Shown here: one piece after another, positions 1 through 64,000 of the stretch
Numbering within the stretch: the first letter of the stretch is position 1
Layout: the number at the start of each line of letters is the position of its first letter
From: Synechococcus sp. JA-3-3Ab
GTDB taxonomy: Bacteria > Cyanobacteriota > Cyanobacteriia > Thermostichales > Thermostichaceae
Length of the DNA: 64,000 nucleotides
Direction of reading: 5' to 3'
NCBI RefSeq assembly: GCF_000013205.1
Contig: NC_007775.1
Span: 2,166,501-2,230,500 of the forward strand
The notes under the pieces: generated by a model
Told to the model about the DNA's origin: nothing
What the model saw: the letters and a program-made list of their open reading frames with translations, nothing else
The model's database searches: none
Program-made: the position numbers and the translations under genes

Positions 1-243
1 CAGAATAACCCCTTCCGGTTGAAAAGGGATCCCTCGGCCCAGCAACAAACGACCGGTATCCAAAAGCTGGGGGCCGCCCTCCTGAGCAAGCTGAAACTCT
101 GCCCAGCTAAAAACTCGCCGCGCCCGATCAACAGGGAGGCCGAAGCAGTAGGAGCCCAGTTGGAAAGTAATCAAGGTCTGCCGGTTTCTCAGTTGTTCTT
201 GCCGAGCCAGACGACGCAGGCGCAGAGGGGAAAGCAGGGGCAT
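1..243 (-). CDS. CheW-like coupling protein, 3' end outside window
   Basis: The gene starts at the ATG at 243, only three bases after the stop of the CheA-like kinase, and runs off the left edge. The visible 81 residues contain a CheW-type beta strand, ITFQLGSYCFGLPVDRARRV. It should couple receptor and kinase, or dock on the kinase as a second adaptor. Last visible gene of the minus-strand motility operon starting near 8943. The family is fairly clear from this N-terminal strand and the context; the C-terminal part cannot be judged. Confidence 0.7.
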   Translation of the reverse strand, partial: MPLLSPLRLRRLARQEQLRNRQTLITFQLGSYCFGLPVDRARRVFSWAEFQLAQEGGPQLLDTGRLLLGRGIPFQPEGVIL

Positions 244-246
244 GGA

Positions 247-3138
247 CTACCTCGCCATCAAAACGCCGGTGGAAGGTGCCGAAGAGGCTGGTTGCAGCAG
301 TTGCCGCAGCTTTTGGATCAGCTCCTGTTCCTGGAAGGGCTTGGAGAGGTAGGCGCTGGCTCCCAGCCGCTGGGCCAGTTGGCGGTGTTTCTCGCCACTG
401 CGGGAGGTGAGCATGACCACGGGAAGCTGGTCATACAGGGGGTGGGCACGAATCTGGGCCAGCAAGCCAAAGCCATCCAGCCGCGGCATTTCAATGTCGG
501 TAATCACCGCTCGGATGGGAATTCCTCTCTGCAAGTGCTCGAGGGCCTCTTGTCCGTCGCGAGCCTGTTCAACCCGGAACCCTGCTCTTTCTAGGGTCAT
601 GGCCAAGAAGCGGCGCACGTTGACCGAATCTTCCACCACCAGCAGGGTGGGCTGGGCGGCAAACCTGGGCTGGGGAAGGGGATCCCTTGCCGACTGACAG
701 GGCTGATCCCGCTGGGCGAGCAGCCAGCTCAAGAGGGCAGGCGGATCCACGAAAAGAGCGATTCGCCCATCGGCCAAAACCGTACAGCCGGAGAATCCCG
801 ACGGCAGAGGCAGACCTCCCTCCACCGGGCGCAGAGTTACCTCTTGCTCCCGCCAAAAGCGATCCACCAACAGGCCATAGGGCCGGTTGTCTTCTACCAC
901 CAGCAGCACCACAGGTCGGTCGAGAAGGGGGGTCTCGTCAATTTCCCGGCGAGGCTGCCAGCGCGCGAAGCGAAACCAGTGACCCACAGGAATTAAAGGG
1001 ATCTGCTCCCCTTCCCAGAGAAAGGAATCGGCAGGCAACTGCGGGGGGATAAGCAATTCTTCCACTGCGTTGGCCGGAAAAGCCAACATCAACCCCTGGC
1101 ATTCTGTCAGCAGCACGCGGGTGACGCTCAAAGAAACGGGCAGAGTGAGGGTAAACAGCGTGCCCCGTCCCGGCCAAGATTCCACCTGCACCTGGCCGCC
1201 AATTCGTTGCAGGTTGGTGCGTACCACGTCTAGACCCACTCCCCGTCCAGATAGCTCGCTGACTCGCTCGGCGGTGCTGAAGCCCGGCTGGAAGATCAAC
1301 TCCAGCAGCTCCTGGGAGCTGGCCTCAGCCAGGTCGGCAGCGGAAAACCCTATCTGCAAGGCGCGGGCCCGGATTTTATCCAGACAGATCCCTGCCCCAT
1401 CGTCTCGCACCGTGATCAGAGTGCGGTTGCCCCGTTGGCTGGCGGCAATTTCGATGAGGCCCTTGGCCGGCTTGCCCTGGGCCAGGCGGGTGTCTGGAGC
1501 CTCGATGCCGTGGTCAAAGGCGTTGCGCACCAAGTGCAACAAGGGATCCGCCAAGGCCTCCAAAATCGAGCGCTCGATTAGGGTGGATCCCCCCAAGACC
1601 CGCAGCTCCACGGGCTTGCCATGGGCTAAGCTCAGCTCCCGCAGCGCTCTGGGGAAGCGATCCGTCAAATCCGATAGAGGCTGCATGCGCACCTGGTCGA
1701 GACGGGTTTGCATTTGCCTGGAGAGGCGGCTGAGCTGGCGGGCGCTGCCTTCGGTCTCCTGCAGGGTGGTGTCGATATCGTGGGTTACCTCATCAATTTG
1801 CACAACGGTTTCCATCACCTCTTGGGTCAGCAGGTGCATCTCTCCATAGCGATCCATCTCCAAGAGGTCAAAGGTATCGGCCAAGGTCAGGCCGGGATCC
1901 CCTTCTTTTTTCAAGAGCACAGAAGCAGGCACGGTGGCAGCGACGCGGTCGTAGCTGCTGCGCAGGCGGCTGTTGGTTTCTTCTAGAGTGCGAACCCGCC
2001 GTTTGAACAAGCTGACCAGCTCCCGCAGCCGTTGCAGGCGACTGTTTAAGCGGTTGCGCTCCCCTATGAGCTCTCCCAACAGCTCCCCCAACTGTTCCAG
2101 AGGGCGAGCCGGCACCCGTAGCATCTCGGCAGCGCTTTTGGCCCCGGCTGGAATCGAATCCGGCAGCTCGGTGGCTCCTGCCATTGCAGGGGGAGGGGCT
2201 TCTGGCGGGGGGGAAACTGGAGGCTCTGCCGGATCCCAGGAGCTGGGGAGAAGAGCGACCTGACCGACCAGCACCAGGGCCTGCGAGCGTCGCCAAGCTT
2301 GTAAAGCCGCCTGAGCAACGGGCAACACCTGCTCCTTGGCATTTGGCGGCAGCGTCTCCAGAGCTTGGACTACTGAGCCGCACAGGGTGGCAAAGGCAGG
2401 CAGATCCAACATTTCCCCCAACGCCCCCAGCTCTTGGGCAGCAATGAGAAACTCCTCCCGCAAACAGGGCTGCTCGGGGTGGGCCAGCACACCTTCCAAC
2501 CGCTGCAGACAGGCCTCCACCTCGGTTGCAAACAGCAGCACCCGCATATCGCCCCCGGCCTCTGCTGCCAGGACTTGGACGTTGTCCTCAGGCTGCAACT
2601 CTCCCAACTGCTCTCGCAATTGATCGAAAAGAGGCTGCACCCGCTCTGCCAGCCAAGATTCGTCCAAAAGCCGCTGCTGGCGGTGCTGCTGGGCTATTTG
2701 GCGCATGCAATCCAACGCCGCCAAGAGGTTGCGCTCCACTGCGGGGTCGGCTTTTTGGGGATCCACCTGCAAGATCTTGAAACCATCTTCCAGGCGATGG
2801 GCCAAGTCGCTAAGCACCGGAAAGCCCATCATGGCCGCCCCGCCCTTGATGGAATGAGCAGCCCGCAGCAAGCGATCCAAACGGGGGCGATCCAAACTCT
2901 GGGATCCCAGGCCCAACACCCCTGCCTCCAGGGTGTCGAGGTAAGCCTGGGCTTCGTCCAAAAACTGCAGCCTAACCTGCCACTCGCGTGGGTCGAGGGA
3001 AGTGGGATTCGGCCCTATGCTAAACCGCCTCCCCCACCTTGAAGGTGGACACAGAAGTCTGCAACTGACGGGCAACCGCCACCGTAGCCTGGAGAGAGTT
3101 GGCCACCTGCTGCGAGGCTGCCGCCGTCTGGGCGGCAA
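247..3138 (-). CDS. CheA-type hybrid histidine kinase (PixL/PilL-like)
   Basis: Central kinase of a chemotaxis-like system that in cyanobacteria controls type IV pili and phototaxis. Order of domains: HPt with phosphorylatable His about residue 95 ([14 protein letters not shown]), a long linker, dimerisation and HATPase region ([21 protein letters not shown]), a CheW-like domain, and a C-terminal receiver ([13 protein letters not shown]; acceptor Asp in [12 protein letters not shown]; Lys in LSKPF). The only ATG, at 3138, overlaps the receptor gene by 119 bases, and the first ~50 residues are low-complexity Arg/Pro. The true start is probably later: a TTG at 3075 or 2961, the latter just before [11 protein letters not shown]. 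Family assignment is secure; the start is not. Confidence 0.9.
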
Positions 3139-4140
3139 TGTTGGCGATTTGCTGCATCAACTGGCGCACCGTTTGAGATGCATCTGCCTGGGCATCGGTG
3201 GAGCGGGCAATGGCCTGAAAGAGCTGGTTCACCTGCCGCGAGACTTCCACAATTTGTCCCAGGCTCTGCTTGGCTGCTTCCACCAAGCGGGTTCCCTCCA
3301 CCACCTGGCCGGTGCTGGTTTCCATCGCCTGTACCACCTCGCCGGTTTCCCGTTGGATCCCTTCCACAATGCGCTCGATCTCGCGGGTGGCTTCTGCCGA
3401 CTGGGCCGCCAGTGCCCCGACTTCCTCGGCGACCACCGCAAAACCTCGCCCTTCTTCGCCGGCACGGGCTGCCTCGATACTGGCGTTCACCGCCAAGAGG
3501 TTGGTTTTCAGCGCAATCTGGTTGATCAAGGACACCACCTTGGAAATCTGCTGGGAAGATTCCCCCAGCCGCTTCACCTTCTTGGCCGTTTCGGCCACCG
3601 TTTCCCGCAGTTGCAGGATGTTTTGCACTGTGCGATCCATAGTCAAGCTGCTGTTGATGGCCGTGGCGGCGGCAGATTCGGCAACGGTGGCGGCCTGTTG
3701 GGCTTTATCGGCTACCTCCTCGATTGAGAGCGTCATTTGCTCGACAGAGCGCAAGGTCTCTTCGATTTGGGTGGCCTGTCGGAGAGCGGCTTCGGCCAAC
3801 TCGCGAATGGCTGCCTCGTCACGACCAATCGATTGGTTGACTTGACCGGCGGCCTGCTGCACTTGAATCACGATGTCGCGCAAGCTCTCGATAATGACGT
3901 TGAAAAAGTCCGCCATGATGCCAACTTGTCGGGCTGTTAGCTGCGCCCGCACCGTGAGATCCCCCCGCGAGGCTTCTGTGACCTCGCTGATAAGCTGCAG
4001 CAGCTCTCTTTGCAGCGCTTCCGACCGCTCCCGTTCCTGGGCGGCCACGGCTTTTTGCTCCAGCGCCCCCAGGTTACCCAAAGCTTGACCCAGGCGGTTG
4101 GCCAGCTCTGCCAAGGTTTTCTGTTCTTCGTCAGCTAGAA
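3020..4140 (-). pseudogene. Methyl-accepting receptor (PixJ/PilJ-like), 3' half
   Basis: C-terminal half of a receptor cut in two by the tnpB element. It begins with the last bases of the GAF domain ([21 protein letters not shown]) and continues with a HAMP-like segment ([20 protein letters not shown]). A full MCP signalling domain follows, with the conserved hairpin tip as [15 protein letters not shown] at 4114 opens a 364-residue frame, so a soluble signalling fragment could still be made. Joining across the element restores the frame, with ...SQSW followed by FLADEEQ, which shows that one gene was interrupted. The stop at 3020 lies just upstream of the kinase. The 5' half is at 5431-6566. 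Confidence 0.85.
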
Positions 4141-4196
4141 ATCGCAGGAGCCCCGCACTGTACCCGTAGGGTCAGTGCCGGGAGGAATGCGCTTTG

Positions 4197-5408
4197 ATGA
4201 AGTACAATGAACTTATGAGCCAAGTCCTGACCGTCTCCTGTAAGCTCAAGGTAGCCCAGTCGCAAGCCGCCAAATTGGACGCGACGATGGAGGCTTTTGG
4301 CCAAGCCTTGAACTGGGTCAACCAGAACACGCCGGAGAAGATCGTCAACGCGGTCAAACTGCAATCCCTTTGCTACTACGAGATTCGCGCCCGATTCGGC
4401 TTGTCCAGCAACTTGGCCCAGCAGGTGTGCAGACGGGTGGCAGGCGCTCGCAAAGTGGCGAGACAGCGCAACCGTCCGGTTAAAGAGTTCAAGCGTGGGT
4501 TCGTTACCTACGACGCACGTATCTTTTCATTCCGCGAGAAAGACTGGACGGTGTCGCTGACCACGGTGGAAGGGAGAGAACGCTTTGAGCTAGCCATTGG
4601 TAACTACCAGAGGGGAATGCTGGCTGGCTCTAACCCCAAATCGGCCACCCTAGTCCAGCGGAAGGATGGCTCCTACTACATCCAGATTTGCGTAGAGAAA
4701 AAACCACCCAAGCAACAAGATACCGACAAGGTGATCGGGGTGGACTTGGGGAGGACAGATATTGCCCATACGTCAGAGGGGGACAACTGGAATGGACAGC
4801 AGTTGAACAGAGTCCGAGACCACTACTCCCGGTTGAGGGCGGTACTCCAACGCAAAGCCAGTAAGGGCACACGCAGTTCGCGGCGCAGATGCAGAGAACT
4901 GTTGCAACGGCTGTCTGGCAAGGAGAGACGCTTTCAAGTGTGGGTCAATCATCGCATCTCCAAAGCCATTGTCTCTAGGGCAAAAGCTACCAACAGCGCT
5001 ATTGCTCTGGAAGACCTGACAGGGATCCGGGAAAGGGTCAATCAACAGCCACGCAGCAAAGCCGAGCGGCGTAGGACCAACAGTTGGGCGTTCTACCAAC
5101 TACGTCAGTTTCTGGAGTACAAGGCGAGGGTTGCAGGGGTTTCTCTGATTCTTGTGCCGCCTGCTTACACGTCGCAGACCTGTCACAAGTGTTTACACAT
5201 CCATCCCGATCCTGCGCAATCCTACCGCAATGGCAAGTCGTTTAAGTGTGGGCACTGTGGATGGGAAGGAGATGCGGACTTGAATGGTGCAAACGTAATT
5301 GCGCTCTTGGGGGCTGTCGTAAACCAGCCTAGAGGTCCGGGCTTGTTTTGTTCTCTGGTAGAGCAGAACAGGCTCAGGGCTACTGAAAGCCCGCTCCGTA
5401 CCGCTTAG
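4197..5408 (+). CDS. tnpB: TnpB RNA-guided nuclease (transposon-encoded)
   Basis: TnpB proteins of IS605/IS1341 elements are RuvC-type nucleases guided by omega RNA, and ancestors of Cas12. This one looks intact. RuvC motif I is GVDLGRTDIA, motif II is ALEDLTGIRE, and the zinc ribbon has the pairs CHKC and CGHC. Motif III follows as GDADLNGANVIA, so the D-E-D triad is complete. About 403 residues is normal length. ATG 4197 is preceded by GGAGG at suitable spacing; an internal ATG at 4215 (MSQVLTVS) is an alternative. The gene is transcribed opposite to the receptor it disrupts. The 3' coding end overlaps the probable omega RNA. Confidence 0.92.
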   Translation: MKYNELMSQVLTVSCKLKVAQSQAAKLDATMEAFGQALNWVNQNTPEKIVNAVKLQSLCYYEIRARFGLSSNLAQQVCRRVAGARKVARQRNRPVKEFKRGFVTYDARIFSFREKDWTVSLTTVEGRERFELAIGNYQRGMLAGSNPKSATLVQRKDGSYYIQICVEKKPPKQQDTDKVIGVDLGRTDIAHTSEGDNWNGQQLNRVRDHYSRLRAVLQRKASKGTRSSRRRCRELLQRLSGKERRFQVWVNHRISKAIVSRAKATNSAIALEDLTGIRERVNQQPRSKAERRRTNSWAFYQLRQFLEYKARVAGVSLILVPPAYTSQTCHKCLHIHPDPAQSYRNGKSFKCGHCGWEGDADLNGANVIALLGAVVNQPRGPGLFCSLVEQNRLRATESPLRTA

Positions 5409-5430
5409 CGGTCGGAGCCGGGTAGTTTAC
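5290..5430 (+). ncRNA. Probable omega RNA (reRNA) of the TnpB element
   Basis: In this family the guide RNA scaffold covers the end of tnpB and the right end, and the guide is the flanking DNA. Here the last ~120 bases of tnpB and the following 22 bases hold two stable hairpins: GGGCT/AGCCC near 5378-5392 and GCTCCG/CGGAGC at 5393-5418. The predicted guide would start at about 5431 (ACCAGCTCTGGCTTTGGG), which is the antisense strand of the receptor GAF region. The 5' limit is not visible. Confidence 0.5.
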
Positions 5431-6566
5431 ACCAGCTCTGGCTTTGGGCGCGGCCTATTGCCAAAAAACCGTAAAGCTCATCGCCACGCACCACCGGCGC
5501 TATCATCTCGGCTTTCAGTTGGGCTGTGGCCAGCCTCTGCAGGTAGTCGGCGCCCAGATCTGGCCTAGGCACCGGGCCAAAAGCGTAAACTTGCCCGCCG
5601 TGGAGAGCCTGCTGGATCGGAGCCGGGATCCTGCGGAGGAGGGTGCCCAAGGTGTCGGGCAGGCGGCTGTCGTGAGATTCAGCGATAACCTGCGCCTCTT
5701 CGGGAGCGGTCAAGCGATAGAAGGCCACTCGTTCGGCATCGAAGCGCTGGCGCATCTCGCCCAACAAGTCAGTTAGGGGATCGATCAGCTCTTGCTCTTG
5801 GCGAATCCGGGCAATATCGGCAAACCGCTGGGCCAGTCGGGTGTCGGAAACTTGTCGCTCGTAGGTGGCGTTGCGTTCCCGCACAAAGTTGCGCACCAGG
5901 ATCAAAATGATCCCCCAGCTCAGCAGCAGAATCGGGAAGCTGATGCCGGAAAAGATCAAAGCCTGCAGCAGATCTTGCTCGTAAAGCTGGACGCTGGCCT
6001 GAATGTTGCTGCGAATGGCCTCCAGGGTTTGGTTGATCCCTTCGGCGTAGATGCGCTTTTGCTCTTCGTACTCAGGGCTGTGCAGCAAGTTGAAAGCCCG
6101 TTCCTGCTCGCCGGCCCGAATCAGATCAAAAGCCTGCACTTCCCACTCCACCAGCTTGATGTTGGCTGCTGTGGTTTTGGCTGCATAGGCTTCGTAAGAG
6201 GCGGGATCCAATTGCTGAATCTCCGCCAGCACCTCATCCAACTGAGGGACATGGATGTTGTAGCGCTCTTCCCAGGACAGATCCCCGCTGGCAGCGGCCA
6301 TGCGGGCAGACATGGTCAAGACTTCATCCAAATAGATCACCTGAATAGATCACCTGATCGCTCAGGTTTTGCAGGGTGAACTGCCGCGAGATCGCCGGCT
6401 CGAACTCGAAATAGGTGCGGGCTACGCTGCCGGCAGAGACGGCAAACAGCAGGGAGCTGATGCCCAGAGGAAAACTGATTGCCAGGGCCAGGCGGGATCC
6501 CGCGACTTTGCGTTGGGGCCGGGAAGATGGAGCAGGCCTGAGAAAGAGGGGACGGAAGGAAACCAT
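5431..6566 (-). pseudogene. Methyl-accepting receptor (PixJ/PilJ-like), 5' half with frameshift
   Basis: N-terminal half of the split receptor. It starts at ATG 6566 with a membrane segment (FPLGISSLLFAVSAG). A periplasmic four-helix-like sensor region follows, then a second membrane segment near 5940 (LIFSGISFPILLLSWGIIL), then a GAF domain ending at GFLAIGRAQSQSW. The GAF has no obvious Cys-His bilin attachment site, so it is probably not a photoreceptor. The first 80 codons and the rest are in different frames because of the 13-bp tandem duplication at 6331-6356. Removing one copy gives LQNLSDQVIYLDEVLTMSAR without a break. The gene is therefore broken twice. Confidence 0.85.
6331..6356. 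repeat. 13-bp tandem duplication causing a frameshift
   Basis: AATAGATCACCTG occurs twice in direct succession. Thirteen extra bases shift the receptor reading frame by one and separate its membrane anchor from the rest of the protein. Confidence 0.9.
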
Positions 6567-6620
6567 AGAATTTTGCCTTTAAGTGAGGGTAAGTCAGGGA
6601 AAAGGTCGCCAAGATCAAGA

Positions 6621-7169
6621 TCAAGGGTTTGCCGAGGAATCAACTGAGTTGAGCTTTTGGACAATGGCAAGAGGGTCGAGCACCCAGAGAGGCTCATCCC
6701 CTTCCAACACCAGCCCTTTGCAAGAGTCGTAGAAGTTCTCCAGTCGAAAGTTGTTTTGTGCTGCCTGGGCTTTTGTTAAGGGTTGGATCTCCTCGGCGGG
6801 CACTCGAGCTACTCCTTTCACGTGTTGGGTTGCCAGGCCCAAGCCTGTTCGCACTGGCGATGCAGAGCCCCCAAATTCTGGGCGCATCACCACCAAGTGG
6901 TGTTCGGGCTGCCCAAAGTCCAAGGGCTCTAGGCCGAGAAATTGCGGCAGATCCAGTCCCCAGAGAATGCGATTGCGATAGTTGAACAAGCCCAGCACCC
7001 ATGCGGGCTGGTTGGGGAGAAGGGTAAAGTGGTGCGGGCCAACAATTAGAGCTTCCTGGGCAAATGCCATGGGCAAAAGGGCCCGACAGTCTACCCCCAA
7101 CTGTAGATGTAAGTACAGCTCGCCGGTACGGGTAGAAGTAGGGCTGTGTGGGGAGAAAGCTACCGCCAT
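6621..7169 (-). CDS. CheW-like coupling protein (PixI/PilI-like)
   Basis: A 182-residue CheW-domain protein located between the CheY and receptor genes, as in cyanobacterial pil/pix operons. Visible CheW features are PNQPAWVLGLFNYRNRILWG (equivalent to the conserved 'vpg.pp.v.Gl.n.RG' segment) and a C-terminal GLVLEGDEPLWVLDPLAIVQ. It should bridge the receptor and the CheA kinase at the membrane. The gene ends 54 bases before the receptor start. The CheW family is clear; the choice between phototaxis and pilus-biogenesis paralogue cannot be made from sequence alone. Confidence 0.82.
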   Translation of the reverse strand: MAVAFSPHSPTSTRTGELYLHLQLGVDCRALLPMAFAQEALIVGPHHFTLLPNQPAWVLGLFNYRNRILWGLDLPQFLGLEPLDFGQPEHHLVVMRPEFGGSASPVRTGLGLATQHVKGVARVPAEEIQPLTKAQAAQNNFRLENFYDSCKGLVLEGDEPLWVLDPLAIVQKLNSVDSSANP

Positions 7170-7276
7170 TGCCGTTCTCGCTCTGCCAATTCTAAGACAT
7201 CTCCTAAGAACAATTCGTGATAATCACAGGGATCCTAACTGGAGGCGCAGCTCAGCAAGGACAGGAGTGGCAAAAA

Positions 7277-7651
7277 TCATGAGCTCGCGCTGAGCACTAC
7301 TGATTTCACGGCCCGCAAAATGTCTTCGCGGGTAAAAGGCTTGGTCAGATAAAGATCGATCCCTTGCTTCATGCCCCAGAGTTTGTCCAGCTCTTGATTT
7401 TTAGAAGTACAGGCCACAACGGGCAACTTTTGGGTTTCCGGGTTTTTCTTGATTTGGCGGCACAATTCCAGCCCGCTCATGCCTTCCATGACCAAGTCCG
7501 TCAGCACCACATCGGGTTTGTCGTTGCGGATCTGCTGCAATGCCTCTTGGGCGTTGGCCACCGCTACCACCTGATAGCCTTCTGAGCGGAGGTAATCGCT
7601 GATGAGCTGTCGCTCCGAGGCCACATCTTCCACCACAAGAACTTTCACCAT
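7277..7651 (-). CDS. CheY-like single-domain response regulator (PixH/PilH-like)
   Basis: A single receiver domain of about 124 residues. VLVVEDV carries the acidic pocket, VVLTDLVMEGMSG the phosphoacceptor Asp, ACTSKN the Thr/Ser switch, and LTKPF the Lys. The start at 7651 (MVKVLVVED) is chosen because AAGGAG ends nine bases upstream; an ATG three codons earlier, at 7660, abuts that ribosome binding site directly. It lies between the PATAN-CheY and CheW genes and is probably the diffusible output acting on the pilus motors. Confidence 0.92.
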   Translation of the reverse strand: MVKVLVVEDVASERQLISDYLRSEGYQVVAVANAQEALQQIRNDKPDVVLTDLVMEGMSGLELCRQIKKNPETQKLPVVACTSKNQELDKLWGMKQGIDLYLTKPFTREDILRAVKSVVLSASS

Positions 7652-7698
7652 GATCGACATCTCCTTACCTCTTTTTCGACGAACCTTTAGAGGGATCC

Positions 7699-8943
7699 CT
7701 AGCTGAGATAGCGAAACACCATCTGCAGCAATTCTTCCTGCCGAAAGGGCTTGGTCAGGTAATCGGTGGCACCGGCCAGGCGCGCCTTCACCCGATCGAT
7801 CAGACCTTTGTGGCCTGTGACCATCACCACCGGCACATCCTTTAACACGGAGGATTTGCGGATGAGGCTGCACAATTGGTAGCCATCCACGTTGGGCATA
7901 CCCACGTCCAGCAGGATCAAATCTGGCTTGAGGGTGGTCAGCTTCATCAGGGCTTTCAAAGAGTCGCTGATGGCGTGAATGACCAGGTTGTGCCCTTCCA
8001 ACAACCGCTGCAACTCGCTGAGCATGGCTTCGCTGTCGTCAATACAGGCCACAATCCAGGTTTTCGAGGCCTGGGGAGATGGGCCTAGATCTGCAAGCTC
8101 GTTGGCCAGGTGAAGAGGGACGGTGGGAGTTTCTGAGGGCTGTGATTCTGTCTCAAGCTTGGCCGAGTAGGTTTTGGGCAGCCGATCAAAGGGGGGTTGG
8201 GGATCCCGCAGGACAAGGATACCGGCTTTGACCAGAGGATGTAGGCGGCGAGCGATCTGGAGGTCGTCTTGATCGAGAAGGGCGCTCAACTGGCGGAAGC
8301 TAAACCCCTTCAGTAACCGGCCTAGCCGTTCCTGTTGCTCGGCGGGAAGGCGTTCTGCCTGGGCCCGGCTGGCAAAGTAGGGCCGTTGGTAGGGGGAGGT
8401 GATCTCAGGCCCCAAAGATTGCCATGCCCGTAGCCGCTTTTGGATCAGGTCGAGCAGGGATCCCCCATCCCACTGGCCCAGGGTGGGCACGTTGTCCAGT
8501 GGGATGATCTCCTGCTGAAAGCCCCCTGGAACCAGCAACAGATTTTGCAGCACCTCCTCGCCGATCCAAGCATTCAACCTGCGCGCAGCTTCCCAAGGCA
8601 GCAGTTGCTCCGTTACCATCCAACTCAGCCCCAGAAGGTCTGCAGGTAGAGGCCCAGTCTCCTGAGCCAATAGCGCCTCCACCTGCCGATGGATACGTAG
8701 GCAATTTTGGCGAGTCAGAGAAAAGACTTGATGGCTGAGCCGACGCAGGTGGCGATCCAAGCGCTCCAAGGGCTCCAAGCTGTGGTGAGCAAACCCCAGG
8801 CGACCTTGGTGAAACACCAATGACCAAGTGCCCAGCCCCTCCCCTTTGTCCAAGGCACTGAAATACCGAACAACTCCTGTGAAGCTGACCTCTGCGTTCA
8901 GCAGATGGGCCGAGACTTCTGTACAGACGGGGGGACAGTTCAT
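7699..8943 (-). CDS. PatA-like response regulator, PATAN + receiver (PixG/PilG-like)
   Basis: First gene of the motility operon. The N-terminal ~260 residues form a PATAN domain (effector N-terminus: FTGVVRYFSALDKGEGLGTW). The C-terminal ~120 residues form a receiver (IVACIDDSEAM; LILLDVGMPNVDG; VMVTGH; LTKPF). PATAN-CheY proteins in cyanobacteria interact with pilus motor components and set the direction of twitching. ATG 8943 has no competing in-frame start nearby. Downstream genes follow at short spacing in the order PATAN-CheY, CheY, CheW, receptor, CheA, CheW. Confidence 0.9.
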   Translation of the reverse strand: MNCPPVCTEVSAHLLNAEVSFTGVVRYFSALDKGEGLGTWSLVFHQGRLGFAHHSLEPLERLDRHLRRLSHQVFSLTRQNCLRIHRQVEALLAQETGPLPADLLGLSWMVTEQLLPWEAARRLNAWIGEEVLQNLLLVPGGFQQEIIPLDNVPTLGQWDGGSLLDLIQKRLRAWQSLGPEITSPYQRPYFASRAQAERLPAEQQERLGRLLKGFSFRQLSALLDQDDLQIARRLHPLVKAGILVLRDPQPPFDRLPKTYSAKLETESQPSETPTVPLHLANELADLGPSPQASKTWIVACIDDSEAMLSELQRLLEGHNLVIHAISDSLKALMKLTTLKPDLILLDVGMPNVDGYQLCSLIRKSSVLKDVPVVMVTGHKGLIDRVKARLAGATDYLTKPFRQEELLQMVFRYLS

Positions 8944-9328
8944 GGGTCGAGAGGACGTGCTCGGACAATTTCCTGCGCTGAGGTTGATGACACGACTGAA
9001 GTCTTAGCTACCCCACAAGCCGGTGAAAAAATGCTTTCCAGAATACAGTTCAAGCCCAGCCCTGACCCAGACGAGATCTTTAGATGAGCCAAGCCCAACA
9101 AGACGGCCAAGGCTGCACGAACTCAAAGGCAGTTTCAGCGTTCAATTCGTATTCAGAAAAACTCTCCTCCTGGGGAGATCGATGACTATTGCTCATCAGC
9201 CAATCTCTAAAGGTGAAGGCTAGCCCTCAGATTGTCTGCTGGCTTTCTTACTCGGGAACTTCCCACGGAAAGCCTGCAAGACAAGATAAAGGTAACCCCG
9301 ATAAACCTCTTCCGTAAAAATACGGAAT
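8944..9328. other. Intergenic stretch upstream of the motility operon
   Basis: 385 bases between the divergent-facing start of the motility operon and the end of the Nudix gene. It should contain the operon promoter, but I see no convincing -35/-10 pair, RNA gene or repeat. The short frames here overlap the Nudix gene or lack any recognisable content. Confidence 0.5.
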
Positions 9329-9808
9329 TTAGGTCTTCTCCAATTTCCAAAGCTGCTCCAGGTGGGCTTGGCAGCGGCGCAGGAGCTGGCGACTTTCTTC
9401 AAAGCTGATCTGCTCCAACGCCTCGGGGTAGGAGCACCAGCGGTAGGCGGCCACCTCTTCTGGCTGCACCTGCAGCTCAGGGGGAGGAAACTGGGGTGGC
9501 AGCAGAGCCACGTAGTAGGTGACGGTCTTGGCCACCGCGTTTCCCTCGGGATCTATAAAAGTGTAGGCCTCTTGCAGCGTCAAAGGGCCAGGCTGGCCGG
9601 GCAGGGTCAGGAGCTGGTAGTCGGTTAGGCCGGTTTCTTCCCGCAACTCCCGCTGGGCTGCCGCCAAGTCGCTTTCCCCCTCATCTTTGTGGCCTTTGGG
9701 AAAGGCCCAGTGCCCCTTCTGATGCTGGATGAGCAGGTAGAGATGGGATCCCTGGGCGGGCGGGAGGGGCAGGATCGGGATTACGCCGTAGGCGGCATCG
9801 GTCAGCAT
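9329..9808 (-). CDS. Nudix hydrolase (diadenosine polyphosphate type)
   Basis: Hydrolyses nucleoside diphosphate-linked substrates, probably Ap4A-like. The Nudix box is complete: GHKDEGESDLAAAQ followed by RELREETGL, matching G-x5-E-x7-R-E-x2-E-E-x-G. The preceding WAFPKGH is typical of bis(5'-nucleosyl)-tetraphosphatases. At 159 residues it is a single-domain protein. It starts six bases after the stop of the upstream exported protein, so the two are probably co-transcribed. Confidence 0.88.
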   Translation of the reverse strand: MLTDAAYGVIPILPLPPAQGSHLYLLIQHQKGHWAFPKGHKDEGESDLAAAQRELREETGLTDYQLLTLPGQPGPLTLQEAYTFIDPEGNAVAKTVTYYVALLPPQFPPPELQVQPEEVAAYRWCSYPEALEQISFEESRQLLRRCQAHLEQLWKLEKT

Positions 9809-9814
9809 GGGGAG

Positions 9815-11047
9815 CTAGTCTCCAAAGAGTTTGATGGCGGGCGGCCTGGGATCGAAAACCCCGTTGGGATCCACCCGCGGGCGCTCCACCCCTTGCAGGG
9901 GATAGAGAGGGCGACCCGTGTCGAATTGAAAGAGGTAGATAGGCAACTGGCTGCTCCCCAAAGGCAAGAAGGCTAGGGTATCGATCTGGGTAAGGGCGTT
10001 GCGGCTGGCCGGTCGGGTGAGGTTAAAGGCGGCGATGCGGTCTTCCAAGGGGGTCTTGGCCTCGCTGCGTCGGCCTAGGCCAATGCTAAATTGCTGGTTT
10101 CCCTGCTCATCCACCCCCAAAACCTGCACATCTCCTAGCTCCACTGGGGGCGTGCTCTCCGGCAGGCCGGCCACCACCGGCGGCGCATCCACCGGCGGCT
10201 GCGAGGGCAAAAAGCGCAGCTGCACCCCCTCCGGCAGGATGCGGTAGTCCTGGTAGTCGTGCCGGATGGAAAGGGATCCCCTGAACAGGCGGCGGGTCAG
10301 GCCCTCCAGCGTCCAAAACCCGTAGGCCAAATTGATGCGGGTGCTCTCCGGCAGCCAGTAGCTAACCCCTGCCTGGGGATCCGGCACTGCCGCAAACCCT
10401 ATCAGGGCATAGGCCTGTCCCCACACCCCCGACAAAAACAAGAGCACCTGCCGCGGCAGCCCCGACTCCGGATCCAGCCACAGCTCCCGCACCTGGCCCT
10501 CTTGGAGAGGCTCTAAACGCAGATGCTGGACAGGGAATCCCGCCAGAGTTACCCGTTCTGAGGAGAGGACGCGGTAGCGGCTGGGATCAGCCTCTAGATG
10601 AAAGCTCACCGAGGGCAGGAGCGCTTCGGGCCGGCTCACGTACACCGAATACAGCCTGAGTAAGTCCGATTGGTTCACCGCTTCCAGTTGCCGCGAATCC
10701 AACAGGCGGACGCGATCCCCTTCGGCTACCCAAGCCTGCCAACTGCCGTCGCGGCGGCGGAGCACATCCAGGGTGGCTGTAAAGGTCTGGGATCCCTCAA
10801 CCCGCACCTGCTGGCGGTACTGCAAGTTGGGCAAAGGGGGCAGTTGCTTCAAAGCAGCGTTGTAGCGCTCCAGCCAAAGCTGGGGATCCTGGTCAGAGCC
10901 TCTCGAGGAAATGAGCTCCGCTTGGGCCAAAGCCAAATCTGCTGAGGGTAAGCCAACTAGCCCCGCAAGCAAAAGCACAACCCCGCCCAGATAGCCATAG
11001 AGGGATCCCTGCCGTCGCCACCTTCTTACAGATTGTCCGGGGGCCAT
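9815..11047 (-). CDS. Exported conserved protein of unknown function
   Basis: 410 residues with an Arg-rich N-terminus, a hydrophobic segment (GYLGGVVLLLAGLVGLPS) and an Ala-x-Ala cleavage site near ALAQA. The mature part is beta-rich, with many short strands and a line such as RVTLAGFPVQHLRLEPLQEG that recalls LolA/MucB-like outer-membrane lipid-handling folds. I cannot assign a family with confidence. It shares an operon with the Nudix gene. Confidence 0.7.
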   Translation of the reverse strand: MAPGQSVRRWRRQGSLYGYLGGVVLLLAGLVGLPSADLALAQAELISSRGSDQDPQLWLERYNAALKQLPPLPNLQYRQQVRVEGSQTFTATLDVLRRRDGSWQAWVAEGDRVRLLDSRQLEAVNQSDLLRLYSVYVSRPEALLPSVSFHLEADPSRYRVLSSERVTLAGFPVQHLRLEPLQEGQVRELWLDPESGLPRQVLLFLSGVWGQAYALIGFAAVPDPQAGVSYWLPESTRINLAYGFWTLEGLTRRLFRGSLSIRHDYQDYRILPEGVQLRFLPSQPPVDAPPVVAGLPESTPPVELGDVQVLGVDEQGNQQFSIGLGRRSEAKTPLEDRIAAFNLTRPASRNALTQIDTLAFLPLGSSQLPIYLFQFDTGRPLYPLQGVERPRVDPNGVFDPRPPAIKLFGD

Positions 11048-11101
11048 CAGCTCACCTTGGCCTACTTGGCTGAATGGGGAGGCTCTCTCCTGTCTCCATG
11101 C

Positions 11102-11302
11102 CTACTCAATGGCAATAGACTGGGGGCCTTGCGTGGAGGCGGGCGGATCCTCTACCCTCAAGCCCTGGGACTCCAGCCAGCTCCGCAGCGGATCTTGCCT
11201 GATGTCCAAGCGCAGCAGGCCGCTTAGGAAGCCCCCGCAGAAGACAACAGGGTTGCTCAGAAAGGTCTTCCAGACCTCGTTGGGAGTAAACATAGTTGGC
11301 AT
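11102..11302 (-). CDS. Small conserved cyanobacterial protein
   Basis: 66 residues containing FLSNPVVFCGGFLSGLLRLD, then a short helical, acidic C-terminus. The hydrophobic stretch with CGG may be a membrane helix or amphipathic. It lies alone between the Argonaute gene and the exported protein, on the same strand as both. The composition matches the host, with Pro-rich ends and a GGATCC site. I do not recognise a function. Confidence 0.6.
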   Translation of the reverse strand: MPTMFTPNEVWKTFLSNPVVFCGGFLSGLLRLDIRQDPLRSWLESQGLRVEDPPASTQGPQSIAIE

Positions 11303-11355
11303 CTCAAACCCTTCCCCATCCTAGCAGGGCCCACAGGGAAGAACCCCCTACCCTG

Positions 11356-13545
11356 CTAGACGGCAATCAATTTCTGGCGATCTATGTTTTGCAGGATACT
11401 GAAGATGTTATCGCCAAGGCGCTGGAACTCCTTGCCGCTTTTGTCGGCAAAATGGAGCACCCAGGGCAGCCTACAGGCTTGGAAGCCACTGGCAGGATGA
11501 AGTTGAGAGAGGTGATAGGTTTGTAAAGCCAGAACTTCCAAGGGAGTCTTGCCGTGCTCGTGGATCGCTCGCAGAGGTCTTGCACTGCCGAGGGAGTTCC
11601 CACCTTTTCTAATGGGCTGGCTTGTTATTAGAGTAAACGACTTTCGCGAGTAGTCGAAAACAACAGTGCCTATTTTGGCATCTTTGTACTTACCTTTTCC
11701 TTCTTCTATCCCCATTCTTCCTGTACCGCTTTTGCGTATGCCAACAATATCCACAGCAATCTTTTCTTTTTCTAGCTCCTCAATTGTTCTACTAAATTCG
11801 CCTCCTTGAACTAAACCATCCCTCATCAAGAGAACCTTGCTTGGATATCGGCTAAGCTTGTCATAAAACCTATCGACAAGTTTGGACACAGTTTGATAAA
11901 TTGCGTCCCCGGAGAAGGTTTCTCCTCTCTGCACAGCAGGTAGCTCCCAACCTAAGCTCTGCCCATCAGCCAGAACAGCGAAAGCAGAGGCTCCGTAGTA
12001 TAGCCGCCGATTGGTTCCCACATCGAAGCCGATGATCAGCTCAGGGCCTACAGGATCGTCGAGGGGTTCCAGGAGTACCGGCTGCCACGCTGCCTTGCAC
12101 AGAAGCCCGAGGACGACGTTTAGAGCCTTGTATGGATCAGCCCCAGGGATCATAAACTGAGTCGCTATCCCTGCTTCAAGGGCCTCCATGCGGATCCTTT
12201 GCTTGCGCTCATTGGGTGACCAAGGCATAACGACCAAAACCGTTTTGATCCCTTGCTCAGCCCAGGTTTGCCAGAACCTTTTTCGGGCGAGATCGCCCTT
12301 AGGCAAGTCTTGCTGAGTGGCATAGAAGTCTACTTCAATTTCCGCGCCGCTTTTTTGGGCTACCTCAAGCAAGCAGTTGAGCACTTCGCTAGGGTACTCT
12401 CGCTTGTCGTCATAGAGGTTTAGACATGCAAACTTGGTCTCGCCTACCTTCGCACATCCCCGGTATCTAACCCGAGCAGGATTTTCAACTGGTCTGCGAC
12501 CCGATCCCAATAGCTTTGGCTTGGGCAGGATGTAGCCTTGAGTCTTTAGCGGCTTAATTTCCTCAGGGGAAAGTTTGTAGACTTCCTTTATAATGGTCCT
12601 CGCAGTCTCTTCGGACTCTTCGAATCGTTCTTTCAAACTTTTTCTGATGCACTCGATAACAGCGGCGCTAACTTTTCCGCCAGGGCTTCTGTTGTCTTCT
12701 AGACTGGCTAGCATCTCCAAGGTTAAAGCAGGCGATAACCTTCGGGAGAGATGGGGATAACGTCTTTCCTTTGATGCTACTTCGACTACCCAAGAGCTCT
12801 CAACTTCTTCTACAAGTGCATTGTACTTCTGCAAATGATACTCCGCCAGACTGATGTTCTGCTCTGGTAACCGAATCTCCCGTGGGGATTGGTTAGAAAG
12901 AATACCCAGATATTTCCAAGTCAAACGTTTGCCGTTCGCATCAAAGTATGTATTTCGCACAATCTCGATTGGAACGTCCGGATAGCTTTCCAACCATTCA
13001 TGCAAAGTCCACGGCGTGTAGAAGCGGTAATGAATATCGACTTCTAAGTAAAGCTTTCCGTCTGGTTCGACGGCAACATCTATCATTCTCCCTCTGTGGA
13101 TTTCCCAGCCTTCTCCGGAAAGTTCTACCCCTTTCTGAGCAGTCACCCACCAGAGCAGGCCGCCTCCTATCCATTCGACTTCAGTTTTCTTGTACTGAGA
13201 TTTAAGGCGCAACCCTATCCTCTTGCGCTCAAAGCTTTCGAGGGCGCTTCTTTCTTGAGCATTGGCACAGGTTAGAACCCTAAGCCCACGCTCTTCCAAC
13301 TCCCACTCTGGTGTTTTGAGCTGGCTGGGCGAAACTCTTTCCTGCGTGATAATGCGACTTCCCAAACGAGCAGCTATTACATCTAGCCGATTGCAAACCC
13401 TAGCGATAGCTCTCTGCTCTTCTCCTAGCTCCGGGGGTGGGTTTGGCCTACAGTCGTACTCATAAAAGGTGAGGTCTTCCTGAGTTAGCTCCTTAACAAG
13501 AAAGCGATTGAGGATAACTGGAACTTCCTGCTGAAGCATTCTCAT
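11356..13545 (-). CDS. ago: Long prokaryotic Argonaute, catalytically competent
   Basis: A 729-residue pAgo with N, PAZ-like, MID and PIWI regions. The PIWI tetrad is intact: D508 (IIGFDVGTN), E542 (RGETFSGD), D576 (LLMRDGLV) and D701 (LHFADKSG). Their spacing of 34, 34 and 125 residues closely matches Thermus Ago (34, 34, 114). In MID, Q463 (GIATQ) and K484 (GLLCK) are present. The usual (Y/R)xxxK at -15/-11 from the Gln reads K448-xxx-R452. It probably uses small nucleic acid guides to cleave invading DNA or RNA. Start at 13545 is favoured by AGAGG six bases upstream; TTG 13551 and ATG 13539 are alternatives. No partner nuclease or helicase lies beside it. Base composition differs from its neighbours. 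Confidence 0.93.
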   Translation of the reverse strand: MRMLQQEVPVILNRFLVKELTQEDLTFYEYDCRPNPPPELGEEQRAIARVCNRLDVIAARLGSRIITQERVSPSQLKTPEWELEERGLRVLTCANAQERSALESFERKRIGLRLKSQYKKTEVEWIGGGLLWWVTAQKGVELSGEGWEIHRGRMIDVAVEPDGKLYLEVDIHYRFYTPWTLHEWLESYPDVPIEIVRNTYFDANGKRLTWKYLGILSNQSPREIRLPEQNISLAEYHLQKYNALVEEVESSWVVEVASKERRYPHLSRRLSPALTLEMLASLEDNRSPGGKVSAAVIECIRKSLKERFEESEETARTIIKEVYKLSPEEIKPLKTQGYILPKPKLLGSGRRPVENPARVRYRGCAKVGETKFACLNLYDDKREYPSEVLNCLLEVAQKSGAEIEVDFYATQQDLPKGDLARKRFWQTWAEQGIKTVLVVMPWSPNERKQRIRMEALEAGIATQFMIPGADPYKALNVVLGLLCKAAWQPVLLEPLDDPVGPELIIGFDVGTNRRLYYGASAFAVLADGQSLGWELPAVQRGETFSGDAIYQTVSKLVDRFYDKLSRYPSKVLLMRDGLVQGGEFSRTIEELEKEKIAVDIVGIRKSGTGRMGIEEGKGKYKDAKIGTVVFDYSRKSFTLITSQPIRKGGNSLGSARPLRAIHEHGKTPLEVLALQTYHLSQLHPASGFQACRLPWVLHFADKSGKEFQRLGDNIFSILQNIDRQKLIAV

Positions 13546-13621
13546 TGGCAACCTCTGAGTTCAAGCTTCTCTCTAGAATAAGCCCTAATTTTCCCGATCG
13601 CGCCTTGGGGATCCCCCTAGG

Positions 13622-14089
13622 TTAGAGCTGAAACAACTCGGGCGGAGCCAGGTCGTGGCTAAGCGCCTCAGCCTCAAAGTGGCCGCTCATGCCCACCACC
13701 TGCCACTCAGCACCGCGATTCCCCTGACGGAAGCGCAGCCGTCGAGCCCGCAACGGCACCACGGCTACAACTTCTACTGGAAATTGTTGGTATTCGCCCA
13801 AGTACTCCCGGTAGTCCGGCGGCAGGTCGGCACTGCTTTCGATTTGAATCCAAAACACTCGTCCCGCCTGGTTGCCGTAAGCGCGGATCTGCTCCTGACC
13901 CTGGTACTGCTCCACGCCGCGTAGCCGCTGCCGCCCCACTTGCATAGACTGAGCCCACTCCGGCAAGGGATCCCCCAAGCTAATCGGCCAGGCTGGTGCA
14001 CCCAACCCCAGCCAACACAACAGCAGCAGAACCCAGACCCAGGGCCAGCGGCGTGTCCTTCGATGGGCAGGGATCCCTTGGGCAACCAT
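13622..14089 (-). CDS. Exported hypothetical protein
   Basis: 155 residues with a classic signal peptide: basic HRRTRRW, then hydrophobic VLLLLCWLGLGAPAW, then a mature region that is beta-rich with no cysteines. No domain recognised. ATG 14089 is preceded by GGAGG at good spacing. It sits between the aspartic-protease-like lipoprotein and Argonaute, all on the minus strand. The ~70 bases between it and Argonaute could hold the Argonaute promoter. Confidence 0.65.
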   Translation of the reverse strand: MVAQGIPAHRRTRRWPWVWVLLLLCWLGLGAPAWPISLGDPLPEWAQSMQVGRQRLRGVEQYQGQEQIRAYGNQAGRVFWIQIESSADLPPDYREYLGEYQQFPVEVVAVVPLRARRLRFRQGNRGAEWQVVGMSGHFEAEALSHDLAPPELFQL

Positions 14090-14136
14090 CACTTTCCTCC
14101 GCAGTTAACTCGAGGCTTCAGAAGAGGGAATCGGCC

Positions 14137-15237
14137 TCAGCGCAGGCGAAAGCCGATCCGCCCCCTTTCAATATCAAAGGCAACATCGGCGTTGAAAAAC
14201 AGGGGCATGCCCAACAGTTGCACTCTCTGGTTGCCGTTAACAAAAATCCGATCCCGGCTGGGCGTTACCGGAAAGCCAACCCGAATGCGGTAGTCAAAGG
14301 CTCCCTCCAAGAGAGCCCGCCATTCCGAGCCTGGGGGTAGGGTTGAGGTGGGAAAGGGAGCTGCTCCCAACAGGCGAACGTTGAGGAAGATGTCGGAAGC
14401 GCCGCTATCAAATAGGGTGGGGCTGAGGACATTTTGAATAGAAGTGTTGCCAATGCTGTAGGCCACCTGCAGGGCCTCATCCCGCCAGATGGGTGTGCCA
14501 TCGGGAAAGCTACCCACCTGGGGCAGTTGCCGGAAACTGAAGCCGGCGGTGTTGGCCTCCGTCAGGCCGACTGTGAAAAGGCCTTGAACAGAGTCGAACC
14601 CCCCTGTCTGAACAATGTACCCAGAGCGGAAATTGCCCGGCAGGCGGGTGAGGGGACTAAACAAGTTGCGATCGGGGCTGCGCTCGTCCAAAGAGGTGCC
14701 GAGGATCCCGGCAAAGGGGCGCCCTGGCCCAAACAGGTTGTCGGAGCAGGTAGCCACCAGGGGCTCCACACAGGTGATTTGGTCGATCAACTGAATCGTG
14801 ACCGGCTCCCGGCTCTGGATCCCGCCCAAGCTGAAGGGAGCGCGAGCCAGCACTCCGAGAAATTGCGTGCCATCGGCGAAGGTTACCGTGGAAGGGATCC
14901 CTGTCCGCTCCAGGCCAAAGCGCCCCGCCGCCGAGGACAGAATGCGCAGACCTGCCGAGCCGCTATCTAGCAAAACTTCAACCTCGCTCCCGGCCACCCC
15001 CACCCTCAAACCCAGCAACCTAAAGCGGCTGTTGCCCAGAGTGCGCACCGGCATGGGGAGCGACTGGCTGCCCGGCTCGGGCGGAGGGGGGATCAGTCCG
15101 GGAGGGGAGGTCACAGAGCCCTCGGGGCTAGAGCAGGCGATCCCCAGCAGCACCACCAGCGCCAGCACCAGCCCCCTCAGCCTGCGCCAGGTTTCCCTTG
15201 TCCAGGCTTTCCTCGGGAGCCGCGCTCCTGTCTGCAT
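14137..15237 (-). CDS. Aspartic-protease-like lipoprotein
   Basis: About 366 residues. The N-terminal lipobox (VVLLGIAC, then SS) predicts a lipid-anchored exported protein. A Pro-rich linker follows. Two aspartyl-protease-type signatures are visible, LLDSGSAGLRIL near residue 95 and LFDSGASDIFL near residue 285. This is the two-Asp arrangement of a pepsin-like bilobed fold, but each has Asp-Ser-Gly rather than Asp-Thr-Gly. A Cys pair (ITCVEPLVATCSD) may form a disulfide. ATG 15237 is preferred over GTG 15261. Proteolytic activity is inferred, not shown. Confidence 0.65.
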   Translation of the reverse strand: MQTGARLPRKAWTRETWRRLRGLVLALVVLLGIACSSPEGSVTSPPGLIPPPPEPGSQSLPMPVRTLGNSRFRLLGLRVGVAGSEVEVLLDSGSAGLRILSSAAGRFGLERTGIPSTVTFADGTQFLGVLARAPFSLGGIQSREPVTIQLIDQITCVEPLVATCSDNLFGPGRPFAGILGTSLDERSPDRNLFSPLTRLPGNFRSGYIVQTGGFDSVQGLFTVGLTEANTAGFSFRQLPQVGSFPDGTPIWRDEALQVAYSIGNTSIQNVLSPTLFDSGASDIFLNVRLLGAAPFPTSTLPPGSEWRALLEGAFDYRIRVGFPVTPSRDRIFVNGNQRVQLLGMPLFFNADVAFDIERGRIGFRLR

Positions 15238-15399
15238 CAGATCCACTCCTCCAGCCACCAAGCGCTCGAGCAGGGAAAACCGGCCTATGCCAACCCCCCC
15301 TGCCCCTAGCTTGCCGAGGGGGCTGCCAAGGCGCGCAGTGCTCGGATATGCCGGCCAAGAACAGTGTAGCCAGAGCCCGAGGCGGGATCCCCCCCTCTG

Positions 15400-18300
15400 C
15401 TAGCGGGACAGGTTCTCGCCCTGCGGGCTAGCCTCCGGCATCAGACAGCCGAGGGCATCACACCCTGCTGGCCCCTCTGCGGTTAGGGCGAGGTTGCGGT
15501 CATAGCGCGCCAGCGCCTCGTAGAAGTTATCGACCTTTCGCCTTTGCTTGACCTCGGCCATCAGCCGTTCATAGGTGGCTTTGTCAATTTTCTCAAAGGG
15601 CAAGCGGGGGAAGGGAGCGTCGAAGCGGGCCAGCAGTGCTGCGCTGATGTAGCCCTCGTCGTCGCGGATGGCCTCGTAAATGCGGGATCCCAGCGCCTCG
15701 ATCTCGTCCTCGCGCAGCTCGAGGGTGGCCGAGGTGTTGTGGGTGGTGTAGTACTTTTGCACCTGCATGTAGAAGTCGAACTGGGCCAGGGCAGAAAAGC
15801 GCTCAATCTCAATCTCCTCAGCGCCGGGCAAGTTGGCCCACTCCACCTCCACCGGCAGCTCCACCAGCCACTCGGTGCAGCGGGGATCAAAGGGGTCGTT
15901 GAGCAGGTTGCCGTTTTCATCCTTATCAGACTGGGCGGGCACCACCGAGTAGCCGTAGTCCAGACAGGCGAGGGCCACGGGGTCGTTTTTGGCAAAGGTG
16001 ATGCGGCGGATGTAGCGCTGGGCCTTGGGCGGGTGCCAGCCGGGGGAGGCGTTGGTGAGCAGGGACTTGGTGCCGGCGGGCTGAACAGTGGTGCAGCGGT
16101 TGGGACGGCGCAACCCGTGGCGGTCGCAGTAGTCCCAGACCACGCGGTGGACGACCTCCTTCCAGAAGCTGAGGTATTCCCGCTCCTGCTGCTTAAACTC
16201 CCGCCCCAGAGGCGTATCGGGCCTCCCTTCCTGCCACCAGCGCAGCCAGTCCACCCCAAAGGCTTTGACGCAAAAGTCAAATAGACCAGTAAACGAGACG
16301 CCGACAATGGGATCCCATTCCCTTGAGCGCTGGAAGCGGGGCTCAACAAAGCGGTGGTGCAATAGCGCCGCAGCCGACAGGGCCCCTGCCGTAAAGGCCT
16401 CCTCTTGCTCCTGGCGGTTGTGGGGATCTAGCCGGTTGAGGTGGATCTCGGCCAGATTGCAGTGGAAGTCGCATCCGATGATCTCACCGCAGTTGTGGAC
16501 AACCAACCCATTGGCATCAAAGCAGCTTGGGCCGGGCACGGTGCAGTCATAGACCGGTTCCACGCCGTCAGGCTCCAGGGCTGCAACTGTAACCGTAAAC
16601 CACTCCCGGTTGAGCCGGCGCTGGTAGCTGCCGAGCAGTTCACCTAGCTTCTGAGCTTTGCGCGGTTCTCGAAAGCCCACCACTGCCTGAAACTGGTGCA
16701 GGTTGTCCCCGCTAATGACCAGCTCGTGCTGCACCTTGCAGGCGTAGGGGGCTGGCTGGCGCTTGCTATCAGGCAGCAGACGATACCCAGCGGGACGGCG
16801 ATTCTCGTAGATGGCCGAGACAATCCCTAGACGCGCCAGCATGCGCTGCACAGCTTTGAGGGTGTCCAGGTTGCTTTGGGAAAGCCGCACACTAACTCCC
16901 TTCTCTTGACCGCCCTGCACACTGCCGTCTGCGTCAAACAGGCCGCACAAAAAGCCGCGGTGGAAATCAAAGCTTGTGGCTTCCAGTGCCGCAGTCATTT
17001 GCTTCTGTCCTGGAGCCATGCCGAACTTAGCCGCCAGTCTCGCCAAGCCGGTGGAATGGATAACCCAGCACTTCAGCTTGGGGTGATAACAGGTCTCTGG
17101 CCGGCGAGGTTCGTACCCTACCGCAGCCTGCAACACCTGAGCCGCATGGAGGCTCCTCTCCTGCTGCGTATCCTGCCCATAGCGCAGTACAGCCGTGTCA
17201 TTCCCCTGGGTTGTGGCAAGGCTGCCGTCGCCCAGCAAATTCCCCAAGAGCCAGCCTTCCTCCCAGGTCCCCTCACCATCCCAGGGGGTCAGGTCGCGAT
17301 GGTTGTGCAGCAGAATGCGGTCGCCCGGGCGGAGCTCTTCTGCCGGCACCCATTCCGTGTATTGCGCCTTTGGAGTCTGGGCAATGACTTTGAGAACACG
17401 ATGGTTGCCCGTCAGCCGAAGAGAAAATCCCTCCTGGGTCACCAGCTTGAGCACGGGCTTGGTGCCGGAGTAGAAAAACCCCTCTGGGGTCGTGCTGAAT
17501 AGCTCGCCGTTGACGTAGGTGCTGTGCTGCTTGCCAATAAGGTCTTTCACCTGGCGCGGGCCGTCGCCCGTGTGGATCCAAGTGTCTGCGGTAACGCAGG
17601 GGTTCAGCCCATACCGTTGCACCCTATGCCACGTTGGCGGTTGGACAGACGGAGAGCTACTAGCTGCCTGCCGCTCCTCTATCCAGCGCCTAGCTCCCTC
17701 GGGTCCCTCCGAGGCATAGACGTTGAGGAACTCCCGCTTCAGCTCGGGGGTGTTGATTAGGTCGGCGTTGGCCCGCGCTACGGCTTCTCCAGCCCACTGG
17801 ATAGCCCCCTCGCCGGAGTAAAACTGCTTGCGCACGGCAGCAATGCACTCTTCCCGCGTTGGCTTGCGGTGAAATACCCGGGTGTGGTTGGCCATGCGCA
17901 GGGCATCTCGCTCAGGGTCAATTCTCCAGTTGCCCTGCTCGTCCTGCTGCCAGAGATTGTCTTTGGCGCTAGATCCCAGCTCGTCGTCGGCGGCAAACTG
18001 GCGCATACCTGCACTACGGCGGATATTCCCCGCCACCACCGTTGCGGCCGCCTCATCAATGAGCAGGCAGCACTCTACCGAGTTCAGTTGCCTGCCCACG
18101 GCTTTGTTGAGGATGGCGGCACAGCGCTGGTACAAGCCGGGCAGCTTGATGGGGTTGGCCACGCCCCCAAACCCTTTTAGCCGCTCCCCAGCGGGGCGCA
18201 CATGGCTGAGATCCACCGTCACCTCCACCTGACCCCCAAAACTGGGATCCGCCGCCAGCTCCAGCAGCGCCTGGTAGGACTCCACCCAGCCCCGCCGGCT

Positions 18301-18867
18301 ATCCCCCACCTGGATGTGCACCCGGGATCCCTGCCGCTGGATGGGGGTGTGCTCCTGCCGAGAATGCCGCGGCGTGGCGCCGATGGATCCCACCACCTGC
18401 ACCTGCAGGCGGTTGAGGATGGGGGGCAAGCGGTTGATGAACTGGGGCTCCAGCACCGCCCCCGTGCCGCAGCCCATCATGGCCAAATCCATCATCAGGC
18501 CAAAAGAGCGCCAGTCCACCACGGTGAGGCTGGTGCAGTTGTAGGCACCGGAGTAGTTTTCCGGCTTCTGGATCCAGTCGGTGCCCATCACCCACAGGGC
18601 CCGACCGGAGATCAAGGCCTTCAACTGCCGCTGCAGACGTTCCACCAGCTCCCGCTCTTGAGGAGTAAAACGCCCTAAGCGGGCAATATCGGCCAGGGTG
18701 CGATCGCAGACGTCGCTCCAGGTCTCGCGGCTGCTATCTGGGCGACGCCGACTGTAGGTGCGGTAGAACACTGGGGCAGCCGCCGGGGCCGTGGCTGGAA
18801 ATTCGCCCAGGGAGCCCATACCAAGTCCCTGGATTGCCGGAGAATGTGCTTCCTTGCTCTGAACCAT
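15400..18867 (-). CDS. nrdJ: Class II (B12-dependent) ribonucleotide reductase with intein
   Basis: Makes deoxyribonucleotides using adenosylcobalamin. The protein has 1155 codons, of which 369 are an intein; the 786-residue mature enzyme is normal for a monomeric cyanobacterial class II RTP reductase. Visible are YSGAYNCTSLTVVDW, the MMGCGTGAVLEP region, and the active-site NPCGE, which is split by the intein into GLNP and CGEIIG. Later come CTTVQPAGTKSLLTNASPG and a C-terminal region with paired Cys (AGCDALGCL) that could be the redox-active tail. ATG 18867 (MVQSKEAHS) is preferred. The open frame extends upstream to 19170, but that part does not resemble protein and is rich in repeats of host composition. 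Confidence 0.95.
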   Translation of the reverse strand: MVQSKEAHSPAIQGLGMGSLGEFPATAPAAAPVFYRTYSRRRPDSSRETWSDVCDRTLADIARLGRFTPQERELVERLQRQLKALISGRALWVMGTDWIQKPENYSGAYNCTSLTVVDWRSFGLMMDLAMMGCGTGAVLEPQFINRLPPILNRLQVQVVGSIGATPRHSRQEHTPIQRQGSRVHIQVGDSRRGWVESYQALLELAADPSFGGQVEVTVDLSHVRPAGERLKGFGGVANPIKLPGLYQRCAAILNKAVGRQLNSVECCLLIDEAAATVVAGNIRRSAGMRQFAADDELGSSAKDNLWQQDEQGNWRIDPERDALRMANHTRVFHRKPTREECIAAVRKQFYSGEGAIQWAGEAVARANADLINTPELKREFLNVYASEGPEGARRWIEERQAASSSPSVQPPTWHRVQRYGLNPCVTADTWIHTGDGPRQVKDLIGKQHSTYVNGELFSTTPEGFFYSGTKPVLKLVTQEGFSLRLTGNHRVLKVIAQTPKAQYTEWVPAEELRPGDRILLHNHRDLTPWDGEGTWEEGWLLGNLLGDGSLATTQGNDTAVLRYGQDTQQERSLHAAQVLQAAVGYEPRRPETCYHPKLKCWVIHSTGLARLAAKFGMAPGQKQMTAALEATSFDFHRGFLCGLFDADGSVQGGQEKGVSVRLSQSNLDTLKAVQRMLARLGIVSAIYENRRPAGYRLLPDSKRQPAPYACKVQHELVISGDNLHQFQAVVGFREPRKAQKLGELLGSYQRRLNREWFTVTVAALEPDGVEPVYDCTVPGPSCFDANGLVVHNCGEIIGCDFHCNLAEIHLNRLDPHNRQEQEEAFTAGALSAAALLHHRFVEPRFQRSREWDPIVGVSFTGLFDFCVKAFGVDWLRWWQEGRPDTPLGREFKQQEREYLSFWKEVVHRVVWDYCDRHGLRRPNRCTTVQPAGTKSLLTNASPGWHPPKAQRYIRRITFAKNDPVALACLDYGYSVVPAQSDKDENGNLLNDPFDPRCTEWLVELPVEVEWANLPGAEEIEIERFSALAQFDFYMQVQKYYTTHNTSATLELREDEIEALGSRIYEAIRDDEGYISAALLARFDAPFPRLPFEKIDKATYERLMAEVKQRRKVDNFYEALARYDRNLALTAEGPAGCDALGCLMPEASPQGENLSR
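16492..17598 (-). other. Intein in nrdJ with LAGLIDADG endonuclease
   Basis: 369 residues in frame. It begins with Cys1 (CVTADTWIHTGDGPRQV). An N-terminal splicing block B equivalent reads LTGNHRVLK. The two LAGLIDADG motifs are LLGNLLGDGSL and FLCGLFDADGS. It ends with the canonical GLVVHN just before the +1 Cys. The +1 residue is the NPCGE cysteine, by family knowledge the thiyl-radical Cys, so the reductase cannot work unsplit. The homing endonuclease looks intact, so the intein may be mobile. Confidence 0.95.
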
Positions 18868-19199
18868 AGTTACACCCCTTCTGCAAAGCTGCCTTTGGGA
18901 AAGCTCCTTTGAGCGCCGGTTTACAACCCTGCCGAGCCAATGCCCAACCACGTTATCACAATCTTCAGAAGCCTGGTGTTGTAGGTGGTGGTGTTCTCTA
19001 GGCAACTCCTCAGGATCCCCTAGGGATAGGGCAAGCTCGGTTACCTCCCCCCGCTGTTCCCCTGGGCTGGCGGCGGCGGGTGGGGAAGGAAGACCAGGCA
19101 AAAGGGCTACAGTGGAAAAGAGGGATCCCACGTCAAGTCTGCAATGGCACCTTCCTGGGCCTTCTCCCAAGTAAGAGCTTTGTAAGGAGTTGCATCGCC
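18868..19199. other. Divergent intergenic region between nrdJ and the S2P gene
   Basis: 332 bases that must hold the promoters for both genes. I looked for a cobalamin riboswitch in the nrdJ leader and did not find the B12-box core. For the + strand gene, AAGGAG lies about ten bases before ATG 19200. No clear -10/-35 pair was seen. Confidence 0.5.
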
Positions 19200-20390
19200 A
19201 TGACCAGTCGCCTGCGCATCGGTAGCCTGTGGGGGATCCCCCTCTTCCTTGACTACACCTGGTTTCCGGCGGCCCTGTTGCTGGTGCTCTCCTATGGCGT
19301 GGTGACGGCCCTGGGGCTGTTTCTCTCTTTGCTGGCTCACGAGCTGGCCCACAGCCTGGTGGCCCGCGCCTATGGGGTACGGGTGAGTTCCATCACCCTG
19401 TTCATCTTTGGCGGCATGGCGGCCATTGAGCGGGAAGTCCCCCGTCCCCTGGGCGCTTTTTGGGTGGCCCTGGCAGGGCCCCTTCTCAGTTTGGGCTTGT
19501 TTGTCCTCTTTAGCGTGGCCGGAGCTTGGGCTGGGCCGGGGTCGCCCCTGACCTCAACCCTCGCCAGCCTGGCTGCCATCAACCTAATGATTGCCCTGTT
19601 TAATCTGCTGCCGGGACTGCCCCTGGATGGGGGGCAGATGCTCAAAGCGGCGATCTGGGGTTGGACAGGGGATCGGCAAAAGGGCATGCTGTGGGCGGCT
19701 CGCGCTGGGCAAGGGGTAGGCTGGGGGTTGGTGGCCCTGGGGTTGTGGGTGGTGTTCTTAGGGAGCCTCAACGGCCTGTGGATAGGCCTGATTGGCCTAT
19801 TTATCGTCAACAGCGCCCGCCGCTATGAGCAGTATGCGCAACTGCAGCAGGTGCTGGCCCGCCTAAAAGCTGCGGATGTGATGACCCGCCGGTTTCGGGT
19901 GGTGGATGCGGGCATGAGCCTGCGGGAGTTTGTCGATCGCTACCTGGTGCCTTCTTCCCTCAGGCCGGAAGCCCCAGCTCAGCCAGCGGACGTTTATTTT
20001 GCCGAAGAAGATGGCCGCTACCGCGGCCTGGTCAGGCCGGAACTGCTCAACGACATCGAGCGTAGCCAGTGGGATCACCTCACCCTCAAAGCCATTCTCA
20101 AGCCGATGGAGCAACTGCAGGGGGTGCAAGAGGAAACCCCCATCCCCCAGGTGATTCAGATGATGCGCCAGGCAGAGCCGCGCCGCATTCTGGTCTTCAC
20201 CCCCAGCGGCGCCATTGCCGGCTTGATCGACCGCGGCGATGTGGTAGCGGTGGCGGCGCGGGAGTTGGGGGTGGTACTGCCCCAGGAGGTGGTGCAGAGG
20301 CTGCGCGACAGCGAAGAATGGCCCCCTGGCTTCCAGGTAGAAGAAAACCTCGCCGGCGAGGGATCCCCTAATCCACAGCAGCAAGCGTGA
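19200..20390 (+). CDS. Site-2 protease family membrane metalloprotease with CBS-like tail
   Basis: 396 residues. The M50 zinc motif HELAH lies in the second membrane helix (LLAHELAHSLVARAYGV) and the second ligand motif is NLLPGLPLDGG. Several further membrane helices follow to about residue 210. The C-terminal ~180 residues form a CBS-pair-like regulatory region (AADVMTRRF; LVRPELL; RRILVFTPSGAIAGLIDRGD). Such proteases perform intramembrane cleavage of regulators. ATG 19200 is chosen because of AAGGAG upstream; the longer frame from 19080 is non-membrane and unlikely. It is followed by two M16 peptidases on the same strand. Confidence 0.9.
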   Translation: MTSRLRIGSLWGIPLFLDYTWFPAALLLVLSYGVVTALGLFLSLLAHELAHSLVARAYGVRVSSITLFIFGGMAAIEREVPRPLGAFWVALAGPLLSLGLFVLFSVAGAWAGPGSPLTSTLASLAAINLMIALFNLLPGLPLDGGQMLKAAIWGWTGDRQKGMLWAARAGQGVGWGLVALGLWVVFLGSLNGLWIGLIGLFIVNSARRYEQYAQLQQVLARLKAADVMTRRFRVVDAGMSLREFVDRYLVPSSLRPEAPAQPADVYFAEEDGRYRGLVRPELLNDIERSQWDHLTLKAILKPMEQLQGVQEETPIPQVIQMMRQAEPRRILVFTPSGAIAGLIDRGDVVAVAARELGVVLPQEVVQRLRDSEEWPPGFQVEENLAGEGSPNPQQQA

Positions 20391-20417
20391 CGAGAGAGGG
20401 GCTGTGGCAGGTTTTTG

Positions 20418-21812
20418 ATGAAAGGTGACCTCACATACTGTCTTGAGCGGCTTTCGTCGTTAAGATTTAATAAGATTAAGGATGATCTCTATCGATTAAG
20501 AATTTTGAATCGCACACACCGTCTTTTGCCTGCCCATACCTATTGCCTGAGCAACGGGCTGGGCGTCATTCTTCACCCTATCCCAATTGCCGATTCTGCA
20601 ACTGTCGATGTCTGGGTTCGGACAGGCGGGCGCAACGAGCCACCAGAGTGGCTAGGCATCTCCCATTTTCTGGAGCACATGGTCTTCAAGGGCAGCGAGC
20701 GACTGGCCCCCGGCGAGCTGGATCGGGCCATCGAGGGCCGGGGGGGAATTGCCAACGCTGCTACTGGCCAGGATTACACCCACTACTACATGACAGTAGC
20801 TGCCGCCGATCTGCCGGAGACTTTGCCCTATCTGGCGGAGGCAGTGTTGCGGGCTGGGATCCCCGATCAGGAGTTTGAGCAAGAGCAGCAGGTGATTTTG
20901 GAGGAGATTCGCCGCGCTGCTGACAACCTGGGCTACACCGCCTATCAGCTCCTCATGGAAACTGCCTTTGGGGTGGAGCACCCCTATGGGCGACCTGTGC
21001 TGGGCACGCCGGCAAGCCTGATGGGGTTGACCCCAGAGCTACTACGCGCCTACCACCGCGGCTGGTACCGACCCGAATTCATGACGGTGGTGGTGACGGG
21101 AGGCATTGATCCTGAGCGAGCTCTGGCCTTGGTGGAAAAGGAGTTTGGCGGCTCCGCCGGTGGCCCTGGTTGGATTGCCCCTCCGATCTCTCCTCAGCCC
21201 CGCCCGCAGGGGGTTCTGCGCCGCGAAAGCGCCCACGCCCGCGCAGAAGAGGCCCGCCTGAAATTAGCCTGGCCCACTGTCAGCCTCGACGCCTGGGAGC
21301 AGGTGTGCGGCCTAGAGCTGTTGGCCGTAGTGCTGGGGGAGGGCCGTAGTTCGCGGCTGGTGCATCTGTTGCGCGAGCAGCGGGGCTGGGTGAGGGCTAT
21401 CGGCTGCTCTTCGCTGGTGCTGAAGGAGGGGGGGCTCTTTTGCATCAGCGCTCAACTGGAGGTAGAGGATTTGGCACAGGTGGAGTCAACCATCCTGCAC
21501 GAGATCGAGAAGTTACAGCAGGACGGCATTGGCCAAGCGGAGCTGGATCGCGCCCGGCGCATGCTCACCCACGAGCTGCTCTTCTCCGCCGAGTCCCCCA
21601 GTCAACTGGCCAGCCTCTACGGCTACTACGAGACCCTGGTTGGGGTACAGCGCCTGCAGGAGTACCTGGAGCTGTTGCAAGCGTTTACTCCGGCGCAAAT
21701 CCGCGAGCTGGCGCAGCAGTATCTCTCCCCTCAGGCTTACGTGGTCGCTCTGCTCAAGCCGGCTGCCTCTGACGCTGCCGCGGCTTCGGAGCTGCAACTG
21801 GCCTGCCGTTGA
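20418..21812 (+). CDS. M16 zinc peptidase, catalytic subunit
   Basis: 465-residue pitrilysin/processing-peptidase family member. The inverted zinc motif HFLEH (HxxEH) near residue 88 is followed by the distal Glu in the EEIRRAADN region. Two lobes are seen, the second containing the strand-rich VCGLELLAVVLGEGRSSRL. It probably works with the neighbouring inactive M16 protein as a heterodimer, as in other cyanobacteria and mitochondrial processing peptidase. ATG 20418 is used, though the first ~40 residues are unusually polar. The stop overlaps the next start by one base, so translation is coupled. Confidence 0.9.
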   Translation: MKGDLTYCLERLSSLRFNKIKDDLYRLRILNRTHRLLPAHTYCLSNGLGVILHPIPIADSATVDVWVRTGGRNEPPEWLGISHFLEHMVFKGSERLAPGELDRAIEGRGGIANAATGQDYTHYYMTVAAADLPETLPYLAEAVLRAGIPDQEFEQEQQVILEEIRRAADNLGYTAYQLLMETAFGVEHPYGRPVLGTPASLMGLTPELLRAYHRGWYRPEFMTVVVTGGIDPERALALVEKEFGGSAGGPGWIAPPISPQPRPQGVLRRESAHARAEEARLKLAWPTVSLDAWEQVCGLELLAVVLGEGRSSRLVHLLREQRGWVRAIGCSSLVLKEGGLFCISAQLEVEDLAQVESTILHEIEKLQQDGIGQAELDRARRMLTHELLFSAESPSQLASLYGYYETLVGVQRLQEYLELLQAFTPAQIRELAQQYLSPQAYVVALLKPAASDAAAASELQLACR

Positions 21813-23125
21813 TGGCCTTTCAGTCTTGGATCCCTTGCCCAATGCACCCCACCCTGTCCACCACCCAACGCGGCCATCTGCAGCGCCTCTGCTTGACCAA
21901 CGGCATCACGCTGCTGGTGGGCCAGAACGCGGCGGTGGAGATCCTGGCTGCCCACTGTTTTTTTCGCGGCGGCAGCCGGGTAGAGCAACCGCAGCAGGCG
22001 GGCTTGAGCCAGTTGCTGGCCGCTGTCCTCACCAAGGGCACCCGGCAGCGCGACTCCCAGGCTATTGCCGCTTGGGTGGAATCGTTGGGAGCTTCCCTTT
22101 CGGTAGACAGCGCCGCCGATCATTTCGAGGTCGCCCTGCGCTGTGTAGCGGAGGATTTTCCGGAGCTGTTGCAGTTGCTGGCGGAGATCCTCCGCGATCC
22201 CAGCTTTCCCGAGGCAGAGGTGGCGCGGGAGCGGGACTTGATGCTGCAAGCCATTCGCGCCCGACAGGAACGGCCTTTCAGCTTGGCTTTTGATCAGGTG
22301 CGGCGGGCCCTCTATGGGGATCACCCCTACGCCCTGCCAGAGCTGGGAGGAGTGGAAACAGTGGGATCCCTGACCCGCGAGGATTTGCTGGCCTACCACG
22401 CCACCTACTGCCGCCCAGAGGGCATGGTGATGGCGGTGATCGGCCCAGAGCCGCCCGAGACAGTGGCGGCCCAAGTGGAAGCGGCTCTGGGAGATTGGGT
22501 GAGCGCCGGCCCGCCCGCCCCCGACCCAGCCCTGCCGCTGTCTCCCTTGGAGAGGCCGCAACTGCTGAAGCTGCCCCAGCCCACCCAGCAGACGACGATC
22601 TTGATGGGCTTCCGCGGCTCCCCTGCCGCTTCCGCCGACTATCCGGCCCTGAAGCTATTGGCCACCTACCTGGGCAGCGGCCTGTCCAGCCGCCTGTTTG
22701 TGGAGCTGCGCGAGCGCAGCGGCCTGGCCTATGAGGTCTCGGCCTTTTTTGCCACCCGCCGGGATCCCGCCCCTTTTGGGGCCTACCTGGGCACGGCACC
22801 GGAGAACACTTTGGTGGCCCTGGAGCGCCTGCAAGCGGAGATCCGTCGCCTCCACGACACCCTCCTGAGCGGCGAGGAAGTGGAGATGGCCCAGCGCAAG
22901 CTCTTGGGCCAATATGCCCTCAGCAAACAAACCAACGCCCAAGTGGCCCAACTGGCCGGTTGGTACGAGATTTTGGGCCTGGGCCTGGAGTTCGACCAGC
23001 AGTATTTGCAGCGAGTAAGGCAGCTCACCCCTGCCCATCTCCATCAGGCCGCAACAACCTACCTGGTCAACCCGGCCATTGCCCTGGTGGGGCCGGAAGA
23101 AGCTTTGGCAAAAGTTGAACTGTAG
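21812..23125 (+). CDS. M16 peptidase homologue, non-catalytic partner
   Basis: Same family as the preceding gene but without HxxEH: the corresponding place reads SQLLAAVLTKG. It is therefore likely the substrate-binding subunit. It keeps the FFRGGSRVEQP strand and the C-terminal YLGSGLSSRLFVELRERSGLAY segment that in the family forms the R/Y substrate-contact motif. The ATG at 21812 shares its A with the TGA of the upstream gene. Confidence 0.9.
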   Translation: MAFQSWIPCPMHPTLSTTQRGHLQRLCLTNGITLLVGQNAAVEILAAHCFFRGGSRVEQPQQAGLSQLLAAVLTKGTRQRDSQAIAAWVESLGASLSVDSAADHFEVALRCVAEDFPELLQLLAEILRDPSFPEAEVARERDLMLQAIRARQERPFSLAFDQVRRALYGDHPYALPELGGVETVGSLTREDLLAYHATYCRPEGMVMAVIGPEPPETVAAQVEAALGDWVSAGPPAPDPALPLSPLERPQLLKLPQPTQQTTILMGFRGSPAASADYPALKLLATYLGSGLSSRLFVELRERSGLAYEVSAFFATRRDPAPFGAYLGTAPENTLVALERLQAEIRRLHDTLLSGEEVEMAQRKLLGQYALSKQTNAQVAQLAGWYEILGLGLEFDQQYLQRVRQLTPAHLHQAATTYLVNPAIALVGPEEALAKVEL

Positions 23126-23354
23126 GTGGGTGCCACGAGGCAGGCTGCCGACTTCTGCGCAGCGGCACGACGGGGCTTGCCGCGCACCGGGTCAGTTTCC
23201 GGATCAGGCTTTTTCAAGACGCGACCCTTACTGCTGCTGGCCCCCAGCAGCTAGGACGGCGGTCAGGGTAGGGCTTAGAGGATAGAGAGGGAGGTTCCAG
23301 ACGCTCTTGTGCTGGGTTCCCTTCTCCCCCAGGGCGAGAGCCCCCTCCAGTTCC

Positions 23355-24773
<1,419 letters not shown>

Positions 24774-24776
24774 CCC

Positions 24777-25487
24777 ATGGCTGCTCTGCCCACGGTGATC
24801 TTGCCCGGTTATCTGGCGGGCGCCTCTGAGTATGAGCCTTTGCGTCGGGAGCTGGAGGCCCGCGGTTACCCGGCTCGGGTGGTGCCGCTGCAGGTGCGCA
24901 GTTGGCTGCCTACCCTGGGAGGAAGGCCCGTCACGCCCATCTTGCAGGCGCTGCAGGCCACGATTCGGCGTACCCAAGCCGAGTTTGAAGTGGACCGGGT
25001 TAACCTGGTGGCCCACTCCGCGGGCGGCTGGATTGCCCGCATCTACCTGGGATCCGTGCCCTACGGGGGGCAGGTCTGGCAGGGGCGGGAGCACGTTTCC
25101 ACCCTAATTAGCCTGGGATCCCCGCACACCAGCCGGGAGCGCTGGACAAGGCGCAACCTGGACTTCGTTAACACCCACTACCCGGGAGCCTTCTGGCCAC
25201 AGGTCAAATACGTCTGTGTGGCGGGCAAGGCCATCCAAGGGCGGCGCGTGGGCCTGGGATCGCTATGGCGGCAGGAGCATTATCTGGCTTGGCTGGCCTA
25301 CAACAGCTACCGGCTTACCGCCGGCCAAGGGGAGCTGTGGGGAGATGGCATCACCCCCATTGAGGCCGCCCATCTGCCAGGGGCCATCAACCTCACCCTT
25401 CCCGACTGTCACCATTCTGGTCGAGGCGGGCGGCGCTGGTACGGCTCGCCTGAGGTGGTGGACAGGTGGGCCCCCTATTTGGTCTAG
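24777..25487 (+). CDS. Alpha/beta hydrolase, lipase-like
   Basis: 236 residues. The nucleophile elbow is NLVAHSAGGWIARIYLG, and the oxyanion region near the N-terminus reads VILPGYLAGASEYE. A candidate acid is in GDGITPIEAAH and a catalytic His is in DCHHSGRGG. It belongs to the esterase/lipase group with a GHSxG-like elbow and probably acts on lipids or acyl esters. It directly follows the GNAT gene. Confidence 0.85.
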   Translation: MAALPTVILPGYLAGASEYEPLRRELEARGYPARVVPLQVRSWLPTLGGRPVTPILQALQATIRRTQAEFEVDRVNLVAHSAGGWIARIYLGSVPYGGQVWQGREHVSTLISLGSPHTSRERWTRRNLDFVNTHYPGAFWPQVKYVCVAGKAIQGRRVGLGSLWRQEHYLAWLAYNSYRLTAGQGELWGDGITPIEAAHLPGAINLTLPDCHHSGRGGRRWYGSPEVVDRWAPYLV

Positions 25488-25493
25488 GGGGTT

Positions 25494-26213
25494 TTAGCCG
25501 CTGGACTCCCTGCGATCGGCGGCGGGAGTCTCGGGCAGCGAGGCGGTGGATTGGCGGCGCTCCTGTTGGCGCCGGGCCGCTTTCACCATCTCCTCGACGA
25601 TGGCCCGCGCCTGCTTCAGGCGATCCAAGTTGCTGCGGTAAAGCTCCAGATCTTTTTTGACTCGCTCCGGCGAAAAGGGTAGGTTGCCGATCACGTCCTC
25701 CAGAAAGTGGCGGGTGCGCTCTTCCGGCTCCTTGTAGAGCGAGGTGGCCACCGCTTCGTAGGCCGTGTAGAGGCCAACCGCCAAAACTCGGCTGTAGGCG
25801 TAGGGGGGCTGGGTCATGCGCTGCAAAATCGCCTTCAGCCCGCCCACATCTTCTGCCTCCGGCTTGAGACAGAGCAGGTTGTATCGCTGGACGGGATCCC
25901 CGCTGCGCATCAGCTCCAGCAGGTCGCGGGCGTTCTTGCGCAACACCTCCGGCTTCAGGTGCAGCGCCTTGCAGAGGGCGTTGAAGATGGCCTCGCGCTG
26001 CTCTGGGGGATGGTAGGCTTCCATCAGGCTGTCGTAGAGAGTAACCAGACCCAGGGCAAAAAAAGGATCGTAGACGAAGGCGCTGTTGACGGTGGTCAGG
26101 TGCAGCTCCACCAGCAACTCCTCCACCACTCGCCGGTAGGCGGCGTTGATCGGACGAGGGTAGGCGCTGAAAAAGGCCGCTTTGGTGGCGGAGAGGGTAC
26201 GAACAGGGTTCAC
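25494..26213 (-). CDS. thf1: Thf1/Psb29, thylakoid and photosystem II biogenesis protein
   Basis: 239 residues with the family signature RTLSATKAAFFSAYPRPINA followed by YRRVVEELLVELHLL-like sequence, then a helical protein and a charged C-terminal coiled coil with RRQQERRQ. Thf1 stabilises FtsH complexes and supports PSII repair at high light. It starts with GTG 26213 and is the only good start. It is convergent with the lipase-like gene and divergent from proB. Confidence 0.93.
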   Translation of the reverse strand: MNPVRTLSATKAAFFSAYPRPINAAYRRVVEELLVELHLTTVNSAFVYDPFFALGLVTLYDSLMEAYHPPEQREAIFNALCKALHLKPEVLRKNARDLLELMRSGDPVQRYNLLCLKPEAEDVGGLKAILQRMTQPPYAYSRVLAVGLYTAYEAVATSLYKEPEERTRHFLEDVIGNLPFSPERVKKDLELYRSNLDRLKQARAIVEEMVKAARRQQERRQSTASLPETPAADRRESSG

Positions 26214-26365
26214 AGGCAGAGAAAGAGAGACCTTGAGGCAGATTTATTGCTTTCCTCTATTGTCCCCTGCAGCGACTCTGAGGGCAAGCAAGGGCCCCGG
26301 TTCCGCTATGGTGGGATACGGATGGGGAACCCTGGCTGGATCGAACAAGTGGATCGAATGAGAAG

Positions 26366-27481
26366 ATGGCAGCAACAGAGGGAACAGTGGTGGTGAAGAT
26401 CGGCACCTCCAGCTTGACAGACATGCAGACGGGCTCGCTGCGCCTTTCCGTGCTGGGGCCGCTGGTGGAGGTGCTGACTCGGCTGCGCAGCCAGGGCTAT
26501 GCGGTAATCCTGGTCTCCTCCGGGGCGGTGGGGATAGGCTGTGCCCGCCTGGGCTTGCGCCAACGGCCGACGGCAATTGCGGAAAAGCAGGCGGTGGCGG
26601 CGGTGGGTCAGGGACGGCTGATTCGCCTGTACGACGATCTCTTCTCTGCTCTCAACCAACCCATTGCCCAGGTGCTGCTCACCCGAGGCGACTTCGTGGA
26701 GCGCAGCCGCTACGTCAATGCCAATCGCACCTTCACCCAACTGCTGCAGATGGGGGTTATCCCTATCGTCAACGAGAACGATACGGTGGCAGTGGAGGAG
26801 CTGAAGTTTGGTGACAATGATTCCCTCTCTGCCCTCGTGGCCAGCATGGTACAGGCCAAGTGGCTGATCCTGCTCACCGACGTGGACAGGCTCTATTCGG
26901 CGGATCCCCATCGGGACCCCTCCGCCGAGCCGATCGAACGGGTGTGGCGCGGGATGCCGCTGCAGATAAAGGCGGAAGCCCACGGCAACAGTGGCTGGGG
27001 CACCGGCGGCATGGCAACCAAGCTCGCTGCGGCTCAAATCGCCACCGCTGCCGGCGTGACGGTCGTGATCACCAACGGCAAACGGCCCGACCAGATCCCA
27101 GCCATCTTAGCCGGCGAGCCCATTGGCACCCGCTTTGAGCCCGCTCCTCAGCCGGTTAGCGCCCGCAAGCGGTGGATTGCCTACGGCCTTATCCCCGAGG
27201 GATCCCTGACTCTGGATGAGGGAGCCGTGCGGGCAATCTGTGAGCAGGGGCGCTCGCTGCTGCCGGCAGGGATCACCGACGTTTCTGGCGACTTTGAGGC
27301 AGGGGCAGCCGTGCGCCTGTGCGATCCCGGCGGACGGGAGGTAGGGCGGGGCCTGGTCAACTACAGCGCCGAGGAACTGCGGCGGATCAAAGGCAAGAAA
27401 ACCGCCGAGATCCCCTACATCTTGGGCTACGAGGGAGTCGATACAGCGGTTCACCGGGATAACCTGGCCCTGCTTGACTAA
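26366..27481 (+). CDS. proB: Glutamate 5-kinase
   Basis: First step of proline synthesis: ATP-dependent phosphorylation of glutamate. The N-terminal amino acid kinase domain reads [18 protein letters not shown]-type [11 protein letters not shown], and [21 protein letters not shown]. The C-terminal PUA domain follows ([22 protein letters not shown]). 371 residues is normal length for the bacterial form with PUA. ATG 26366 is the only supported start. It converges with the ArsJ transporter gene, with 4 bases between stops. Confidence 0.95.
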
Positions 27482-27485
27482 CACC

Positions 27486-28772
27486 TCAATCCCCCGGCTT
27501 AACCACCCACTCCACGGGGGTTTTGCTGGGATCGGGCAATTTCAGCGAAAACAGCCCTGCCATCAAAATCAACAGGGTGGAAAACCAGAGGCAGCCCTCC
27601 AGACCGTAAAGCTGGAAGAGGATCCCCGAAGTCACCGTCCCCAGCAGGCGCCCACCGGAGTTGGCCATGTAGTAAAAGCCCACGTTGAGGGCGACATCGT
27701 CATCCTCTGTGTAGGCCAGTACCAGATAGGAGTGCACCGCCGAGTTGAAGGCAAAGACGATCCCGAAGAGGATGAGGCCGCCGGTAACCACCCATTGCGG
27801 CGGCAGGCCGGCCATAAAAGCGGTAGCAATGAGTGCCGGCACCGCCGTCAAGGTGAACGTCCAGATCTGGATGGTGCGGGCCTTGGGGGCGCGACCCGGG
27901 CGACCTCCTCCCAGGAGCTGGGGCGCTAGGAACTGGATGATCCCATAGCCAATGACCCAGAGGGCCATGTAGCTGCCCACCTGCATAAAGCTCCAGCCTA
28001 GGCTGTCGTAGAGGAACACCGGCAGGGCCACCACAAACCACACATCGCGCGACCCAAAGAGGAAAAAGCGGGCGGCTGAGAGGAGGTTGATCTCGCGGCT
28101 TTTGGAAAACAGCCGCTTGAAGGGGATCTTGGCCTTGACCTTGCCCATGTCCGCCGGCAGCAGGATCCCGGAACAGAAGATCAAAGCCAGCGCCCCCGCC
28201 TGGACGAAATTGGCCATGCGGAAGCCCATGGGATCCCCGTAGATCTCAGTGAAGATCTGCAGCAGGGCCGCCCCGACGAAAAACCCTACCCCCTTGAGGG
28301 CGTTTTTGGATCCCGTCAGCATGGCCACCCAGCGGAAGAGGCGGGACTCGGCCTCCTTGGGCACCACCAGGCGGATGGCGCTTTTGGAGCTCATCTTGGT
28401 GAGATCTTTGGCGATCCCGGCCAGGGCTTGGGCCGTCATCACATAGGCCACCTGGCCCCAGACCGGCCATTGCAGGTTGATCACCCCCAGCATCACCAAG
28501 CCGAAGATCTGGATGGCGATGCCCCCGTACAGCGTCAGCCGCAGGCCAAACAGGGATCCAATCCAGCCGCCCAGAAAGTTGGTGATCACCCCAAAGATCT
28601 CGTAGAAGAGAAACAGCATGGCAATCTGAATCGGGGTGAAGCCCAACTTGTGGAAGTGGAGCAGCACCAACATGCGGATGGCGCCGTCGGTGAGGGTAAA
28701 GCCCCAGTAGGCAGCCGTTACCAGGGCATAGTTGCGCACGGCGGCAGCTTGGGCGCTCGAGACAGCAGTCAT
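27486..28772 (-). CDS. arsJ: ArsJ-type organoarsenical efflux MFS transporter
   Basis: 428 residues, twelve membrane helices. The gene lies 37 bases downstream of a GAPDH gene, the diagnostic arsJ arrangement. By family knowledge the GAPDH makes 1-arseno-3-phosphoglycerate from arsenate and glyceraldehyde 3-phosphate, and ArsJ exports it. Sequence consistent with ArsJ includes YWGFTLTDGAIRMLVLLHFH at the N-terminus and the loop AKDLTKMSSKSAIRLVVP. No arsR or arsC lies in the window. The MFS assignment is firm; ArsJ rests on both sequence and context. Confidence 0.85.
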   Translation of the reverse strand: MTAVSSAQAAAVRNYALVTAAYWGFTLTDGAIRMLVLLHFHKLGFTPIQIAMLFLFYEIFGVITNFLGGWIGSLFGLRLTLYGGIAIQIFGLVMLGVINLQWPVWGQVAYVMTAQALAGIAKDLTKMSSKSAIRLVVPKEAESRLFRWVAMLTGSKNALKGVGFFVGAALLQIFTEIYGDPMGFRMANFVQAGALALIFCSGILLPADMGKVKAKIPFKRLFSKSREINLLSAARFFLFGSRDVWFVVALPVFLYDSLGWSFMQVGSYMALWVIGYGIIQFLAPQLLGGGRPGRAPKARTIQIWTFTLTAVPALIATAFMAGLPPQWVVTGGLILFGIVFAFNSAVHSYLVLAYTEDDDVALNVGFYYMANSGGRLLGTVTSGILFQLYGLEGCLWFSTLLILMAGLFSLKLPDPSKTPVEWVVKPGD

Positions 28773-28809
28773 GGGCAGGCCTCCAAGGGGGATGCTTCAA
28801 AAAACGCTT

Positions 28810-29820
28810 CTATAAACTGAGGGCCACCTTGCGGGCCAATTCCGCCATGCGGTTGGCGTAGCCCCATTCGTTGTCGTACCAGGCCAGGATCTTCACCTGC
28901 GTGCCATCTACCACCATGGTGGAAGGGGCATCCACAATGCTGGAGCGGGGATCCCCCTTGAAATCCACCGAGACCAGCGGCAGCTCCTCATAGCCAAGGA
29001 TGCCCTTGAGTTCCCCCTCGGCTGCCGTTTTTAAGAGATGATTCACCTCTTCCACCGTGGTGGGCCGCTTTACCTCGAACACCGCGTCGGTCAAAGAGGC
29101 ATTGAGCAGGGGCACGCGCACGGCAAGGCCGTTGAGCTTTCCCTTCAGCTCAGGGTAGATGAGGCCGATGGCCTTGGCCGAGCCGGTGGTGGTGGGCACC
29201 AAAGACAGCAGAGCCGAGCGGGCCCGCCGCAGGTCTTTGTGGGGGGCATCCACCATACTTTGGGTATTGGTGACGTCGTGGACGGTGGTGATCACCCCGT
29301 GCAGGATGCCGATCCCCTCGTGGATGACCTTTACCAAGGGGGCCAGGCAGTTGGTGGTGCAGGAGGCGGCTGTGAGCAAATGGTGGCGAGCGGGGTCGTA
29401 GAGGTGGTCGTTGACGCCCATGACGATGTTGAGGGCCTCTTCATCCTGGACGGGGGCAGCCACAATGACTTTGCGCACCCCTGCTTTGAAGTAGGCATCC
29501 AGCTCTGCCGCCTTGACGAATTTGCCCGAGCACTCCAGCACCAGGTCGATCCCCAGATCCGCCCAAGGGACTTCGCCGGGAGATTTGAACTCGCTGAAGG
29601 TAAGGGTTTTGTCTTGGATGCGCAGCCGTTGCTCAGATGCCTCGATGTCGGTGTTCCAGCGGCCCTGCACTGAGTCGAACTTGAGCAGGTGAGCCGCAGT
29701 AGCAGGCCCACCTTTGATCTCGTTGATGTGGGCAAACTCCAGCTCCGGCCAACCCCAAGCCGCCCGCAGCACCAAACGCCCAATGCGGCCAAAACCGTTG
29801 ATACCCACCCGTGCCGCCAT
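28810..29820 (-). CDS. ArsJ-associated glyceraldehyde-3-phosphate dehydrogenase
   Basis: 336-residue GAPDH. The nucleotide-binding motif is [15 protein letters not shown], and the catalytic Cys is in SCTTNCLAP with the His partner in the family position. The substrate-binding [11 protein letters not shown] and the C-terminal [12 protein letters not shown] are present. It is transcribed with arsJ and is probably dedicated to arsenate detoxification, not glycolysis, although housekeeping function cannot be excluded by sequence. ATG 29820 follows GGGGAGGGG. Confidence 0.9.
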
Positions 29821-30065
29821 AGATCCCCTCCCCCCAGCCGAATCTCACCTAAAGCCTACCAGAGCTAACTCGGGGTTATCAAGTTAAGGAGAATCGGCCA
29901 GGCCCTGGGCAACCTTGCACTCTTCCAATTCCAAAGCCACCCAAAGGGCCTTTCCCTGTCCCTTGCTCCGTGTCGACCTGGCTGCAGGCAGGGAACCTGT
30001 GGGATCGCTGCAGCAACAGGGGGGCAAGTAGGGCCAATTTGCCTGGGCTGGCCTGCTGCTCTCGC

Positions 30066-30944
30066 CTAGGGCCGGCGGGAGTTGTTGACGTCCAAGGCCG
30101 GCCATTCCACCCGTTCCACCTGGGGTCGAAAGCCCAGCCAAGGAGTGGCCAACTGGGCAAACCGCTCCGGATCCCCACTCACATAGAAGCGGTGAGGTTC
30201 TGCCTGGCTAGCAGTTGAGGGTCGGCGCAGGCCCCAGAGGCTGAGTTCCCGGGCCAGGGATCCCACCAGCGCCACGCCGGGATCCACCCGTCTGACCGAA
30301 GAGGGCAGCAAGGACTTCAGGAGAGGATCCAGCAGCGGGTAGTGGGTGCAGCCGTAGACGAGGGTGTCGATCCCCTGTTGCAGGAGCGGCTGCAAATAGC
30401 GTTCAGCCGCTTGGCGCAGCTCGGGGCCGTCCAACTGGCCGGCTTCGATGAGGGGGACGAACTCCGGGCAGGCCTGCTCCCAGCACTGGACAGGTTGGGG
30501 AAAGCGCCGGGGATCCAGAGCGCTGTACTCTTGAATGGCCTTGGAGTAGGCGCGGCTTTTGACCGTGGCTGCCGTGGCAATGACCCCAATGCGGGATCCC
30601 TGGGCCAGGGCCGCCTGGGCGCCGGGCAGGATCAGCCCCAGAATGGGCAGGGCAAACTCCTGCTGCACCTGCTCCAGGGCCAGCGCCGAGCTGGTGTTGC
30701 AGGCCATCACCACCACCTTCACCGGCTGCGCCTGCATCCAGCGGAGGATCTGCCGCACAAAAGTCAAGATCTCCTCGGCGGAGCGATCCCCATAGGGCAG
30801 CCGCGCCGTGTCGGCAAAGTAGACAAGGCGCTCCTGGGGCAAGCGACGGCGCAGGGCCCGCCAGACGGTGAGCCCGCCCAAGCCACTGTCAAACACCCCA
30901 ATTGGCCAACTGGGATCCGGATCTGATCCCCACTCCCAACGCAT
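30066..30944 (-). CDS. murI: Glutamate racemase
   Basis: Supplies D-glutamate for peptidoglycan. 292 residues with GVFDSGLGGLTVWRALRRRL at the N-terminus. The two catalytic cysteines are in VVMACNTSSA and VYGCTHYPLL, and the YFADTARLPYG segment is present. The C-terminal ~50 residues are slightly longer than usual. It lies on the minus strand after the amidase and before the GAPDH gene, with 245 unassigned bases following. Confidence 0.94.
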   Translation of the reverse strand: MRWEWGSDPDPSWPIGVFDSGLGGLTVWRALRRRLPQERLVYFADTARLPYGDRSAEEILTFVRQILRWMQAQPVKVVVMACNTSSALALEQVQQEFALPILGLILPGAQAALAQGSRIGVIATAATVKSRAYSKAIQEYSALDPRRFPQPVQCWEQACPEFVPLIEAGQLDGPELRQAAERYLQPLLQQGIDTLVYGCTHYPLLDPLLKSLLPSSVRRVDPGVALVGSLARELSLWGLRRPSTASQAEPHRFYVSGDPERFAQLATPWLGFRPQVERVEWPALDVNNSRRP

Positions 30945-31094
30945 GCTCCGTTCTCCTCAACACCTTGGCTGAAGCTGCTGTATCCTACCCTGCTTCCGAG
31001 AGTCTCGGCGACAGCTTCCCTACCCTGGGACTTCGTCCCTTCACGGAGTGGGCCGTAGGGGCGAACGGCTCAAACCAAAGATCCGACCGAGTCC

Positions 31095-32966
31095 CTATCT
31101 TTGGCGGCTACGCAGAAAGGCCTCGATGCCCTCGGCAATGGCCCGCGCCAAAATGGCCTGGTATTCGGGGGTAGCCAACTTTCGCCCTTCGGTTGGGTTG
31201 GTTACATACCCCAGCTCCAGCAGCACCGAAGGCATGCCCACCGGCGTTTCCCGCACCATGAAGAAGCGGGCCCGTCGCACCCCCCGGTCGGCGGCGCCGC
31301 TGGCCCTCACCAAGCTGCGGTGCAAGACCACAGCCAGCTCGGCGCTGTCGGGCCGCAGGTAGTAGGTCTCAATGCCGTGGATGCTGGAGCGCTCTAGAGC
31401 ATTGGCGTGGATGCTCACCAGCAGAGTGGCGTTGGCCTGCACGGCCATATCCACCCGCGGCTGCAGCAGCACTTCCCGGTCGTCGGTGCGGGTCATCACC
31501 ACCTCATACCCCCGCTCTTGCAACAGGTGTCGTACCTGGTGGGAAACGGAGAGCACGATGTCCTTTTCCTGGATCCCACCCACCCCAATGGCACCGGGAT
31601 CCCGTCCGCCGTGGCCTGGATCGATGGCGATGACCGTCCGGCCCCGGCGGGAAGGAAGGGAAGCTTGGGCAGGCGGTTGCGGCTGGGGTGCGGACGGCGG
31701 AGCGTGGAGGGGGCGCAGCTCCAGGGTGATGCGGCGGGATCCCTGGCCGGGATTGGGCTCAAAGACGTTGAACTCTTCGGCAGGTTGCACCAGAATGCTG
31801 ACCGTGCGGGCATCTTCCTGCACAAAGCGGATCCGCTGCACCGGCCCTCCAATTGGCAAGCCGGGATCCGGCAAGGACTCGGGTAGGCGGGCCGGTGCCA
31901 CGTTGATGCGGTAGCCGCCGCTTTCCGGATCCCAGCCGGCCCGGTAGAACATGAACCCATCGGCGCTGATGATGAGCTGATTCCCCCGCAGCTCCACAGA
32001 GCGCAAGGTAGCCAGGGGCCCTTGGGAGTCGGCAGAGCTGAGATCGGGCAGAAGGCTGGCCTGGGCAGCACCCCCGGCGGGCTGGATCCAGATTCCTCCC
32101 TGCTGCGGGTCGTAGCGGGCCTCCCAGTCGCCACTGGAAGGATCCACATCCAAGACCACGCGGGCGATGGTGGGCTCGAATTGCCCCACCCGCAGCCGCG
32201 AAACCCCCAGGCGGTTGACGGTATAGACCCGCTGGGTGAGGGCGGGGCTGAGGGTGGTGTTGAGAAAATCCACCACCACTCGATCCGGATCGAGGATGCG
32301 CCGCACCGTGGTGGAAGGGCTACCCTGAGTGCGGATGAAAAAGCCCTCCGCTTGCGGAGAAATGGCCAAGATCCGATGGCTGGAAGGGGAGGTTGCAGGA
32401 GGAGAGAGTGGGCTGGCTTCGGGGCGGCGGGGCAGCGGCGGGGACGGTGAGATGGGATCCCTGGGGCCGGCTGCCGAGGGAAATAGCGGTGCTGCTGCGG
32501 GCAAGGGCTGCTCGGGTTGGAGGAACTGGACAGCCCAGCGGGAGGGACCAGCCGTGAGCAGTTGCAGTTGGTCGAGGCTGAGAGGCTGATCCGGCTGCAG
32601 GTGCAGCACAAAGCGAGTGATCGTTGGGGTGAACTGTTTGATCTCCAACGAGGTAACCCGCCCCGGAAAGGTCTGGGTTTGGGGCTCCCGCCCAAAGAGA
32701 GTGTTGGGAAAATCCAGCACTACCCTAGGAGGGTTTTGCAGCACAAACAGAAAAGGACGCACCTCTCCCTGGGTGTTGACCTCTAGCCATCCCCGCTGCG
32801 GGTCGTAGTGCCAACTCTCGATGCGAGACAAGCCAGGAACGGCGGTCAGCTCTGCTTGAGCGGGCAAGGGGGAAAATAAACCTGCTCCGGCCAAGCCCAG
32901 CAGCAGCGTTGCCCCCCACAGAGAGCTCTGCCTAGACAGTTTGGGCTCCCGTTCCAATCCAGGCAT
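31095..32966 (-). CDS. N-acetylmuramoyl-L-alanine amidase with AMIN domains
   Basis: About 623 residues: a signal peptide (LLLGLAGAGLFSPLPAQA), two clear AMIN-type domains and probably a third, Pro-rich linkers, and a C-terminal Amidase_3 domain. The zinc ligands are in IDPGHGGRDPGAIG (His) and further in SIHANA (His), with Glu in ETYYL. It cleaves septal peptidoglycan (AmiC-like), with AMIN domains for localisation. Start at 32966 (MPGLEREPKL) is preferred over 33002 because the signal peptide follows directly. Next to murI, so cell-wall genes are clustered. Confidence 0.92.
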   Translation of the reverse strand: MPGLEREPKLSRQSSLWGATLLLGLAGAGLFSPLPAQAELTAVPGLSRIESWHYDPQRGWLEVNTQGEVRPFLFVLQNPPRVVLDFPNTLFGREPQTQTFPGRVTSLEIKQFTPTITRFVLHLQPDQPLSLDQLQLLTAGPSRWAVQFLQPEQPLPAAAPLFPSAAGPRDPISPSPPLPRRPEASPLSPPATSPSSHRILAISPQAEGFFIRTQGSPSTTVRRILDPDRVVVDFLNTTLSPALTQRVYTVNRLGVSRLRVGQFEPTIARVVLDVDPSSGDWEARYDPQQGGIWIQPAGGAAQASLLPDLSSADSQGPLATLRSVELRGNQLIISADGFMFYRAGWDPESGGYRINVAPARLPESLPDPGLPIGGPVQRIRFVQEDARTVSILVQPAEEFNVFEPNPGQGSRRITLELRPLHAPPSAPQPQPPAQASLPSRRGRTVIAIDPGHGGRDPGAIGVGGIQEKDIVLSVSHQVRHLLQERGYEVVMTRTDDREVLLQPRVDMAVQANATLLVSIHANALERSSIHGIETYYLRPDSAELAVVLHRSLVRASGAADRGVRRARFFMVRETPVGMPSVLLELGYVTNPTEGRKLATPEYQAILARAIAEGIEAFLRSRQR

Positions 32967-33110
32967 GAATTGCACCCACTCCGGCACACCTGCTGCCCTC
33001 AACTATACCAAGCTCCCCCCAGAGCGGCCTGAGAGGGAGCGCAATTTCGCCGTTGCCAGTCGGCCCAGGCCACAATGGGTAGGGATCCTCGTCCTGCCTC
33101 TGGAGTGTGG

Positions 33111-34229
33111 ATGTCCCCCCTACCTGATCCCCTCCCCCTGGCCCGCGCTGGGGACAGCCAAGCGATCCTGCGGGTGGTTCGGGCAGAGCTCCTGAAGTGG
33201 CGCTGGCCCGCGCAAGTGTATCTTGCCGACAACACCTTGCGCATCGACCTGCTGGGATCCCCGTCCCAAAGCCCCTCTCCGCCGGTTGTTGTGGCCCGGC
33301 TGTTTTTGATGGTGAAGCAACTGCGGATTCCACGCCTAGAGCAATTGGAAATCCGCGCTTTCTGTGGCTCTCAGTTGCTTTGGCAGCGCAGCCTGCGTTT
33401 GAGATCCCAAAAGCGATGGGATCGGTTTTCTTTTGATAGCTGGGCGATAAATATCTGGGCTTACCCAGTTGCATTTGTGGTAGCCCTGCTGGTAAACAGC
33501 GTTGCCCTATTGGAGTTGTTACATTTGCCTTGGCACATTTGGATTCACGAGCTGGGCCATGCCAGCATTGCCTGGTGGAGCGGGCATCGAGCTTTGCCCT
33601 TACCTTTTGGCTGGACCAGCATCAGTCCGGAAAAGGATCCCTTTGTGTACTTTGGGATCCTCTTTTTGCTGAGCTTGCTATTCTGGTCGACCCGCAAGGA
33701 GCGGATTCGATGGCTACAGGCATTGGTTGTTGTTCTTGCGCTGCTGCAGTTTTATATGACCTGGCTAATGCCCAATCGCACCAAAGAAATGCTAATTACC
33801 TTTGGCGGCGTGGGCGGCGAGTTTTACATCAGCACCTTCTTGATGGCCTGCTTTTATCTTCGCTTGCCAGATCGCTGGCGGTGGGACTTTTGGCGATTCG
33901 TCGTTCTGGGAGTTGCAGCCAGCAGCCTCTGGAGAAGCTTTTGGCAATGGCACAGAATCCAAAAAGGGCTAGCTCCGATCCCGTGGGGAACTCTGCTGTG
34001 TGGCCAGGGGGATGCTGGTGGGGATATGAACCGCTTGGTTGATGATTTTGGCTGGAGTGCCGACCAAATTATCCAGACCTACAAATGGTTAGGGAACTTG
34101 TGCATTTTGTTTATATTGGGCTTGTATATCGTATTTTTATTGCGAATGAACGATGGGATTTGGCTAAACCTACAAGCAAGGCTGATCCTCTGGGCTGATG
34201 CTCTTTCTGTGCCAAGCAAACACCGCTGA
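33111..34229 (+). CDS. Membrane protein with HExxH metalloprotease motif
   Basis: About 372 residues. A soluble N-terminal ~130 residues precedes a block of seven or so hydrophobic helices. In the second helix lies WIHELGHASIAWWSGHR, a HELGH zinc motif of the kind found in M50 membrane proteases. A second ligand is not obvious: no classical NxxPxxxLDG was found. Candidates include the Asp in LVDDFGWSADQ. The start is either ATG 33111 or 33075. I do not recognise a named family. Confidence 0.6.
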   Translation: MSPLPDPLPLARAGDSQAILRVVRAELLKWRWPAQVYLADNTLRIDLLGSPSQSPSPPVVVARLFLMVKQLRIPRLEQLEIRAFCGSQLLWQRSLRLRSQKRWDRFSFDSWAINIWAYPVAFVVALLVNSVALLELLHLPWHIWIHELGHASIAWWSGHRALPLPFGWTSISPEKDPFVYFGILFLLSLLFWSTRKERIRWLQALVVVLALLQFYMTWLMPNRTKEMLITFGGVGGEFYISTFLMACFYLRLPDRWRWDFWRFVVLGVAASSLWRSFWQWHRIQKGLAPIPWGTLLCGQGDAGGDMNRLVDDFGWSADQIIQTYKWLGNLCILFILGLYIVFLLRMNDGIWLNLQARLILWADALSVPSKHR

Positions 34230-34284
34230 GGTAGGGCAGAGCAGGATCCTACCGGCATCGCATTCTAGGTAGGATCTCAGGCAA

Positions 34285-36576
34285 TTAAGCCGGCTGGGGA
34301 GGACACCAGAAAAGATTGCGGCTGGAAACTCCCAGAGAATGGAGGATCTCTCTCATGATCTCTGTGCAGTACCGCCAATGCTCGGGATCCGCACACATGC
34401 GGTCGGGGTTGAACTCCATATCGTAGTGGATGACATTGGGGATCCCGGCAAACTCCTCTGAAGGCTGAGGGGAAATGATAAGGAGTAGGAAGGGCTTGCC
34501 CTTTCGCTTAGCGGACAATTTATCCATCAAGTCGATCACCGCGCCCCGCTGACAGCCGCCTGTGCGCACGAACAAGGTCTTGTCCGCCTTTTCCAAGACA
34601 TATAGAAAGCGCTTGGCGCGAGCTGTATAACGAGTCCGCATCCGCTCATGGATTGGATTCATATTCTGCAGGGGGTCTTCCCCCTCTTCCACCTCATGGC
34701 CGAAAGAAAGACCTGTCCACTTGCTGTGATAAATTCGCCTGTCTTCAGGGCTGTAGTGCAAATATTGCGGATCCCACATGCCCTGAAACTCGTGGTGGAT
34801 CATATCGGCTACATCCGCTAGGTTGCTGGTGCGGGTTAGATCAAACGGAAAGGCAGGCCCGTCGTATTCCAACTTGTAGAGCAGCATCCGCACCGCACAG
34901 CGATCCCCCAGGGGAACAACAGCAACGCGATGAATATCAGATAAGGCGCATGTGTATTCCAATAGCATGACCGAGTTGGGAGCAGCCTTGACCCGGCTTT
35001 CCAACCCCCTCTCTCCAATCATCAACGTGCGAAAGGGAGCATCGCGATAGAGGGGATCCTCATAAACGCCTGTTGGCAGAGCTTTGAGGGCAGCCCGCAC
35101 TTCTTTCCACATAGGGTGGATGTTGTACTCATAGCTGCTTTGGTTAATCACACACAGGCGGGGCTTGGGATCCAAGCCGGCGGATGGGTAGCTAAGTTTG
35201 AGGAGTGTTAGAGTCCCGTCACTAAAGACTATTTCTGAAGATTCCGGAGAGAAAAAATCGGCTGCCGGAGAAAAGACAAGGTCGGCATCTGGGGGAATGG
35301 AAAGGGTTGTTTGAATCAAGCCATTCTCATGAATGGAGAGGGAGTACAAAGGTTGATCTTGCCCTTTCTCACCGCTTTTACCAATATATAAGCCTGGCTG
35401 TAGTCGAGCTTCTTGAAAAGCAGCTTGTAAAGATTGCCAAGTCGGTGTCAAGGTGTAATCATAAGGAGTAATATTAACAAGGCGGAATCGATTCTGACCC
35501 TCCAAGGCCGCCCAAAAGCCAGAGGGATCCTCAAAAATCAGCTTTTCTTTGGATGATGCCAGCTTTAGGGGGGCTGACTTCACAGTGTTGGGATCAAAAA
35601 TCGAGAGGTCAATAGCCGCAAACATGAGTTGGTGCCCCTTGGTATTAGGGTGGGCCGCGTCAAAAGCCAGATCTGGCTTCCAGCGCCCCTGGCCATCGTC
35701 TAAGATGGGCAGCCAGTTGAACACGGGGCATCCCCAACTGAGCATCCTTTGCTGAGTTTCCTGCAAAAGCAGATGCTGTTCTAGGCCGTAGTCTGCATGG
35801 GGGTAAACCCCTCCCAAAACTGGCAAGGCTCCAATGTCTTGAATTCGCTGAATTAACCGCTGCAGGCCGTTTTCAAACCGCCTTTGGACGGCACGGCGAT
35901 GCTCCGGCAGAGCCGTGGCCAAGCCTTCATTTCCCAAAGACAAGGCAACAATAACGACATCGGGATGTTCAGGGATCACCACCTGCTCAAATCGGGCCAG
36001 GGTTCGGCTGACGTTTGCCCCCAATTCGGAGAGGTTCCGCACTTGATGGCCATAGCGTTCTCGTAGAGCTTTCTGCAACAGCCAGGCCCATCCTCGCAAC
36101 AGCCAGGCGCTGCACCCCAGGGCCACCGAACTGCCCAAGACGACTATCTTCAGTCCCGGACAATCTTCGGGCTCAGGCTCGCTCACCGGCAAGGCAAAAT
36201 AGCCGTATGGATAGAAAGGGATCCGGCCAAACTCGCCATCTTCCACGATCAAAACTGCCGGCAAAGGTTCCGGCTCAAGCGGCACCCAGCGATTCCTATC
36301 GGCGGCTTCCCAAATAACTTCGCCATCGGCCTGAACGCGCAGGTACCGGTACTCCAGTCGAGGGGTTTCTTCGAGTCCCTCCCCAGAGGACAGTGGGCTA
36401 GAAGTGCCATCTGCCGGGCCTAATGGCAACTCCACCCACCAGAGCGGGTAGCGATCGGGATCCGTCTGCAGCCAAACACAGCGGCAGGGATCCCAGGCGC
36501 CCAGTTGAGGGCTGGATCCCACCAGGGCAATTCGATCGCCGGGCTGAGTGGTGGCGCGAACTTGAAAGCGATACAT
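34285..36576 (-). CDS. CBM20 - SGNH hydrolase - repeat - DUF1796 fusion
   Basis: 763 residues, four regions. (1) Residues 1-110 form a CBM20 starch-binding-like domain (VGSSPQLGAWDPCRCVWL; LEYRYLRV). (2) About 145-325 is an SGNH/GDSL esterase-like domain (IVVLGSSVALG; VALSLGNEG; FDAAHPNTKGHQ). (3) About 350-560 contains two related units (ITPYDYTLTPTWQSLQAAF and INQSSYEYNIHPMWKEVRA, each followed by a short G-x-Y segment). (4) The C-terminal ~170 residues resemble DUF1796 papain-like peptidases, with a Cys in PLGDRCAVRMLLYKLEY followed by FPFDLTRTSN. It has no signal peptide. Possible role: glycan or glycogen-linked esterase/peptidase; inference only. Confidence 0.75.
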   Translation of the reverse strand: MYRFQVRATTQPGDRIALVGSSPQLGAWDPCRCVWLQTDPDRYPLWWVELPLGPADGTSSPLSSGEGLEETPRLEYRYLRVQADGEVIWEAADRNRWVPLEPEPLPAVLIVEDGEFGRIPFYPYGYFALPVSEPEPEDCPGLKIVVLGSSVALGCSAWLLRGWAWLLQKALRERYGHQVRNLSELGANVSRTLARFEQVVIPEHPDVVIVALSLGNEGLATALPEHRRAVQRRFENGLQRLIQRIQDIGALPVLGGVYPHADYGLEQHLLLQETQQRMLSWGCPVFNWLPILDDGQGRWKPDLAFDAAHPNTKGHQLMFAAIDLSIFDPNTVKSAPLKLASSKEKLIFEDPSGFWAALEGQNRFRLVNITPYDYTLTPTWQSLQAAFQEARLQPGLYIGKSGEKGQDQPLYSLSIHENGLIQTTLSIPPDADLVFSPAADFFSPESSEIVFSDGTLTLLKLSYPSAGLDPKPRLCVINQSSYEYNIHPMWKEVRAALKALPTGVYEDPLYRDAPFRTLMIGERGLESRVKAAPNSVMLLEYTCALSDIHRVAVVPLGDRCAVRMLLYKLEYDGPAFPFDLTRTSNLADVADMIHHEFQGMWDPQYLHYSPEDRRIYHSKWTGLSFGHEVEEGEDPLQNMNPIHERMRTRYTARAKRFLYVLEKADKTLFVRTGGCQRGAVIDLMDKLSAKRKGKPFLLLIISPQPSEEFAGIPNVIHYDMEFNPDRMCADPEHWRYCTEIMREILHSLGVSSRNLFWCPPQPA

Positions 36577-36877
36577 TTTCCGAAGGAGAGGGAGAGGAAC
36601 CTATTCTGGATTTGCCGGTAGATAGACAGGCTTGATCAGTTGGCTTATTACCCTGCCGACAACTGGTAAGAGAAAACAAAAGCTGCGATCCAGTTCCGCC
36701 TTGTCTGGCCTATCCTGAGTTTTAAAAAAAAGAAGTTCTCAGATCCGCAAACAGAAAACACAGAAGGCCACAAAAAAGACCTAAAGCCCCAAAGTAAAGC
36801 TCTCTAAGTAAAGAACAATTGAACTTTAGCTTGAACTTAACATACTGTCCAAGAATTGTCTGTTTTCTGGAGCACTT
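36577..36877. other. AT-richer intergenic region
   Basis: 301 bases, notably more AT-rich than the flanks (runs of A at 36722-36730 and AAACAGAAAACAC). It lies upstream of the fusion gene (promoter side) and after the kinase gene. No RNA gene, terminator hairpin or coding frame of note could be seen. Confidence 0.5.
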
Positions 36878-38212
36878 TCAGAGGGTTTCTGGAGTGCAAG
36901 TTTCCAATTGTCGCTGGGGCAAAATCACCTCAAAGGTGGATCCCTGCCCCACCTCGCTCTCCACCTGCACCTGCCCCCGATGCTGCTCGGCGATGCTTTT
37001 GACAATGGCCAGCCCCAAACCCGATCCCGACCGCCGATTGGGATCCCCGCTGCGGGCCGGATCCACCCGGTAGAAACGGTCGAACAGGTGGGGCAGCGCC
37101 TGGGGTGGGATCCCCGGCCCGCTATCTTGCACCTGAAGCACCAGTTCTGGGGATCCGGAGCGCAGCCGCTGCCTAAGGCGCACCTGCACCTCGCCGCCAG
37201 AGGGAGTGTGGAGAAGGGCGTTTTCGATCAGGTTGGTGAACAGGCGGGCCAACAGGTCTTCATCTCCCCAAAAGGCGAAGGGATAGCCCTCTGCTTCCTC
37301 GTCGGGGGTGACAATGTCCAGCTTGAGGTGGATCCCTTTCTGGTTGGCCAGCCCTTGCAACTCCTCTACCACCTGCAGCAGCAGAGCATCCAGCGCACAG
37401 CAGCGGGGCTGGAAAGGCACCATGCCGCTGTCGTGGCGGGCCAGAAACAGCAGGTCGTCCACCAGGCGGCCCAGCCGCAAACACAGCCGCTCCACCATCT
37501 GCCAGCGCTGGCGGGTGTCGGCGTCCAGGTGCGGATCGGCCAAAGCCACCTGTACCGTGGTTTGAATGCTGGCCAAGGGGCTGCGCAGCTCGTGGGAGGC
37601 ATCGGCGGTAAATTGCTTGAGCTGCTGGTAAGACTGGCGGATGGGCTGCATGGCCAAACCGGAGAGCAGCCAGCCGATTCCCCCCACACAGGCCAAACTG
37701 GCCACTACCCAGAGGCTGAGATCCCGAATGAGCTGGCGTGTCGGCTTGCTCACCTCAAACCAGGGGTGGCTGACCCGCAAATACCCCAGCAGCTTCCCAC
37801 CGGCCAGGATCGGCTCGGTGAACTGGCGCAGCCAATACCCAGGCGCGATGCGGGCGGTGTGCAGGGATCCCTCGGTCAGCAGGGGGGCAGGGATGCCGCC
37901 GGGCACCGTGGACCAGATGAGGGATCCCTGGGGATCAAACCACTCCAGGTCGATGTGGTCGTCCTCCAGGGTGCTGGGATCATCCCGAAAGCTGGCCTCT
38001 AAGCTCTGGCGGGCCTGCTGTGGATCCAAGAGGCTCTCGTCCACCACCAGGGAGCGCTCGACAATTTCCACCACATGGCCCAGCGTGTCGTCCACCCGCT
38101 CGATCAGGGTTGACTGCACATACCAGTAGAAGCTGCCGGCAAACAGCAACAAAAACACCCCTGTTACCACGGTGTACCAGAGGGCCAACCACCGCCGCGT
38201 TGCCTGGAACAT
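36878..38212 (-). CDS. Sensor histidine kinase (RppB/NrsS-like)
   Basis: Two membrane helices (LALWYTVVTGVFLLLFAGSF; LWVVASLACVGGIGWLLSG) flank a ~130-residue periplasmic sensor. The HAMP-less phosphoacceptor region is FTADASHELRSPLASIQ. The ATPase has N (LFTNLIENALLHTP), G1 (VQDSGPGIPP) and G2 (SGSGLGLAIVKSI). The N-terminus MFQATRRWLALWYTVVTG resembles cyanobacterial RppB/NrsS redox/nickel sensors. The start at 38212 matches that family and avoids the 14-base overlap from GTG 38251. No response regulator gene is adjacent. Confidence 0.9.
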   Translation of the reverse strand: MFQATRRWLALWYTVVTGVFLLLFAGSFYWYVQSTLIERVDDTLGHVVEIVERSLVVDESLLDPQQARQSLEASFRDDPSTLEDDHIDLEWFDPQGSLIWSTVPGGIPAPLLTEGSLHTARIAPGYWLRQFTEPILAGGKLLGYLRVSHPWFEVSKPTRQLIRDLSLWVVASLACVGGIGWLLSGLAMQPIRQSYQQLKQFTADASHELRSPLASIQTTVQVALADPHLDADTRQRWQMVERLCLRLGRLVDDLLFLARHDSGMVPFQPRCCALDALLLQVVEELQGLANQKGIHLKLDIVTPDEEAEGYPFAFWGDEDLLARLFTNLIENALLHTPSGGEVQVRLRQRLRSGSPELVLQVQDSGPGIPPQALPHLFDRFYRVDPARSGDPNRRSGSGLGLAIVKSIAEQHRGQVQVESEVGQGSTFEVILPQRQLETCTPETL

Positions 38213-38237
38213 GGGGGTTGCGCGGGAAGGGGATGGG

Positions 38238-38846
38238 TTAGCTGTGGACACGAGGCTCAGGGTGAAGGGTCGATAAAATCTCCGCTTCCACCTGCAGCAG
38301 GGTGTCCAGCCGCTCCTGCACCTCGTCAGCGGGGAACTGCTCCAGCGCCAGGTCTAGATACAACTGCCAGTGCCGCTCTTCAGCCGCCGCCAGCCAGAGG
38401 TAAAACTGCCGCAGCTCCGGGTCGGGGGCGTGGATCCCCAGCAGGCCCAGGCGTTCGTGGCTGCGGGCCTCGATGATGGCGGCCACCAGCAAAGCGTCCA
38501 AAAGGTGCTCCGGCTCGGAGCGGCGCAGGTGCTGGTTGAGACGGCTGGCGTAGGGAGCAGCCGAGAGGGGCCTGATCGGGATCCCCAGCCGTTGCAGGTG
38601 GCGATGCACCCGCTCAAAGTGCTGCAGCTCCTCCCGCGCCAGCGGCGACAGCGCTTCCACCAGCCGCCCGTTGGCCGGGTAGCGAAACAGCAAACTAAGG
38701 GCGTTGCCCGCCGCTTTTTTCTCGCAGTTGGCGTGATCCAACAAGATAAGGTCGAGGTGACGAATGGCTTGGTCGATCCAGGCCGCAGAAGTCGGCGAGG
38801 CCAGTTGTAGCGTCGGCACAGGGTCAGAAGAGGTTTCAGGCATCAA
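38238..38846 (-). CDS. miaE: tRNA-(ms2io6A)-hydroxylase, MiaE-like
   Basis: About 200 residues, a non-haem diiron four-helix protein. Ligand motifs are visible as LDHANCEKKAAGNAL, EELQHFERVH, IIEARSHERL and AEERHWQLYLD: the Glu and ExxH pattern of MiaE. It hydroxylates the ms2i6A37 modification of tRNA using O2. Its last 14 bases overlap the alternative GTG start of the kinase, so the two are probably in one operon. Confidence 0.88.
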   Translation of the reverse strand: MMPETSSDPVPTLQLASPTSAAWIDQAIRHLDLILLDHANCEKKAAGNALSLLFRYPANGRLVEALSPLAREELQHFERVHRHLQRLGIPIRPLSAAPYASRLNQHLRRSEPEHLLDALLVAAIIEARSHERLGLLGIHAPDPELRQFYLWLAAAEERHWQLYLDLALEQFPADEVQERLDTLLQVEAEILSTLHPEPRVHS

Positions 38847-38980
38847 CAGCTTCCAGGTTGACCCACCCTGCCCGCTGCGGGAGCAGGGAACGGAACTGGG
38901 TTAATCGGATCTTAGCTTTGCCGGCGTACCCCTTTCTAAGTCTTGGATCCCGTCTGACGCTCTGGCAGCAGTTGTCCCTA

Positions 38981-39025
38981 TCCCCGGCCCCTCTCCCAGA
39001 GGGAGAGGGGAGTTCGGGGATTTTT
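38981..39025 (+). terminator. Long palindrome with T-run (repeat-like)
   Basis: Perfect 10-bp stem CCCCTCTCCC / GGGAGAGGGG with an AGA loop, an outer TCCCCG / CGGGGA pair, and then TTTTT on the + strand. It resembles a rho-independent terminator reading rightward, but no + strand gene ends here; both neighbours are on the minus strand. It may instead be one of the widespread small G/C-rich palindromic repeats of cyanobacteria. Confidence 0.5.
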
Positions 39026-39044
39026 CAGAAGGCTGGCCCCCGCC

Positions 39045-40115
39045 TCAATGGCTCAGAGCCAAGGTTTTCCCTGCTACGACCGCCGCCATCTCCTGCAACA
39101 GGTCTTCGGTCTCTTCCCAGCCAATGCAGCCGTCGGTAATGGAAACGCCGTACTGGAGCGGCGCCCCTTCCTGCCAGGTTTGCTTGCCCGGGTTGAGGTT
39201 GCTCTCCAGCATCAGCCCCATCAAGGCCCGCTGCCCCGCTTGGTACTGCTGTAGCACCGCCCGACAGACGGATCCCTGCCGGCGGTAGTCCTTCTGTGAG
39301 TTGTCGTGGGAGCAGTCCACCATCACCGAGCGCGGGATCCCTTGATCCTTCATCAGCAACGCCGCCCGCGCCACATCTTCCGGGCCGTAGTTGGTTCTGC
39401 CGCCGCCGCCGCGCAACACGATGTGCCGATCCGGGTTGCCGGTGGTTTTCACCAAGGCCGTCATGCCGTCTTGGCCAATGCCCAGAAAACTGTGGGGGTG
39501 GCTGGCAGACAAGATGGCGTTGAGGGCAATTTCCAGCCGCCCGTCGGTGCCGTTTTTGAAGCCCACGGGCATGGAGAGGCCGCTGGCCATTTCCCGGTGG
39601 GTCTGGCTTTCGATGGTTCGGGCGCCGATGGCCGCCCAGCTCACCAGGTCTGCGGTGTATTGAGGGGTCACCGGATCCAGCATCTCGGTGGCACAGGGCA
39701 GGCCCAGCTCGTTGATCTGCAGCAGGATGGAGCGGGCCAGTTGCAAGCCGGTGGCAATGTCGCAGGAGCCATCCAGGTGGGGATCGTTGATCAACCCCTT
39801 CCAGCCCACGGTGGTGCGCGGCTTCTCAAAATAGGTGCGCATCACGATCACCAGGTGCTCGCGGGTTCGGTCGGCCACCCGCTTGAGGCGGTGGGCGTAC
39901 TCCAAGGCCGCTTCCGGATCGTGGATGGAGCAGGGGCCGACGATCACCACCAGGCGATGGAGATCCCGTCCGTGGATGATGTCGCGAATGGCCTGCCGCG
40001 TGGAGAGCACCACTTGGGCTGCCGTTTCCGTCAGCGGCAGCTTGGCCTTGACAGCAGCAGGGGCAATCAAGGGAGTCACCTCTTGGATGTTGCAGTTGTC
40101 GGTTTGGGGGGGCAT
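39045..40115 (-). CDS. 3-deoxy-7-phosphoheptulonate synthase (DAHP synthase, type I)
   Basis: First enzyme of aromatic amino-acid synthesis; condenses PEP and erythrose 4-phosphate. About 356 residues. Family landmarks: VVIVGPCSIHDPEAALEYA, MRTYFEKPRTTVGWKGLIND (PEP/E4P binding), GFKNGTDG, HIVLRGGG, and VDCSHDNSQKD (metal His/Asp). The start at 40115 (MPPQTDN) has AAGGA seven bases upstream; ATGs at 40130 and 40175 are alternatives. The leader immediately upstream carries an aromatic-rich peptide and attenuator (see 40177-40315), indicating control by aminoacyl-tRNA supply. Confidence 0.95.
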   Translation of the reverse strand: MPPQTDNCNIQEVTPLIAPAAVKAKLPLTETAAQVVLSTRQAIRDIIHGRDLHRLVVIVGPCSIHDPEAALEYAHRLKRVADRTREHLVIVMRTYFEKPRTTVGWKGLINDPHLDGSCDIATGLQLARSILLQINELGLPCATEMLDPVTPQYTADLVSWAAIGARTIESQTHREMASGLSMPVGFKNGTDGRLEIALNAILSASHPHSFLGIGQDGMTALVKTTGNPDRHIVLRGGGGRTNYGPEDVARAALLMKDQGIPRSVMVDCSHDNSQKDYRRQGSVCRAVLQQYQAGQRALMGLMLESNLNPGKQTWQEGAPLQYGVSITDGCIGWEETEDLLQEMAAVVAGKTLALSH

Positions 40116-40176
40116 AGAACTGTCCTTCATTGTGTCCAAGGGATGGGCAAGTGAGGGATTGAGCTGTCGAGCCATC

Positions 40177-40206
40177 AAAAAAGCCCTGGCACTGGGCTCA
40201 GGGCTT
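40177..40206 (-). terminator. Attenuator terminator before DAHP synthase
   Basis: On the minus strand AAGCCCTG pairs with CAGGGCTT through a 10-base loop, then a run of six T. It sits just before the coding start, so it should stop transcription unless disrupted. Confidence 0.8.
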
Positions 40207-40276
40207 CAGGACTGACTCAGGTAAACCTAGGCTTTATAGTTTACGCGCCACCCTTCCGCCCTGGTCGCTGCCAGGG
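40181..40276 (-). promoter_or_regulatory. Four-segment transcription attenuator
   Basis: On the transcript: segment 1 CCCUGG (40271-40276, the Pro-Trp codons of the leader peptide), segment 2 CCAGGGC (40258-40264), segment 3 GCCCUG in AAGCCCUG (40199-40206), and segment 4 CAGGGCUU (40181-40188). 1:2, 2:3 and 3:4 can pair. A ribosome stalled on aromatic codons would hide segment 1, allow 2:3 and prevent the 3:4 terminator. This is the classical trp/phe logic. A further small hairpin, GTAAAC/GTTTAC, lies between segments 2 and 3. Structure by eye only. Confidence 0.7.
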
Positions 40277-40315
40277 AAAGGTAAAGTAGCCAAAAAAGGG
40301 AGCGCGCAAGATCAT
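40241..40315 (-). CDS. Aromatic-rich leader peptide of DAHP synthase
   Basis: 24 codons, too short for ordinary gene calls. It reads MILRAPFFGYFTFPWQ then RPGRKGGA, stop TAA. Phe, Tyr and Trp make up six of the ten residues from position 7 to 16 (FFGYFTFPWQ: F, F, Y, F, F, W). The peptide ends just before the antiterminator/terminator elements and shares its Pro-Trp codons with segment 1 of the attenuator. No strong Shine-Dalgarno is seen, only GAAG. The function, sensing Phe/Tyr/Trp tRNA charging, is inferred from classical attenuation. Confidence 0.75.
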   Translation of the reverse strand: MILRAPFFGYFTFPWQRPGRKGGA

Positions 40316-40350
40316 CTTCAGGGGAAGGAACTCGGAATCTGTACGAGATG

Positions 40351-40356
40351 AGTATA
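40351..40356 (-). promoter_or_regulatory. Possible -10 of the DAHP synthase leader
   Basis: TATACT on the minus strand, about 36 bases upstream of the leader peptide. The -35 (GTTTCT/TTTCTT about 17 bases earlier) is poor. Confidence 0.4.
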
Positions 40357-40654
40357 GCGGAAGTATACCCAAAAAGAAACTGGATTTGCCAAGACGGGCT
40401 CAGGTTCTGGGTCGCTCCCAGGGTTCCCCGGGCGCAGCCCAGAGGACGGCTTTCCCCCACCCAGCTCAAGAGGCTTGCCCGCCCCGTAGCCATCGCTCTG
40501 CGACGCTGTTGCAAGCGGTGCGAGGAGAAAAGCTTCAGGGCAACTAGGAACTTCCTGCCGCTGCCTCAGGGGCCGCAGCGGCGAAAGCCCCGCAAGCCCG
40601 GCGGAAACTAAGACAGTCAGCAGGACTCTGGGCTTCTGTCCCAGAAAACAGGCT
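40357..40654. other. Intergenic stretch between adaptor gene and DAHP synthase leader
   Basis: About 300 bases upstream of the attenuator promoter and downstream of the RND adaptor stop. GC-rich with short inverted repeats; I see no gene, tRNA or known RNA motif. The 95-residue frame crossing this region lacks family features. Confidence 0.5.
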
Positions 40655-42010
40655 TCAGAAGGATCCGGCCCGAACGGCAGCCGCTTCCTGGATCACCTCG
40701 TCTCCAGGCTGCAGCCCGGCGTGGATCTCCACCAGATCCCCATAGCGGGATCCCACCGCCACCGGCGTAAACAGCGGCTTGCCGTCCGCCAGCCGATACA
40801 CGCCCGTCAGGCCGAACTGTTCTACCAGGCTTGTCTGGGGCAGCAGCAGGGCTTGGCGGGTTTCTCCTGCCAACTTCAGACGGCCCAGCATGCCCGGCAT
40901 GGCTCCGGGGAGCGGAGGGATCTCCGCCTTGACTTCCACGGTTCTCGAGCTGGGATCGGCGCTGGGGATGATTTGGCGAATGGCTCCCTCCACGGTTTGG
41001 TTGAGGCTGTCGATGCTGATGGGCACCCCTTGTCCCACCCGGATCTGGCCGGCCAGCGATTCGGGCACAGCCACGGAAAACCGCAGCCGCTCGCTGCTTT
41101 CTAGCTCCACTATCGGCTGGCCCGGCCCCGCCAAAGCCCCTACCTCCACATACTTGCGGGTGACGACGCCGGCAAAGGGGGCAACCAGGGTTCCGTAGGC
41201 CAGGTTGGCTTGGGCTTGTGCCACCCCCGCCTGCGCCTGGGCCATGGCCGCCTGCACCTCAGGGATCCGGCCTTTGGCCTGGGCAAGCTGGGCCTGCGCT
41301 TGGGTCAATCCCTGTTCGGCCTGCTGGATCCCGGCCTCGAGCTGGGCCAGCCGGCCCAAGAGCACGGCTACCCGCGTATTGGCCTGATCCACCTGGGCTT
41401 GGGCCACGGCCCCTTCGGCGTGCAGCTTCTGCATGCGTTCTTGGTGCAAACGGGCCTCCTGCAGCTCCGCTTCCGCCTGCTGCTTCTGGGCTTGCACCTG
41501 GCGCAAGGCTTCTTCCGCTCCCCTCACCCCTGCCTGGGCGGCCAGAAGGCCTGCTTGGGCCTGCTGCAGTTGCGCCTCAGCCTGTTGCCGCTGGGCCTGG
41601 GCCTGTTGCTGGGCGGCCTGCACATCGCTGACATCCAGACGGGCAATCAGGGATCCGGCCGCCACCTGCTGCCCCTCCTGAACCGGCAGCTCCAGAACTC
41701 GGCCCACAATGCGGCTGCTGAGGGAGGTGCGCTCCACAGCCTCTAGGCTGCCCACCAGAATCCGCTCTTGGCCGATTTCCCGAGGCTTGACCTCCATCGT
41801 GGCCAACGGGGCGGCCTTGGCAGTTTCCAAGGACTCCGTCTCGCTGACGGGAAGCTCCGAAGCGGCTACCCCTGGACCGGGCCGGCTTTGGGATCCCAGC
41901 AGCCAGCCGCCCAGCCCCCCTAGCGAGAGGAACAGCAGCGCCCAGCCCAGGTGGCCCCAGCTCCAGCCGGAAAACCTTTGTTGGTGCAACCTGCCGACTT
42001 GAGTTTCCAT
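40655..42010 (-). CDS. Efflux RND periplasmic adaptor (membrane fusion protein)
   Basis: About 451 residues. An N-terminal membrane anchor (WALLFLSLGGLGGWLLG) is followed by a lipoyl/barrel-sandwich half. A very long Gln/Ala-rich coiled coil follows (QAAQQQAQAQRQQAEAQLQQ-type heptads, about residues 145-275). Then come the second lipoyl half (APFAGVVTRKYVEVGALAGP), a beta barrel and the membrane-proximal domain. HlyD/AcrA-like adaptors link inner membrane pumps to outer membrane channels. No pump gene lies next to it, so its partner must be elsewhere. ATG 42010 is preferred over TTG 42025. Confidence 0.9.
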   Translation of the reverse strand: METQVGRLHQQRFSGWSWGHLGWALLFLSLGGLGGWLLGSQSRPGPGVAASELPVSETESLETAKAAPLATMEVKPREIGQERILVGSLEAVERTSLSSRIVGRVLELPVQEGQQVAAGSLIARLDVSDVQAAQQQAQAQRQQAEAQLQQAQAGLLAAQAGVRGAEEALRQVQAQKQQAEAELQEARLHQERMQKLHAEGAVAQAQVDQANTRVAVLLGRLAQLEAGIQQAEQGLTQAQAQLAQAKGRIPEVQAAMAQAQAGVAQAQANLAYGTLVAPFAGVVTRKYVEVGALAGPGQPIVELESSERLRFSVAVPESLAGQIRVGQGVPISIDSLNQTVEGAIRQIIPSADPSSRTVEVKAEIPPLPGAMPGMLGRLKLAGETRQALLLPQTSLVEQFGLTGVYRLADGKPLFTPVAVGSRYGDLVEIHAGLQPGDEVIQEAAAVRAGSF

Positions 42011-42273
42011 AGTGCAAGTGTCCAAGGCGTAACTTGAGAGTGACGAGAGAAAGAGGCTAAGGAAAGACCAAATCTCCCAATGGCTTGGAGATGGGCTCTA
42101 TGAGAGCCCCACCCCCTGCAAACTGAGGCGCTCAAACCAAGGCACCGCCCACCCCCAGCGCATCTTGGCTAGGAAATACTGCTCAAAGGCGGACTTGAGC
42201 CAACTGACCCATGGCCCTTGCACGGCCAGAGCTATAGCTGCTCTTGCCTGTCTTCCGAAGCCGCCACCTACTG

Positions 42274-43002
42274 CTACTCGTGGCTGGGTCTAGGAGGGGA
42301 TCCCATCCTGGCAATCCAGTAGCCGCACTGGTGTTCTCCGTTCACCTGCCAGGTGAGGCGCTCTACCCGGCAGTCGGGCAGGGCGGCGGCAAACATCTCC
42401 AGCTCGTGGCCGCAGACGCTGGGAAAACGCTGGGCAATTTGGGCAATGGCGCAGTGGTGCTCCACCAATACGTATTGCTCGGCATACTGCTCAGCGCCTT
42501 CTGTTGCCCTGGCCGCAGCCAGGTGGTTGGGGTAGGGGTAGTACTCCGCCATGTAGCCTTCTGCCTGGCGCAACTGCACCAAGCGCTCCAGCCGCTTGGC
42601 CAGGGATCCGCATCCCATCTGGGCTTGGTACTCTTGGGCTTTGCGCTGCCACTGCTGCTGGAGCAGGGATCCCATCTGTTCGGATCCCAGGGTTTCGGCC
42701 AGCGTATTGAGCAGGCCCAGGGCAAACTCGTCGTAGCTTGTGGGGAATTGCGCTTCCCCTTGGGGGCTAAGCTGATAGAAGTGCTGGGGGCGGCCCAGGC
42801 CACTGGCTTGAGCGACGTGGTGGATCAGCCCCTCCGCCTCTAGATCCTTGAGGTGGCGGCGAATGGCTTGGGGAGAAATGCCCAAGTGCTCTGCCAGAGT
42901 CTGGGCGGTGGCCTGCCCCGCCTTGCGCAAATAGACTAGGATGGCCTGCTTGCTGGAAAGGGGCTGCGTGAACCGCCCGGTGATCTTGTGCGCGCTCTCC
43001 AC
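42274..43002 (-). CDS. sufR: SufR, iron-sulfur repressor of the suf operon
   Basis: 242 residues. Winged helix-turn-helix: ILVYLRKAGQATAQTLAEHL and ISPQAIRRHLKDLE. The C-terminal half holds the Cys residues of the [4Fe-4S] cluster: C in EHHCAIAQ, C in SVCGHELEM, C in LPDCRVERL and C in EHQCGYW. SufR represses sufBCDS under iron-sulfur-replete conditions. GTG 43002 is the start, with AGGAGGG upstream. The gene is divergent from sufB, as in other cyanobacteria. Confidence 0.95.
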   Translation of the reverse strand: MESAHKITGRFTQPLSSKQAILVYLRKAGQATAQTLAEHLGISPQAIRRHLKDLEAEGLIHHVAQASGLGRPQHFYQLSPQGEAQFPTSYDEFALGLLNTLAETLGSEQMGSLLQQQWQRKAQEYQAQMGCGSLAKRLERLVQLRQAEGYMAEYYPYPNHLAAARATEGAEQYAEQYVLVEHHCAIAQIAQRFPSVCGHELEMFAAALPDCRVERLTWQVNGEHQCGYWIARMGSPPRPSHE

Positions 43003-43058
43003 CCTCGCCCTCCTGGTTAGACTGGGTTCACTCGGCTGCCGCTGCCAGCACAGCTACT

Positions 43059-43118
43059 TTGACAACGGGATCATTGCTACAGTAACCTGAGGGTTAGTTA
43101 AGCAACAACCGTGTTGTT
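43059..43118 (+). promoter_or_regulatory. sufB promoter with SufR-type inverted repeats
   Basis: TTGACA (43059-43064) and TAACCT (43083-43088) are spaced by 18 bases. Over the -10 lies TAACC-TGAG-GGTTA (43083-43096). Further down is AACAAC-CGT-GTTGTT (43104-43118), which contains the CAAC-N6-GTTG pattern reported for SufR operators. The two candidate operators lie in the divergent sufR/sufB spacer. Confidence 0.65.
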
Positions 43119-43164
43119 TTAGTTGGCCGTCTGTCTTGACCCTGTCCCTAACCAAGAGCCATCC

Positions 43165-44601
43165 ATGTCTACGAGCGTCCGCACCCTCATTAGCCAGCCC
43201 TACAAGTACGGCTTTGTTACCGACATCCCTTCTGAGTCCATCGGCAAAGGCCTAAACGAGGACATCATCCGGCAAATTTGGGCCAAGAAGGGGGAGCCGG
43301 ACTTTATGCTAGAGTTCCGGCTGCGGGCCTACCGCCAGTGGCTGAAGATGAGCGAGCCCACCTGGCCCAACGTCAGCTACCCGCCCATTGACTACCAAAA
43401 CATTGTCTACTACTCGGCCCCCAAGGTGCAGCCCAAGAAAAAGAGCCTGGACGAAGTGGATCCGGTGCTGTTGGAGACCTTCGAGAAACTGGGGATCCCC
43501 TTGTCTGAACAGAAGCGGCTGGCCAATGTGGCGGTGGATGCCATCTTCGACAGCGTCTCGGTGGCCACCACCTTCCGGGAGAAGCTGGCCAAGGAAGGGA
43601 TCATCTTCTGCTCCATGTCGGAGGCGCTGCGGGAGTACCCTGAGCTGGTGCGCAAGTACCTGGGCAGTGTGGTTCCCATTGCTGATAACTACTACGCGGC
43701 GCTGAACTCGGCAGTGTTCAGTGATGGATCCTTTGTCTATGTGCCCAAAGGGGTGCGCTGTCCCATGGAGCTTTCCACCTATTTCCGCATCAACAACGGC
43801 GAATCGGGCCAGTTTGAGCGCACCCTGATCATTGCCGACGAGGGATCCTACGTCAGCTACTTGGAAGGGTGTACTGCCCCCATGTTCGACACCAACCAAC
43901 TGCATGCGGCGGTGGTGGAGTTAATTGCCCTAGACAATGCCGAAATTAAATACTCCACGGTGCAGAACTGGTATGCCGGCGACGAAAACGGCAAAGGGGG
44001 CATTTATAACTTTGTAACCAAGCGCGGCCTGTGTCAGGGGGCCAACTCCAAAATCTCTTGGACGCAAGTGGAGACCGGCTCCGCCATCACCTGGAAGTAC
44101 CCCAGCTGTGTGCTGGTGGGGGAAAACTCGGTGGGCGAATTTTACTCGGTTGCCCTCACCAACAACTACCAGCAGGCCGATACCGGCACCAAGATGATTC
44201 ACGTGGGCCGCAACACCCGCAGCAAAATTATCTCCAAAGGGATCTCGGCTGGGCACTCCAAAAACAGCTACCGCGGCCTGGTCAAAATCGGGCCGAAAGC
44301 GGAAGGTGCCCGCAACTTTTCCCAGTGCGATTCCATGTTGATTGGGGATCAGTGCAGCGCCAACACCTTCCCCTATATTGAGGTGCAAAACAACACCGCC
44401 AAAGTGGAGCACGAAGCTTCCACCTCCAAGATTGGAGAGGAGCAATTGTTCTATTTCCAGTCGCGCGGGATCGGCATGGAAGATGCCGTGTCCATGATCA
44501 TCAGCGGCTTCTGCCGAGAAGTGTTCAACCAACTGCCGATGGAGTTTGCTGTAGAAGCCGATCGATTGCTGAGCCTAAAGTTAGAGGGATCCGTCGGCTA
44601 G
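43165..44601 (+). CDS. sufB: Fe-S cluster scaffold subunit SufB
   Basis: 478 residues, standard SufB length; start [17 protein letters not shown] at 43165. Contains the SufB core with many beta strands ([20 protein letters not shown]), the Cys of [17 protein letters not shown], and the C-terminal Glu/His region near [20 protein letters not shown]. It forms the SufBCD complex on which Fe-S clusters are built. mscL intervenes before sufC. Confidence 0.96.
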
Positions 44602-44845
44602 GGGATTGCTCCCAATGCGAAGCTGAGCAAGTGGGCGAGGCCGCTGACACGCTGTGGGAGCAGGCGCTGCCATTTTCAGGAGAAGGGTAAGGGGTTAGGT
44701 AACTCCCAAGGCAGAGGTCTGTGATCCCCTGAAGCCAGAGGCGGCCCAAGGGCTTGGCGACGTTGCAAACAGCGCATGGATGCAGGGGGGGAGAGGGGAT
44801 AATCAAGGAGTTTTGAACCGTAAGGCTAGGCAGGAGAAGTTCCCC

Positions 44846-45244
44846 ATGAGGGCATTTCTGGAGGAGTTCAAAAAGTTCATCAGCCGGGGCAATGCCTTAG
44901 ATTTGGCTGTTGGCGTTGTTATTGGAGGTGCTTTTGGGAAGATCGTGACTTCTTTTGTAGCAGATCTGTTTACTCCAGTTTTAGGCTTGATGATTGGTGG
45001 AGTGAGCTTCCAGAACTTGGTCTGGAAAATCGGTGGAAGTCCTGAAGACCCAGTTACGATTAACTACGGCAGCTTTCTGCAAGCTGTGTTTGATTTTGTG
45101 ATTATCGCTTTTGCCATCTTCTTACTGGTGAAGGCGATCAACACCCTACAGCGAAAGGAGGAAGAATCTCCTCCCACATTGCCCCCACCAGAAGTGGTTT
45201 TGCTGACAGAGATCCGGGATATCCTCAATCGCCACTCCCAATAG
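44846..45244 (+). CDS. mscL: Large-conductance mechanosensitive channel
   Basis: 132 residues, start MRAFLEEFKKFISRGNALDL at 44846 with AGGAGAAG upstream. TM1 is LAVGVVIGGAFGKIVTSFV and TM2 is VFDFVIIAFAIFLLVKAI, with an acidic C-terminal coil. It releases solutes on hypo-osmotic shock. Its place between sufB and sufC is unusual. It has a lower GC feel and no GGATCC site, weak evidence of later insertion. Confidence 0.95.
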   Translation: MRAFLEEFKKFISRGNALDLAVGVVIGGAFGKIVTSFVADLFTPVLGLMIGGVSFQNLVWKIGGSPEDPVTINYGSFLQAVFDFVIIAFAIFLLVKAINTLQRKEEESPPTLPPPEVVLLTEIRDILNRHSQ

Positions 45245-45341
45245 AGCTATAGGGGATCCTTAGGCCCAAAATCCAAACCTGGTTTAGGGATCCCTTAACC
45301 TTCCAATCCCTGCCCTTCAGTGGCAACTCTAGAGTCTAGCT

Positions 45342-46157
45342 ATGATCTGCGAAAACAGCCCTGTCATCTTATCCGTTCGAGATCTCAGCGCCGAGATCGA
45401 TGGCACCCCCATTCTCAAGGGGTTGAGCCTGGAAATTCGCGCCGGAGAAATCCACGCCATCATGGGCCCCAATGGCTCTGGAAAAAGCACTTTTTCCAAG
45501 ATCTTAGCCGGCCACCCTGACTACAGGGTGACGGGGGGCGAGATCCTCTACCTGGGAAAAAATCTCTTGGAGATGGAGCCAGAAGAGAGGGCTTGGGCAG
45601 GGATCTTTTTGGCATTTCAATACCCCATCGAAATCCCAGGGGTGAGCAACTTGGATTTCCTGCGCGCCGCCTACAACGCTCGCCAGAAATATCGGGATCA
45701 GCCGGAACTGGATGCTCTGGATTTTGACGACCTGGTACGGGAAAAGTTGGATATTGTCAAAATGGATCCCGTTTTTTTGGAGCGCTCTGTGAATGAGGGC
45801 TTTTCCGGCGGTGAGAAAAAGCGCAACGAGATCCTGCAAATGGCGGTGTTGGAGCCCACGCTGGCCATTTTGGACGAGACGGATTCCGGTCTGGATATCG
45901 ACGCGCTGCGCATTGTGGCCCACGGCATCAACCGACTGGCCGGCCCTGAGAATGCCATGCTCTTGATCACCCACTACCAACGCTTGCTGGACTATGTAAC
46001 CCCCGACTACGTGCACGTGATGGAGGGGGGTCGTATCGTCATCAGTGGGGACAAGACCTTGGCGCTGGAGCTGGAGGAACGGGGCTACGACTGGATCAAA
46101 ACTCAGTCGGGTCAAGAACCGGCAGCTGCGACATCTCGGCAGGAGAAAGAGGGATGA
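45342..46157 (+). CDS. sufC: SufC ATPase of the Fe-S assembly complex
   Basis: 271-residue ABC ATPase: Walker [10 protein letters not shown], signature [11 protein letters not shown], Walker [13 protein letters not shown] with the D-loop and H-loop LLITHYQR. SufC binds SufB-SufD. Start ATG 45342. Its stop overlaps the sufD ATG as ATGA. Confidence 0.96.
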
Positions 46158-47443
46158 GCGCCACCTTGCCCAAACCTTTTGCCCCAGAGAGCCGCCTATT
46201 CCTGGAGCACATCCTCGGCCAAATCCCGGAAAGGCAGGATCCCTACACCACCCTTAGGCAGCAGGCCCGCGCCCAATTGGCGGAACTGGGGATCCCGACC
46301 CCACGGGAAGAGGATTGGAAATACAGCGATCTCTCGCCACTGCTGGCCCACAAGTTTCGCCTGGCTGCCGCGGGGGATCCGTCTCTGGATGCAGCAACCC
46401 TAGAGCCCTGGCTTTGGCCGGAAGCCAGCTATAGCCGCGCCGTGTTCGTCAACGGCTACTTTGCCCCCCAGCTTTCTGATTTGAGCGGCCTGCCCACCGC
46501 TTTGCAGGTGATCCCTTTGGCCCAAGCCCCAGGGGAGTTGCTGCAAACGCTGGCCAAGACGGATGTGTTTACGGCCCTCAACACCGCCCATCTGGGCGAT
46601 GGGATCCAGATTGGCCTACAGCCCGGCCAGGAAGTTCCGTCACCGCTGCACCTGCTGTTCATAACGGTGGCTCCTGAGGGAGAGGCCGTTTTGGCCCAGC
46701 CCCGCTGCCTGCTGTCTTTGCAAGCCCACAGCTCCCTCACGCTGATCGAAGATCATGTATCCCTGGGATCCGGGATCCCCTTCAGCAACGCAGTTACGGA
46801 GATCGCCCTGGCAGAGGGATCCCGTTTGCACCATGTGATCCTGCAAAGGCAGGGATCCCCAGCCTTCCACATCAACAAGACCGCCGTGCGCCAAAGCTGC
46901 GACAGCCACTACCGCCTCCAGGCGATTCAGTGGGGATCCCAGTTTTCCCGCCACAACCTGGAGATCACCCAAGCCGGAGCCCAGGCCCACACCCAACTGC
47001 AGGGGCTAACGCTGCTGAAGGGATCCCAGCACAGCGACACCCACTCCCGCTTGCTCCATCAAGCGCCCCACGGCAGCAGCCGCCAACTGCACAAGTGCAT
47101 CGTGGACGAGGCGGCCCGCGCGGTCTTCAGCGGGCGGATCCTGGTGAGCCAAGCAGCCCAACTGACAGACGCCGCCCAGACCAACCGCAACCTGCTGTTG
47201 AGCCCCAAGGCGCGGGTGGATACCCGGCCCCAACTGGAGATCTTTGCCGACAACGTCAAATGCGCCCACGGAGCCACCGTCAGCCAACTGGAGGCGGAAG
47301 AGATCTTCTATCTGCAAAGCCGCGGCATTCCCCAAGCCCAGGCCAGGCAACTCCTCACCTACGCCTTTGCGGCAGAGATCCTAGAGGGGATCCCGCTGGC
47401 CCAGCTTCCTTCCCAGGTGGCCAAGCGCTTGGGATCCGGCTGA
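46154..47443 (+). CDS. sufD: SufD subunit of the Fe-S assembly complex
   Basis: 429 residues; paralogue of SufB. It starts at ATG 46154 within the sufC stop. The C-terminal core holds [17 protein letters not shown] and [20 protein letters not shown], which is the SufD/SufB core with the conserved Cys. It scaffolds SufC in the complex. sufS, normally next, is not found in the following 670 bases. Confidence 0.95.
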
Positions 47444-48116
47444 GTTGTCCCTCCCATTTCGCTCCAGCCCTTACTGCCATCGGCCAGTCTTGAAATGGCT
47501 GCTAGCGGCCTGCGTCGCCCGCGCCCGTCGAACGGCGAAAAAAAAACGCCCGTGGCGTCGCCGGCTCCCGCCGAGAAGCCCGAAATCCCTTACCGGCCCT
47601 GTAGGTGATGGCATTGGGCCGCAGGCTTGCTTTGGCTATCTTTCCGACCCGTTGTGCAAAACAACTCCAGCCCCTTTTGCTGAAGTTCGGAGAAGCTGTC
47701 TTGGGGGTTTAGGGCGGCAGAGGGGTGGGAATCGGAGGAACAGATCTAGTCTGGTTGGCGCGACTTTATCATCGCCAATCCTGGCCTGGCCCACTTCTCT
47801 TCCCCCGATTCTGCGGATCCCTCTGGCCTCTCTGCCGAAGCACCCAGCGCGCCGAAGAGCCATACCGATTCTCTAGCCTTTGGCGCCATCAAAACAAAAG
47901 CTGCAGCCCCCCTCCGCGCTTGAGTCCCTGCTCCCCCCTCACCTTTTACCACGGCAAGAACACCGATTGAACGCCTATTGAGGAGAGCCTTTCTCCTTTA
48001 GAGAACCACTTCAAGTAGTAGGAGAAAAATGTGGCCTCGAAAAGAGTCCCCAACTTTTGGTTGCAGAAGTACGCCAGGAGGTTATGATCCTGGAGAGGAC
48101 TGTAGGGCATTAGAAA
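47444..48116. other. Long intergenic region after sufD
   Basis: 673 bases with no convincing gene. On the minus strand there is a terminator-like hairpin, ACGCC-ACG-GGCGT followed by nine T (about 47541-47560), which suggests an undescribed minus-strand transcript or a relic. I tested by eye for RNase P, tmRNA, 6S and SRP RNA and saw none. sufS is absent. The right end (48050-48116) must contain the promoter and leader of the cyAbrB gene. Confidence 0.5.
47539..47560 (-). terminator. Terminator-like hairpin on the minus strand
   Basis: Stem ACGCC/GGCGT with an ACG loop and a run of T on the minus strand. No gene leads into it. Confidence 0.4.
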
Positions 48117-48569
48117 ATGTTGGACATACCACCACAACCTTTAACCGGAAAGGCTCTCCTGCAGAAGGTAGAAGCGTTGAGCCATCTTCCGCGCCGCGAG
48201 ACGGCAAAGCGCTGTGGCTACGTAACCATGACCAAGACCAACAAGCTCCGCGTCAACTTAAATGAGTTTTATGATGCGGTGCTGGCGGCAAAAGGTCTGA
48301 GCCTCAGTCCAACTGCCAAGCGTGACAGGCGCGGTCGCGAGCCAACCTTTCGCGTGAGCGTTCACAAGAATGGTCAGATCATCATCGGGTCCGCTTACAC
48401 CGAAAAAATGAATCTCAAGCCCGGCGATGAGTTTGAGATTCAGTTGGGCTATAAGCACATTCACCTCAAGCAAGTGCTCAACGGTCAGGTGATGGAGGAC
48501 TCAACCTCGAACGAAGAAGCTGCCCCCAAAAAGACGCGGAGCCGCAGGAAAAAAACAACAGGAGCTTGA
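48117..48569 (+). CDS. cyAbrB-type transcriptional regulator
   Basis: 150 residues with the cyanobacterial AbrB pattern: PLTGKALLQKVEALSHLPRR, ETAKRCGYVT and GDEFEIQLGYKHIHLKQ, with a basic tail KKTRSRRKKT. cyAbrB proteins bind DNA via a C-terminal AbrB domain and regulate nitrogen and carbon genes. Start at ATG 48117 is supported by the conserved N-terminus. Confidence 0.9.
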   Translation: MLDIPPQPLTGKALLQKVEALSHLPRRETAKRCGYVTMTKTNKLRVNLNEFYDAVLAAKGLSLSPTAKRDRRGREPTFRVSVHKNGQIIIGSAYTEKMNLKPGDEFEIQLGYKHIHLKQVLNGQVMEDSTSNEEAAPKKTRSRRKKTTGA

Positions 48570-48705
48570 ACCTCTTCTGGAGTTGGGCAAGGGAATCCAG
48601 TTGAGAAACTGTCACTGCAGGGCTTTCTCTCTTCCAAACCCTCCTTAAGATGGGATCCGAAGCTTGGGTTTATTGACTTCGCCAACCCTAGATCTGAAGA
48701 TCCCT

Positions 48706-50106
48706 ATGTACCAGACTGTTCAACCTCCTCTCAAGTTTCTGCCGCCGCGATTGACGCCTTGGGTAGTTCGTTTGGCGCAAGCGGGTTTGCCCTTGTGGTT
48801 GCGCTGGGCCAAGGGGATCCCGCGCGTTGAGGTGGAGGGGGGCGAGCGTTTGGCCCAGCTTTATCAGCAATTTGAGGCAGGCAAGATTCGCCTGTTGGTA
48901 GCCTTTCGCCACCCCACCCTCGACGATCCCCCCTGCTTGATGTACCTGTTTTCCCATCTTCTGCCTCAGGTAGCTCGACAACAGGGGATCCGCCTGCGGC
49001 AGCGTCCCCATGTTTTGTTTGTCTACGACCGCGGCCTGCCCCTATGGCTGGGCTTCATTGGCCGCTGGGGGCTTCCCCGGCTGGGCGGGATCCCGATTTT
49101 GCGGGGCCGTCTGGATCGGGCAGGGCTGAAGAGCTCTCGCGAGCAGTTTGTGTCAGGCCCGTACCCCCTGGCGGTGGCTCCCGAAGGGACAATCAACGGC
49201 ATGAGTGGGCTGCTCAACCCGCTGGAGCCGGGGGTGGCCCAAATGAGTTTCTGGGCGGTGGAGGATCTGCACAAGGCGGGGCGCCCGGAGGAGGTGCTGA
49301 TCTTGCCGGTGGGCCTCCGCTACTCCTACTTGAGGGATCCCAGCCTGGCGCTGGACAGGTTGCTCCGCCGCATGGAGGCGGATTGCAAGCTCCCGGCCAC
49401 GCGCTCGGCCCATGTCGGCAAAGGGTTTTTGATGGCCCGCCTGCTCCGCCTGGCCGAGCATCTGATTCAGGTGATGGAGCGTTTTTACGAGCGCTTCTAC
49501 GCCCCAGCTTTGCCCGACGCGGCGCGGGTCAGCCTGAAAGGGGGAGGGGATCTGTTGGCACGTCTGCAAAGCCTATCGGATCTGGCCCTGCGCGTGGCCG
49601 AGCAGCACTTTGGCCTGCAGCCCCAGGGAGACTTGATCGAGCGGCGGCATCGCATCGAACAGGCAGGCTGGGCCTGGATCTACCGGGAAGATATCCCTGA
49701 TATTGCGGCGCTTTCGGCTGTGGAGAAGGGGTTGGCCAATCGCGTCGCCTCTGAGGCCAGCTTCCACCTCTGGCACATGCGCCTGGTGGAGACCCTGATG
49801 GTGTTTGCCGTGCGTCCCCTGCCGGAGCAACCCAGTTTGGAGGAACTGGCCGAAACCGCCCTGCGGCTGTGGAACCTGTTGGCCTGGATCAAAGGCAAAA
49901 ACGCCGTCGGCGCTGCCCCCCCCAGGTTGGGGCCGCGGCTGGCCCGTTTCAGCATCGGCGATCCCCTCTCGGTTTCGGAGCGCTGGCCCGCCTACCAGGC
50001 CAACCGCCGGCAAGCCGTACAAGCTCTAACCCAGGATTTGCAGGCGGAGATGGAGCGGCTGCTGCAAGGGATCCCGCGCTCCCCTGCGAGCGTGGCCGTC
50101 GGCTGA
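48706..50106 (+). CDS. Lysophospholipid acyltransferase family protein
   Basis: 466 residues. PlsC-type motif HX4D is in FRHPTLDDPP and motif III in APEGTING. The C-terminal half is an unusual extra ~200 helical residues of unknown function. Likely transfers an acyl chain to a glycerolipid or related acceptor at the membrane. Start ATG 48706 is chosen because the first 14 codons of the longer frame look non-coding. Confidence 0.8.
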   Translation: MYQTVQPPLKFLPPRLTPWVVRLAQAGLPLWLRWAKGIPRVEVEGGERLAQLYQQFEAGKIRLLVAFRHPTLDDPPCLMYLFSHLLPQVARQQGIRLRQRPHVLFVYDRGLPLWLGFIGRWGLPRLGGIPILRGRLDRAGLKSSREQFVSGPYPLAVAPEGTINGMSGLLNPLEPGVAQMSFWAVEDLHKAGRPEEVLILPVGLRYSYLRDPSLALDRLLRRMEADCKLPATRSAHVGKGFLMARLLRLAEHLIQVMERFYERFYAPALPDAARVSLKGGGDLLARLQSLSDLALRVAEQHFGLQPQGDLIERRHRIEQAGWAWIYREDIPDIAALSAVEKGLANRVASEASFHLWHMRLVETLMVFAVRPLPEQPSLEELAETALRLWNLLAWIKGKNAVGAAPPRLGPRLARFSIGDPLSVSERWPAYQANRRQAVQALTQDLQAEMERLLQGIPRSPASVAVG

Positions 50107-50427
50107 GATCTGGGTTGGCTGGCCTTGTCGAGGGGAGCGGGAAGGCCTGGGCCGAAACCGATACCGGCCTGTTGTTGGGAATTGTTGCGCCGCCTGTAGG
50201 GAAGGCCTCCCCAGCGTTCAGCCAGAAACCGCGGGAGCCCCGCCCTCTATCCCCCCACCGCCAACGGCATCTTCTACTTAGAACCTGCTAGACCTGTTGG
50301 GATGGGTAGCCGAGTACGGTGGACTGAGGGCGAGCTTCTTGTTCGCCTTCGCAGAGATTCCCCGACTCCTCAGGTGTTTCTTCAAAAGAGCCTGTCCAGT
50401 GAGTCGCAGCCAAGCCTCTGATCCCCC
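50107..50427. other. Intergenic stretch after the acyltransferase
   Basis: 321 bases between convergent genes. GC-rich; no RNA, terminator or repeat recognised. Confidence 0.5.
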
Positions 50428-50853
50428 TCAAGACTTGAGCATCTGCATCGGCATCACGATCAGGGTATTGCCTTGGCGATCGACCACGTAGAGCTCTTGC
50501 CCAGGCTGGATCTCCAGGTCGGGGACGCTGCACTTGGCATTCCAGGTGGAGCCGAGATAGGAGACCCGACCCCGCTTGCCCGGCGGAATGGCCGTAACTG
50601 CCCGCGCTTCTCGCGATTCCTTCAGGAGATCTTCCAGCTGAGTTGAAGTAGAGGGCAGCAGACGCCGGCTGAGAACGATCAACCCAAGGGAGAGCACAAT
50701 CCAGGCCGAGAACTGGGCCCAAACTGGCCACCCCCAATAGGCCAAAAGAGCAGCCCCTAGGGCAGCCACACCCGCCGGCCCGGCCACCAACTCCGGCAAA
50801 AACAGCTCGGCAGCAATGAGAACCAAGCCGAAGACAACCCAGGGCCAAACCAT
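50428..50853 (-). CDS. Short NfeD-like membrane protein
   Basis: 141 residues: two to three N-terminal membrane helices (VVFGLVLIAAELFLPELVAG; ALLAYWGWPVWAQFSAWIVL) and a C-terminal OB-like domain (GKRGRVSYLGSTWNAKCSVPD; GQELYVVDRQGNTLIV). Short NfeD proteins partner with stomatin-like proteins; no stomatin gene is nearby. Confidence 0.85.
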   Translation of the reverse strand: MVWPWVVFGLVLIAAELFLPELVAGPAGVAALGAALLAYWGWPVWAQFSAWIVLSLGLIVLSRRLLPSTSTQLEDLLKESREARAVTAIPPGKRGRVSYLGSTWNAKCSVPDLEIQPGQELYVVDRQGNTLIVMPMQMLKS

Positions 50854-50936
50854 ACAACCCAGGCATTCGACCCCATTTAATTAGTATGGCTCAAAGCACC
50901 TGGATTCTGCACTGGGATTTGTTGCCGAGCTGTTAG

Positions 50937-51176
50937 CTAGCCGCCCAGGCGGTAGTTCTCCAAAAACTGCAGGGGATCCACCTCTGCTTGGGGGGGATCC
51001 TTGGGTAGGTTCCTGGATTCGGCGATCCGCATCAGCGTCTCCCAGTCGGTGTTCATGACGAAGGCCACTGCTTGACGAGCCGCCTCTCGGTGGGGGCAGG
51101 CGTCGCCCAAGACACAGCCATCTCGGCAAAGAGTGGCGCAGTCGTGCTCAGTGCTCTTGAGAGTTGGGCCAGCCAT
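50937..51176 (-). CDS. Small Cys-rich conserved protein
   Basis: 79 residues. Four Cys and a His are grouped near the N-terminus in HDCATLCRDGCVLGDACPH, as C-x3-C-x3-C-x5-C-P-H. A helical C-terminus follows. The cluster suggests metal or iron-sulfur binding. No family name recognised; probably a cyanobacterial conserved protein. Confidence 0.65.
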   Translation of the reverse strand: MAGPTLKSTEHDCATLCRDGCVLGDACPHREAARQAVAFVMNTDWETLMRIAESRNLPKDPPQAEVDPLQFLENYRLGG

Positions 51177-51318
51177 GAGGTCGTTTTCTCCTAGGCTTTT
51201 ACATTTTCTTCAGAATACCTGACCTGAAGAGAATCTTGCGCCTGCCGGGGATCGGAATGGGCGCAGATAGCCTGGATGAAGTGAGAAGACCGGTTAAGCC
51301 CAGAGGAGCAGTGGTTTT

Positions 51319-51507
51319 ATGGAGTTTTCCCAACTGCAGGTGCTGGTGGAGCAAGCCCTGGAAGATAAGAAGTTAACCCGCAGCGAGGTGGATCAAATCA
51401 TCGCCGCCATCCGGGCCGATGGCAAAATCTCCCCGGAAGAGATGAGCTTGCTGGAGTCCATTCGCGAGAAGGTGCTGCGCCGGGAAATTCAGGTGGTGGA
51501 AGAGTGA
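51319..51507 (+). CDS. Small helical conserved protein
   Basis: 62 residues, acidic, two helices with EF-hand-like spacing in RADGKISPEEMSLLESIREK. It resembles TerB-like or short cyanobacterial conserved proteins. AGGAG lies twelve bases before ATG. Its last 19 bases overlap the end of the convergent methyltransferase gene. Confidence 0.65.
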   Translation: MEFSQLQVLVEQALEDKKLTRSEVDQIIAAIRADGKISPEEMSLLESIREKVLRREIQVVEE

Positions 51508-52574
51508 GGGGCCGGGATCCCTTTTTGCAGGTAGAGGGTAATTTCGCTGCGGTTGTGAAACAGGTGGCGCGCCCTCACCACCGGGAAGGCGCTGCCCAAG
51601 ATGTCTAGGGTCTGGCGGAGCACCCGCAGGCGATGCTGGTGGGGGAGCTTTAGGGTCATCACGGCTGCCCCCTGCGGCTCCAGATGAGGGGCAAAAGCCG
51701 CCATCAGATGGGCAGAGGCACGGCCATCCATGCGCATGTCGTTGAGGATGAGGTGAAACTGACCTGGACAGCGGGCCAGATAGGCTTGGGCGCTGAGGCG
51801 ATGGTGACAAATGCCGGCATCGTGGCGGAGGCGCTCGTCCAGCTCCGCCGGATCCACAGCCGTCACCTGCTGGCCATGCAGGCGCAAAATGCGCGACCAG
51901 CCCCCCGGCGCCGCCCCCAGATCCAAGGCCCGTCCCCCTGGTTGCAAAGGGACGCGAAACACCTGGATGGCCTCCAGCAGCTTAAACTCCGCTCGGCTGA
52001 TCTGGTCGGGATCGCGGCGAAAGCGGTGGACGCCGCCGGCCCAGGTGGAGAGGTTTTGCGCCGCCAGCGACAGGCCTAGCCAAGCCCGGAGCCCTGTCGA
52101 GCTGGCCAGGAGCACCACCGAGATCACCTGCTGGGGATCCTTGACCTGCAGAGGGGATCCCACCGTCGCCATCACCTGTTCGGCCAGGGCTGCGTTAACC
52201 TGGAAGGGCTTGACGTTGAGCTTGCCAAACCGGCGCGTCTGTACCGAAAAGCTGAGGGCAGGGTCGATGGCCGCCAAGAGGTTTTGATCGAGGCGCAGCA
52301 GGGAGATCTCGTCGAGCTGTCGCTCTTGGTGGATGGGGCAGATGTGGCGCAAAAAAATGGGCGGGTTAGCCTGCCAGGCCTGGGCAAGGTCGGCAAACGA
52401 GCGCTGGCTGCACACCCGCACTAGGCCAGGTGCCTCCGGCAAAGGCTGAAAGACGGCCTCGGGATCCGCTGCCGCAATTTCCCGCCTCGCCAGATCCAGA
52501 AAATCGGGGTCGGCGCTGCCCAGCCACAGGTGAGTAGTGGGGGGAAGAAACCTGCTCACCTGACCCGCTGCCAT
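51489..52574 (-). CDS. SAM-dependent rRNA methyltransferase (RlmM/FtsJ-like)
   Basis: About 361 residues. The C-terminal half is a Rossmann methyltransferase (ALDLGAAPGGWSRIL, SAM site; LILNDMRMDGR, Asp; VMTLKLPHQHRLR, Lys). This has the K-D-K-type elements of 2'-O-methyltransferases. The N-terminal region resembles a THUMP domain, as in 23S rRNA RlmM. ATG 52574 gives a sensible N-terminus and overlaps leuD by 19 bases. Confidence 0.8.
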   Translation of the reverse strand: MAAGQVSRFLPPTTHLWLGSADPDFLDLARREIAAADPEAVFQPLPEAPGLVRVCSQRSFADLAQAWQANPPIFLRHICPIHQERQLDEISLLRLDQNLLAAIDPALSFSVQTRRFGKLNVKPFQVNAALAEQVMATVGSPLQVKDPQQVISVVLLASSTGLRAWLGLSLAAQNLSTWAGGVHRFRRDPDQISRAEFKLLEAIQVFRVPLQPGGRALDLGAAPGGWSRILRLHGQQVTAVDPAELDERLRHDAGICHHRLSAQAYLARCPGQFHLILNDMRMDGRASAHLMAAFAPHLEPQGAAVMTLKLPHQHRLRVLRQTLDILGSAFPVVRARHLFHNRSEITLYLQKGIPAPHSSTT

Positions 52575-53158
52575 CGCAAATAGGGCAAGGAAGCAGCTAC
52601 CTCTTGAATCCGCTCCCGGGCGGCCAGCAATTGTCCGGTGGCATCCCACGTCCCCTGCACCAGCATCTGCCAGGCCCCCTGTGGGATCTCGACAGCAGCG
52701 GTTCTATCCTCCCAGCACACCTGTTTGTTGAGCACATCCAGCGTCAACCGGAGCTGTGGATTCTCGGCCACCGCCCCTTGCAGGGTTTGGATCACGCTGG
52801 CGGGCGCCGTGACGCAGGGGATCCCCAAGGCCAGGCAGTTGCCGAAAAAGATCTCGGCAAAGCTTTCGCCGACGAGGGCGCGGATCCCCCACTTGGCCAG
52901 GGCTTGGGGGGCGTGCTCCCGGCTGGAGCCACAGCCAAAGTTGGCGTTGACCAGCAAGATCTCTGCCCCCTGGTACTGAGGCAGGTCAAAGGGATGCTGG
53001 CCGGGATTCTGGGCCCGGTCGTCGGCAAATACATGCTGGCCCAAGCCCTCAAAGGTAACGCACTTCAAGAAACGGGCCGGGATAATCCGGTCAGTGTCGA
53101 TGTCGTTGCCCACCAGCGGGATCCCGCGGCCCGTGATGGTCAAAACTTCGCTTGGCAT
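52556..53158 (-). CDS. leuD: 3-isopropylmalate dehydratase small subunit
   Basis: 200 residues: NDIDTDRIIPARFLKCVTFE and NANFGCGSSREHAPQALAKW are LeuD landmarks. Leucine biosynthesis, second step with LeuC (not in the window). Start ATG 53158. Followed by the methyltransferase with an overlap. Confidence 0.95.
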   Translation of the reverse strand: MPSEVLTITGRGIPLVGNDIDTDRIIPARFLKCVTFEGLGQHVFADDRAQNPGQHPFDLPQYQGAEILLVNANFGCGSSREHAPQALAKWGIRALVGESFAEIFFGNCLALGIPCVTAPASVIQTLQGAVAENPQLRLTLDVLNKQVCWEDRTAAVEIPQGAWQMLVQGTWDATGQLLAARERIQEVAASLPYLRWQRVR

Positions 53159-53296
53159 GGGAATTGCAGTGACCTTCTGGACTCAAAAGCTGGGAATTGG
53201 CTTCAGAGTTTTGCAGGGTATAGCCTGGGATCCCTTGCCCAACTCTGCTTGGCCGAGGGGGCAAGCCAAGCGCCAGAAACGAACCATCCAGCTCGG

Positions 53297-53623
53297 CTAG
53301 CGGCGGTAAACTTGGTTTTCCAGGTTGCGCACCTGCCGCTCCAGCCGATCCAGCCGCCCGCGCAGCTCGTCCATTTCCGATTGGCGAGGAACACCCAAAT
53401 CCTGCAGGACGTTGCGCACCTGCCGCTGCACGTAAGACTCCAGGTTGCTCTGCTCGGATTTCACCTGGTTGAGCAGGTTGTTGATGACGTTGGAGGCCTC
53501 TTCTGGCTTGAGCTGACCTTTCTGCACCAGCTCGTCAGCAGCCTTTTTCAACTGCTCCGCGAGCAGAGCGGTGGTGCCCACGCCCATTAGTAAGAGCTGA
53601 CGTAAGATACTGTTATTGTCCAA
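53297..53623 (-). CDS. Phasin-like coiled-coil protein
   Basis: 108 residues, mostly heptad-like helix (LDRLERQVRNLENQVYRR). Family resemblance to cyanobacterial phasin/PhaF-type proteins. TTG at 53623 is preferred: the start fits the conserved MDxNxIL pattern and GGAGGG lies six bases upstream. A later ATG is at 53587. Diverges from the following gene. Confidence 0.7.
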   Translation of the reverse strand: MDNNSILRQLLLMGVGTTALLAEQLKKAADELVQKGQLKPEEASNVINNLLNQVKSEQSNLESYVQRQVRNVLQDLGVPRQSEMDELRGRLDRLERQVRNLENQVYRR

Positions 53624-53664
53624 CGCTGCCCTCCAGAGAATGCTTGCCGAAGGTACGGGCTTCT

Positions 53665-54012
53665 ATGACTACCTATTCTCCTCAGTTTGCCCTCAACTTC
53701 GCAACCGGGTCGGCCAGCTTCCCGCTTTCGGCAGAGGGGGCGCGGGAGTGGCACAGGGCTTTGCAAACCCTTGTGGAGCGGCTCAAAGTGGGGGCAAGCG
53801 GCCCCCAACGCCAGCCCCAGGCGCCGATTGAGTTTCACCATGCCGCCCCAAACTTGTACCTGGAGATGTTCTGCAATCCCAATATCTGGCCCGGCCCCCA
53901 CGCCGCCAAGGTGTTAGTAATGTTGAAAACAGGGGCATTGCGCCTTTCTATTGAAGTGGAGTTCTCCCGCCTGCAAGAAGACCTCAGCCAATATCTGGAG
54001 TCTCTGAGATGA
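53665..54012 (+). CDS. Conserved cyanobacterial hypothetical protein
   Basis: 115 residues beginning MTTYSPQFALNFA; hydrophilic with a helix-rich middle (AEGAREWHRALQTLVERLK) and a C-terminal FSRLQEDLSQYL. No domain recognised. Its stop overlaps the start of the ureE relic at 54009. Confidence 0.55.
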   Translation: MTTYSPQFALNFATGSASFPLSAEGAREWHRALQTLVERLKVGASGPQRQPQAPIEFHHAAPNLYLEMFCNPNIWPGPHAAKVLVMLKTGALRLSIEVEFSRLQEDLSQYLESLR

Positions 54013-54310
54013 GCGAAGGCCGACACGCTTTGGGCGAGGAGCCGGCGGTTATTGCAGTAACGGAGCTGCTGGTTGAGCCGCCAGGTGGGATCCCTGGCCA
54101 GATGGAGACCGTTTCTCTCACTTGGCACGATCGCCAGCACTCTCGGCAGCGGCTGGTGAGCGACTGAGGCAGGGAAATCCAGTTGATGCTGCCACCCGTC
54201 TCCACGAGGAGGATCTGCTCTCCGCGGATGCGCAGCGACACATTCCAGTCGAGGCCCAAGATGGCATTTTCTGCCTAGAAGCGGTAAAAAAGGCTGGAAA
54301 AAGCAGGTAA
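54009..54310 (+). pseudogene. ureE: Decayed urease accessory protein ureE
   Basis: Frame 1 reads MSEGRHALGEEPAVIAVTE and continues TVSLTWHDRQHSRQRLVSD, then a TGA stop, then GREIQLMLPP. A shift of one base gives ATRLHEEDLLSADAQRHIPV and EAQDGIFCLEAV. The order (beta strand, Arg-rich turn, LPxxTxLxxxDLL) matches UreE N-terminal domain structure. With a stop and a frameshift it is a pseudogene. Match is by motif order only; confidence moderate. Confidence 0.5.
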
Positions 54311-54570
54311 GTGTGAGCTGTTTAGAACCCCAGAGGGTTGGCTCATCAACGCCGACGCCCATGCGGCGACGAATACGAAGTAACGGCAACCTTTGGACTT
54401 TGTCTGTGGAAAGTCAGCAGAGGCGCTTTGACAACGCTTTAAGAGTCTGTTTCCGGGCTGCTTGAAAATCCCCGCCACTTAAGGCCGGAAGTGTCAAAAC
54501 GGGTTATCGTATCAAGGGGATCCCTGTGTGGGGAAACAATCTGGGCTGCTCTCCCTTGGTAAAGATTGCC

Positions 54571-56412
54571 ATGCATTCGAGCGAGTCTTTTCGACGCACC
54601 AAAATTGTTGCCACTATCGGCCCTGCCAGCTCCAACCCCGCCATCCTAAGGGAAATGATCCTGCAAGGGGCAACCACCCTTCGCCTCAACTTCTCCCATG
54701 GGGATCACGACCTGCACCGCCGCAACATCCGCCTCATCCGCCAAACCGCTATGGACCTCGGCATCCAGGTCGCCATTTTGCAAGACCTGCAGGGGCCCAA
54801 AATTCGCCTCGGCAAGTTCGCCGAAGGCTCGATCACCCTTAGGAGCGGGGATCCCTTCGTGTTGACCAGCAAGCCCATTTTGGGATCCCAGGAGCGCAGT
54901 TGGGTCACCTACGACAAGCTAGCCCAAGAGGTGCCGGAAGGGGCGACGATCCTCCTCGACGACGGTCGGGTGGAGATGCGGGTGGAGGCGGTGGATCCCG
55001 AGGCGGGGGAGCTCTTCTGCCGCACCATTGTCGGCGGCACCCTCTCCGACAACAAGGGGGTGAACTTCCCCGGCGTGCGCCTCAGCATCCGCGCCGTTAC
55101 CGAAAAAGACAAAGAAGACCTCTACTTCGGCCTCAACCAAGGGGTGGACTGGGTGGCCCTCAGCTTTGTGCGGGATCCCTCGGATGTGCTGGAGCTGCGG
55201 GAACTGATGGCCGCTGTCGGCAAGCGGGTTCCTATCATTGTCAAGATCGAAAAACACGAGGCCATCCAACAACTGCCCCAGATCCTGGCCCTCAGCGACG
55301 GGGTAATGGTGGCGCGGGGAGATCTGGGCGTAGAGCTGCCGGCGGAAGAGGTGCCGATTTTGCAGAAGCGGATCATTGCCATGGCCAACTGCCTGGGGAT
55401 CCCGGTGATCACCGCTACCCAAATGCTGGACAGCATGGCCCACAGCCCTCGTCCCACTCGGGCCGAGATCTCGGATGTGGCCAATGCTATTTTGGACGGC
55501 ACCGATGCCGTCATGCTCTCCAACGAGACGGCGGTAGGCAAATATCCCGTCGAGGCGGTGGCGACCATGGCCCGCATTGCTGTGCGCATCGAACGGGATT
55601 ACTTCAGCCCGATCTATGTCGATCGCCGCCAACACCTGCGCACCCTCACCCTGCAGGAGCTGAGTCAAAATAACGGCAGCCCCGGTGGCAATGGCTCGCC
55701 CCGGCCCAAAACCCTGGTCACCGACTCAATCAGCCGCGCCGTAGGGGAGATTGCCCAGGAGTTGGATGCGGTGGCGGTGATGACCCTGACCAAAACCGGG
55801 GCTACGGCTCGCAATGTCTCCCGGTTTCGCCCGCGCACCCCGATCTTGGCTGTAACTCCTCATGTAGAGGTGGCGCGGCAACTGCAGTTGGTGTGGGGGG
55901 TACGGCCCTTGTTGGTCATGGATTTGCCTACCACCCGCCAGACCTTTCAGGCCGCCATCAACGTGGCTCAGGAAGAAGGCTTGCTTAAAGATGGCGACTT
56001 GGTGGTGCTCAGCGCCGGCACTTTGCCAGGCGTATCCGGCTCCACCGATCTGATTAAGGTAGAGGTAGTCAAGGCAGTGGTGGCCAAAGGCAGAGGGTTT
56101 GGCAAAGGCACTGTCAGCGGCCCGGCCCGCATCCTCAGATCTAGCCTCGATGCCAGCAAGATCACTGCCGGCGACATCCTGGTTGCTCGCGCTACCGATG
56201 CCAACTATGTGGAGGCGATCAAACAGGCGGCCGGGGTGATCACCGAAGAAGATGGGGCCTCCTCCCATGCGGCGGTGATCGGTCTGCGGTTAGGGGTGCC
56301 GGTGCTGGTGGGAGTTAAGGATGCTACGCGCCTCATCCGCGACGGCGCCATCGTCACCCTAGACCCAGAAAAAGGCACGGTGACCTCAGGAGCAGATGGG
56401 CTGGGCTTTTAG
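54571..56412 (+). CDS. pyk: Pyruvate kinase with C-terminal PEP-utilising mobile domain
   Basis: 613 residues from MHSSESF. N-terminal: RTKIVATIGPASSNP, catalytic Lys in VKIEKHEAI, ARGDLGVELP and ITATQMLDSM, the TIM-barrel core. The C-terminal ~100 residues form an extra domain (GKGTVSGPARIL; EEDGASSHAAVIGLRLGVP) as in cyanobacterial pyruvate kinases. It makes pyruvate and ATP from PEP. ATG 54571 is preferred over the longer frame from 54526. Confidence 0.95.
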   Translation: MHSSESFRRTKIVATIGPASSNPAILREMILQGATTLRLNFSHGDHDLHRRNIRLIRQTAMDLGIQVAILQDLQGPKIRLGKFAEGSITLRSGDPFVLTSKPILGSQERSWVTYDKLAQEVPEGATILLDDGRVEMRVEAVDPEAGELFCRTIVGGTLSDNKGVNFPGVRLSIRAVTEKDKEDLYFGLNQGVDWVALSFVRDPSDVLELRELMAAVGKRVPIIVKIEKHEAIQQLPQILALSDGVMVARGDLGVELPAEEVPILQKRIIAMANCLGIPVITATQMLDSMAHSPRPTRAEISDVANAILDGTDAVMLSNETAVGKYPVEAVATMARIAVRIERDYFSPIYVDRRQHLRTLTLQELSQNNGSPGGNGSPRPKTLVTDSISRAVGEIAQELDAVAVMTLTKTGATARNVSRFRPRTPILAVTPHVEVARQLQLVWGVRPLLVMDLPTTRQTFQAAINVAQEEGLLKDGDLVVLSAGTLPGVSGSTDLIKVEVVKAVVAKGRGFGKGTVSGPARILRSSLDASKITAGDILVARATDANYVEAIKQAAGVITEEDGASSHAAVIGLRLGVPVLVGVKDATRLIRDGAIVTLDPEKGTVTSGADGLGF

Positions 56413-56639
56413 AGGGTTTTGCGGTCATTTCAGACAAGTTTGAGACCGTCTCCCAGTTCCTCTCTCCCCGGGAAAGGGAAGGCAGGGATCCGCGCAATGA
56501 GCGGTTTCACTGCCGTTTGACGCTTCAAGATACTCTCTCAGGGCTCTGCGCCGACAAGGATTTATCAAAGCCCATCAAGCTGATAACCTTTGCAAATAGT
56601 TGCACAGAATCCTTCACAAACGGGTCGCTGGCAGAAGTC

Positions 56640-57246
56640 CCAAGTTAGATTTCCTACAGGAGGCCGGTGACCATAGCAGAGGGCAGAGCCAGGGTTTGCC
56701 ACCCTCACTTTGGTTCAGTTTGACTCGCAGGATCCCTACGAAGTTATCCACCGTTTCAAGCCCATCGCCGAAGTTCCCGAGCTAACCCGCGAGACCTATG
56801 TGCCGCGGGCCTCTACCCCTTTGCTAGATGCCATGGGTCGCGGCATCACCGACTTGGAAAGCGGCCTCAGCCAACTCGCTGAAGCAGATCGCCCTGCGAG
56901 GGTGGTTATGGTGGTGGTAACCGATGGCCAAGAGAACGCCAGCCGCGAGTTCCGCAAAGAGCAAGTCGAGAAGATGATCAAAGAAAAAACAGAGAAAGAC
57001 GGCTGGCAGTTTGTTTTCTTGAGCGCCGATCTGGCTGCCATCCGCGATGCCAAGGCCGTCGGCGTCGCTCCCGTCGCCTCCCTGTTGTACCAGAAGTCCG
57101 GCTTGGGCAGCAAATTAGCCTGGGCTTCCCTTGCGATGCGCCTCTCCGACTACCGCTCAGCTCGTCTTCACAGTTTGATGTTCCTCGAAGAAGATCGCCA
57201 GCATCCCGACGACCCGAACAAGAAGAAGAAGAATAACAAGAGCTGA
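56640..57246 (+). pseudogene. Truncated von Willebrand A domain protein
   Basis: Frame 56710-57246 gives VQFDSQDPYEVIHRFKPIAE, then RASTPLLDAMGRGI (third MIDAS Thr) and VVTDGQENASREF. The N-terminal part with the DxSxS metal site is missing. Reading upstream in the same frame gives QRAEPGFATLTL preceded by a TAG stop; another frame holds LDFLQEAGDH. Probably a 5'-truncated, frameshifted gene. Confidence 0.7.
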
Positions 57247-57351
57247 TCCCTTACCGGTGCAACTTGCCGAGATCCTGGCCACGCTCCAACCCCCCGTATA
57301 CGGGGGCAGGGGGGCGGGGCTCCTGCGGTTTCTAGCTGAAAGGGATCCTCA

Positions 57352-57480
57352 CCTTCAAAGCTTCCCGCATCTGGGTTGAGACGAACCCACCCCAGAAGGT
57401 GGTTGTCGACGGAGAAGTGGTGGGCACAACCCCCGTCCAGATCGAGGTGCATCGCGCCGCCTGTGCGGAAACCCAACTCC
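57352..57480 (+). pseudogene. Relic of a diacylglycerol kinase (YegS-like) C-terminus
   Basis: The frame reads FKASRIWVETNPPQKVVVDG, then EVVGTTPVQIEVHRAA, the C-terminal beta domain of the YegS/DagK lipid kinase family (pattern 'vDGE..g.TP..v.v'). About 45-60 residues remain of a ~300-residue protein, with no catalytic part. Confidence 0.65.
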
Positions 57481-57484
57481 GCCG

Positions 57485-58111
57485 AAAAGCTCGCCATCTT
57501 CTGGGTGAGACGGGTTTCGCCGAGCCTGACCCTGCTGAGCGCAACCGTGGGCCTGGGCGGGATCCTCGGCTCAGCTCTGGTCCTCTGGGGACTGACTCTG
57601 GCTTTGCAAGGACTGGCGCCCTCCAGTCAAGCCATCGATGCATGGATTTTGCAATGGCTGCAGCGGGCCAGCCCTTGGCTGGATCCCTTGGCTTGGGTGG
57701 GGTGGGGGTTAGGGCATCCGATTGGGCTGGTGGGTTTGACCGCCTGGGGATGGGTTTTGCTCTGGCGCAGCCAACAAAGACGGACGGCTTGGGGACTGTT
57801 GGTTGCAGCCTTAGGAGCTGCCGTGATCGCCGGGATCCTGCAGCCTACCTTTTCTCGCCCCCGCCCAGATCTTTGGGATCCCATCCTGTCGGAGTGGACA
57901 GGTCATCGCAGCAACGGTAATCTACGGCCTTTTGGGCTATCTGGTGGCAAGCTATTTCTTCATCGGTTTCAGCCGGGCCGACTGGGGGTTGAATTGGCCC
58001 AGCGATCTGCTGGCGGGGTATAGCCTGGGGGCTTTGTGGTTCATCTTTTGCCTCACCCTTCTGCGGATTCAGTGGATGCGCCAGACAAATGGCCGCGGCC
58101 AAGCAAGGTAG
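57485..58111 (+). pseudogene. Frameshifted PAP2-type membrane phosphatase
   Basis: Frame one gives membrane helices (LTLLSATVGLGGILGSALVL; GLLVAALGAAVIAGIL) and RPRPDLWDPI, the PAP2 RPR region. It then loses frame at about 57890. The other frame continues VIAATVIYGLLGYLVAS and FIGFSRADWGLNWPSDLLAG, the SRxxxGxHxxSD-like motif. The PSGH motif between them is missing. The gene is therefore broken. Confidence 0.75.
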
Positions 58112-58263
58112 TGCATAGGTACAGAATCCTCCGGTTGCGATACACTACCCAGATAAGGCCCTTTGCCGGTTAGTTGCAGCCTCTGGCCAAAAGCTTTTGG
58201 GATGGGTCAGCGGATCTCGGAAAAGGGCTGTTATCTCTTGTATCTCAGCGCCCCAAATATCCT

Positions 58264-58893
58264 ATGACTGCTACTTTTGTTCACACACCTTTGGCGCAAA
58301 CCCTTCTGCCCCGTCCTTCCTGGGTTCGGGATTCCATGCTGGTGTTGGGGGGAAGTTTGTTGGTAGCGGCCCTGGCGCAGGTGCGGATCCCTTTGCCCTT
58401 TACGCCAGTACCCATCACCGGACAAACCTTCGGCGTGATGCTGGTGGGGGCAGGCTTTGGGTCGAGGTTGGGCTTTCTCGCCTTGCTGCTGTACCTGCTG
58501 GAGGGGCTTTTGGGGTTGCCCTTCTTCAACGGCGGCGGCTCCGGGCTCAGCCACCTAACCGGACCGACAGGGGGCTACTTGCTGGCCTTTCCCCTGGCCG
58601 CAGGGCTGATGGGCTGGTTTGTGGAGCGCTGGGGGGTGGATCGCAGCCCTTGGAAGATGGCCGCGTCCATGCTCTCCTGCTCGGTTTTGATCTACGTCTT
58701 GGGAGCCACCTGGCTGGGGGTGTGGCTGAACGAGAATGTCGGCCCCACTTCCGTCTTGGCCGTGCTCACCAAAGGCGTGTTCCCCTTTATCCCCGGCGAT
58801 CTGCTGAAGTGTGTGCTAGCAGCAGCCCTGCTGCCCACCACTTGGCGTTGGCTGGGGCGGGAGACAGCGGATCCCAAGTCGTCCTCAAGCTAG
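58264..58893 (+). CDS. bioY: Biotin transporter BioY
   Basis: 209 residues, six membrane helices. IPLPFTPVPITGQTFGVMLV is the conserved BioY signature; GGGSGLSHLTGPTGGYLLAF follows. It is the S component of an ECF transporter, importing biotin. Start ATG 58264. It is the only intact gene between 56.6 and 60.2 kb. Confidence 0.93.
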   Translation: MTATFVHTPLAQTLLPRPSWVRDSMLVLGGSLLVAALAQVRIPLPFTPVPITGQTFGVMLVGAGFGSRLGFLALLLYLLEGLLGLPFFNGGGSGLSHLTGPTGGYLLAFPLAAGLMGWFVERWGVDRSPWKMAASMLSCSVLIYVLGATWLGVWLNENVGPTSVLAVLTKGVFPFIPGDLLKCVLAAALLPTTWRWLGRETADPKSSSS

Positions 58894-59242
58894 GGCTTGC
58901 CCAACAGCAGCCCGATCGGTGTAGGGCCAGCCTCCCGAAAATCTAAAAAAAAAATGATATCTGCCGCAGTTTGGCCTTTTTTCTGAGATTCTAGTAACTG
59001 TGATCAAAACGGTGTTTAAAGCAACAGATTCAATGGAGCGCTTCCCTATATTGCTCTAGAGTTTTATAAGTCGCTGAGCGACAAGCCCCTTTATGGGGCT
59101 TTTTTTATCGGCTTTATAAAAAAGGTGGGATAGGGCTGACCCTGACTTGCTATAGCCAATTTGGCTGAGGGTGGAACGCTGTTAGAGATAAGATGGCATG
59201 GAGCAGACTCCAAGAGGCAACTCCACGAGCCACAGCCCAGAC
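58894..59242. other. Non-coding stretch after bioY with terminator
   Basis: 349 bases, partly AT-rich, between bioY and the IS630 relic. At 59070-59082 is a small hairpin GTCGC-TGA-GCGAC, immediately followed by AAGCCCC-TTTAT-GGGGCTT and a T-run. TATATT at 59047-59052 could be a -10. The arrangement resembles the 3' end of a short transcript. I see no coding frame. Confidence 0.5.
59070..59107 (+). terminator. Tandem hairpin terminator
   Basis: GTCGC-TGA-GCGAC then AAGCCCC-TTTAT-GGGGCTT with a following run of T. Strong rho-independent type on the + strand. Confidence 0.7.
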
Positions 59243-59385
59243 TTAGGAGAGAGTTGTAGGGTATGTTAAGGAAGGGGACAGCCCGACAATAGCCGCATAG
59301 ATTTACGAAGTCAGTCGTTAACGGTTTATCGCTGGCTGAGCCGAGAAAACCTAAGACCAACAGTTTTCAAGACACGGAAGTAAAA
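59243..59385 (+). pseudogene. IS630-type transposase N-terminal relic
   Basis: In one frame RVVGYVKEGDSPTIAA is followed by a stop and IYEVSR; after a one-base shift it reads VYRWLSRENLRPTVFKTRK. This is the helix-turn-helix N-terminus of IS630-family transposases. The rest is absent and the frames carry stops. Confidence 0.6.
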
Positions 59386-59484
59386 GATGGACTGCCCTAA
59401 AAGAACATGTGGAGCAGTAGATCAGAGGATAGAGCCAAGCTGTTCAACCCAGTGCTACAGCCTAATTAAGGGGTACAGTAGCAA

Positions 59485-59650
59485 CACTTAGCAAGCCAAC
59501 CCTATCAAAAGCCAGAAACTGGATCACCGTTTCCTGGGTGGCCTGGCCGTAGCGCTGGTAAAACAGCTCCTGATCCCCGGTGGTGTAGAGGAAAACCTGA
59601 AGGGCAATCTGGAAGCGGAGATCACCGTTTTGGATGCCCTTTTACTCAAG
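59485..59650 (-). other. Unidentified coding fragment
   Basis: On the minus strand an open frame reads NGDLRFQIALQVFLYTTGDQ, then ELFYQRYGQATQETVIQFLA. It looks like a true protein segment with good codon use but no start; I do not recognise the parent. Probably a relic. Confidence 0.4.
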
Positions 59651-60240
59651 TAAGTTGATCAACACTCACGTCACCGGAATGGCCAAGAACACCGCCAACA
59701 AGCCGGCCACAGTACCGCTCACAAACAAAGAGAAAAACATGATCACAGGGTTGATATTGACGGATCCCTGCATCACGCGAAGCAGGAGTAAGCTCTCTTC
59801 TACTTGTTGTAGGGAGATACAAATTACTGGATAGAGAGCCATACGCTCTGTGATAAGACAATATGAGCAATTAGGCTAGTCCCAATAGTGGCTCCAATAC
59901 CTGGAATTAAATCAAATAAACCTGTAATCATCGATGAGGTTAGAGCTGAAGGGATCCGAAGTACTAAAAACACTGGAAAAGCTGAAATAGCGAAGAAAAA
60001 CGACAACACGGCTCAACCCCAGAAAAATCCCAAAAATTCCGCCGCACACTTTCAGTAATTCGAGCTTTCCACTCCTCTGGGAACGGCTTTAGAAATAAGC
60101 TCCACAGTCGCTTTCCATCCAGCAGGATAACAATTTAAAAACAGGTTTACTAAACCGAAGACCAAGCTGCGCAAAGTCAACACGTCAGGGCCCAGTAGGC
60201 CTGTCGAAAAGGCTTCGGGCAAGCTTCTGAGCAACAAAAT
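59650..60240 (-). pseudogene. Decayed AI-2E family transporter (PerM-like)
   Basis: The minus strand contains FFFAISAFPVFLVLRIPSAL, GLFDLIPGIGATIG (the family signature) and INPVIMFFSLFVSGTVAGLL with VFLAIP, in different frames and with stops. Together they match the C-terminal half of AI-2E family permeases. Several frameshifts; not functional. Confidence 0.65.
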
Positions 60241-60276
60241 CCCCGCGGCCTAGCCAGCGCAAGTTAGCCTGGGCAT

Positions 60277-61383
60277 TTAGTTGGGGATCTCGATCGTGAC
60301 ATTGGCCAACTGCACATCGTCATAGTCCACCCAAGCCCCACCGTCCTGGCCGATTGTGTCAGTCCCCAGCGGCACAAAGATATCCAGGGATCCACCCAAA
60401 AGAGGGATACTGATCCGGGATCCGCCGGCGATCCTGCCAGGCTGGATCACCGTTTTGCCAGTGCGCAAGGTAACCGTATTCAGCCCCAGGCGCAGATGCT
60501 CTAGTGGCAGAGGGATGCGCAGGTCGTCTCCCCCCAAGTGGATTTGCTCCACCTCCACTCCGTTTAAAAGCACTCGCATGGGAGACATATTGGCGCCGGG
60601 AATGCGGGACTGGCCGGCCCGATAGGCAGCGGCAGTATCCAACCCAATCAGGGATCCAAGCCGCAAAACCGGTGGGCGAGGCGGCAGGCGGTCTAGGCTG
60701 AAGGAGCGGGTCATCTCCACCCCTTGGGCAGGCGCCAGAAATTGCCCGGCAGCCGCCGACTTTGGAGAATATTGGTTATCGCCCAGGCGGATGACATTGG
60801 CCTCCAGCACCAGCGTGGCGTTGGGATCCCAGCGCTCCAACTGCAACTGCCAAGGCCGATCCCCGCCGGTCTGTCCGTTGCCTGTGCTCTGGGAATAGGG
60901 CAAATAGTTCTCCAGCCGCGCCACCAAAATTTCTTCTGCCGGCAGCGGCCCCGGCAGGCGAAACCGCCCTTGGGCATCGGTGCGCACCGAAATCCCTGCC
61001 CCCGGAATGGCCACCTCCACCCCGGCCAAAGGCTGCCCTGTCAGGCGATCCACCACCTGCCCAGAGTAGGCCGAGTCCAACTGCACCTGGCCGGTGGGTG
61101 CATCTGTGGCCGCCTGAATGCGCTGCTGCAACACCTGCCAATCGGCTTCTGTAATCCGCCCATCCTGATCGACATTGGCAGCCCGGATCTGGTCGTCGGT
61201 CAACTCCCGTTCTCCCCGCAAATAGGCCCCCAACAGGTTGAGATCCTGCACCGTCAAACGACCATCCCCATCCAGATCGCCTGCTTGAAAGGGCTGCGCT
61301 TGGGCAGAAGACAGGTCTATCCAACCCAGAGCCAGGGATCCCAGCAACAAGAGAGAACGGGCTAAACAGGAGACCCTAGACAT
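60277..61383 (-). CDS. Exported dockerin-type calcium-binding protein
   Basis: 368 residues from MSRVSCLARS with AGGAGAG upstream. Signal peptide (LLLLGSLALGWIDLSSAQAQ). Two EF-hand loops, DLDGDGRLTVQDL and NVDQDGRITEADW, form a dockerin I domain. A carboxypeptidase-regulatory-like beta domain follows (GQVVDRLTGQPLAGVEVAIP), then a C-terminal beta-rich part. No cohesin is in the window; a role in surface assembly is a guess. Confidence 0.75.
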   Translation of the reverse strand: MSRVSCLARSLLLLGSLALGWIDLSSAQAQPFQAGDLDGDGRLTVQDLNLLGAYLRGERELTDDQIRAANVDQDGRITEADWQVLQQRIQAATDAPTGQVQLDSAYSGQVVDRLTGQPLAGVEVAIPGAGISVRTDAQGRFRLPGPLPAEEILVARLENYLPYSQSTGNGQTGGDRPWQLQLERWDPNATLVLEANVIRLGDNQYSPKSAAAGQFLAPAQGVEMTRSFSLDRLPPRPPVLRLGSLIGLDTAAAYRAGQSRIPGANMSPMRVLLNGVEVEQIHLGGDDLRIPLPLEHLRLGLNTVTLRTGKTVIQPGRIAGGSRISIPLLGGSLDIFVPLGTDTIGQDGGAWVDYDDVQLANVTIEIPN

Positions 61384-61570
61384 CACAACTCTCCTGGGGA
61401 AAGAGCCGAAAGGCACTCTTTATGTCCTTATGTTTTAACGCAATTACTCCCCCACAGCAGGGTTGGCCGAGCCGGTGCGAAGTACTCTTAAACGCAATTT
61501 TGCTCGCCCGCCTTTGGCTGCAGGAGCCGAAAACTTGGTGGTAGGATAACCGTGGTGACTTGCTTCTCCG

Positions 61571-61933
61571 ATGGCTCGATACTCCTGCGTTACCCAGCTC
61601 ATGGGCTCAGCCGAGCAGTTAAGCGAAGCGATTCGCGCTGTCTTGGAGCGTTGCCAGCTTACTGTCCTACACAACAGCCCTGACTACTGGGTGGCCGGCG
61701 AGCCGCCTGGAAAAAATCCCTACGCCAAACTGGTGACGGTAGAGGTGTTTGTGGATCGCACCCGCCAAGCCGCTGACGGATCTGTACAGGTCACCTGCAT
61801 CGCCAAAAACGAAGAGCTGCCCCTGAGAAGCGTCAACCATTGCCAACAAACCTTTGACCAATTGAGGACAGAGCTAGCCCAGTTGCAAGCTCAGCTGCAG
61901 CTTGCTGCTCGACAAAAAGAGGCCATAGAATAG
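61571..61933 (+). CDS. Small conserved cyanobacterial protein
   Basis: 120 residues: YSCVTQLMGSAEQLSEAIRA, then beta strands and a C-terminal coiled coil (QTFDQLRTELAQLQAQLQ). It precedes rpmB by about 25 bases and may be co-transcribed. No function recognised. Confidence 0.6.
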   Translation: MARYSCVTQLMGSAEQLSEAIRAVLERCQLTVLHNSPDYWVAGEPPGKNPYAKLVTVEVFVDRTRQAADGSVQVTCIAKNEELPLRSVNHCQQTFDQLRTELAQLQAQLQLAARQKEAIE

Positions 61934-61957
61934 CGAAGCTGAGTTCCCTTGGATCTC

Positions 61958-62194
61958 ATGGCACGTCGCTGCCAACTGACCAACAAAAAACGCAACAACG
62001 CTTTCGCCATCTCCCACTCCCACCGGCGTACCAAGCGTCTGCAGGAGGTTAACCTGCAGTGGAAACGCATCTGGTGGGAGGAGGGCAAGCGGTTTGTTCG
62101 TTTGCGCCTTTCCACCAAGGCACTGAAAACCCTCAAGGCCAAAGGGATAGGGGCCATGGCCCGCGAAGCTGGAATCGACCTCAACCAATTTTGA
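61958..62194 (+). CDS. rpmB: 50S ribosomal protein bL28
   Basis: 78 residues: [20 protein letters not shown], then [20 protein letters not shown] and an L28-type C-terminus. Normal length for bL28. Start at ATG 61958 matches the family. Confidence 0.97.
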
Positions 62195-62267
62195 GGGATC
62201 ATCCGCTGCCTTGACCTCTTGAAAACCGATCTGCTGGGGCTGGCGCAAGAGTGGCCCTGGCTACAGT

Positions 62268-63014
62268 TCACAGCAATCCAAACAGTTTGCGTGACTTGGG
62301 CTGGAGCCCCGCCAGCAGAGTGTTGAGGGTGTCCCGCTGAGTAAGCTCGTTGGTGCCGCTCGCGCGTTCGAGCAAGAACTTGCGCATTTCGTCCGAGAGC
62401 TTGGCGTCGGTAAAGTCGGCGCCGACAAAGCTGGCCCCTTCAATTTGGGCCTCTTGGAGGTTGGCCCCCACCAGGAGGGCTTGGTCAAAGTTGGCATTCT
62501 GCAACTGGCAACTGGATAGGATGGCCTGGGAGAGGTTGCAGCGAAAGAGGTTGGCTTGGCGAAAGTCGGCGGCAAAAAAGTTGCCTTCCGTTAGGTTGGC
62601 AGCCACCAAGCTGGCCTCGCGAAAGATGGAATGGCTGAAGTGTCCCCCCTGAAAGCTGCTTTTGTCCAGCTTGGCAGCGGTGAAGTTGCTGTAGTCTCCC
62701 AGGGCTTGACTGAAGCTGGATCCCCGGAGATCGGAGGCAGCGAAGTTGGCCCGCTCCAGCTCGGCACGGCGAAAGTTGCATAACCGCAGATCTGCCTGCT
62801 GCATACTGAGCGAGCGCAGGTTGGCCCGCGTCAAGTTGGCCTTGGGCATCTGGATGCGGTCGAACAGGCCCCGCGAGAGGTAGGCGCCTTCGAGGTTGGC
62901 ACCCAGCAGGGAGCGCCCTTCTCGCAGGGCTGCTAGCAAGTCCCGCGTGGTTTCAATGCGAACCGGCTCGGAGGGTTGGGGAGAAGGAACACTCACAGAC
63001 AGACCATTCCTCAC
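62268..63014 (-). CDS. Pentapeptide-repeat protein
   Basis: 248 residues with many A(D/N)LxX repeats, from LLGANLEGAYLSRGLFDRIQ to about residue 205. They would fold into a right-handed beta-helix. The short C-terminal tail is helical. Function unknown; such proteins are abundant in cyanobacteria. Confidence 0.9.
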   Translation of the reverse strand: MRNGLSVSVPSPQPSEPVRIETTRDLLAALREGRSLLGANLEGAYLSRGLFDRIQMPKANLTRANLRSLSMQQADLRLCNFRRAELERANFAASDLRGSSFSQALGDYSNFTAAKLDKSSFQGGHFSHSIFREASLVAANLTEGNFFAADFRQANLFRCNLSQAILSSCQLQNANFDQALLVGANLQEAQIEGASFVGADFTDAKLSDEMRKFLLERASGTNELTQRDTLNTLLAGLQPKSRKLFGLL

Positions 63015-63214
63015 AGGCGAGCCAGAAACCTGGTCAACCTGGCCGAAACACTGAGGTCTAACAGGGATCTCATCTAACTAAGCTAACGTTTGCTTCGCTG
63101 GTCAGGGTTAAGGGGATGTTAAAGACGGCTCTGCATCGGTTTAACTTCCTGCCCGGAGCAATCCGCTCCAATTTGTTGCATACTCAGGGCAGCTTTTCGT
63201 TGCTCAAACCATTC

Positions 63215-64000
63215 ATGCAGGTAGCTTTCATTGTCGATCCGTTGTCTCAGTTGCAGGTGGGCCACGACACCAGCGTTGCCCTAATGGAGGCGCTGCAGAA
63301 ACGAGGCCACCGCATTTTTTGCCTTGGATTGGCCGACCTCTACTGGGATCAAGGGGAAACCTGGGGATCCGTTGAGGAGATTGTGTTGGATCTAGGAGCG
63401 GATCCCTGGTACGAAGTCAAAGAACGGCGTTTGTTGCCCTTGAGCCAGATGCAAGCCGTATGGATGCGCAAGGATCCGCCGGTGGACGCGGCCTATCTCT
63501 ACGCCACCTACCTTCTGGATCATCTCTCCCCCCGCCGCACCCTAGTGCTCAACCATCCTGCCGGGATCCGCTCCGCCAACGAAAAGCTCTATGCTTTGCG
63601 GTTTAAAGAGTGGATCCCGCGTACCTGCGTCAGCAGCAGCAAGGCCTTGCTCCGCCAATTCGTCGAGCAGGTGGGGCAGGCGGTGCTCAAGCCCCTGGGC
63701 GGCAAGGGTGGGGAAGGGATCCTGCGGGTCAATGCCGGCGATCCAAACCTCAATTCCTTGATCGAGCTGAGCACTCAGTTTGGCCGGCTGCCCGTGATGG
63801 TGCAAGAGTATTTGCCGCAGGCAGCAGCGGGAGATAAGCGCATTTTGCTGCTGGAGGGCGAGCCTTTGGGCGCCGTCAATCGCATCCCTGGGGAGGGGGA
63901 TTTCCGTGGCAATGTGGCCGCTGGGGGTCGGGTGGAGAAAACCGAGATTGCTGAAAAAGAACGGGCCCTCTGCGCGGCTTTGGCGCCAGTGCTGCGGCAG
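63215..64000 (+). CDS. gshB: Glutathione synthetase, 3' end outside window
   Basis: From ATG 63215 (MQVAFIVDPLSQLQVGHDTS) to the edge, 262 codons. MRKDPPVDAAYLYATYLLD and VLNHPAGIRSANEKL are GshB landmarks; the ATP-grasp region is visible in VLKPLGGKGGEGIL and DKRILLLEGEPLGAVNRIP. ATP-dependent joining of gamma-glutamylcysteine and glycine. The C-terminus is not visible. Confidence 0.95.
   Translation, partial: MQVAFIVDPLSQLQVGHDTSVALMEALQKRGHRIFCLGLADLYWDQGETWGSVEEIVLDLGADPWYEVKERRLLPLSQMQAVWMRKDPPVDAAYLYATYLLDHLSPRRTLVLNHPAGIRSANEKLYALRFKEWIPRTCVSSSKALLRQFVEQVGQAVLKPLGGKGGEGILRVNAGDPNLNSLIELSTQFGRLPVMVQEYLPQAAAGDKRILLLEGEPLGAVNRIPGEGDFRGNVAAGGRVEKTEIAEKERALCAALAPVLRQ

Follow-up and report, generated by a model that had tools for sequence, protein, structure and literature searches.

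Does the cyanobacterium Synechococcus sp. JA-3-3Ab carry a long Argonaute (Ago) with its catalytic residues intact, and what might a stand-alone enzyme of this kind do in its host? The gene lies in a 64,000-nucleotide stretch of NC_007775.1 (positions 2,166,501 to 2,230,500; hereafter the window, whose numbering is used unless another genome or locus is named), within a single contig of 2,932,766 bases. The host is thermophilic; in Table 1 of PMC4477158 the source of JA-3-3Ab is given as Octopus Spring, at temperatures of 58-65 °C. A search of open-licence papers found none pairing a prokaryotic Argonaute with this strain, and the word Argonaute is absent from the main text of PMC4477158, PMC9600594, PMC2612747, PMC11456837 and PMC12755884.

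A sequence-only reading had proposed a long Argonaute at 11356-13545. Profile, alignment and fold evidence all bear this out and show that the gene is read from the minus strand, which is open for 729 codons; read on the plus strand, the interval is rich in stops.

11356..13545, minus strand: long-A prokaryotic Argonaute (pAgo), 729 residues, with its ATG at 13545 and its stop at 11356 (reading frame, profile and fold evidence)
13552..13556, minus strand: putative Shine-Dalgarno-like AGAGG, six bases 5' of the Ago ATG, from the sequence

The PADLOC pAgo model matches the protein at E = 1.6e-297 across model positions 2-672 of 672, far above chance, and phmmer aligns residues 9-727 to the Argonaute of Thermus thermophilus (TtAgo; 3dlb) at E = 4.4e-75. 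An NCBIfam search returned only a sub-threshold argonaute match (19.7 vs 700 bits), and a scan of genome contigs with the single protein as query gave no match.

Within this frame, the domains and candidate catalytic residues fall as follows.

12730..12999, minus strand: PAZ domain, residues 183-272 (Pfam PAZ_3, E = 3.2e-25, above the cut-off)
12154..12483, minus strand: MID domain, approximately residues 355-464 (TtAgo alignment; Pfam Ago_Mid below its cut-off)
11359..12039, minus strand: PIWI (RNase H-like) domain, approximately residues 503-729 (TtAgo alignment and structure model)
12022..12024, minus strand: catalytic D508
11920..11922, minus strand: catalytic E542, the glutamate finger
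11818..11820, minus strand: catalytic D576
11443..11445, minus strand: catalytic D701

All four catalytic assignments rest on the TtAgo alignment, a position check and the alignment of relatives. The Pfam Ago_Mid match scored 16.1 bits against a cut-off of 27; candidates for the MID pocket that binds the guide 5' phosphate, assigned by alignment to TtAgo, are K448, R452 and Q463, with K484 further on, and these columns are conserved among aligned relatives. The four acidic residues named by the earlier reading are indeed present at those positions and match the TtAgo tetrad, presumably D478/E512/D546/D660, in the phmmer alignment. Their spacing, described as close to that of the Thermus protein, is 34/34/125 in the window protein vs 34/34/114; the window Ago is 44 residues longer than TtAgo, and its third and fourth catalytic positions lie 11 residues further apart. 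Across the 32 full-length rows of the relatives' alignment (five PIWI-only rows were left out of this count), 29 have DEDD and two DEDH, and one ends before the fourth residue.

Structure prediction agrees with these placements. A first AlphaFold2 model, built on an alignment of eight rows, gave pLDDT below 50 for residues 683-729, D701 among them; because that model was poor at the C-terminus, we used a second, built on 37 rows (mean pLDDT 85.7, pTM 0.83), in which residues 511-517 are below 50. Foldseek with this model returned TtAgo as the top match (E = 7.6e-57), and VIA-align superposed model residues 1-729 on residues 2-685 of TtAgo (5xow) over the whole length (Z 47.7, rmsd 6.2 over 663 residues). 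D508 is modelled at the end of the first PIWI strand (503-508) and D576 at the end of strand 570-576, E542 sits in the loop preceding helix 546-564, where a glutamate finger is expected, and D701 lies within the C-terminal helix 695-718. Judged by secondary-structure placement, no residue of the tetrad is predicted to fall outside the active site. The window gene thus apparently encodes a four-domain protein with an intact, conserved tetrad, and the N, PAZ, MID and PIWI domains and DEDX tetrad assigned to it from sequence and model are those of a long-A pAgo; DNA cutting is predicted.

Two characterised Argonautes are the closest known counterparts of the window enzyme. The genome that we take to be S. 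elongatus (G037) encodes a protein presumed to be SeAgo, from PCC 7942, that is approximately 55% identical to the window Ago over its full length. Both are long-A proteins with DEDD tetrads, apparently from the same part of the tree, and no partner gene is common to both loci; SeAgo differs in its mesophilic host, chromosomal site and neighbours, and of the two only SeAgo has been characterised. TtAgo shares approximately 31% identity, the same tetrad, the whole-length fold and a thermophilic host; in the Thermus records that we found it is encoded on plasmids, whereas the window Ago is chromosomal. Because the clade to which it probably belongs already holds SeAgo, a characterised cyanobacterial member, intactness of the tetrad is not by itself novel, and the window enzyme is ordinary for its clade, a further protein of the TtAgo/SeAgo type.

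Matches to this Ago occur in 39 of the 388 genomes of the class at E <= 0.001 and in 29 at E < 1e-100. In a midpoint-rooted tree of 32 rows, which holds no Thermus row, the window protein groups with that of the congener G004 (support 100/100), the pair then joins six Thermosynechococcus-type rows (93/87), and a group of 13 that includes G037 appears at 90/99 (not starred). The six Thermosynechococcus-type genes occupy one common chromosomal site. According to PMC10653904, the active pAgos of close Synechococcus and Thermosynechococcus lineages form one cluster near TtAgo and have probably spread horizontally, and those predicted in filamentous cyanobacterial genomes comprise only two metagenome-derived sequences. 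By contrast, we find full-length DEDD members in Nostoc and Leptolyngbya isolates. One genome of the class (G139) encodes a second, divergent Ago (G139:C1:2303621-2305759). Viral carriage was considered and set aside: among the 25 pattern matches from a scan of viral contigs there was no relative.

The earlier reading also described the gene as standing alone, with neither helicase nor nuclease partner, and this holds for the neighbours scanned (nine with Pfam, ten with PADLOC). These encode GAF, CheW, response-regulator, NUDIX and aspartyl-protease-like proteins and core genes without a clear family; the only one strongly resembling a defence-library model is a TnpB 6 kb away. No effector gene was found among these neighbours, which sets the Ago apart from the partner-effector classes (short pAgo, PLD-linked, helicase- or nuclease-linked). 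Comparison of reading frames of at least 70-80 residues around 8, and then 30, cyanobacterial Ago loci likewise yielded no recurrent helicase or nuclease beside the gene, and only small shared groups apart from Ago itself: a 1,142-residue protein at four loci and, at three loci each, three further groups that include TnpB. The four loci with the 1,142-residue family, which encode it within a few kb of Ago, belong to two unrelated lineages, two being Thermosynechococcus-type and two Pleurocapsales-type.

L029 14937-18365, L030 1993-5421, and the upstream flanks of L066 and L068: 1,142-residue protein, probably the product of a core gene, perhaps the transcription-repair factor Mfd
11102..11302, minus strand: P0004, a small reading frame of 66 residues downstream of Ago

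P0004 was rejected as an Ago partner because congeners without Ago also carry it. Two other features of the window may be recorded here. The TnpB element (4135-5430, reading frame 4194-5408) splits a GAF/chemotaxis-type gene; in G004 that gene is unbroken, and its contiguous flanks there reveal the empty site. A 1256-residue frame at 15400-19170 resembles a ribonucleotide reductase; inside it, residues 719-893 form a homing-endonuclease/intein segment that matches PADLOC HEase.

Comparison of six genomes of the genus shows that the Ago occupies a position whose content varies between conserved flanks.

11303..13621, no strand assigned: exchange slot, holding Ago in G000 (the window genome) and G004; in G003, G005 and G002 its content is a response-regulator/Ser-Thr-kinase gene, which runs on the opposite strand
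13622..14092, minus strand: P0003, upstream flanking core gene of 156 residues with no Pfam family, present in 6/6 genomes
9815..11047, minus strand: P0002, downstream flanking core gene of 410 residues, present in 6/6 genomes

Ago is thus found in two of the six genomes, the two proteins being 72% identical, and the unrelated kinase gene in three; the best matches to the slot kinase in G000 and G004 are paralogues of 38-39% identity located elsewhere. In the sixth genome, G001, the slot flanks lie on separate contigs, and no orthologue of the slot kinase was found. One pair illustrates the exchange, G003, which lacks Ago, and G004, which has it: the two are approximately 93% identical up to both slot edges, and G004 8280-10619 (L027) replaces G003 7405-8812 (L034, reversed). 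The edge sequences hold no remnant of Ago in the G003 slot or of the kinase in the G004 slot.

Between G000 and G004 the Ago genes differ with dN 0.175 and dS 1.35 (dN/dS approximately 0.13, computed with our own Nei-Gojobori script, which gives no standard errors). The dS of the five nearest flanking genes is 0.56-0.94, and that of a gene lying 2.4 kb away from Ago is as low as 0.01. On these values a recent transfer of Ago between the two genomes is rejected; since its dS exceeds that of the flanks, the gene appears older than its surroundings, although dS could be raised in an AT-rich gene whose codons are less constrained. Our hypothesis, drawn from six genomes, is that Ago and the kinase are both old alleles of the slot and that homologous recombination has exchanged them. 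Separately, window positions 1755-4134 are 99.8% identical in nucleotide sequence to G004, while genes nearer Ago have the dS of 0.56-0.94 given above; this segment, which lies near the slot, was recently exchanged between species. An eLife study of the hot-spring Synechococcus A/B population reports widespread hybridisation (PMC12755884).

The composition of the gene bears on whether it is expressed at all. Its GC3 is 0.51 vs a neighbour mean of 0.72, and a gene whose codon composition is so unlike that of its neighbours may be poorly expressed. That the Ago is intact yet silent or decaying in this host would accord with such a composition, but we consider it very improbable given 729 codons without a stop, an intact tetrad and evidence of purifying selection. 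Low GC3 is common at other Ago loci: Ago has the lowest value in its neighbourhood at 11 of the 13 loci tested (the window, L027, L029, L030, L033, L052, L054, L056, L057, L059 and L066). Fourfold-site GC is 0.33-0.39 for Ago in six genomes with Thermosynechococcus-type loci vs 0.68-0.77 for four flanking genes of two of them. Because the bias is also present in these genomes, which inherit Ago at one site, it is not fading.

Elsewhere among the relatives, Ago appears in a mobile form. The Ago genes of G023 and G139, genomes from two families, are 98.4% identical over 2,371 aligned columns between predicted attC recombination points; upstream of this unit identity is 82, 70 and 51% in 80, 200 and 500 bp (the 80-bp figure includes the neighbouring attC), and downstream it drops to 45-48%. 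The bounding repeats, of approximately 79 nucleotides, fold as attC sites, with an R stem and an L stem bearing one extrahelical base. Across 17 sites the L stem is 100% paired, with both sides changed in five of nine pairs; its covariation score was reached in none of 500 shuffles, a count that is not a probability because the sites are related, and sliding the partner destroys the covariation. Single-strand folding of five sites gave z of -0.4 to -3.1, with one alone clearly below its shuffles. A search by spaced pattern found no attC, and a covariance model placed one 11-25 bp past the Ago stop in G023, G139, G225, G067, G093 (behind one of its two Ago genes) and Chlorogloea CCALA 695 (L056), that is, in 6 of the 35 genomes with an Ago locus searched (34 and the window; L065 and L092 are too short behind the gene to judge). 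Ten attC sites surround the Ago of G067, all in one orientation.

Further, the 5' end of each cassette should be complementary to the R'' box of its own attC, and in the Ago cassettes of G023, G139 and G067 all 8 of 8 bases are. Over 18 cassettes the complementarity sums to 91, a value matched by none of 10,000 shuffles; one further cassette was left out for want of a box. On these sequence features, the Ago genes of G023, G139, G225, G067, G093 and Chlorogloea L056 are identified as integron gene cassettes. Repeats of the attC type are dispersed in some genomes (30 in G041, 25 in G067), and pairs often lie 94-129 bp apart with no reading frame between; MITE-like dispersed repeats are nonetheless rejected as the sole reading, since the box complementarity obeys the integron rule. 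At L113 and L110 the pairs, 94-129 bp apart, are regular and possibly represent a repeated empty cassette. Among five cassette-bearing genomes searched, the integron integrase is complete in G225 alone (467.9 bits), where a fragment also lies approximately 5 kb from the Ago; it is partial in G023 and G067, and G139 and G093 gave no match. In G067, a Gloeomargaritales genome, an insertion (L069 2909-4070) with a 352-residue frame that we name transposase-like disrupts the cassette-borne Ago. In G093 (L052/L053), two Ago copies approximately 14 kb apart are 99.8% identical over 2,246 bp only, one keeping the cassette 5' end and the other the full attC.

Integrons of cyanobacteria are already known (PMC8618304, PMC8352920), the integrons of Vibrio are described as stores of anti-phage cassettes (PMC12409362), and defence genes are reported as over-represented in integrons (PMC7370490). 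The likeness to Vibrio chromosomal integrons holds for the Agos of the relatives only: a gene followed by attC, an array of attC sites in the same orientation and a transfer unit of cassette size. Unlike the Vibrio case, the cyanobacterial Ago cassette measures approximately 2.37 kb, a complete integrase occurs only in G225 of five genomes, and the window Ago has no attC. Among the matches listed from the open-licence literature, titles and abstract openings yielded no report of an Argonaute cassette; because only open-licence papers were covered, priority is not established.

Could the window gene be a fossil cassette that landed between P0003 and P0004 and later lost its attC? Its homologues are cassettes, it is AT-rich relative to its neighbours, and the genus retains attC sites of the same family (one each in G004 and G003, four in G005 and three in G002) along with broken integron integrase genes, frame-broken in G003 (L117, G003:C12:122060-123020) and reduced to a 55-residue remnant in G004. 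Yet the window has no attC match at E up to 10, none was found in G000 or G001, neither a cassette 5' end nor an R box is seen at the edges of the gene, the six Thermosynechococcus-type sister rows lack attC, and homologous replacement accounts for the slot swap equally well. We regard this origin, which is compatible with either functional role discussed below, as rather unlikely; because the window copy lacks attC, cassette origin is offered for it as a hypothesis only.

As to function, the gene probably makes a DNA-guided DNA endonuclease like TtAgo and SeAgo, one that would act without a partner and at the hot-spring temperatures of its host. By analogy with SeAgo and TtAgo, the enzyme would take up short 5'-phosphorylated DNA, which could come both from nicks that it makes without a guide and from nucleases of the host acting at replication forks and breaks; once guided, it would cut matching single-stranded DNA, and DNA that enters the cell or replicates poorly, such as transforming DNA, plasmids or phage, would be lost. 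According to PMC10653904, deletion of SeAgo raises natural transformation by 1-2 orders of magnitude, and SeAgo blocks the maintenance of RSF1010 replicons. Ago may be an exchangeable defence allele: the alternative occupant of its slot in this genus is a signalling kinase, and certain relatives of the gene spread as integron cassettes. Its patchy presence (2/6 genomes of the genus, 29/388 of the class at E < 1e-100) counts for this explanation, and a transformation-restricting gene that is exchanged between hybridising populations and cassette-packed in relatives is in keeping with a defence that is costly and exchangeable.

Guides taken from replication termini, and an ability to help complete replication, are also described for TtAgo and SeAgo (PMC10269773), so defence may not be the main role. 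The principal task of the window Ago might instead be chromosomal, in decatenation or the completion of replication with terminus guides, as in TtAgo, its nearest solved relative, with defence as a by-product. In E. coli, according to PMC10269773, SeAgo and LrAgo take up guides that derive from the terminus and help cells to divide when gyrase is inhibited; against this, the same source reports that SeAgo gave its own host no protection from ciprofloxacin. Moreover, Ago is missing from four of the six genomes of the genus, one of which has flanks 93% identical to those of a carrier, and is therefore dispensable. We hold a mainly chromosomal role to be improbable, though worth weighing, and retain the exchangeable, DNA-guided defence nuclease as the preferred explanation.

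The window enzyme is likely a thermostable relative of a well-studied cyanobacterial Argonaute, in a host for which single-cell genomes from wild populations exist. For the family, the Ago cassettes offer a concrete vehicle for the horizontal transfer inferred for active cyanobacterial pAgos, and they extend the range of defence genes known in integrons to a guide-directed nuclease. Slot exchange together with cassette-borne relatives makes an interesting, partly hypothetical setting. Tentatively, active long-A Agos may circulate as single-gene integron cassettes among cyanobacteria, thermophilic and other, and in the Yellowstone Synechococcus A/B genus a captured Ago may alternate with a kinase as an old allele exchanged by recombination; because SeAgo-type proteins restrict natural transformation, the allele could set how freely cells hybridise. 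The slot polymorphism makes this idea testable with existing data: do Ago-bearing cells contain fewer hybrid segments than Ago-less cells of the same mat?

Follow-up and report, generated by a model that had tools for sequence, protein, structure and literature searches.

A conserved aromatic leader-peptide element, very probably a ribosome-mediated attenuator, in front of the DAHP synthase gene of a family of heat-loving cyanobacteria

The stretch of DNA analysed here (64,000 nucleotides from Synechococcus sp. JA-3-3Ab, hereafter the window) carries a type I (aroFGH) DAHP synthase gene on its minus strand, at 39045..40115. The product was recognised as 3-deoxy-7-phosphoheptulonate synthase (TIGR00034, 491.1 bits against a cut-off of 173.2) and also matched PF00793. 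DAHP synthase opens the biosynthetic pathway leading to phenylalanine, tyrosine, and tryptophan. The gene probably begins not at its first in-frame ATG (40175) but at the ATG at 40115, which follows a conserved AAGGA; in one relative (G005), the reading frame opened by the counterpart of the 40175 ATG is interrupted by a stop codon. The genome, a single contig of 2,932,766 bp, contains no other PF00793 gene, and no PF01474 gene was found in it. With only this DAHP synthase found in the genome, a mixed aromatic sensor in front of it makes sense. Further upstream, a HlyD-type gene lies between a SufR-like regulator and the DAHP synthase gene (window 40655-42025 and 42274-43002), while in two relatives (G003 and G004) the SufR-like gene is found directly 5' of the leader described below. 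Another relative, G007, carries a second PF00793 gene (G007:C227:32303-33040, L161, 266.6 bits) that is absent from the other three genomes searched and is possibly another DAHP synthase or a KDO8P synthase.

Upstream of the DAHP synthase gene, and on the same strand, an element extends from the ATG of a short leader ORF (40315) to the end of a T run (40177). The ORF (40241..40315 in the ORF list) encodes the 24-codon peptide MILRAPFFGYFTFPWQRPGRKGGA, whose core FFGYFTFPW has six aromatic residues in nine, and it lacks a strong Shine-Dalgarno sequence. Segment 1 (CCCUGG, 40271..40276) is the Pro-Trp codon pair itself, as had been predicted, and pairs with segment 2 (CCAGGGC, 40258..40264), which lies inside the ORF and can pair with segment 3 as well. 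Segment 3 is the nine-base run AGCCCUGAG (DNA AGCCCTGAG, 40197..40205) and segment 4, its second partner, is CCAGGGCUUUUUU (~40190-40180). Pattern scanning and folding identified 3:4 and the following U run as an intrinsic terminator (40177..40207, hairpin ~ -16 kcal/mol, TTTTTT at 40182-40177) that ends ~60 nt 5' of the likely start of the gene. The predicted 2:3 antiterminator is a compound helix which encloses an internal hairpin (GUAAAC...GUUUAC, 40221..40244), and this hairpin was predicted in all eight genomes compared below. The aromatic leader peptide and the four-segment set ending in a terminator before a DAHP synthase were thus all located on the minus strand, although one point of the layout is corrected here: the segments are present, but the stop codon (UAA, 40243-40241) lies just past segment 2 and not between segments 1 and 2. 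A fold of the plus strand of 40177-40315 was discarded since the feature is on the minus strand. An extended 1:2 helix (GCGCGC...GCGCGU) was predicted in several of the related genomes but not in all, and no role is claimed for it for that reason.

A putative promoter was found ahead of the leader. The -10-like box TATACT (40351..40356, minus strand), aligned within the block GGGTATAnTnATCTCGTACAG, corresponds to TATAGT, TATATT, or TATAAT in five other members of the genus, and this conserved box sits roughly 33-41 nt 5' of the leader ATG across the genus, upstream and not downstream of the leader. Transcription would accordingly start at ~40344, ~29 nt ahead of the leader, and the terminated RNA would be ~168 nt long (165-175 nt).

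Folding the 139 nt as a single RNA gave -51.5 kcal/mol (z = -1.83), and 8 of 200 shuffles were equally stable. The 1:2, 2:3, and 3:4 pairings foreseen in the original prediction are all possible, but the lone fold is unremarkable and the case rests on conservation. The combination of features is more than chance would give. A detector that looked for ORFs in which 6 or more of 10 residues are aromatic, with a terminator after the ORF, returned exactly one match in the window, which was this element, and none in random sequence totalling 1.28 Mb (20 Markov windows). Across other genomes, 525 kb in all, it returned eight matches, all resembling pheL leaders and located near aroF-type genes of enteric and vibrio-like bacteria. 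As the background matches were all pheL-like and random sequence gave none, the detector is quite specific.

Conservation was then assessed in eight genomes from three genera of one small family of heat-loving cyanobacteria (G000 to G007), six of which belong to one genus while G006 and G007 represent the other two. All eight have one DAHP synthase ortholog preceded by the leader, the segments, and the terminator, and start, stop, and aromatic core of the ORF are kept throughout. The leaders within the genus are MILRAPFFGYFTFPWQRPGRKGGA, MVWRASFFGYFTFPWQRPGRKGGA, MVWRASFFGYFSFPWQRPGQKGGA, MSLRAAHFGYFTFPWQCPGRMGGA, MSLRAAFFGYFTFPWHRPGRMGGA, and MSLRAAYFGYFTFPWQSPGQVGGA, and those of the other two genera MTVQVTVFFYFTYPWRESGLMGSVQAVN and VYVPAPLFFYFSSPWHLPGLRELHER; their cores read FFGYFTFPW, FFGYFSFPW, HFGYFTFPW, YFGYFTFPW, FFYFTYPW, and FFYFSSPW, with Phe replaced by Tyr or His and Thr by Ser. 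Segment 1 is invariant in 8/8, segment 2 varies across genera (CCAGGGC, TCAGGGC, or CCGGGGC) with pairing retained, and segment 3 is again invariant in 8/8, which is what a strand that has to pair with two partners should show. Each genome has a terminator hairpin of -13 to -18 kcal/mol followed by a T run. The internal antiterminator hairpin differs in sequence in G007 and G006 but retains its pairing, and the three genera share one plan for the antiterminator: an outer helix of the CAGGGC:GCCCUG type, then a middle helix that includes GGG, and at the apex a hairpin that remains paired even though its bases change from genus to genus. This does not amount to formal covariation, as there are only three lineages and an invariant segment 3 can give none. 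The peptide and pairing segments are, then, kept not only in close relatives, for which the original prediction had suggested a check, but also in two further genera.

The gene upstream of the element varies (the end of a sufR-like gene in G003 and G004, HlyD here) while the leader is kept, so the leader goes with the DAHP synthase. This bears on one alternative, namely that a random aromatic ORF happens to lie beside the terminator of an upstream transcript. The modest z of the lone fold would be compatible with such an accident, but the retention of the element in 8/8 genomes across three genera despite changed neighbours, together with the empty result from random sequence, refutes it, and I give it practically no chance. 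A sequence-only model of the eight leaders (R1) scored 65-120 bits in all eight family genomes, whereas in 382 other cyanobacterial genomes its score never exceeded 18.2 bits and nothing comparable was found; the high scores of members arise partly by construction, which does not hold for the gap to the remaining genomes. At 22 cyanobacterial DAHP synthase loci outside the family, there were weak ORFs only and no leader with a terminator 5' of the gene. A single detector match, in L009, was rejected as it lies on the opposite strand and away from the 5' side of the gene. Within the family, pheA and trpE showed no convincing aromatic leader with a terminator.

Two parts of the leader ORF appear to be under different kinds of constraint. 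In the six genus members, pN was 0.053 and pS 0.249 for the FFGYFTFPW codons, against a pN of 0.124 and a pS of 0.122 for codons 16-24, which hold segment 2. The aromatic core thus looks to be kept for its amino acids, by purifying selection, and codons 16-24 for their bases; with small numbers and related genomes, these values are supportive rather than decisive. They also help to weigh two further explanations. The first is arrest by the nascent peptide (TnaC-like, PWxxPG), dependent on free Phe, Tyr, or Trp and controlling the same terminator. It would fit the invariant Pro-Trp pair and an ORF that extends 9-13 codons beyond the aromatic run, but the residues after PW vary (QRPGRKGGA, RESGLMGSVQAVN, HLPGLRELHER), swaps between F, Y, and H are tolerated in the core, and pN about equal to pS in codons 16-24 is what constraint on the RNA and not on the peptide would produce. 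The invariant CCCUGG is accounted for by 1:2 pairing, and arrest seems very improbable. The second explanation is that the leader ORF merely couples translation by re-initiation or sits in a 5' UTR, with the hairpin acting as an ordinary terminator or as an element controlled by a protein or ligand without ribosome sensing. A terminator hairpin with a U run is indeed present, and many short bacterial leader ORFs have been proposed to work by re-initiation (PMC4833913). Against this, the leader stop codon is ~125 nt away from the likely start of the gene with the terminator in between, the aromatic run is under selection at the protein level, and no Rfam family was matched at its gathering threshold (the best sub-threshold hit was Leu_leader, with 20.5 of 50 bits). 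I consider this explanation as improbable as peptide arrest.

Ribosome-mediated attenuation makes predictions about how the RNA folds with the ribosome at different codons. The RNA was folded with everything up to the leading edge of the ribosome removed, the edge being set to the first base of the A-site codon plus 13 (10-15 were tried too). In G000, the terminator had a probability of 0.00-0.06 with the A site on the core Phe or Tyr codons and of 0.95-0.97 with the ribosome at the stop codon; with the Trp codon in the A site it ranged from 0.05 to 0.97, varying with the assumed edge. A looser measure of segment 3 pairing gave 0.00-0.16 for the Phe and Tyr stalls versus 0.87 for the stop codon. 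This equilibrium switch was clearest in G000, G001, G003, and G007, and weaker in G002, G004, G005, and G006. In G002 and G005 it occurred at upstream aromatic codons and not at the last Phe, and in G004, G005, and G002 a ribosome placed on the codon just ahead of Pro-Trp left the terminator dominant at equilibrium. In these three, switching must therefore depend on kinetics or on aromatic codons further 5'. When the RNA was cut before segment 4, mimicking a polymerase that has only just completed segment 3, stalls on the core Phe and Tyr codons favoured 2:3 in 8/8 genomes (0.67-0.88).

E. coli pheL, used as a positive control, switched alike in the ribosome-position model. For E. coli trpL, the terminator stayed at ~0.9 at equilibrium even with the ribosome at the Trp codons, and the RNA-cut version gave a 2:3 probability of 0.67 at Trp versus 0.03-0.26 at the stop codon, which shows that equilibrium folding understates kinetic switches. 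When the stretch from the Trp codon to segment 3 was shuffled, the observed 2:3 pairing was reached in 0/200 shuffles for G007 and 3/200 for G006. The six genus members gave 28-78 of 200, so that their 2:3 pairing is not individually beyond shuffles and it is chiefly the two divergent genera that give statistical support.

The same calculations bear on which amino acids are sensed. Under the assumed footprint, a ribosome with one of the later Phe or Tyr codons in its A site covers segment 1 completely or nearly so and leaves segment 2 exposed. When the A site holds the Trp codon, much of segment 2 is covered and 2:3 fades, from 0.54-0.65 at an edge of 11 to 0.41-0.56 at 13 and 0.11-0.44 at 15. 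To the extent that this footprint holds, Phe and Tyr are probably what is sensed, with the Trp codon having a chiefly structural role.

Taken together, an ORF of aromatic codons before a pathway gene, a terminator between the two, and a computed antiterminator that depends on ribosome position make it very probable that the element is a ribosome-mediated transcription attenuator controlling DAHP synthase. This was the mechanism originally predicted, and it is the best explanation. The ORF, the segments, the terminator, their conservation, the selection on the peptide, and the helices possible at each ribosome position were computed; the scheme given here adds to these an inferred promoter position, actual stalling and termination, and a direction of response. 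RNA polymerase would start ~29 nt before the leader, with a ribosome following. If charged tRNA-Phe or tRNA-Tyr were scarce, the ribosome would stall on the FFGYFTF codons and cover segment 1, leaving segment 2 free to pair with segment 3 in the compound antiterminator, and the DAHP synthase gene would be transcribed. With sufficient aromatic amino acids, the ribosome would reach the UAA and cover segment 2, 3:4 would pair, and transcription would end in the U run. If the leader were not translated at all, both 1:2 and 3:4 would form, and the gene would be off.

The four-segment ribosome-mediated logic of the element is that of E. coli trpL-trpE. That leader senses Trp only, whereas a stall at the Trp codon is here predicted to favour termination. 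E. coli pheL-pheA also has a Phe-rich leader with an aromatic run ending in TFP, a CCC codon bordering the first pairing segment, and alternative antiterminator and terminator structures with a like switch in the ribosome-position calculation. It differs in controlling pheA and not DAHP synthase and in responding to Phe only, and its ORF ends directly behind TFP; in the present leader the reading frame continues through Trp and nine further codons and contains segment 2. The likeness is one of layout, with no Rfam match above threshold. The sub-threshold match to Leu_leader (RF00512) is full-length and shares the order of leader ORF and terminator, but it is far below the cut-off of 50 bits, so the element is not a member, and the peptide is aromatic instead of leucine-rich. 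A predicted uORF with one or more Phe codons by a terminator has also been reported before a DAHP synthase gene, namely uORFC-13-1 upstream of Acholeplasma aroF (PMC8632094), but there the U run codes for at least one Phe, the occurrence is limited to Acholeplasma and environmental sequences in another phylum, and the case is predicted only.

In agreement with the original prediction, no earlier description of an attenuator for a cyanobacterial DAHP synthase was found in the open-access literature. According to a survey of leader genes from 2016, reliable data for attenuation in cyanobacteria are lacking (PMC4833913), and a survey of premature terminators remarks that, until its own Firmicutes cases, Proteobacteria and Actinobacteria were the only phyla with demonstrated leader-peptide systems (PMC2965389). 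The mechanism is known, while the leader family and the lineage are new, and judged by the open literature this is the first well-supported case in Cyanobacteria. A family-wide leader before the sole DAHP synthase suggests that attenuation works in cyanobacteria, and at the gate of the whole aromatic pathway. The element is compact and can be tested.

In a tree, the family's DAHP synthases grouped outside the main cyanobacterial clade, together with Nitrospirota and Binatota enzymes (100/100 support); they are 64-68% identical to the Nitrospirota and Binatota enzymes but only 51-57% to the enzymes of other cyanobacteria. On this phylogenetic evidence, the family ancestor probably obtained the gene by horizontal transfer. 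The Nitrospirota and Binatota relatives of the enzyme have no aromatic leader upstream, which makes it improbable that the leader came along with the gene from those lineages; the attenuator probably arose on the acquired gene in the family ancestor, or came from an unsampled donor. A bolder reading, which I put forward tentatively as a possibility rather than an expectation, is that a single leader that arose on a horizontally acquired DAHP synthase might tell shortages apart: a Phe or Tyr stall would open the gene, while a Trp stall, with the ribosome over segment 2, would keep it shut. Cyanobacteria would then have a first amino-acid attenuator accessible to experimental test. Elsewhere in the tree, the DAHP synthases of L021, L015, L058, L100, and L107 (Nostocales and Oscillatoriales among them) group with gammaproteobacterial enzymes and not with the main cyanobacterial clade, possibly reflecting a further transfer or an old paralogue.

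Leaders of a related kind were found in Myxococcota. A Polyangiaceae MAG, found among the relatives of the enzyme, carries MASRRFFWFGYWRAETAATGSSL and a terminator before a DAHP synthase gene, and its own relatives have similar leaders and terminators at six orthologous loci and at two additional DAHP synthase genes. Leaders such as MFGRYFFWFSYWRPRERRPGPVY resemble the cyanobacterial ones in that leader and terminator precede one DAHP synthase paralogue, but they belong to another DAHP synthase lineage, have a Trp-rich core, and show a clear equilibrium switch in some cases only. Since the two sets sit on different DAHP synthase lineages they look convergent, and the parallel suggests that DAHP synthase recruited aromatic leaders more than once. 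Among Polyangiaceae-related Myxococcota, the loci L050 (2828-2900) / L162, L164-L169, L185, and L186 all show RYFFWFSYWRPRERRPG-like aromatic leaders with terminators before one DAHP synthase paralogue.
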